35,771 nt of DNA from Zoogloeaceae bacterium (GTDB lineage Bacteria; Pseudomonadota; Gammaproteobacteria; Burkholderiales; Rhodocyclaceae): NCBI GenBank assembly GCA_031259605.1, contig JAIRLE010000185.1, positions 1 to 35,771 of the forward strand, given 5' to 3'. The notes below the pieces were generated by a model that saw nothing but the letters and a program-made list of their open reading frames with translations, did no database searches and had not been told where the DNA came from. Positions 1-35,771 of this stretch are shown one piece after another. How positions within the stretch are numbered: position 1 is the first letter of the stretch; each line of letters starts with the position of its first letter. The position numbers and the translations under genes are program-made.

Positions 1-62
1 GGATTATAGAGTCTGGCGCGGCGACGCGCAATGTTTGTTCGGGAGGGAATCGCATGAATGCT

Positions 63-90
63 CACCCTCTCCCGCAAGCGGGAGAGGGTG
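63..90. repeat. Perfect palindrome, 13-bp stem: CACCCTCTCCCGC-AA-GCGGGAGAGGGTG
   Basis: Read directly; perfectly complementary arms. No T-tract on either side, so more like a REP-type palindrome than an intrinsic terminator. Confidence 0.75.
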
Positions 91-101
91 GCCCAGTCCC
101 A

Positions 102-255
102 GCAAGAAATTAGCGGCAGAGCCCTTCAGGGCTGCCGGTCTAACGTCATTGGGAAGGGGGTTCTCTCTCCTCGAGAATGGCTACGGTCGAACCCCCGGCC
201 TTCGCGCCTTTCTTACGGGCGGGGTTTCAAAAACCGGAGTTCGTTTTACGTTGAA
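102..255 (+). repeat. Dispersed repeat copy (a), with an insertion of about 30 bp relative to the other copies; overlaps the 3' end of lgt
   Basis: Shares 'gcaagaaatt.gcggcag..cccttcagggctgccggt..aa...cattgggaagggg' and 'ccttcgcgcctttctt.cgggcggggtttcaaa..ccggagtt..ttttacg.tgaa' with 10762-10880 and the reverse complement of 32011-32128. Confidence 0.85.
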
Positions 256-1050
256 AGCGGTGTCGTCTTGCGCCCTCAGGAAAGCGCGCCCGGCGCGCCA
301 AAGCAGAAAAAGACCGGCGATAATCATCGGCAGGGAGAGCCACTGCCCCATGCTGATGGTGTAGGAAAAGCCGAAAATGCCCGCATCCGGCTCGCGGAAG
401 AATTCAACAAGCGCGCGAAAAACGCCATACCCCAGCAGGAAAGCGCCGGAAACCGCGCCCGTGGGACGCGGTTTTCTCGAATACATCCAGAGAATGACGA
501 ACAGCGCCAAGCCTTCCATCGCGGCATGGTAGAGTTGGACCGGATGACGGGGCAAGCGGTCGACATGCGGGAAAATCATCGCCCAGGGAAGCGCGGGGTC
601 GGCCACGCGTCCCCAGATTTCCCCGTTGATGAAATTGCCGATGCGCCCGAGCAGCAAACCCATGGGCGCCAGCGGCGCGACGAAATCGCCGACTTCCAGC
701 CAACCCCTGCCGTGCCGCCTTGCCCAGAACAGGGCGGCGAGCAAGACGCCGACAAGCCCGCCGTGAAAACTCATGCCGCCTTTCCAGATTTGCAGGATGT
801 CCAGCGGGTTGGCGAAATAGTATTCCGGCGCGTAAAACAATACCTGTCCCAGGCGGCCGCCAATCACCAGGCCGATGAATAGGGTAAACATCAGGCTTTC
901 CAGCGTTTCCACGCCCCAGCCCTGTCGTCCGCGCAGACGCGCCAACCACAAGGCGAGCAGGTAGGATGCCAGATACATGACGCCATACCAGCGAATGGAA
1001 AATTCGCCAACGGAAAAAGCAACGGGATCGATGTCGGGATAAATCAGCAT
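181..1050 (-). CDS. lgt: Prolipoprotein diacylglyceryl transferase
   Basis: Protein has GMSFHGG, GRIGNFINGE, HPVQLYHAAMEG, GYGVFRALVEFFREPD and SMGQWLS signatures. The C-terminal 23 aa or so are encoded by repeat copy (a). Confidence 0.95.
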   Translation of the reverse strand: MLIYPDIDPVAFSVGEFSIRWYGVMYLASYLLALWLARLRGRQGWGVETLESLMFTLFIGLVIGGRLGQVLFYAPEYYFANPLDILQIWKGGMSFHGGLVGVLLAALFWARRHGRGWLEVGDFVAPLAPMGLLLGRIGNFINGEIWGRVADPALPWAMIFPHVDRLPRHPVQLYHAAMEGLALFVILWMYSRKPRPTGAVSGAFLLGYGVFRALVEFFREPDAGIFGFSYTISMGQWLSLPMIIAGLFLLWRAGRAFLRAQDDTAFNVKRTPVFETPPVRKARRPGVRP

Positions 1051-1115
1051 TTCAGGATGGCCGGGGTGCGCAAAATGCGGTCATGTACAAAAATTTCATA
1101 TACTGCGTCGGTGGT

Positions 1116-2165
1116 TCATGTTGCGTCGCGCGGCGCTTGCGTTCTTGCGCCGAAATCCGGATTCAACAGCGCATATACCCGCGCCGCCGCCGCGCGGTCC
1201 GGAGTGTAGGCCGTCCACAACAGCAGGCCGCCCAGCGCCATCATCAGCAAGGAAAGGCATTGTCCCATGCTCAGGATGCTGTTTTCTTCCAGCACCATGC
1301 CGCCGCCGCTCAGGTCACGCACCAGTTCGATCAGGGCGCGCAGCACGCCATAACCAAGAAAGAACGCGCCCGGCACGGCAAGGAACCAGCGCCTTGTCCT
1401 GTCGGCATACCAGAGGAGCGCAAGACTGGCGGCAATCAATGGACAGGAAAGCCATGGCCCCCACTCGACCCCATACGACGCGGCAAAAATGCCTTTGTCC
1501 GGCTCACGGAAGAATTCGACGATAAAGCGGAAAAAACCATAACCCAGCAGAAAAACGCCGGAGACCGCGCCCGTGGGACGCGCCTTGCCCGCAAAAATCC
1601 ACAGGATGACAAACAGCGCCAATCCTTCCAGCGCCGCATGGTAGATCTGTACCGGATGCCGTGCCAGCGCGTCGGCTTTGGGAAACACCATCGCCCAGAG
1701 CAACGCGGGATTGGCGGCGCGCCCCCAGAGTTCGCCATTGATGAAATTGCCGATGCGCCCGAACATCAGGGCAAGGGGAATCAACGGCGCGATGAAGTCC
1801 GTGGCCACCCACCATTCGCGCCGCAACTTCCAGGCAACATACAACAAGGCGAAAATGACGCCGAAGAATCCTCCGTGAAAACTCATGCCGCCTTCCGAAA
1901 AGGCAAGAATCGCCCAGGGGTGCGCCAGGTAATATGCCGGGTTGTAGAGCAGCACATAGCCCAGTCTGCCGCCCAGTCCAACGCCGAGAAACACATAAAA
2001 AGCCGCCTCGTTGATCTGCCTTGGCGTACATGCCGGTTGCCGCCGCACATGCACATGCGCCAGCCACCAGGAAGAAAGGAACGCCAGCAGATACATCAGC
2101 CCATACCAGCGCATGACCAGATGGCCGAGGGTAAACGCAACGGGATCGGGTTGGGGGTGGATCAT
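1116..2165 (-). CDS. Second Lgt-family prolipoprotein diacylglyceryl transferase with duplicated C-terminal module
   Basis: GMSFHGG, GRIGNFINGE, HPVQIYHAALEG and GYGFFRFIVEFFREPD, then a second GAFFLGYGVLRALIELVRD...SMGQCLSLLMMALGGLLLW unit. Confidence 0.92.
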   Translation of the reverse strand: MIHPQPDPVAFTLGHLVMRWYGLMYLLAFLSSWWLAHVHVRRQPACTPRQINEAAFYVFLGVGLGGRLGYVLLYNPAYYLAHPWAILAFSEGGMSFHGGFFGVIFALLYVAWKLRREWWVATDFIAPLIPLALMFGRIGNFINGELWGRAANPALLWAMVFPKADALARHPVQIYHAALEGLALFVILWIFAGKARPTGAVSGVFLLGYGFFRFIVEFFREPDKGIFAASYGVEWGPWLSCPLIAASLALLWYADRTRRWFLAVPGAFFLGYGVLRALIELVRDLSGGGMVLEENSILSMGQCLSLLMMALGGLLLWTAYTPDRAAAARVYALLNPDFGARTQAPRDAT

Positions 2166-2261
2166 CGGGGGTCGGGAATCAGGAGCACGGCGAATGCCGC
2201 TGCGGACGACGGGACGGGTAATTTAACCTGTTGCGCGGATTCTGTCACGCCATGCGTGCCT

Positions 2262-3014
2262 TCAAAGCCGTAGTCTGCCATCGGGCGCGGCAAGGGTCAG
2301 TTGCAGGCGGGAGAGAGCGGGGCGCAGATCGAGGCCGGTTCGGTTCTTGAGGGAAAGGGCGCGTTCGCGTAATTCTGTCAGCGGAAAATCCTGTGGCGCG
2401 TCGGCAAACCCCATGGCCACCACATTGCCGTTGTCGCCGGAGGGAAAGTAGAGACTGCGCCCCGAAAAGGCGCGGCGGATGCGCCGCAAATTGGCCTGGA
2501 AGCCCCGGCGATACCCCAGGAGATTGCAGACAAAAGCGCCGCCCGCACCCAGCGCCGCGCGGCAACGCGCGTAAAATGCCGCGCCGGAAAGCGCGCCGCT
2601 GCTTCCCGCCGCGTCGAAGCCATCCTGGAGAATCAGATCGAAGCAGGCTTGCGGTGTGTTGGTCGTCATCCACGCGGCGGCATCGTCAATGATGATGTCA
2701 ATCCTGGGTGAATCCGGCAATTTGAAAAGCTGTCGCGCCACGGGCGGCACGTCGGGATTGATTTCGAGCACGCAAAAGCAGGCGTCCGGAAAATGCCGGT
2801 AGAGAAACTTGAGTTGCGAAGCCGCGCCCAACCCCACCAGCAGACAGCGCCGCAACGGTTTGGCGTTGAGCAGGAGCGGCAACAGCATTTCCCGCGTATA
2901 GGCGATTTCCAGCGCCCAGGGCCGCGCAATCCGCATCGCGCCCTGTATCCACTCCGAGCCAAAATGCAGGTAGCGCACACTTTCCGTCTCGCTCACCTCG
3001 ATTGAATACTTCAT
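2262..3014 (-). CDS. Spermidine synthase-like / SAM-dependent methyltransferase-fold protein
   Basis: CLLVGLGAASQLKFLYRHFPDACFCVLEINPDV and FDLILQDGFD resemble the spermidine synthase/SpeE-like Rossmann fold. ATG at 3014 is preferred over the longer ORF start at 3080. Confidence 0.72.
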   Translation of the reverse strand: MKYSIEVSETESVRYLHFGSEWIQGAMRIARPWALEIAYTREMLLPLLLNAKPLRRCLLVGLGAASQLKFLYRHFPDACFCVLEINPDVPPVARQLFKLPDSPRIDIIIDDAAAWMTTNTPQACFDLILQDGFDAAGSSGALSGAAFYARCRAALGAGGAFVCNLLGYRRGFQANLRRIRRAFSGRSLYFPSGDNGNVVAMGFADAPQDFPLTELRERALSLKNRTGLDLRPALSRLQLTLAAPDGRLRL

Positions 3015-3265
3015 TCCTCTCCTTGATCCATTGCGTATGGCGGCACATGTCCATGCCAGCCCGTACCGCGATTCTGCCATGCCGTTGCGCGGAACATATC
3101 GATTCTACGATCCTTGACGCGCCGCCCATGCAGGCTGTAGCGAACAGACCAAACTACGCGCCGTTTCCTCTGCTGTTCATTGCGTCTCGCGCATGAATGT
3201 CCCCATGTCTGTCGCTGTGCTATATTTGCGCGTTTCTGTTTTTGGCTCTTGTGCAAGGACTTTTC

Positions 3266-4579
3266 ATGGAAAACACCGCCCAGAATATCAATCCGCTGGA
3301 ACGCAGCCTGGATATTTCCGTGCCGCTGGATGCGCTCAATACCGCTATCGACGAGCGGTTGCGGCGCATGAGCCGTTCCGTGAAAATGCCTGGATTCCGT
3401 CCCGGCAAGGCGCCGCTTGCCATCATGCGCCAGCAGTATGGCGGCAAGGCGTATGGCGACGCGCTGGAAGATGCCGTGAAGATGGCCTTTGGCAAGGCCG
3501 CCGCAGAACAGAAATTCAATGTGGCGGGCTATCCCCGCATCGAACCCAAGCCGCATCAGGAAGCCAATGACAAGACGCTGGAATTCTCCGCCATTTTCGA
3601 GGTTTTCCCGGAATTCGTTCCCGGCGACATGTCCGGCGCCCGGATCGAGCGTCCGGTACTGGAGGTCACCGATGTCGAAGTCGATAAAACCATCGACATC
3701 CTGCGGCGGCAACGGGTGCGCTACAACCCTGTCGAGCGCGGCGCGGCCAAGGACGATCGCGTGGTGGTCAGTTTCTGCGGCAAGAAGAACGGTGAAGCCT
3801 TTGAAGGCGGCAGCGCCGAAGAATTCCCTTTCGTGCTTGGCAAGAACACGATGCTGCCGGATTTCGAGTCCGCCGTGGAAGGCTTGAAAGCCGGGGAATC
3901 GAAAGCCTTTGATCTTGTCTTCCCGCAGGATTACGCCACCGGGCATCTGGCGGGCGAGACGGTACAGTTCGAGGTGACGGTCAAACAGGTGATGGCACCG
4001 GCCCTGCCGGAAGTGGATGCGGAATTCGCCCGAACCCTGGGGGTCGAGGATGGCGACATCGCCAAGATGCGCGCCGAAATCGAAGGCAATCTGAAGCGCG
4101 AAGTGAAAAAGCGCATCGATGCCCGTCTCAAGGAACAGGCGCTGGACGCCCTGCTGAACGCCAATCCGATCCCCGTGCCGCAGACGCTGGTCGACATGGA
4201 AGTACGGAACATGATGGAAAATGCCCGTCATGACCTTGAAAAACGCGGCGCGGACAGCAAGAAATTCCCCATGCAGCCAGAATGGTTCGCGGAACGCGCC
4301 AAACGCCGCGTAACGCTCGGCCTGGTTTTTGCCGAAGTGATCAAGATCGGCGGTCTGCGCGCCCGGCCAGAACAGATCCGCGCCTTGATCGAAGAGGCCG
4401 CCGAAACCTACGAAACGCCGCAGGAAATGGTGAAATCCGTATATGCCAATGCCCGCGCGCTGGCCGACGTGGAAAATACGGCGACGGAAAACAACGTGGT
4501 CGCCTGGACGCTGGAGCGCGTCACGGTCACGGAGAAGGCGGTTGCCTTTGAGGAACTGATGGGGCTGCAACCCGTCTGA
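3266..4579 (+). CDS. tig: Trigger factor (ribosome-associated peptidyl-prolyl isomerase)
   Basis: [19 protein letters not shown] and overall trigger factor architecture; directly upstream of clpP-clpX-lon. Confidence 0.95.
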
Positions 4580-4607
4580 ATGGACAACACACGCAAGGAA
4601 AACAATC

Positions 4608-5228
4608 ATGGAATACGACGCAACGAAACCCAGGGCGTTGGGACTGGTGCCGATGGTGGTGGAACAAAGCGGTCGTGGCGAGCGCGCCTACGACATTTAT
4701 TCCCGCCTGCTGAAAGAGCGGGTGGTGTTTCTGGTCGGGCAGGTGACGGACGACATGGCCAACCTAGTGGTGGCGCAACTCCTCTTCCTGGAGGCGGAAA
4801 ACCCTGACAAGGATATTTCCCTGTACATCAACTCACCTGGCGGTTCGGTGACGGCGGGGCTTTCCATCTATGACACCATGCAGTTCATCAAGCCCGACAT
4901 TTCCACCCTGTGCATGGGGCAGGCGGCTTCCATGGGCGCATTCCTGCTGTGCGCCGGCGCGAAAGGCAAACGCTACGCGCTGCCCAACGCGCGGGTAATG
5001 ATTCACCAGCCGTTCGGCGGCTTCCAGGGCCAGGCTTCCGACATCGCCATTCATGCCAAGGAAATCCTCGCCATCCGCGAAAAGCTGAATCGCATCATGG
5101 CCGAGCATACCGGGCAGCCGGTCGAGCGCATCGAGAAGGATACCGACAGGGACAACTTCCTTTCCGCGCCGGAAGCCGCGGAATATGGCCTGATTGACCA
5201 GGTGATGACGCGCCGCGACGCGGCGTGA
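4608..5228 (+). CDS. clpP: ATP-dependent Clp protease proteolytic subunit
   Basis: [42 protein letters not shown]...[10 protein letters not shown]: canonical Ser/His regions. Confidence 0.98.
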
Positions 5229-5257
5229 TCTTTTAAAAACCCGCTGGAGACGCCCAA

Positions 5258-6529
5258 ATGACGGACAAGGATAAACGCGGCAGCGAAAAACTGTTGTATT
5301 GCTCGTTCTGCGGCAAGAGTCAGCATGAGGTGAAAAAGCTGATTTCCGGGCCGCCTTCCGTATTCATCTGCGACGAGTGCGTTGCGCTTTGCAACGACAT
5401 CGTTCGCGACGAACTGCCCGCCGATCAGCTCCTGCATCATGAGGAGGACAGCCTGCCCTTGCCGCGCGACATCGCCAGGCATCTCGACGATTACGTCGTC
5501 GGCCAGGAAACCGCCAAGCGCGTCCTGGCGGTGGCGGTGTACAACCATTACAAGCGTCTGCGCTATCGGGGCAAGGTCGATGACGTGGAACTGACCAAGA
5601 GCAACATCCTGCTCATCGGCCCCACCGGTTCCGGCAAGACCCTGCTGGCGCAAACGCTGGCGCGCATGTTGCACGTCCCCTTTGCCATGGCCGACGCCAC
5701 CACGCTCACCGAAGCGGGCTACGTCGGCGAGGATGTGGAAAACATCATTCAGAAGCTCCTGCAAACCTGCAACTACGATGTCGAAAAGGCGCAGCAGGGC
5801 ATCATCTACATCGACGAGATCGACAAGATCTCGCGCCGTTCGGAAAACCCGTCGATTACCCGCGATGTCTCCGGAGAAGGCGTGCAGCAGGCGCTGTTGA
5901 AGCTGATTGAGGGCACCATTGCCTCCGTCCCGCCGCAGGGCGGGCGTAAAAAGCCCAACCAGGATTTCGTCCAGGTGGATACCTCCAACATCCTGTTCAT
6001 CTGCGGCGGCGCGTTCGACGGGCTGGAAAAAATCATCCAGGCGCGTTCCGAAAAAAACAGCATCGGCTTTGCCGCCATGGTGAAAGGCAAAAACGAAAAG
6101 CGGATTGGCGACGTGCTGCGCGGCGTGGAACCCGACGACCTGATCAAGTTCGGCTTGATCCCGGAACTCATTGGCCGTCTGCCAGTGGTCGCCGCCTTGC
6201 AGGAACTGGAAGAATCGATGCTGGTGCGCATCCTGATCGAGCCGAAAAACGCGATGATCAAGCAATACCAGAAACTTTTCGATATGGAGGCCGCGGAACT
6301 GGAAGTGCGTCCCGCCGCGCTGGCCGCCATTGCCCAACAGGCGTTGGACAGGAAGATCGGCGCGCGTGGCCTGCGTTCCATCCTGGAAAAGGTATTGCTC
6401 GACATCATGTACGATCTGCCGGGCATGGAGAACGTAACCAAGGTGGTGATTGACGAGAACATGGTGCGCGGCGACGCCAAGCCCTTGCTGATCTACGCCG
6501 ATCAACCGAGGATTTCCGGCTCCAATTGA
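5258..6529 (+). CDS. clpX: ATP-dependent Clp protease ATP-binding subunit ClpX
   Basis: N-terminal Cys4 zinc-binding domain, GPTGSGKT Walker [11 protein letters not shown] Walker [11 protein letters not shown] sensor 2. Confidence 0.98.
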
Positions 6530-6636
6530 AGACGCTGCCAGCGCGCGTATTTGCGATTTGCGCGCTGGCTTGAAAAATTCATTATCATCCCTATTTTCGT
6601 CACTGCCCTTCTCTCCCATACCTTCAAGGCGTCCCC

Positions 6637-9063
6637 ATGTCCAACAGTCCCCGCTTTCCGGAAAACCAGTCTTTCGCGTTGCCGCTTTTGCCCCTGCGCG
6701 ATGTCGTGGTTTTCCCCCACATGGTCATTCCGCTTTTTGTCGGGCGTCCCAAGTCCATCAAGGCGTTGGCGCAGGCAATGGAGAGCAAGCGCGCCATCGT
6801 GCTGGTGGCGCAGAAATCCGCCACCCAGGACGAACCGGTGGCGAGCGACCTGTATCAGGTCGGTTGTCTGGCAGCTATACTGCAACTGCTGAAATTGCCG
6901 GACGGCACGGTCAAGGTGCTGGTGGAGGGACAACAGCGGGTGCGCATCGAAGCGGTGGAAGACAATGCGGATTGCTTCATCGCCCATACCGTCGCCCTGG
7001 CCGAGGAAAGCGAAGGCGATTACGAGCAGGAAGCCCTGCGCCGCACCGTATTGAACCAGTTTGACCAGTATGTGAAGCTGAACCGGAAAATCCCGCCGGA
7101 AATTTCCGCTTCCATCGGCGGCATCGAGGACGCCGGGCGTCTGGCGGACACTATCGCCGCGCATTTGCCCCTGAAACTCGATCAGAAGCAGGACATTCTC
7201 GAACTCATGGGCGCGCGCGCGCGCATTGAGCGTCTGTTGTCGCAACTGGAATCCGAGATCGACATCCTGCAGGTGGAAAAGCGCATTCGCGGGCGCGTCA
7301 AACGCCAGATGGAAAAAAGCCAGCGCGAGTATTACCTGAATGAACAGGTCAAAGCCATCCAGAAAGAGCTGGGCGAAGGCGAGGACGGCGCGGACCTGGA
7401 AGAACTGGACAAGAAGATCCTGTCCGCCGGCATGAGCAAGGAGGCGCTGACCAAGGCGCAGGGCGAACTGAAAAAATTGCGCCTGATGTCGCCCATGTCC
7501 GCCGAAGCGACGGTGGTGCGCAACTACATCGATACGCTGGCGGGACTGCCCTGGCGCAAAAAGACCCGCACCAGCAAGGACTTGCGCGCGGCGGAAAAAA
7601 TCCTCAACGCCGATCATTACGGTCTGGAAAAGGTCAAGGAACGCATCATAGAATATCTGGCCGTGCAGCAGCGGGTCGACAAGGTCAAGGCGCCCATACT
7701 TTGCCTGGTCGGGCCGCCGGGCGTGGGCAAGACCTCGCTTGGAAAATCCGTCGCCAGGGCGACGGGCCGCAAGTTCATCCGCATGTCGTTGGGCGGTGTG
7801 CGTGATGAAGCCGAAATTCGCGGCCATCGGCGCACCTATATCGGCTCCATGCCAGGCAAGATTTTGCAGAGCCTGGGTAAATCCGGTGTGCGCAATCCCC
7901 TGTTCCTGCTCGACGAAGTCGATAAGCTGGGACAGGATTTTCGCGGCGATCCGGCTTCGGCGCTGCTGGAAGTGCTCGATCCTGAACAGAACCACACCTT
8001 CCAGGATCACTACGTGGAAGTGGATTTCGATCTCTCCGACGTGATGTTCGTGGCAACGGCCAATACCCTGAATCTTCCGGCCGCCCTCCTGGATCGCATG
8101 GAGATCATCCGTCTTGCGGGGTATACCGAAGATGAAAAGATCAATATCGCCACGCGCTACCTGCTGCCCAAGCAGATGAAAAACAATGGCGTCAAGGCGA
8201 CCGAACTGAGCGTTGCCGACAGCGCGATTCTCGACATCGTGCGCTACTACACCCGCGAAGCCGGGGTACGCAGCCTGGATCGGGAAATTTCCAAAATCTG
8301 CCGCAAGGTGATCAAGACCCTGCTGATGAAAAAGCGTAGCAGCAAGCTCATCGTCAATTCAAAAAATCTGGAAAAATTCCTGGGTGTGCGCCGTTACAAC
8401 TTCGGCATGGCGGAAAAGGAAAACCAGACAGGACAGGTCACCGGTTTGGCGTGGACCGAGGTGGGCGGCGAATTGCTGACCATAGAATGCGCGGTCATGC
8501 CCGGCAAGGGCAATATCCTGCGCACCGGCTCACTGGGCGACGTGATGAAGGAATCGGTGGAGGCCGCGCGCTCCGTGGTGCGTGCCCGCGCCGAACGCCT
8601 GGGCATCCGTCCCGAAATTTTCGAGAAACAGGACATTCACATCCATGTGCCGGAAGGCGCAACGCCCAAGGATGGGCCTTCCGCCGGCGTTGCCATGACC
8701 ACGGCGCTGGTTTCCGCACTGACGGGTATTCCCGTGCGCTGCGAGGTCGCCATGACCGGCGAGATTACCCTGCGCGGCGAGGTGCTGGCGATTGGCGGCC
8801 TGAAGGAAAAACTGCTGGCCGCCGTGCGCGGCGGGCTGAAGACCGCCCTGATCCCGCAGGAAAACACCAAGGATTTGATGGAGATACCGGACAACATCAA
8901 GAACCGTATCGAGATTGTGCCGGTCAAGTGGATAGACGATGTGCTCGAACGCGCGCTGGAACGGTGTCCCGAAGCCCTGCCGGAAGCGCCGCATCCGGTC
9001 GTGTTGTCCACTGAAAGCGTACTGGAAAACAAGGAAAACGAGGCGCTTCTGGTCAAGCATTGA
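6637..9063 (+). CDS. lon: ATP-dependent protease La (Lon)
   Basis: [39 protein letters not shown] and the catalytic [15 protein letters not shown]. Confidence 0.98.
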
Positions 9064-9225
9064 TCTGCGGCACACGCCAAAAGAATATGCCGGAGACTGT
9101 TGTCTGGCGGCAGTTTGGGGTAGTATTGCCGCTGGTCGGGTTTGGGGCTTGCATCCTGTTTTCGCCTTGGGACCTTGCCAGATGTCTTGTGCTTTTTTTC
9201 CATCGAACTACAGGGGGTTTGTGAA

Positions 9226-9507
9226 ATGAATAAATCGGAATTGATTGACGCCATTGCCGCCGAAGCCAAGCTGTCCAAGGCCGCCGCCGGCAACGCGCTG
9301 GATGCGACCATCAAGGCGGTGACCGGCGCGCTGAAGAAGGGGGATCGCCTCTCCCTGGTCGGTTTTGGTTCTTTCTGGGTGGGCGATCGCGCCGCGCGCA
9401 CGGGGCGCAACCCGCAAACGGGCAAGCCGCTGAAGATCAAGGCAAGCCGCGTACCCAAATTCACGCCCGGCAAGGCGCTGAAAGAACTGGTCAACAAAAA
9501 GAAGTGA
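9226..9507 (+). CDS. hupB: DNA-binding protein HU-beta
   Basis: [50 protein letters not shown]...[34 protein letters not shown] at 9226 chosen over the upstream ORF start. Confidence 0.96.
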
Positions 9508-9513
9508 AATTCC

Positions 9514-9589
9514 GGGCGCTTAGCTCAGTTGGTAGAGCGTCGCCCTTACAAGGCGAATGTCGGCGGTTCGAACCCGTCAGCGCCCACCA
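9514..9589 (+). tRNA. tRNA-Val (anticodon UAC), CCA encoded
   Basis: GGGCGCT...AGCGCCC acceptor stem, TAGCTCAGTTGGTAGAGC D-arm, loop CTTACAA, GTTCGAACCC T-arm, ACCA end; follows hupB. Confidence 0.95.
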
Positions 9590-9595
9590 GTTCAG

Positions 9596-9630
9596 AAGGA
9601 TACGGTTGCAAGACCGTATCCTTTTGTTTT
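9596..9630 (+). terminator. Rho-independent terminator after hupB/tRNA-Val
   Basis: Perfect 10-bp stem AAGGATACGG-ttgcaaga-CCGTATCCTT followed by TTGTTTT. Confidence 0.85.
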
Positions 9631-9733
9631 CGGAAACGACATGCGTGTCGTGACACGCGGGCGTTTCCGCTTCCCGTTTTGAGTTTTGTGAACGGGATGG
9701 CATAATCCTGCCGCTGTTGTCGAGAGGCGCAAG

Positions 9734-10696
9734 ATGAAAAACAATGTTTTGCTGGTTCATGAATCCAATGTGATCCGCGCGGTTCTGGCGCACCATCTGG
9801 CAGGCCGGTACAAGGTGGTCGAGGCGCTCGAGGGTGAATTTGCGTGGCATACCGCGATGCTGAATCACGATATTTGCGTGATCATTTCCGGTCTGGATTT
9901 GTACCGGCTGGACGGCATGTCGCTCCTGGAGCGTCTGCGTCACAGCAGTCTGGAACGGCTGAAGAAACTTCCCTTTTATTTCATCGGTTCGGAAAGCCGC
10001 ATCGCCGCCATTGAGGATCAGGCCAAAAAGGAGGGCGTAACGGGGTTCATGTTCAACGGCATCGGCAAGGATGAAGTGCTCGCCGTCATGGCGCAGCACA
10101 CGGAAGGCGCGCCGCCTGCGGTTGCGCCCGCTCCACCCGCCCCGCCTCCGGTGCCGCAACCCAAGCCGTCGTTGATTGCGGATCGCACTGCCACTCGCGG
10201 CAAGGGCAAGATGGGCAAGACGCCGCACAGCGCCGCGTTGCTGTCCGAAACCCTGTTTGCGGATGGCGTGCGCCGCATGTGTTCGCGTCCTGGCATGCAA
10301 AACGCCGTGCTGGTTTTCGCCCTGGATGGCTATACCGCCATTGCCGCCAGTCTGGGCGCTCCCATCGCGGGCAGGATTGTCGAAAGACTGGCGCGTCTGG
10401 TGCAGGAAAAAATCGGCGTCAGCGACATCATTGGCCATGATCGTCCCGGTTCCTTCGCCGTCGTCACCCAGAACAGCAGCATGGAAGCCTGCGCCGGGTT
10501 TGCCAAGCGGGTCGTCCGGGGGCTTTCCGCCGCCGATATCGTCTATCATGGCAAGCCTGTCGTCATCAGTATCAGCGTGGGCATTGCCAGTCGTCCGGAA
10601 GACGGCGATCTGGACGGCGACGCCCTGCTGGCGCTGGCGCGTTCGCGGGCGACGGGAGCCAGCAAGGCGGGCGGTGGGCGCATCCGCACGAAGTGA
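9734..10696 (+). CDS. Response-regulator-like protein with receiver-like N-terminus and degenerate GGDEF-like C-terminus
   Basis: NVLLVHESNVIRAVLAHHLAGRYKVVEA...LDGMSLLERLR resembles a receiver; Ala/Pro linker; C-terminal IIGHDRPGSFAVV...VVISISVGIA resembles a GGDEF domain without the GGDEF signature. Confidence 0.7.
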   Translation: MKNNVLLVHESNVIRAVLAHHLAGRYKVVEALEGEFAWHTAMLNHDICVIISGLDLYRLDGMSLLERLRHSSLERLKKLPFYFIGSESRIAAIEDQAKKEGVTGFMFNGIGKDEVLAVMAQHTEGAPPAVAPAPPAPPPVPQPKPSLIADRTATRGKGKMGKTPHSAALLSETLFADGVRRMCSRPGMQNAVLVFALDGYTAIAASLGAPIAGRIVERLARLVQEKIGVSDIIGHDRPGSFAVVTQNSSMEACAGFAKRVVRGLSAADIVYHGKPVVISISVGIASRPEDGDLDGDALLALARSRATGASKAGGGRIRTK

Positions 10697-10761
10697 GCCT
10701 TCCTGTTTTTTCAACCCTTTGCGCCGTCTCTTCCTGGCGCGCTTTTTTCACGAACTCGCTT

Positions 10762-10880
10762 GGCAAGAAATTGGCGGCAGCCCTTCAGGGCTGCCGGTCA
10801 AACTCCATTGGGAAGGGGTTTCGACCTTCGCGCCTTTCTTGCGGGCGGGGTTTCAAACCGGAGTTGCTTTTACGATGAAT
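10762..10880 (+). repeat. Dispersed repeat copy (b), ending at the slyD start codon
   Basis: GGCAAGAAATTGGCGGCAGCCCTTCAGGGCTGCCGGTCAAACTCCATTGGGAAGGGGTTTCGACCTTCGCGCC...TTTTACGATGAAT; includes the perfect hairpin GGCAGCCC-TTCA-GGGCTGCC. Confidence 0.88.
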
Positions 10881-11402
10881 GTACAAGTCCATAAGAACAC
10901 CGTGGTCACGCTGGATTACAACGTCACCGATCTGGAAGGAGAATTGCTCGACGCGGGCCAGGAGTCGCTGGTTTATCTGCATGGCGGCTATGACGACATT
11001 TTTCCCAATATCGAAGAGGCGCTGCATGAAAAGCGCGTGGGCGATACCGTCACGCTCAAGCTGCAACCGGATAACGCCTTTGGCGAATACGACGCCAGTC
11101 TGGTGCAGGTTGAGCCGCGCGCCAGCTTTCCGCTCGGCATTGAAGTCGGCATGCAGTTCGAAGGCGCGCCGGATGGCACGGAGGACGATGATTTCATTTT
11201 GTACCGCGTGACCGAAATTACCGGCGATACGGTTGTGCTGGACGGCAATCATCCGCTGGCGGGCATGGCATTGATTTTTACCTGCACCATCACCGCCGTG
11301 CGTCCCGCCAGCACGGAAGAGATCGCGCGCGGACACGCGCGCGGCGCGGAGGACGACGACGATGACGACGACGGCAACGCGCCAGCGCGCCACTGTCACT
11401 GA
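10875..11402 (+). CDS. slyD: FKBP-type peptidyl-prolyl cis-trans isomerase, SlyD-like
   Basis: MNVQVHKNTVVTLDYNVTDLEGELLDAG..YLHGGYDDIFPNIEEALHEKRVGDTVTLKLQPDNAFGEYD...DGNHPLAGMAL; Asp-rich tail. Confidence 0.93.
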   Translation: MNVQVHKNTVVTLDYNVTDLEGELLDAGQESLVYLHGGYDDIFPNIEEALHEKRVGDTVTLKLQPDNAFGEYDASLVQVEPRASFPLGIEVGMQFEGAPDGTEDDDFILYRVTEITGDTVVLDGNHPLAGMALIFTCTITAVRPASTEEIARGHARGAEDDDDDDDGNAPARHCH

Positions 11403-11850
11403 ACCGCGGCGTTGGCGCTGCGTTTGTCTCATGCTGCCGCTGTTGCTGGGCGCGGGACTGTTTTTTTCCGCGTGCAGCCGCACGCAACCGCAGGCCGCAT
11501 TGGATGCCAGTGTCCGCAAGCTGCAATCCGCGCTGGAGGAAAAGAACATCCAGGGTGTTCTTTCCCTCCTGGACGAGGATTTTGCCGCGCCCGCGCCGGA
11601 AGACGGGCGGGAATGGGCGCGCAGAACCATGCTGCTGATGTTTTCCCGGTATCGGAACATCCGCATCATGGTCTTGAGCAGCGAAAACCGCATCGACGCC
11701 CAAGCGCCCGACCGCGCCGCCAGCAACGCCAGGGTCGCCCTGATCGGCGCGGAAGGATTGATTCCCGAAAATGCCCGCCGGTTCCAGGTGCGCCTGGGCT
11801 GGATCAAGCGCGACAGGGACTGGAAACTTACCCGTATGGAATGGGAATGA
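11362..11850 (+). CDS. Putative small lipoprotein of unknown function
   Basis: N-terminal hydrophobic stretch with lipobox-like LFFSACS. The ORF start overlaps the slyD 3' end by 41 bp. Confidence 0.65.
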   Translation: MTTTATRQRATVTEPRRWRCVCLMLPLLLGAGLFFSACSRTQPQAALDASVRKLQSALEEKNIQGVLSLLDEDFAAPAPEDGREWARRTMLLMFSRYRNIRIMVLSSENRIDAQAPDRAASNARVALIGAEGLIPENARRFQVRLGWIKRDRDWKLTRMEWE

Positions 11851-11920
11851 CCGGACTATCTCTTTTGAACGAAAAACAAACGCGCCCTTGGATTGCCCAA
11901 CATCCGCGCCGCTGCTTTCA

Positions 11921-13237
11921 TCAAGCGATGGGGGATTTGATGGCGGGGGGGTTTTGCGACAGGTAGCGCAGGATGCCGCGCGCCAGGGCTTCCGCGAGCT
12001 GGTTCTGGTATTTTTCGTCCGCGAGCTTGCGTTCTTCTTCCGGATTGGAGATGAAGGCGGTTTCCACCAGGATGGAGGGAATGTCCGGCGCTTTCAAAAC
12101 CGCGAAACCCGCCTGTTCCACGCTGGCCCGGTGCAGACGATTGACGCCGCCCAGTTCGCCCAGCACCAGCTTGGCCAGACGCAGGCTGTCATTCTTGGTG
12201 GCGGTCTGCGAAAGATCGAGCAGGGTGCGCGCCAGGAACGGGTCCTTGACGTTGATATTGACGCCGCCCACCAGATCGGCGCTGTTTTCCTTCTGTGCCA
12301 GCCAGCGGGCGGCGGAACTGGAAGCGCCTTTTTCGGAAAGCACGAATACCGAAGAGCCACGCGCCTCCGGCTTGATCCAGGCGTCGGCATGAATGGAAAC
12401 AAAGAGATCCGACTGTACGCGCCGCGCCTTCTGGATGCGCGCGCCCAACGGCACGAAAAAGTCGCCGTCGCGGGTCAGGGCGACGCGCACGTTGGGATCG
12501 CGCTCCAGTTTGGTTTTCAGGCGGCGGGCAATGGCCAGGGTCACGGTTTTTTCACGGTTGCCGCGGCGTCCGACCGCGCCTGGGTCTTCGCCGCCATGAC
12601 CGGGATCGAGGGTGATGGTGATCCGCTGCGGCAACTTGCTGTCCGGCTTGGGCGAGGCGGCGTTGCCGGCGGCGCTGTTTTTCGCGGGAGCGGAAGTTTT
12701 TTCCTCCGGCGCGTCGTCCAGGCGGATTTCCTCGCCCGGCGGATAATGGTTGTCGCGCTGTTCCTGCAACAAGGCCAGCAAGGGGTCGAGCGGAATTTCC
12801 GGATACACGTCCAGCACCAGCCTGTGCCCGTAATCGCCCACCGGTTGCAGGGTAAAAATTTGTGGTTTTACGCGCGTCTTCAGTTCCATCACCAAGCGCA
12901 CGATGCCGGGTTTGTATTGTCCGGCGCGCAGGATCCGGATATACGGATCGTTGGCGGTTACCTTGTTGGCAAGGCTTTTCAGCACGGCGTTGAATTCTAT
13001 GCCTTCGATATCCACGACCAGGCGATCCGGCGCTTCCAGCGTAAAGTGGGAAAAGCGCACATCAGCATTGAGTTCCAGTGTGACGCGCGTGTATTCCTCC
13101 GCCGGCCAGACGCGCACGGCAAGCAATGTGGGACGCGCGCCCGCTGCGGAAACGGGCGTCACCGACAAAACCAGGGTTGCGCCAACAAAATTCAGGAAGC
13201 GGCGGCGCGCCATGCGGCAAGGAGTCTTGTCAGGCAT
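11921..13237 (-). CDS. amiC: N-acetylmuramoyl-L-alanine amidase with Tat signal (AmiC-type: AMIN + Amidase_3)
   Basis: ARRRFLNFVGA Tat-like motif; ITLDPGHGGEDPGAVGRRGNREKTVTLAIARRLK, FVSIHADAW, VETAFISNPEEE. Confidence 0.92.
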   Translation of the reverse strand: MPDKTPCRMARRRFLNFVGATLVLSVTPVSAAGARPTLLAVRVWPAEEYTRVTLELNADVRFSHFTLEAPDRLVVDIEGIEFNAVLKSLANKVTANDPYIRILRAGQYKPGIVRLVMELKTRVKPQIFTLQPVGDYGHRLVLDVYPEIPLDPLLALLQEQRDNHYPPGEEIRLDDAPEEKTSAPAKNSAAGNAASPKPDSKLPQRITITLDPGHGGEDPGAVGRRGNREKTVTLAIARRLKTKLERDPNVRVALTRDGDFFVPLGARIQKARRVQSDLFVSIHADAWIKPEARGSSVFVLSEKGASSSAARWLAQKENSADLVGGVNINVKDPFLARTLLDLSQTATKNDSLRLAKLVLGELGGVNRLHRASVEQAGFAVLKAPDIPSILVETAFISNPEEERKLADEKYQNQLAEALARGILRYLSQNPPAIKSPIA

Positions 13238-13683
13238 CTTCGCCCCTCCTCGCTGTTGGCGGCGAATGCGCAACGGCGTCCCGCCCCGTCCTCACGCAGG
13301 GAAAGGACGAGGTCGGCGGACGGAACGTAGCCGAACGCCTTGTCCGGCCATTCCACCAGGCATATCGAGTCTTCACGGAAGTACTCGTCCAACCCCGCAT
13401 CGAGAAACTCCTCTGGCAGCATGAAACGATAAAAATCAAAGTGATACAAGTATAATCTCGAAACTACATAAACTTCAACCAACGCATAAGTCGGACTTTT
13501 GACCGGCCCTTCGTGACCCAATGCATAAAGCAATGAGCGTGCCAGCGTGGTCTTGCCCGCGCCCAGATCACCTTGCAGGTAAATTACCAGTCCGGGATGC
13601 AGGCAGGCCGCCAGCGCTTTCCCCAGAGCTTCGCTGGCGGCAAGATCGGGCAGATTGATTTCAGACAAGGGTTTTTTCTCCAT
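13192..13683 (-). CDS. tsaE: tRNA threonylcarbamoyladenosine biosynthesis ATPase TsaE
   Basis: YLQGDLGAGKTTLARSLLYALGHEGPVKSPTYALVEVY...LYHFDFYR...CLVEWPDKA: canonical TsaE/YjeE signature. Confidence 0.93.
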   Translation of the reverse strand: MEKKPLSEINLPDLAASEALGKALAACLHPGLVIYLQGDLGAGKTTLARSLLYALGHEGPVKSPTYALVEVYVVSRLYLYHFDFYRFMLPEEFLDAGLDEYFREDSICLVEWPDKAFGYVPSADLVLSLREDGAGRRCAFAANSEEGRRCLTRLLAAWRAAAS

Positions 13684-14776
13684 GCACAATACCGACGCGC
13701 TTACGCAACTGACCGCCCAACTGGCAAACTGGGCGGCGGAACTTGGGTTTTCCGCGCTGGGGATTGCCGCCGTTCATGACGCGGAACTGAAAGACGCCCA
13801 TGCCCGTTATGCCGACTGGATCAAACAGGGGCGGCACGGGGAGATGGATTATATGGCGCGCAACGCCGATTTGCGCGCCCGACCGGAAGCCCTGTTGCCG
13901 GGTACGCAAAGCGTCATCAGCGTCACGCTGGCGTATTGGCCGCAACAAGGTCTTGCGCCGGCCATTTCCACCTTGGCGCATCCCGAGCGCGCCTACATTT
14001 CCCGTTACGCCTTGGGGCGCGATTATCACAAGATCATGCGCCGCCGCCTGAGCGCGCTGGCGCGGCGCATGGAAAGCGTCGTCGGTGCCTTTGCCTGGCG
14101 CGTCTGCGTGGATTCCGCGCCCGTCCTGGAAGTGGCGTTCGCCCGGCAGGGCGGTTTGGGCTGGCGCGGCAAACATGCGCTGCTGCTTTCCCGGCAAGGC
14201 TCGTTTCATTTCTTGGGCGAGCTGTATACCAGTTTGCCGCTGTCCGCCAATTTTTCCCGGACTTCGCCGCATTGCGGCACGTGTAGCCGCTGTCTGCGCG
14301 CCTGTCCCACGCAGGCGATTGTCGCGCCCTACATAGTGGACGCCCGCCGCTGCATTGCCTATCTCACCATCGAACATCCCGGAAGCATCCCGGAAACCTT
14401 GCGTCCCGCCATCGGCAACCGTATTTACGGCTGTGACGATTGCCAACTCGTCTGCCCCTGGAATCGCGCCGTTCCGGCGGGCGACACCGCTTTTTCCCCT
14501 CGGCATGGTCTTGAGACCGCCACGCTTGCCGAACTCATGGCCTGGGAAGAAAGCACGTTTCTGGACAAACTCGCGGGCAGTCCCATCCGCCGCATCGGGC
14601 ATTCGCGCTGGCTGCGCAATATCGCGGTCGCCCTGGGTAATTGCGCGTCGATCCAGCCGGACGCCTTGCGTGTCCTGAAAGCCAGGGCAGACCATCCTTC
14701 CGCGCTGGTGCGCGAGCACGTCGCCTGGGCGCTTGCGCGGAGAGAGAAGGCGAATATGGAGACGAAAACGCCGTAG
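13682..14776 (+). CDS. queG: Epoxyqueuosine reductase
   Basis: HGEMDYMARNADLRARPEALLPGTQSVI; ferredoxin-type clusters CGTCSRCLRACPTQAI and YGCDDCQLVCPWN. Confidence 0.95.
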   Translation: MHNTDALTQLTAQLANWAAELGFSALGIAAVHDAELKDAHARYADWIKQGRHGEMDYMARNADLRARPEALLPGTQSVISVTLAYWPQQGLAPAISTLAHPERAYISRYALGRDYHKIMRRRLSALARRMESVVGAFAWRVCVDSAPVLEVAFARQGGLGWRGKHALLLSRQGSFHFLGELYTSLPLSANFSRTSPHCGTCSRCLRACPTQAIVAPYIVDARRCIAYLTIEHPGSIPETLRPAIGNRIYGCDDCQLVCPWNRAVPAGDTAFSPRHGLETATLAELMAWEESTFLDKLAGSPIRRIGHSRWLRNIAVALGNCASIQPDALRVLKARADHPSALVREHVAWALARREKANMETKTP

Positions 14777-14798
14777 AGGCAGGCCATCCGGACAACGC

Positions 14799-16097
14799 TC
14801 ACCGGTCTTCCGTCTTCTGCCCCCGGACGATCCCCCGGCGACCGATGTCCTTGCGGTACTGCATTCCTTTCCAGGAGATTTTGGCGACGGCGGCATAGGC
14901 GTTTTTTTGCGCCTGACGGAGGTTTTCGCCCAGCGCGGTGACGCAAAGCACCCGACCGCCCGCAGTGACGACCTTGCCGTTTTTTACCGCCGTGCCCGCG
15001 TGGAATACGTGGGCGCCGTTGTCGAAGCGGTTCTGCGCGGGCAGGCCGGAGATGACGTTTCCTTTTCGCGGCGCGCCGGGATAATTCGCGGCGGCGAGCA
15101 CCACGCCCAGGGCCGCGCGCCGGTCCCACTCGGCTTCGACCCGATCCAGCGTGCCGTCGATGGCGTGTTCGATGAGCTTCGTCAGGTCGGATTTCAGGCG
15201 CATCAGGATCGGCTGCGTCTCCGGGTCGCCCATGCGGCAGTTGAATTCCAGCGTTTTGATGCTGCCGTCTTCGCCGATCATCAGGCCCGCGTAAAGAAAG
15301 CCGGTGTAGGGAATGCCATCGTCCGCCATGCCCTTGACGGTTGGCAGGATGATTTCGCGCATGACTTTGGCGTGGATTTCCGGCGTCACCGCCGGCGCGG
15401 GCGAATACGCGCCCATGCCGCCGGTGTTGGGGCCGGTGTCGTTGTCGCCGACGCGCTTGTGATCCTGGCTGGTGGCCAGCGGCAGCACATGTTTGCCGTC
15501 GGCCATGACGATGAAGCTGGCTTCCTCGCCTTTCAGGAATTCCTCGATCACCACCCGCGCCCCGGCCTTGCCCAGTGTGTTGCCGGAGAGCATGTCGTCA
15601 ATGGCGGCATGGGCTTCGGCGAGTGTTGCCGCCACGACCACGCCCTTGCCCGCCGCCAGCCCGTCGGCCTTGACGACAATCGGCGCGCCCTCTTTTTCCA
15701 CATACTCATGCGCGGCGGTCGCCTCCGAAAAGGTTTCAAAAGCGGCGGTGGGAATGTGGTGCCGCATCATGAATCGCTTGGCAAAATCCTTGGAGGATTC
15801 AAGCTGCGCCGCGGCTTTCGTTGGCCCGAAAATCCTGAGACCCCGCGCGCGAAAGATATCGACGATACCCGCGGCCAGAGGCGCTTCCGGGCCGACGACG
15901 GTCAGATGGATATTGTTGTGCTGCGCGAAATCGGCAAGCGACTCCGGATCGGTGATCGGCAGGTTTTCGACTTCGTGCTCCCGCGCCGTTCCGGCATTGC
16001 CCGGCGCGACATGGATTTCCTGCAAACCGGGCGTCTGCGCCAGTTTCCAGGCCAGCGCGTGTTCACGTCCGCCGGAGCCGATGACGAGAAGTTTCAT
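14799..16097 (-). CDS. purD: Phosphoribosylamine-glycine ligase
   Basis: MKLLVIGSGGREHALAWKLAQTPG...VAPGNAGTA...VKADGLAAGKGVVVA...LEFNCRMGDPETQ. Confidence 0.97.
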   Translation of the reverse strand: MKLLVIGSGGREHALAWKLAQTPGLQEIHVAPGNAGTAREHEVENLPITDPESLADFAQHNNIHLTVVGPEAPLAAGIVDIFRARGLRIFGPTKAAAQLESSKDFAKRFMMRHHIPTAAFETFSEATAAHEYVEKEGAPIVVKADGLAAGKGVVVAATLAEAHAAIDDMLSGNTLGKAGARVVIEEFLKGEEASFIVMADGKHVLPLATSQDHKRVGDNDTGPNTGGMGAYSPAPAVTPEIHAKVMREIILPTVKGMADDGIPYTGFLYAGLMIGEDGSIKTLEFNCRMGDPETQPILMRLKSDLTKLIEHAIDGTLDRVEAEWDRRAALGVVLAAANYPGAPRKGNVISGLPAQNRFDNGAHVFHAGTAVKNGKVVTAGGRVLCVTALGENLRQAQKNAYAAVAKISWKGMQYRKDIGRRGIVRGQKTEDR

Positions 16098-16199
16098 GGT
16101 ATGTAATCCTTTGTTGAAAGTTGACAACTGCAATTTGAATCGCAATTTGTGACTTCGAATTGTCCGTGCGTGTTCAGACGAATCGCCGTCCGCCAGGAC

Positions 16200-17792
16200 T
16201 CAGTGGCGGAAATGGCGCGCGCCGGTGAAGACCATGGCCAGGCCGTGTTCGTCGGCGGCGGCGATGACTTCTTCGTCGCGCACCGAGCCGCCGGGCTGGA
16301 TAACGGCGACCGCGCCTGCCTCGGCGAGCACGTCCACGCCGTCGCGGAACGGGAAAAAGGCGTCCGAGGCGACCACGGAACCGGAAAGCGCGAGTCCGGC
16401 GTTTTTTGCCTTGGCAGTGGCGATGCGGGTGGAATCGACGCGGCTCATCTGGCCCGCGCCCACGCCCAGGGTCATGCCGCCGCCGCAGAAGACGATGGCG
16501 TTGGATTTCACGAATTTGGCGACGCGCCAGGCAAAAAGCAGGTCTTCGATCTGCGCGGGCGTCGGTGCTTTTCGGGTGGCGACTTTCAGGTCTTCCGGCT
16601 TGACGTTGAAGTTGTCCGCCGTCTGCGCGAGCAGGCCGCCGCCGATGCGCTTCATTTCCAGCGCATGCCCGCCATGATCGAGCGGGACTTCAAGCACGCG
16701 CAGATTCTGCTTCGCGGATAAAAGCGCCTTGGCGGCATCGGTGAAGGCGGGGGCGATCAAGACTTCGACGAAGTGTTTGCGCGCATTCATTGCTTCCACC
16801 ACATCGGCGTCTACTTCGCCGTTGAAAGCGATGATGCCGCCGAAGGCGGAGGTGGAGTCGGTCTTGAAGGCTTTTTCGTAGGCTTCCGCCAGACCGAAAG
16901 CGATGGCGACGCCACAGGGGTTGGCGTGTTTGACGATGACGCAGGCGGGCGCGGCGAAGGTCTTGACGCATTCCCAGGCCGCGTCGGAGTCGGCAATGTT
17001 GTTGTAGGAGAGTTCCTTGCCTTGCAATTGGCGGTAGGCGGCGATGCCGCCGGAGGCGGGCAGGGGGTCGCGGTAGAAGGCGGCTTGCTGGTGCGGGTTT
17101 TCGCCATAGCGGAGGATTTCGGCGCGGTCGAAGGCCAGTTGCAGGCGTTCGGGGAAGCGCGCCGGGACGGGGGCGGGTTTTTCCGGCGCGGCTTCCACGC
17201 CTTCGGGTTCGCCGGTGAGCCAGTTGGCGATCATGCCGTCGTAGCGGGCGGTGTGGGTGAAGGCTTTCCTGGCGAGCGCGAAACGGCTGGCGAGCGTCAG
17301 CGCGCCATCGCCCGTGTTCATCTCTGCCAGCACGGAGGCATAGTCCGCCGGGTCGGTGACGATGGCTACGCCCGCGTAATTCTTGGCGGCGGAACGCACC
17401 ATCGCCGGGCCGCCGATGTCGATGTTTTCGATGGCGTCAAAGAGCGTCACGTCGGGTTTGGCGACGGTCTCCCGGAATGGGTAGAGGTTGACGCAAACGA
17501 GGTCGATCGGCGGGATGCCGTGTGCTTTCAGCGTCGCCAGATGCGCGGGCAGGTCGCGGCGGGCGAGGATGCCGCCGTGCACTTTCGGATGCAGGGTTTT
17601 CACCCGGCCATCGAGCATTTCGGGAAAGCCGGTGTAGTCGCCGATCTCGGTGACGGCAAGTCCCGCGTCCTGCAAAAGCCTGGCGGTGCCGCCGGTGGAA
17701 AGCAGCTTGACGCCGAGGGCGGCGAGTCCTTGGGCGAATTCGAGCACACCCGATTTGTCGGAAACGGAGAGGAGGGCTTGCTGGATTTTCAT
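16200..17792 (-). CDS. purH: Bifunctional AICAR formyltransferase / IMP cyclohydrolase
   Basis: [35 protein letters not shown]...[22 protein letters not shown]...[20 protein letters not shown]. Confidence 0.98.
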
Positions 17793-18067
17793 GGGGATCC
17801 GATCAGTTGAAATTCAATGAGTTTTTTTCTCAGCGTATTCCGGTTGATGCCGAGCATTTCCGCCGCCAGTCTCTGGTTGCCGCCCGCTTCTTTCAGCACG
17901 ATTTCCAGCATGGGACGCTCGATGCATTTCATCACCATCGCGAAAATGTCGTTCGGTTCTTCGCCATCGAGATCGCGGAAGTACTTTTCCAGCGCGCTGA
18001 CGACACATGCGGACAAGTCCGTATGGTGACAGATGAAATCCGTCCGCCTGTCTTGATTCGGATTCAT
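17789..18067 (-). CDS. fis: Fis-family DNA-binding protein
   Basis: C-terminal [31 protein letters not shown]; sits between dusB and purH with 4-bp overlaps on both sides. Confidence 0.95.
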
Positions 18068-19074
18068 GCGACGAATGCCTCTTTGTCTTCAAAGTGCGCC
18101 GGACGCGTCGCCAGGCGCTCGAAAAAATCTTCCGTCGCTCGCTGCTGCGCGGTGACGGAAGCCAGCGTGTTCATGTGCTGGCGAAAAGCCGCCGACCCCG
18201 AAAGGCCCCGCGTGTACCAGGCAATGTGCTTGCGCGCGATTTTCACGCCGGTCTCTTCGCCGTAGAAGGCATGGATTTCCTGCAAATGCGCGCGCATGAG
18301 GGCGAGGATTTCGCCGGATTTCATCGGCGGCAGCCTTTTTCCGTGTTGCAAAAAATGTTCGATCTCCCGGAATATCCACGGATGCCCTTGGGCGGCGCGG
18401 CCAATCATCAGGCCGTCCGCGCCGGTGTAATCGAGCACCTGCCTGGCCTTTTCCGGCGAGTCGATGTCGCCGTTGGCGATGACCGGAATGCCGGCGCGCG
18501 TCTTGATTTCGGCGATGGTATCGTATTCCGCCTTACCCGCATACTGGTCGGCGCGGGTGCGTCCGTGGATGGTCAGGGCGCGGATGCCGGAGTCTTCGGC
18601 GATGCGGGCGATGGCGGGCGCGTTCTTGTGGGCGCGATTCCAGCCGGTGCGGCATTTCAGGGTGACGGGCGTTTTCGGCACGGCCTTGACCACGGTCTCC
18701 AGGATGCGCGCGACCAAGTTTTCGTCCCGCATGAGCGCCGACCCCGCCATGACGCTGCATACCTTCTTGGCCGGACAGCCCATGTTGATGTCGATGATCT
18801 GCGCGCCGTTCTCCACGCTGAACCGCGCCGCTTCCGCCAGTAGACGCGGATCCGCTCCGGCGATCTGCACGGCGACGGGTTCGGCCTCACCCGCGTGATC
18901 CGCCCGCCGCCTGGTCTTGGCGCTGCCGTGGAGGAGCGAGTTGGAAGTCACCATTTCGGAGACCGCCAGTCCCGCGCCCAGCCGTTTGCATGACTGGCGA
19001 AAAGGCCGATCCGTCACGCCCGCCATGGGGGCGACGAAAAGGTTGTTGCGCAAGGAAAAGCCACAGAAATACAT
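18064..19074 (-). CDS. dusB: tRNA-dihydrouridine synthase B
   Basis: NNLFVAPMAGVTDRPFRQ..., INMGCPAKKVCS, ALTIHGRTRADQYAGKAEYD, VIANGDIDSPEKA; start chosen at ATG 19074. Confidence 0.95.
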   Translation of the reverse strand: MYFCGFSLRNNLFVAPMAGVTDRPFRQSCKRLGAGLAVSEMVTSNSLLHGSAKTRRRADHAGEAEPVAVQIAGADPRLLAEAARFSVENGAQIIDINMGCPAKKVCSVMAGSALMRDENLVARILETVVKAVPKTPVTLKCRTGWNRAHKNAPAIARIAEDSGIRALTIHGRTRADQYAGKAEYDTIAEIKTRAGIPVIANGDIDSPEKARQVLDYTGADGLMIGRAAQGHPWIFREIEHFLQHGKRLPPMKSGEILALMRAHLQEIHAFYGEETGVKIARKHIAWYTRGLSGSAAFRQHMNTLASVTAQQRATEDFFERLATRPAHFEDKEAFVA

Positions 19075-19128
19075 GGGAAGCGACAAAGATAACAAGAGGC
19101 GAAAGGATACAGGAGACGCGGCGCCAAG

Positions 19129-19235
19129 AATAGAAAACTTCTGAGGGAAGCGTGCCGAAGCGGAGGAAATTCCGCCCAAAGCGAGACGCAGGGGCAGCCC
19201 TGAAGGACTGCCGTTGATTTCTTGCTGCCCCGCTT
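19129..19235 (-). repeat. Diverged dispersed repeat copy (d) in the dusB/gltB divergent intergenic region
   Basis: Reverse complement GGCAGCAAGAAATCAACGGCAGTCCTTCAGGGCTGCC matches the left end of the other copies; the right half is diverged but gives similar frame-matched peptides (QEINGSPSGLPLRL...GGIS vs QEIGGSPSGLPVKL...EGVS). Confidence 0.6.
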
Positions 19236-19334
19236 TGTTCGTGTGCTTGAAAAGCCCTGTGATTTGGCGGTATATTCGCGGCTTTTCCCCTGACGCTGCG
19301 GGGAGTGGTTCCGGTTCGACAAAACGCCGGAAAT

Positions 19335-23981
<4,647 letters not shown>

Positions 23982-23982
23982 A

Positions 23983-25452
23983 ATGGGCAAGCCGACGGGG
24001 TTTCTCGAGTTTGAGCGCCAGGAAGAAACGTGCGAAGCCGTAAAAACGCGGCGCACGCACTACCGGGAATTCGTGCGTGTCCTGAGCGACGAAGCGGCGG
24101 TGACGCAAGGCGCGCGCTGCATGGATTGCGGCATTCCCTTCTGCAACAATGCCTGTCCGCTGGGCAATATCGTTCCCGACTGGAACGATCTGGTCTACAA
24201 AGGCGACTGGCAAAGGGCGCTGGAAGTGCTGCATTCCACCAACAACTTCCCGGAATTCACTGGGCGCATCTGTCCCGCGCCCTGCGAATCCGCCTGTACG
24301 CTGGGCATCAACGCCGCGCCGGTCGGCATACGCTCCATCGAGCGCGCGATTATCGACAAAGCCTGGGAGACCGGCCGGATCGCGCCGCAGATCGCCGCCA
24401 TACGGAGCGGCAGAAAAGTCGCCGTCGTCGGCTCCGGTCCCGCCGGTCTGGCCGCCGCGCAACAACTGGCCAGGGCCGGACATGACGTCACCGTCTTTGA
24501 AAAGAGCGGGCGCATCGGCGGCCTGCTGGGTTTTGGCATTCCCGACTTCAAACTGGACAAATCCGTCATCGATCGCCGCGTCGCGCAAATGCAAGCCGAA
24601 GGCGTCACCTTCAAGACCCGCGTGCTCGTCGGCGACGGGAATCTGCCCGCAGCCATCCACAGCGACGCGAACGAAGTCGTGTCCGCCGCGGAACTGCGCG
24701 CGGCTTTCGATGCCGTCATCCTTGCCGCCGGATCGGAGACGCCGCGCGATCTGCCCGTGCCGGGACGTGAATTGCAAGGCGTCCATGCGGCGCTGGAATT
24801 CCTGATTCCACAAAACAAGGAAGTGCAGCAAGGCGTGACGAACCCTGTCAATGTCAGGGACAAGCACGTCATTGTCATTGGCGGCGGTGATACCGGCTCC
24901 GATTGCGTGGGCGTCAGTTATCGCCAGGGCGCGGCTTCCGTTGCCCAGTTCGAGTTGATGCCCATGCCGCCGAAGGACGAAAACAAGGCGCTGACCTGGC
25001 CTTACTGGCCACTGAAGCTGCGGACTTCCTCCTCGCACAGGGAAGGCGACACCAAACGCGAATTTTCCGTCGCCACCAAGGCGTTCGTCGGCGACGATCA
25101 AGGTCGCGTCAAGGCGATCAAGGCCGTGCGCGTAAAATGGGAAAATGGTCGGATGCACGAAATGCCCGATACGGAATTCGAGCTTCCCTGCGACGCCGCC
25201 TTCCTCGCCCTGGGATTCCTGCACCCGGTCGCCGGATTACTCGACGCCTTCGGCATAACGAAGGATGCGCGCGGCAATGCGCAGGCGGATACGGAAGGCG
25301 AAAACGCCTATGCCACCAATGTCGCGGGCGTCTTTGCCGCCGGTGACGTGCGCCGCGGTCAATCCCTCGTCGTCTGGGCGATCCGCGAGGGCCGCCAGTG
25401 CGCCAGGGCGGTGGACGCGTTCCTGATGGGCGGATCGCTCTTGCCGCTTTGA
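23983..25452 (+). CDS. gltD: Glutamate synthase small subunit
   Basis: [73 protein letters not shown]. Confidence 0.97.
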
Positions 25453-25584
25453 GACCCTCTGTTCACGATTCCCGATAAGCCGCAATCCAGGCCATCTCCG
25501 CCTGGCGGGAGAGCGTGCCCCGTCAGGGGCGAGAGATAGCCGTTCCTCCGGCGCAAAGCGCCGCAAACTTATTCCGTCCTCTGA

Positions 25585-27039
25585 TCAAAACAGACTTTCC
25601 AGTCCGGATTTGCTGGCGGCGAACAGGGCGCTTTCGCCGAAATCCTGTTGCAGGTACTTCTCCATGGCCGGATACAGGCGGATGGCCTCATCCAGCACCG
25701 GGTCGGAACCCGCCACATAAGCGCCGACGGCAATCAGATCGCGGGCGCGCTGGTAACGGGAAAACAGGAGCCTGAAATGACGCGCCAGGTTCAGATGTTC
25801 CGGCGTAATCAGATTGACCATCGCCCGGCTGATCGACTGTTCGACATCAATGGCCGGATAATGTCCGGCGTCGCCCAGGGCGCGGGTCAGCACGATATGA
25901 CCGTCGAGGATGGCGCGCGCCGCGTCGGCAATCGGATCCTGCTGGTCGTCGCCTTCCGCCAGCACCGTATAGAATGCCGTGATCGAGCCGCCGCCTTGCG
26001 CGCCGTTGCCCGCGCGTTCCACCAGTTGCGGCATGCGCGCGAATACCGAAGGCGGATAACCGCGCGTGGCGGGCGGCTCGCCGATCGCCAGCGCAATCTC
26101 CCGTTGCGCCATGGCGAAACGGGTGAGCGAATCCATGATCAACAACACATGCCTGCCCTGATCACGAAAATATTCAGCCAGCGTGGTGGCGTAAGCCGCG
26201 CCTTGCAGGCGCATCAGGGGGCCGGTATCGGCGGGCGCGGCAACCACCACGGCGCGCGCCATGCCGGGTTCGCCGAGTATCTGGTCGATGAATTCCTTCA
26301 CCTCGCGCCCGCGCTCGCCAATCAGCCCGACCACGATGACCTCCGCCGTGGTGTAGCGCGCCATCATCCCCAGCAGCATGGATTTGCCGATGCCGGAACC
26401 GGCGAACAAGCCCATGCGCTGTCCGCGTCCGATGGTCAACAGGCCATTGATGGCGCGCACGCCCACATCCAGCACATGCTCGATTGGCGCGCGCCCCATC
26501 GGATTGTAGGGACGGCTTTGCAGGGATCGCTGCGCCTCCGGGTACAACGCGCCCCGGTTATCCAGCGGACGCCCGACGCCGTCCAGCACCCGCCCCAGCA
26601 AGGATTCGCCCACCGGAACCTGGCGGGCGCGATCGCTGGCGCGGCGGCGCTTCTGAGGAACGCCCACGCGCGGATGCGCCAGCGGCGGCTCCACCAGCAT
26701 GACGCGCGCCCCGGGAGACAATCCATAAACGTCGTCCGAAGGCATGAGAAACAGTTTTTCACCCGCGAATCCCACCACTTCGGCTTCCACTGGCGCGCCC
26801 TGATTGGGTTGAATCCTGCATGTGCTGCCCAGCGGCAGCTTCAGCCCGGAGGCTTCCACCACCAGCCCGTTGATGCGCGTCAGGTGGCCGCTGGCCAGGA
26901 AGGGTTCGGCATGACGCGCGGCCTCTCCCGCCTGCGCCGCCAGGGAACGCCAGCGTTGCAGACGGGCATGGGCGATGGATTCGACGATTTCGGCCTTCGG
27001 GTCTTCCGCTTTGCCTGCCGCGTCCGGCACCGTGTTCAT
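25585..27039 (-). CDS. fliI: Flagellum-specific ATP synthase FliI
   Basis: [86 protein letters not shown]. Confidence 0.96.
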
Positions 27040-27776
27040 GGCTGTCGCGCCAGCCATTCCGGCGTCACGCCGATGGCTTCCAGTACCCGCCGCCAGCGGG
27101 TTTCCAGAGTGGCGTCGATCTCGCTGTTGTCGGCGCGCAGACGACAGCCGCCAGGAGCAAGCTCCGGGTCTTCCTGGATGATCCAGCCGGACTGGGCAAA
27201 TTGACCCTCCAGATGTTCGCGCGCCAGGGCGGCCTCCGTCGGCGCGACCAGCAGTGTGACCGGCCCGTGCCGTAACGGCAAGGCGGCAAGCGCCTCGCGG
27301 ATAATGGGCAACAGGATTTCGGGATGGACGCGGATGACGCCGCGCGTGATTTGTCCGGCAACTTCCAGCGCGCAGGCCAGCACGGCTTCGGCCATCTCCT
27401 GATCCAGCGCCTGCGCCGCTTCCTCCACGCCCCGGCACAGGCTTTGCAGATTCCCGGCATAGACCTGCGCGGCCGCCAGTCCGCTTTGCCGCCCCTCTTC
27501 ACCGCCCGCCTGGAGTCCCTCGGCATAACCCGCCTGGTAGCCGCTCTGCCGGGCATCTTCGTGCATGCGCTCGATGTCTTCGGCGGTAGGCAGACTGAAG
27601 GCGACGCCGGATTGAACACGCACCGCCGCCGCTTCGCCTTCCGCCGCCCCTTCGGTTTTCGCCGTCGGCGCGGCCTGGGCGGCGTCCGCCGTTTCCGGGA
27701 CGGCGGGCGCGCCAAAATCGTCCGCCTGCCAGCGGGTATAGGCGGGAAGCGCCTCCTTGGGAATGAAATCCGCCAC
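27036..27776 (-). CDS. fliH: Flagellar assembly protein FliH
   Basis: Between fliG and fliI with an ATGA overlap to fli[22 protein letters not shown] glycine repeats and FliH-like C-terminus. Confidence 0.9.
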
Positions 27777-27789
27777 GCGCCGGTCTCCG

Positions 27790-28785
27790 TCAGATCATCT
27801 GCTCGCCGCCCGCGCCGCCCAGGACGATCTGTCCTTCATCGGCCAGCCGACGCACCACTTTGAGGATTTCCTTCTGCTCGGCTTCCACTTCGGAAAGCCG
27901 CACCGGCCCCTTGGATTCCAGGTCTTCGCGCAACATTTCGGCGGCGCGTTGCGACATGTTCTTGAAGATTTTTTCCCGCAATTCCTCGGATGCGCCCTTC
28001 AAGGCCATTACCAGCGCATCCGACTGGATTTCCCGCAACAGCATCTGCACGGAACGATCATCGAGATCCAGCAGGTTTTCAAAGACGAACATTTCATCCA
28101 GAATGCGCTGCGCCAGATCCGGGTCGTATTCCTTGATGGCTTCGATGACCGAGTTTTCTTCCGCTGTGCCGCTGAAATTCAGGATTTCCGCCACGGTGCG
28201 CACCCCGCCCATCGCGGTCTTCTTGATATTGGCGGAACCGGAAAGAAGTTGCAGCATGACCTCGTTCAACTCCTTCAGGGCTTGCGGCTGTATGCCTTCC
28301 AGCGTGGCGATGCGCAGCACCACGTCATTCCTCAGTCGCTCGGAGAACAGGCCGAGAATTTCACTGGCATGATCGTGTTCCAGATGTACGAGGATGGTGG
28401 CGATAATCTGCGGATGCTCGTTCTTGATGAGGTCGGCCACGGTGCTGGCGTCCATCCACTTCAGTCCCTCGATGCCGCTGGTCTCGCCGCCGTGCAGGAT
28501 GCGGGAAATGAGGTTGGCGGCCTTGTCGTCGCCCAGCGCCTTGTTGAGCACGGTGCGAATGTAGGCGTCGGTATCCACATGCAGGGCGGCCTGTTCCGCC
28601 GTGGTGGTGAGGAATTCATCCAGCACGGTTTCCACCTTGGCGCGCGGCACGGTTTTCAGGCTGGCCATGGCGTGCCCCAGCTTTTGCACTTCGCGCGGCC
28701 CCAGGAGCTTCAGTACTTCGGCGGCATGATTCTCTCCCAGCGTCACCAGCAGGATGGCGCTTTTTTCCAGACCTTCATCCGCCAT
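27790..28785 (-). CDS. fliG: Flagellar motor switch protein FliG
   Basis: KSAILLVTLGENHAAEVLKLLGPREVQKLGHAMA; EHPQIIATILVHLEHDHASEIL; FVFENLLDLDDRSVQMLLREI. Confidence 0.97.
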   Translation of the reverse strand: MADEGLEKSAILLVTLGENHAAEVLKLLGPREVQKLGHAMASLKTVPRAKVETVLDEFLTTTAEQAALHVDTDAYIRTVLNKALGDDKAANLISRILHGGETSGIEGLKWMDASTVADLIKNEHPQIIATILVHLEHDHASEILGLFSERLRNDVVLRIATLEGIQPQALKELNEVMLQLLSGSANIKKTAMGGVRTVAEILNFSGTAEENSVIEAIKEYDPDLAQRILDEMFVFENLLDLDDRSVQMLLREIQSDALVMALKGASEELREKIFKNMSQRAAEMLREDLESKGPVRLSEVEAEQKEILKVVRRLADEGQIVLGGAGGEQMI

Positions 28786-28827
28786 GTCCGTTCTCCTGAA
28801 AAAACCTGTTCACTGATCGGGCACCGT

Positions 28828-30627
28828 TCAATTCAGACCCATCCAGTCCTTGATCATGTTGGCGACCACTTTCGGATCGCCTTGGGCAAGTTCCTTGGCC
28901 TTGCCGATTTTTCCGGCAAAGCTGTTGAGTTCTTCCGACACGCCTTCTCCGCCATCTACCCGGAAACCGCCGGTGCCGCCCACGCCTTCGCCCGCGCCGC
29001 CGCCCACGCCTTCCTTGTCATGCGGAGGGCGCATGGCGCGCAATACCGGACGCAGCATGACGAAGTAAATGGCAAACAGGATGCCCGCGATGACCACATA
29101 CTTCAGAATATCCAGGCCGCGCGCGACGGTCTCCGGGTCTTTCCACAAGGGGATGCCCGCATCTTCCGCCCGCGCGTCCGCCGTGAAGGAGACGTTGGCA
29201 ATCGACAAGGAATCGCCGCGCGCTTCGTTGTAGCCCATCGCCTCGCGCGCCAGGCTGCGGATTTTCTCGATTTCTTCCTCCGGCAGCGGCCCCGGCGTTT
29301 CCACGCCGCTCCTGTTCTTGACCATACGGTAATTGACCACCACCGCCGCCGTCAAACGCCGTACCGTGCCCGCCGATTGGCGCGTATAGCGGATGGTCTT
29401 GTCCACCTCGTAATTGGTGGTCACACCCTTTTGCGCCGCCAGCGGCGGCGATACAGGATCCAGCGGCGCGTACACGCCCGCCGCGTCGACCTGCCCGCGG
29501 TTGGGATCGCGCGGATTGGCCGTTCGCGGCGCAACCGCAGGCCCGCCCGCTTCGCCTGCGGGCGGCGTCACCGCCGGTTGGGAAAGCGGCGCGGTGGCGG
29601 GTACGGGCGCCTGATTGGTGAGCGCGCCGGGAATCCCGCCCGGCGGCGGCTGATTGAGATTGGCGGATTCCGACACCTGTTCGCTGCGAATGCTGGCGAC
29701 TTCACGATTGGCGTTGGGGCCAAAGGTTTCCGCAGTCTGCTCGACATGCGAAAAATCCAGATCGGCGGCAACCTGGGCGCGATAATTGCCCTCGCCCAAC
29801 ACCGGCGTGAGAATGTTCTGGATACGCTCGATGATGCTGTTTTCCACGTCGCGCACATATTTGAGCTGATTGGAATCCAGTCCGGCCTCGGTGAGCCTGT
29901 CCTTGATCTGCGAGAGCAGGTTGCCGTTCTGGTCGACGATATTGACGTTGGAAAGCGGAAGCTGCGGCACGCTGGAAGCGATCAGATGGCCGATGCCCGC
30001 CACTTGCGCCGCATCCAGCGATCTGCCGGGAAAGAGATGCAACAGCACGGAAGCCGTGGGCTTTTGCTCTTCACGCACGAAGACGCTGGGTTTGGGAATG
30101 GCGAGGTGCACCCGCGCCGACTGCACGGCGGAGATGGATTCTATGGTGCGCTCCAGTTCGCCCTGCAAGGCGCGCTGGTAATTGACCTGCTCGATGAACT
30201 GGCTGGCACCGAATTTCTGGTTCTCCATCAACTCAAAGCCAATCGAGCCGCCGCGCGGCAACCCCTGGCTCGCCAGCCGCAAACGCACGTCATGCACTTG
30301 CGCGGCAGGCACCAGAATCGCCGTGCCGTTTTCGGAATAACGATAAAGCACATTCGCCTGATCCAGCGCGGCAATGATCGCGCCGCCATCCTTTTCGGAA
30401 AGATTGGCGAACAATACCCGGTAGTCCGGCTGCCGCGCCCACAGATACGTGCCCGCCAATATGGCGACGATGGCGGCGACGGCAACCGCCAGCATGAGTT
30501 TCTGCTGGCTGTTCAGGCGGTCGAGGGATTCGCGCAAACGCGCGAGTGTGTTTGCATTGCCGGGAGGGCTGACTGCGGTGCTGGCCGCTTCCGTCGCGTC
30601 TGCCGTGATTTCTGGATTTGCCGCCAT
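28828..30627 (-). CDS. fliF: Flagellar M-ring protein FliF
   Basis: YRVLFANLSEKDGGAIIAALDQ; GFELMENQKFGASQFIEQVNYQRALQGELERTIESISAVQSARVHLAIPKPSVFVREEQKPTASVLL. Confidence 0.97.
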   Translation of the reverse strand: MAANPEITADATEAASTAVSPPGNANTLARLRESLDRLNSQQKLMLAVAVAAIVAILAGTYLWARQPDYRVLFANLSEKDGGAIIAALDQANVLYRYSENGTAILVPAAQVHDVRLRLASQGLPRGGSIGFELMENQKFGASQFIEQVNYQRALQGELERTIESISAVQSARVHLAIPKPSVFVREEQKPTASVLLHLFPGRSLDAAQVAGIGHLIASSVPQLPLSNVNIVDQNGNLLSQIKDRLTEAGLDSNQLKYVRDVENSIIERIQNILTPVLGEGNYRAQVAADLDFSHVEQTAETFGPNANREVASIRSEQVSESANLNQPPPGGIPGALTNQAPVPATAPLSQPAVTPPAGEAGGPAVAPRTANPRDPNRGQVDAAGVYAPLDPVSPPLAAQKGVTTNYEVDKTIRYTRQSAGTVRRLTAAVVVNYRMVKNRSGVETPGPLPEEEIEKIRSLAREAMGYNEARGDSLSIANVSFTADARAEDAGIPLWKDPETVARGLDILKYVVIAGILFAIYFVMLRPVLRAMRPPHDKEGVGGGAGEGVGGTGGFRVDGGEGVSEELNSFAGKIGKAKELAQGDPKVVANMIKDWMGLN

Positions 30628-30790
30628 GAAGGTTACAAGCCGTCAATATGCCGTTGCAAGATTGAGTGGACAGGCAAAGCCTGCAAAACAAACGCCTCAC
30701 CGCAAAATTCCGCAGTCTAGGCGCAAAAACAATGTTTATTCTACTATTATCTAGTCTTGCCGCCCCAGTAATTTGCAGCGCAATTTTTTC

Positions 30791-32020
30791 ATGACGCCGA
30801 CCTTCACGCCCCTCCCCGACGTTCGCACGGACGCCGCCGCAACGCCGCCCGCCGAGGCAAAAGCGCAGACACTGGAATTGCAGCGGGCGTTCACCCTGTT
30901 CAACCAGGTTTCCGCCGAACTTACGCAAGCTTATGCCGCACTGCAACAGCAAGTGACTTCGCTTACCGGGGAACTCGCCGTCGCCAACGGCGAATTACGC
31001 CGCCAGTATCAGGAGAAAGAGGCGCTTTCCGAACGTTTGCGCCTGTTGCTCGACGCCTTGCCCGCCGGCGTGGTGGCGTTGAATGGCGCGGCGCGCATCA
31101 CTGAAGCCAATCCTGTTGCCCGTGACATGCTGGGCGCGAATATCGAAGGCCGCCACTGGGGTGAAGTCGCGCGCGAACTGCTCGAACCCAGCCTGACGCT
31201 GGGCGAATGGCAACTGGGAGACAAGCGCCTGAACCTCGCGGAAAGCCCGCTGGACTCTTCCGGCGGCAAATTGCTGCTGCTGCATGACATTTCCGTCGCG
31301 CACCAGATGAAGACCGAACTCGAACGCAATCAGCGTCTGGCGGCAATGGGCGAACTTGCCGCTTCACTGGCGCATCAACTGCGCACACCGCTGGCGACGG
31401 CGCTGCTTTACGCGGGCAACCTGGGGCAGGCCGAACTCTCCGACGCGGCGCGTCGCCGCTTTGCCGACAAGGTCGCCGCGCAACTCAAACGTCTGGAACG
31501 GCTGATCCAGGATGTGCTGCTCTTTGCGCGCGGCGAAAGCATAGGCCGGGACGTGATTTCCGTCGCCGATCTGTTCCTTGAAGCGGGGCAGGCGCTGGAA
31601 CCACTCCTGAAAGCGCGGGAAGTGCGGCTGGAAACACGGTCGCCCGCGTCGGACGTTCGCATCGTCGGCGGCAGAAAGGCGCTATCCGGCGCGCTGGTGA
31701 GCCTTCTGGAAAACGCCTTGCAGGTCAGCGCGCCCGGAAAGGCCATCCGGCTTTGCGCCGATTACGGCAACGATGAAATCCGCCTGTCGGTTGCGGACGA
31801 AGGTCCCGGCATCCCGAAAGATTTGCAGACGCGCATCTTCGAGCCTTTCTTCACCACCACGCCGCAGGGTACCGGACTGGGACTGCCGATCGCGCTGGGC
31901 GTCGCCCGCGCCCACGGCGGCAGCCTCACCGTCGAATCGACGCCGCCCGGCGGCGCGCGCTTCATCCTCTCGCTGCCGGCACAATCCGCCGGGAAGGAAG
32001 GCGGCAGTTATTCATCGTAA
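30791..32020 (+). CDS. PAS-containing sensor histidine kinase, FleS/FlrB-like
   Basis: LAAMGELAASLAHQLRTPLATALLYAGNL H-box, ALVSLLENALQVS N-box, ADEGPGIP and GTGLGLPIALGVARAHGG G-boxes; divergent from fliF. The TAA stop lies in repeat copy (c). Confidence 0.85.
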   Translation: MTPTFTPLPDVRTDAAATPPAEAKAQTLELQRAFTLFNQVSAELTQAYAALQQQVTSLTGELAVANGELRRQYQEKEALSERLRLLLDALPAGVVALNGAARITEANPVARDMLGANIEGRHWGEVARELLEPSLTLGEWQLGDKRLNLAESPLDSSGGKLLLLHDISVAHQMKTELERNQRLAAMGELAASLAHQLRTPLATALLYAGNLGQAELSDAARRRFADKVAAQLKRLERLIQDVLLFARGESIGRDVISVADLFLEAGQALEPLLKAREVRLETRSPASDVRIVGGRKALSGALVSLLENALQVSAPGKAIRLCADYGNDEIRLSVADEGPGIPKDLQTRIFEPFFTTTPQGTGLGLPIALGVARAHGGSLTVESTPPGGARFILSLPAQSAGKEGGSYSS

Positions 32021-32128
32021 AACCAACTCCGGTTTGAAACCCCGCCCGTAAGAAAGGCGCGAAGGTCGAAACCCTTTCCCAATGACGTTAGACCGGTAGC
32101 CCTGAAGGCTGCCGCTAATTTCTTGCTT
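32011..32128 (-). repeat. Dispersed repeat copy (c), inverted relative to (a) and (b)
   Basis: Reverse complement GCAAGAAATTAGCGGCAGCCTTCAGGGCTACCGGTCTAACGTCATTGGGAAAGGGTTTCGACCTTCGCGCCTTTCTTACGGGCGGGGTTTCAAACCGGAGTTGGTTTTACGATGAA. Confidence 0.87.
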
Positions 32129-32440
32129 TCGTCGTATTCCGCCAGACCTTTTTTCCAGATCGCCGCGAACAGCCCCGCTTTGCCCATTGCTGGAAACGGG
32201 CATGCAGGGCAGACGAACCCGGACACTCGAACTTCTCCCGGGGAAAGGCGTTCCAGACGATTCCCGTTCGCAGCACATGCACGATCCCCGAAAAATACAG
32301 CCGGTCACTGTACTTTGCCTTCCTGCCTCCGCCCGGCTTGCGTTTGCAGCCGTGCCGCGCGTCCTGCCGATTCGCGGGCAACAGCGGCTCGACAGGCGCC
32401 CGGAATTTATCTGGAATTCCCCATGCGCGTGTCCTGACAA
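32129..32440 (-). pseudogene. Truncated, frameshifted IS5-type transposase N-terminal remnant
   Basis: WGIPDKFRAPVEPLLPANRQDARHGCKRKPGGGRKAKYSDRLYFSGIVHVLRTGIVWNAFPREKFECPGSSALHARFQQWAKRG, then in another frame LFAAIWKKGLAEYDES; the homologous sequence stops at repeat copy (c). Confidence 0.75.
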
Positions 32441-32614
32441 TCTGTCGTTCCTCTTTGCCCGTTCCATTCACCTGACATGCACAGCATAGCGGGAAATAGC
32501 TCGTTCGGCTAGAATTGTTTGCGGATAAGTAAAAATGTTCGGTTCCGTTGCCCAGGTTTTGCAAAGGCAAGCGCTAAAATTGTGCCGCCAAATGACGGGG
32601 CCAAACACCCCTGA

Positions 32615-33604
32615 TCAGTACAACAGCAAGTCCGTAAAATCCTTGAAACGCGCGGAATCCCGGCCATCCTGGGTGATATCGTGAAAGATGGCCTCGAGGA
32701 CGCGCTCCGGGTATTTCCGCTTGAATTCGGCGTAGATTTCCGGGTCGCTTTCGCCGGTGTCGCCCACGAGGATGAATTTTCGTTGCGGGTAGGCGGCGAA
32801 CAGACGTTCGATGGCCTGGCGTTTGTGCGCCCTCAGTTTCTTTTGCGTGGAAATGAAATCGTGCGCGTCCGTGGTTTCACGCAAGTGAAAACTGCCGCGC
32901 GGAAAATTTTCCCGTGTGAAGAATTCCTGCAATACCGGATAAAGCTGTATGGGACTGGACGAGACATAATGAAAAGCGTCCGCTTTTTCCCGCAGGCGCG
33001 TCATGATCGTCTCAATACCCGCAACCGCCTTGTACTCATTCAAAAAGGTATTGATCAGCAACGCTTTCTTGTTCATGACATTAGAATCCTTGACGGTATC
33101 GTCAATATCCAGAATCACGGAAACGCCTTGCGGCGCGGCATAAAAGGCAATCCCCTCTTCCACGTTTTCCGGAAATTCGGGCAGATCCACCGCAAAACGG
33201 ATTTCCTTTTGCGGCGCATCCGGTTTCTCCAGGCGAACACGCCGCGCGCTCTTGCCGTCGCTGGTCTTCGGCATGGCATGGACGCTGCCGTCGGCAAAAC
33301 GCACGGCAAAGGCTTTATTGCCCTCGAAATCGACGCGAAACAGCGCGCTTCTTTCGTCAAGCGTCTGCTTTTGCCGCGCCGTGACCTCCTCCATGCCGAT
33401 CTCCGTCAAGACGGACAGTGCGAGCTTCACCAGAGGACGGCTTTCCTTTTCATAGACGTAAGCATGAACCTCGGCTTCGACCAGGCTGTTGCCCGCGTCA
33501 TAGGCAATGCCGGGAATGAAGCGCACGTATTCGTCCGCCTTCAATTCGCTGGCCTGTGCCGGAAGCGCGGTGACCATGATCAACAGTAAAAGAAGCTGGC
33601 GCAT
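32615..33604 (-). CDS. Exported APP1/DUF2183-type phosphatidate phosphatase-like protein
   Basis: N-terminal signal peptide MRQLLLLLIMVTALPAQAS; ILDIDDTVKDSNV (HAD-like DxDDT), FHYVSSSPIQLYP, KFILVGDTGESDPEIY. Confidence 0.78.
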   Translation of the reverse strand: MRQLLLLLIMVTALPAQASELKADEYVRFIPGIAYDAGNSLVEAEVHAYVYEKESRPLVKLALSVLTEIGMEEVTARQKQTLDERSALFRVDFEGNKAFAVRFADGSVHAMPKTSDGKSARRVRLEKPDAPQKEIRFAVDLPEFPENVEEGIAFYAAPQGVSVILDIDDTVKDSNVMNKKALLINTFLNEYKAVAGIETIMTRLREKADAFHYVSSSPIQLYPVLQEFFTRENFPRGSFHLRETTDAHDFISTQKKLRAHKRQAIERLFAAYPQRKFILVGDTGESDPEIYAEFKRKYPERVLEAIFHDITQDGRDSARFKDFTDLLLY

Positions 33605-33611
33605 GGCGGGA

Positions 33612-35000
33612 TCAATTCATCGCCTGGATGCGTTGTCGTGTGCGCTCCCTGCCCATCAGGGCGATCAGGGCATCGACGGGAGGCGTTTGTGTCTGTCCGG
33701 TGAGCAGTACGCGCAGGGGCATGGCGAGCTTGGGCATCCTGATCCGGTGCGTTTCCAGCGTTTCCTTGAGCAACGCGCCAATCGCGGCGACATTCCAGGG
33801 AACATCGGCCAGCTTCCGGGTGAAATCGGCAAGGGCGGGGCGCGCTTCCATGTCCAGATATTGACGCACAAGCTCCGGCGCGGGGCGAACCCCGGCATAC
33901 AGGACCCGTAGCGCTTCCGCCAGCGCCTTCAGGGTGTTGCAGCGGTCGACGTACAGGGCGACGGCTCGCGCCAGATCGGGGCCGTCATCCAGGTTTGCGC
34001 CAAGCGCCACGAGGCGCGGGGCGACTTTCGCGGCAAGCTCGGCCTCCGACAGGGATTTCATGTAGTGCTGATTGAGCCAGAGAAGTTTTTCATTATTGAA
34101 CTGGGCGGCGGAAGGCGTGATGCGCGTGAGGTCGAACCATTGCACGAACTGTTCGCGGCTGAAAACCTCGTCGTCGCCATGCGCCCAACCCAGCCGCGCG
34201 AGATAGTTGATGACGGCATCCGGCAGGAATCCGTCGCCATCGTATTGCAGGACGGAAACCGCGCCATGCCGCTTAGAAAATTTCGTGCCGTCGGGGCCGT
34301 TGATCATGGAAAGATGCGCGTATTGCGGCGGCGTCGCGCCCAGTGCCTTGAGGATGTTGATCTGGCGCGGCGTGTTGTTGACATGGTCGTCACCGCGGAT
34401 GACCTGGGTTATGCCCATGTCCCAGTCATCGACCACCACGCAGAAGTTGTAGGTGGGCGTGCCGTCGGCGCGGGCGATGACGAGATCGTCGAGTTCGCTG
34501 TTGGCGAATTCAATCTGCCCCTTGACCAGATCGTTCCAGGCGGCCACGCCGTCGCGGGGATTCTTGAAACGGATCGCGGGCGCAACGCCGGGCGGCGGAT
34601 CCGGCAAGGTTTTGCCGGGTTCGGGACGCCAAGCCCCGTCGTAGCGGGGCTTTTCGCCGCGCGCGCGCTGTTGTTCGCGCAGGGCGTTCAGTTCTTCGGG
34701 GGACATGTAACAACGATAGGCCGTACCCGCCGCCAGCATTTCCTGAATGACTGCCCGGTAGCGTTCCATGCGCCTGGTCTGGTAAAACGGCCCTTCATCA
34801 TGGTCGAGACCCAGCCAGTCCATGCCGTCCAGGATGGCTTTGACCGCTTCCGGCGTCGAGCGTTCCCGATCGGTATCCTCGATGCGCAGGATGAACTGGC
34901 CGCCGTGATGCCGGGCATATGCCCAGGAGAACAGCGCCGTGCGCGCGCCGCCAATATGCAGATAACCGGTGGGACTGGGAGCGAAACGAGTACGGATCAT
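33612..35000 (-). CDS. gltX: Glutamyl-tRNA synthetase
   Basis: [65 protein letters not shown]-type motif. Confidence 0.97.
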
Positions 35001-35476
35001 GGCAAGCCTTGCGCAACAAGGAAAAGGCCGAACGCCTTGTATTGAATGAATTTCCGGCCTTTATCGGACTGCATAGGGCTGGTGATTGGTGGGTGGTACT
35101 GGATTCGAACCAGTGACCCCTGCCGTGTGAAGGCGGGGTTTACTTGGGCGTTGTCCTTCGCTTCCGTGCCGTTTGTCATAAGGCTGGCGGTTACGGCCAG
35201 CGCCAGAATGCTGGCCGCTTTCGCGTGTTCCACGAAAGGGAGCCAAAAAGCGCGTTTTTCGGGCTTTTTCTCCGTCGCCAGTTCAGAGGCGGCGATAACC
35301 TCCAGCGGGTCGGCGTCAATGATTTTTGCAAGCTTTATGCATGCATCGTTGGGAAGTCCTCTTTTGCCTCTGTTTGCTCCTCTTAGGTCTTCTGCATAAA
35401 GTCCTAAGTGTTCCGCTAAGGCTTTTTGGCTGCCGGTTTTTTCTGTACCTGTGCCTATGTAGTCGCGCAATTTCAT
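34997..35476 (-). CDS. Phage-type HTH regulator (DUF3693-like) whose ORF runs through the tRNA fragment
   Basis: [102 protein letters not shown] then C-terminal hydrophobic segment; AGGAGG RBS at 35482-35487. Confidence 0.72.
35087..35134 (-). other. tRNA-Val(CAC) 3'-half fragment, candidate attachment site (attL/attR) of an integrated element
   Basis: Minus strand: GCC TTCACAC GGCAG GGGTC ACTGG TTCGAAT CCAGT ACCACCC A CCA gives anticodon loop, anticodon 3' stem, variable loop, T-arm, acceptor 3' strand and CCA. The 5' half (D-arm, acceptor 5' strand) is absent upstream. Confidence 0.75.
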
Positions 35477-35496
35477 TTTTTTCCTCCTGCGTGTTG

Positions 35497-35516
35497 ACAG
35501 AGTAAATTTACTCTGT
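35497..35516. promoter_or_regulatory. Perfect 20-bp palindrome ACAGAGTAAATTTACTCTGT, candidate operator 1
   Basis: Self-complementary; overlaps a TTGACA hexamer (35494-35499) in the divergent intergenic region. Confidence 0.7.
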
Positions 35517-35529
35517 TAGCGTCACTATT

Positions 35530-35549
35530 ACAGAGTAATTTTGCTCTGC
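35530..35549. promoter_or_regulatory. Imperfect palindrome ACAGAGTAATTTTGCTCTGC, candidate operator 2
   Basis: Near-copy of operator 1, offset by 33 bp. Confidence 0.6.
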
Positions 35550-35581
35550 ATTTCCTCTCTCAATTTTAGGCCATGTAGCCG

Positions 35582-35677
35582 ATGAATGAAAGGATTCTGC
35601 TGTTGTTTCGCGGCTGCGTGATGTTTGGTTTGCCCTGTGATGGGGCTTTTTTACCGGGGTTTCCCGGGATTTCCTGA
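35582..35677 (+). CDS. Possible 31-aa small ORF upstream of the ssDNA-binding protein gene
   Basis: ATG AAT GAA AGG ... ATT TCC TGA (MNERILLLFRGCVMFGLPCDGAFLPGFPGIS); no strong RBS. Confidence 0.25.
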   Translation: MNERILLLFRGCVMFGLPCDGAFLPGFPGIS

Positions 35678-35690
35678 AGGAGTAGAAGCC

Positions 35691-35771
35691 ATGAGCATCA
35701 AGATCGAAGTTAGGAGTGAAGAGTTGGACGTTAAGGCGGGTGTGAGCCAGAAGAACGGCAAGCCGTACAAC
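35691..35771 (+). CDS. N-terminus of filamentous-phage (inovirus) gene V-like ssDNA-binding protein, truncated by window end
   Basis: MSIKIEVRSEELDVKAGVSQKNGKPYN resembles Ff gpV N-terminus MIKVEIKPSQAQFTTRSGVSRQGKPYS; AAGGAG RBS at 35677-35682. Confidence 0.72.
   Translation, partial: MSIKIEVRSEELDVKAGVSQKNGKPYN

Follow-up and report, generated by a model that had tools for sequence, protein, structure and literature searches.

A tRNA-Val(CAC) half gene beside gltX in a Zoogloeaceae genome very probably marks the end of an integrated filamentous phage

How the 3′ half of a tRNA gene comes to stand next to a glutamyl-tRNA synthetase gene, with its 5′ half missing, is the question raised by one end of a 35,771-nucleotide stretch of Zoogloeaceae DNA (here called the window), which is the entire contig C66 of a fragmented MAG (210 contigs, 93.7% complete). 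The host gene, gltX, lies at 33612–35000 on the minus strand (Pfam PF00749, PF19269). Beside it, positions 35087–35134, read on the minus strand from 35134 to 35087 (GCCTTCACACGGCAGGGGTCACTGGTTCGAATCCAGTACCACCCACCA), hold a tRNA-Val(CAC) that sets in at the end of its anticodon 5′ stem and continues to CCA. The initial annotation had described this half gene as the scar of an integration event, and both coordinates and description prove exact: 47/48 positions are identical to the intact tRNA-Val(CAC) of a genome of the same genus (G004), the sole difference being an A for G in the T loop. Past 35134, on the upstream side, identity is no higher than expected by chance, and the 5′ half is indeed absent. 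Neither ARAGORN nor Rfam at the gathering threshold calls a tRNA at 35087–35134; the only tRNA that they report in the window is a tRNA-Val(TAC) at 9514–9589, and a permissive Rfam scan adds a weak tRNA-like match at 35087–35146 and nothing stronger. A genome-wide search for the T arm plus acceptor end, allowing up to 3 mismatches, gives a single match (a reversed control pattern gives none); with 1 difference, these 26 nt are also the 3′ terminus of the tRNA-Val(CAC) genes that ARAGORN calls in 11 genomes of the same genus. We take 35087–35134 to be the core of the attachment junction at its scar end.

The sequence beyond the scar, from 35135 to the contig end at 35771, is very probably phage DNA, being the end of an inovirus integrated in tRNA-Val(CAC) upstream of gltX. 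The contig stops about 637 bp into this element, and the G+C content, ~0.60–0.64 across most of gltX, has fallen to 0.46 at that point. A repressor gene occupies 34997–35476 on the minus strand, its conserved HTH-containing part spanning 35141–35476 and matching the phrog_638 transcriptional regulators (E 2.8e-15). Divergent from it, on the plus strand, a filamentous-phage ssDNA-binding protein gene begins, of which the contig retains 27 codons (35691–35771) before it ends. PHROG matches to this fragment are weak (E 0.07), and its 27 codons show 85% identity to the start of the 108-residue ssDNA-binding protein of a contiguous inovirus of the same genus (L092, in genome G012). That phage carries the same type of repressor together with the ssDNA-binding protein, and also encodes a G2P-type replication protein, a Zot-type ATPase and a secretin; a pI/Zot-type ATPase gene is present in L092, L130, L132 and L134, all with the same repressor family. 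The element, which the initial annotation had left unnamed beyond its integration, is thereby identified as a filamentous phage, giving an identity to a previously unlabelled contig end.

Two palindromic operator-like sites at 35497–35549 (ACAGAGTAAATTTACTCTGT at 35497–35516 and ACAGAGTAATTTTGCTCTGC at 35530–35549, 33 bp apart) separate the repressor gene from the ssDNA-binding protein gene that diverges from it. Across the family, every phage has its own palindromic operator-like pair upstream of the repressor, with a different sequence in each (for instance L056:118-171, L054 ~820-870, L094 ~875-935 and L092:9697-9748), as would be expected if the phages belong to different immunity groups.

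Integration into a tRNA gene had led to the prediction of an intact tRNA-Val(CAC) at the far end of the element. Sequence patterns and a tRNA family model (35 matches in the window's genome, 30 of them with fetched loci typed by ARAGORN) found in that genome neither a second copy of the 3′ half, nor a 5′ half, nor an intact tRNA-Val(CAC), a result that, taken literally, counts against the prediction. We attribute the missing tRNA to the contig break inside the element, which leaves the far junction absent from the assembly. The integrase gene of this element was not found in the window's own genome either, and the L092 replication protein, searched against the same genome without a positive control, gave no match. 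One integrase gene, on contig C131, was considered as the missing one and rejected, as it adjoins a different tRNA scar and belongs to another element. That second scar (G000:C131, L086:3788-4385) is a 3′ half reading as tRNA-Arg(CCG), and it directly adjoins the end of the tyrosine integrase gene, which is 70% identical to the Val-type one; no intact tRNA-Arg(CCG) is found among the 30 typed tRNA loci. In G002 and G012 the gene mrp precedes tRNA-Val(CAC), and the contig that carries mrp in the window's genome was a candidate for the missing left flank; it ends without the tRNA and decides nothing.

The far junction is, however, seen in two sister genomes, so that the predicted intact tRNA is absent from this assembly but present in its relatives. 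G002 and G015 each have one contig with the phage repressor, the scar and a gltX that is 89–90% identical to that of the window, and another contig with a complete tRNA-Val(CAC) followed directly by a partial tyrosine integrase gene that points at the tRNA. Since the two junctions of each genome lie on separate contigs, we infer the link between them. In G012 the same tRNA-Val(CAC)–integrase end holds a complete integrase (Pfam PF00589, 6.7e-33), and three inovirus prophages from IMG/VR (L100, L106 and L114) combine the Val(CAC) core with a 53–54% identical integrase. The empty site is found in G004, where tRNA-Val(CAC) is followed without interruption by gltX (77% identical to that of the window) on the same strand and at similar spacing, just as had been anticipated for a relative that lacks the insert. 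Together with the phage genes beyond the scar and the two junctions of G002 and G015, this bears out integration into a tRNA gene. Two further genomes, G006 and G016, were considered as empty sites and not accepted, for while some 60 bp after their tRNA resemble the flank in the window, gltX was not found beside it.

A contiguous example is found in Propionivibrio soli SG131, where a single contig holds an intact tRNA-Phe, then a repressor of the same family, zot, a secretin gene and an integrase gene, and, 14.6 kb further, a 38-bp exact direct repeat of the tRNA-Phe 3′ half that starts in the anticodon loop. This element has the full predicted anatomy on one contig, at a different tRNA. The two types differ in where the repressor sits, which is beside the intact tRNA in the P. 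soli type and beside the scar in the Val type.

The pairing of the anticodon stem is broken in the scar, as the initial annotation had pointed out: the 5′ stem reads CCGCC in the window and CTGCC in the host tRNA. Direct reading of the window, L054, L056 and L094 gives a core-type site (in the window CCCC-GCC / TTCACAC / GGCAGGGG, at 35117–35138 on the minus strand), in which the 7-nt anticodon loop TTCACAC is flanked by inverted arms. Core sites of tyrosine recombinases typically consist of paired arms around a centre of 6–8 nt. The phage-side arm of the sister prophages, CCCCTGCC, repeats GGCAGGGG of the tRNA side exactly in inverted orientation, and the mismatched stem is therefore most plausibly the phage's own half of the core site; the left arm in the window, CCCCGCC, has one T fewer than CCCCTGCC. 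Strand exchange would then take place in or near the TTCACAC loop.

The arrangement suggests how the insertion may have come about. A phage-encoded tyrosine integrase, whose gene would lie beyond the contig end, would recombine the host tRNA gene with a phage site that contains its own copy of the tRNA 3′ half, probably by exchange in or near the anticodon loop. At the far end, beside the integrase gene, the tRNA would be completed by the phage copy of the 3′ half, while the original 3′ half of the host would be displaced to the gltX side, where it would form the scar. The phage repressor gene ends at this junction and reads into it, and the two palindromic operators separate it from the divergent replication genes.

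Three other explanations of the locus have to be weighed against an integrated inovirus. With a MAG of 210 contigs, and a window that breaks off within the element, assembly or binning could have fused the end of a phage contig with a host contig at the tRNA 3′ half that the two share. Such a chimera is highly improbable, however, given that two other MAGs have the same gltX–scar–repressor junction with repressors that differ (70% and 51% identical), that both keep the phage core arm CCCCTGCC, and that the same construction stands on one contig at tRNA-Phe in a named strain, P. soli SG131. With just ~0.6 kb of the element visible, and with tyrosine integrases at tRNA genes being widespread among genomic islands, the insert might instead be a non-phage integrative element carrying a related integrase and a repressor-like gene; yet both the repressor and the start of the ssDNA-binding protein match a complete inovirus of the same genus (L092), and we regard an island as very unlikely.

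The scar might also be a decayed tRNA pseudogene, or the 3′-half remnant of an old element since lost, with phage genes adjacent to it by coincidence. The left arm, one base shorter than CCCCTGCC in the sisters, does allow that this copy is old or unable to excise, but with a single mismatch across the 48 nt, an uninterrupted repressor frame, a flawless operator palindrome and the same arrangement in sister MAGs, a mere remnant has hardly any probability. The integrated inovirus is thus the reading that we retain.

The element belongs to a kind already known, namely filamentous phages with tyrosine integrases in tRNA genes, and a large survey has counted inovirus prophages with attachment repeats in tRNAs (PMC6813254). 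The Pf phages of Pseudomonas aeruginosa (Pf-tRNA-Gly, -Met and -Sec) are filamentous phages of this kind, with tyrosine integrases and sites in tRNA genes. They also resemble the present element in a tRNA fragment (27–46 bp in theirs) as the second copy of the attachment site and in a repressor gene, and would do so in an integrase of the XerC superfamily (PMC7549136). Unlike them, the present element has tRNA-Val(CAC) as its target and Zoogloeaceae as its hosts, and its repressor gene is placed at the attachment site, into which the frame continues. The Ralstonia phages RSM1 and RSM3 are similarly filamentous and use the 3′ end of a tRNA (Ser), their site being flanked by the recombinase and repressor genes, but they differ in having a small serine recombinase, a 13-nt core and a repressor that is unchanged by integration (PMC3816273). 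To the filamentous-phage targets our comparison adds tRNA-Val(CAC) in Zoogloeaceae, and it accounts for the absence of this intact tRNA from the MAG.

The position of the repressor gene deserves separate consideration. The open frame that begins at 35476 has no stop before the attachment core, crosses it and stops in host DNA at 34997. The same lack of a stop before the tRNA sequence is seen in the window, L054, L056, L092, L096, L097, L130, L132 and L134, the frame entering the core in this way at Val, Pro, Arg and Phe tRNA sites. In L125, L126, L131, L135, L136 and L138 the final repressor codons fall within a dif-like arm, [T/C]ATTATGT, or extend through it, and L126 and L138 have a strong dif match some 8 kb away (24/28 positions of a dif consensus), which suggests that these relatives are XerCD users with the same layout. 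The exceptions are L122, L128, L129, L133 and L139. Within this repressor family the 3′ end of the gene thus appears usually to lie inside the attachment site, be it tRNA or dif, a generalisation well supported by the loci compared. Two Azonexus loci (L129:840-870 and L139:970-1000) share TCTTATATAAGA at the end of the repressor, with no tRNA or dif site there, and this may possibly be another kind of attachment site. The orientation differs from all these at L137:1644-2001, where an intact tRNA-Lys(CTT) shares the strand of the repressor, whose frame enters it by the 5′ half.

What this layout does to the protein can be predicted in the sister genomes. The repressor tails in G002 would be TKNAAAAGSERR in the free phage against TKNYSEAI in the integrated one, only the last residues being different, and in G002 and G015 alike free and integrated tails differ only after the part encoded by the tRNA. 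The window lacks one base in the core arm, which shifts its reading of the core into a frame that its sisters do not use. We considered a conserved functional tail for the repressor, and the different frame of the window tail argues against it. No C-terminal tag is evident by eye in the predicted free and integrated tails of G002 and G015. In mycobacteriophages of the BPs type the repressor C-terminus differs before and after integration, the latter removing a C-terminal tag that controls the stability of the repressor. These phages, with their integration-dependent immunity, resemble the present case in having the attachment site within the repressor gene (PMC4557955), but no such tag is seen in the repressors studied here and their tails are not conserved. 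A likeness is also offered by the Ralstonia phage RSS0, in which the regulatory gene ORF13 has attP at its 3′ end (Yamada 2013, PMC3816273) and whose integration alters the C-terminus of the regulator and leaves it truncated (PMC3816273); RSS0 relies on host XerCD at dif, whereas the element in the window uses a tRNA site and, we infer, its own integrase. One might speculate, at rather long odds, that the repressor of this family ends in the attachment site whatever the recombination system, and that each integration rewrites its C-terminus in a way that could signal the integrated state. The recurrence of the layout in users of tRNA and dif makes the old hypothesis from RSS0 testable across a family.

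Some minor observations concern the same genomes. In G015, related phages have two additional left ends and two additional right ends outside tRNA genes (L052:9670-9801, L053:4370-4491, L094:1200-1240 and L095:310-340), where the match to the core shrinks to a few bases around TTCACAC; considered as two secondary insertions, the pairs tested do not close by gene order in relatives. A stretch beside one of these ends (~96-167 of L095:328-1000) recurs at more than 20 other places in G015, as an interspersed repeat. Elsewhere on the minus strand of the window, by our own reading, the adjacent frames at 181–1050 and 1116–2165 both resemble prolipoprotein diacylglyceryl transferase (lgt), as a tandem pair, and a frame at ~32012–32570 resembles an IS5-type transposase and seems to be a remnant of it, corresponding to the N-terminal part.
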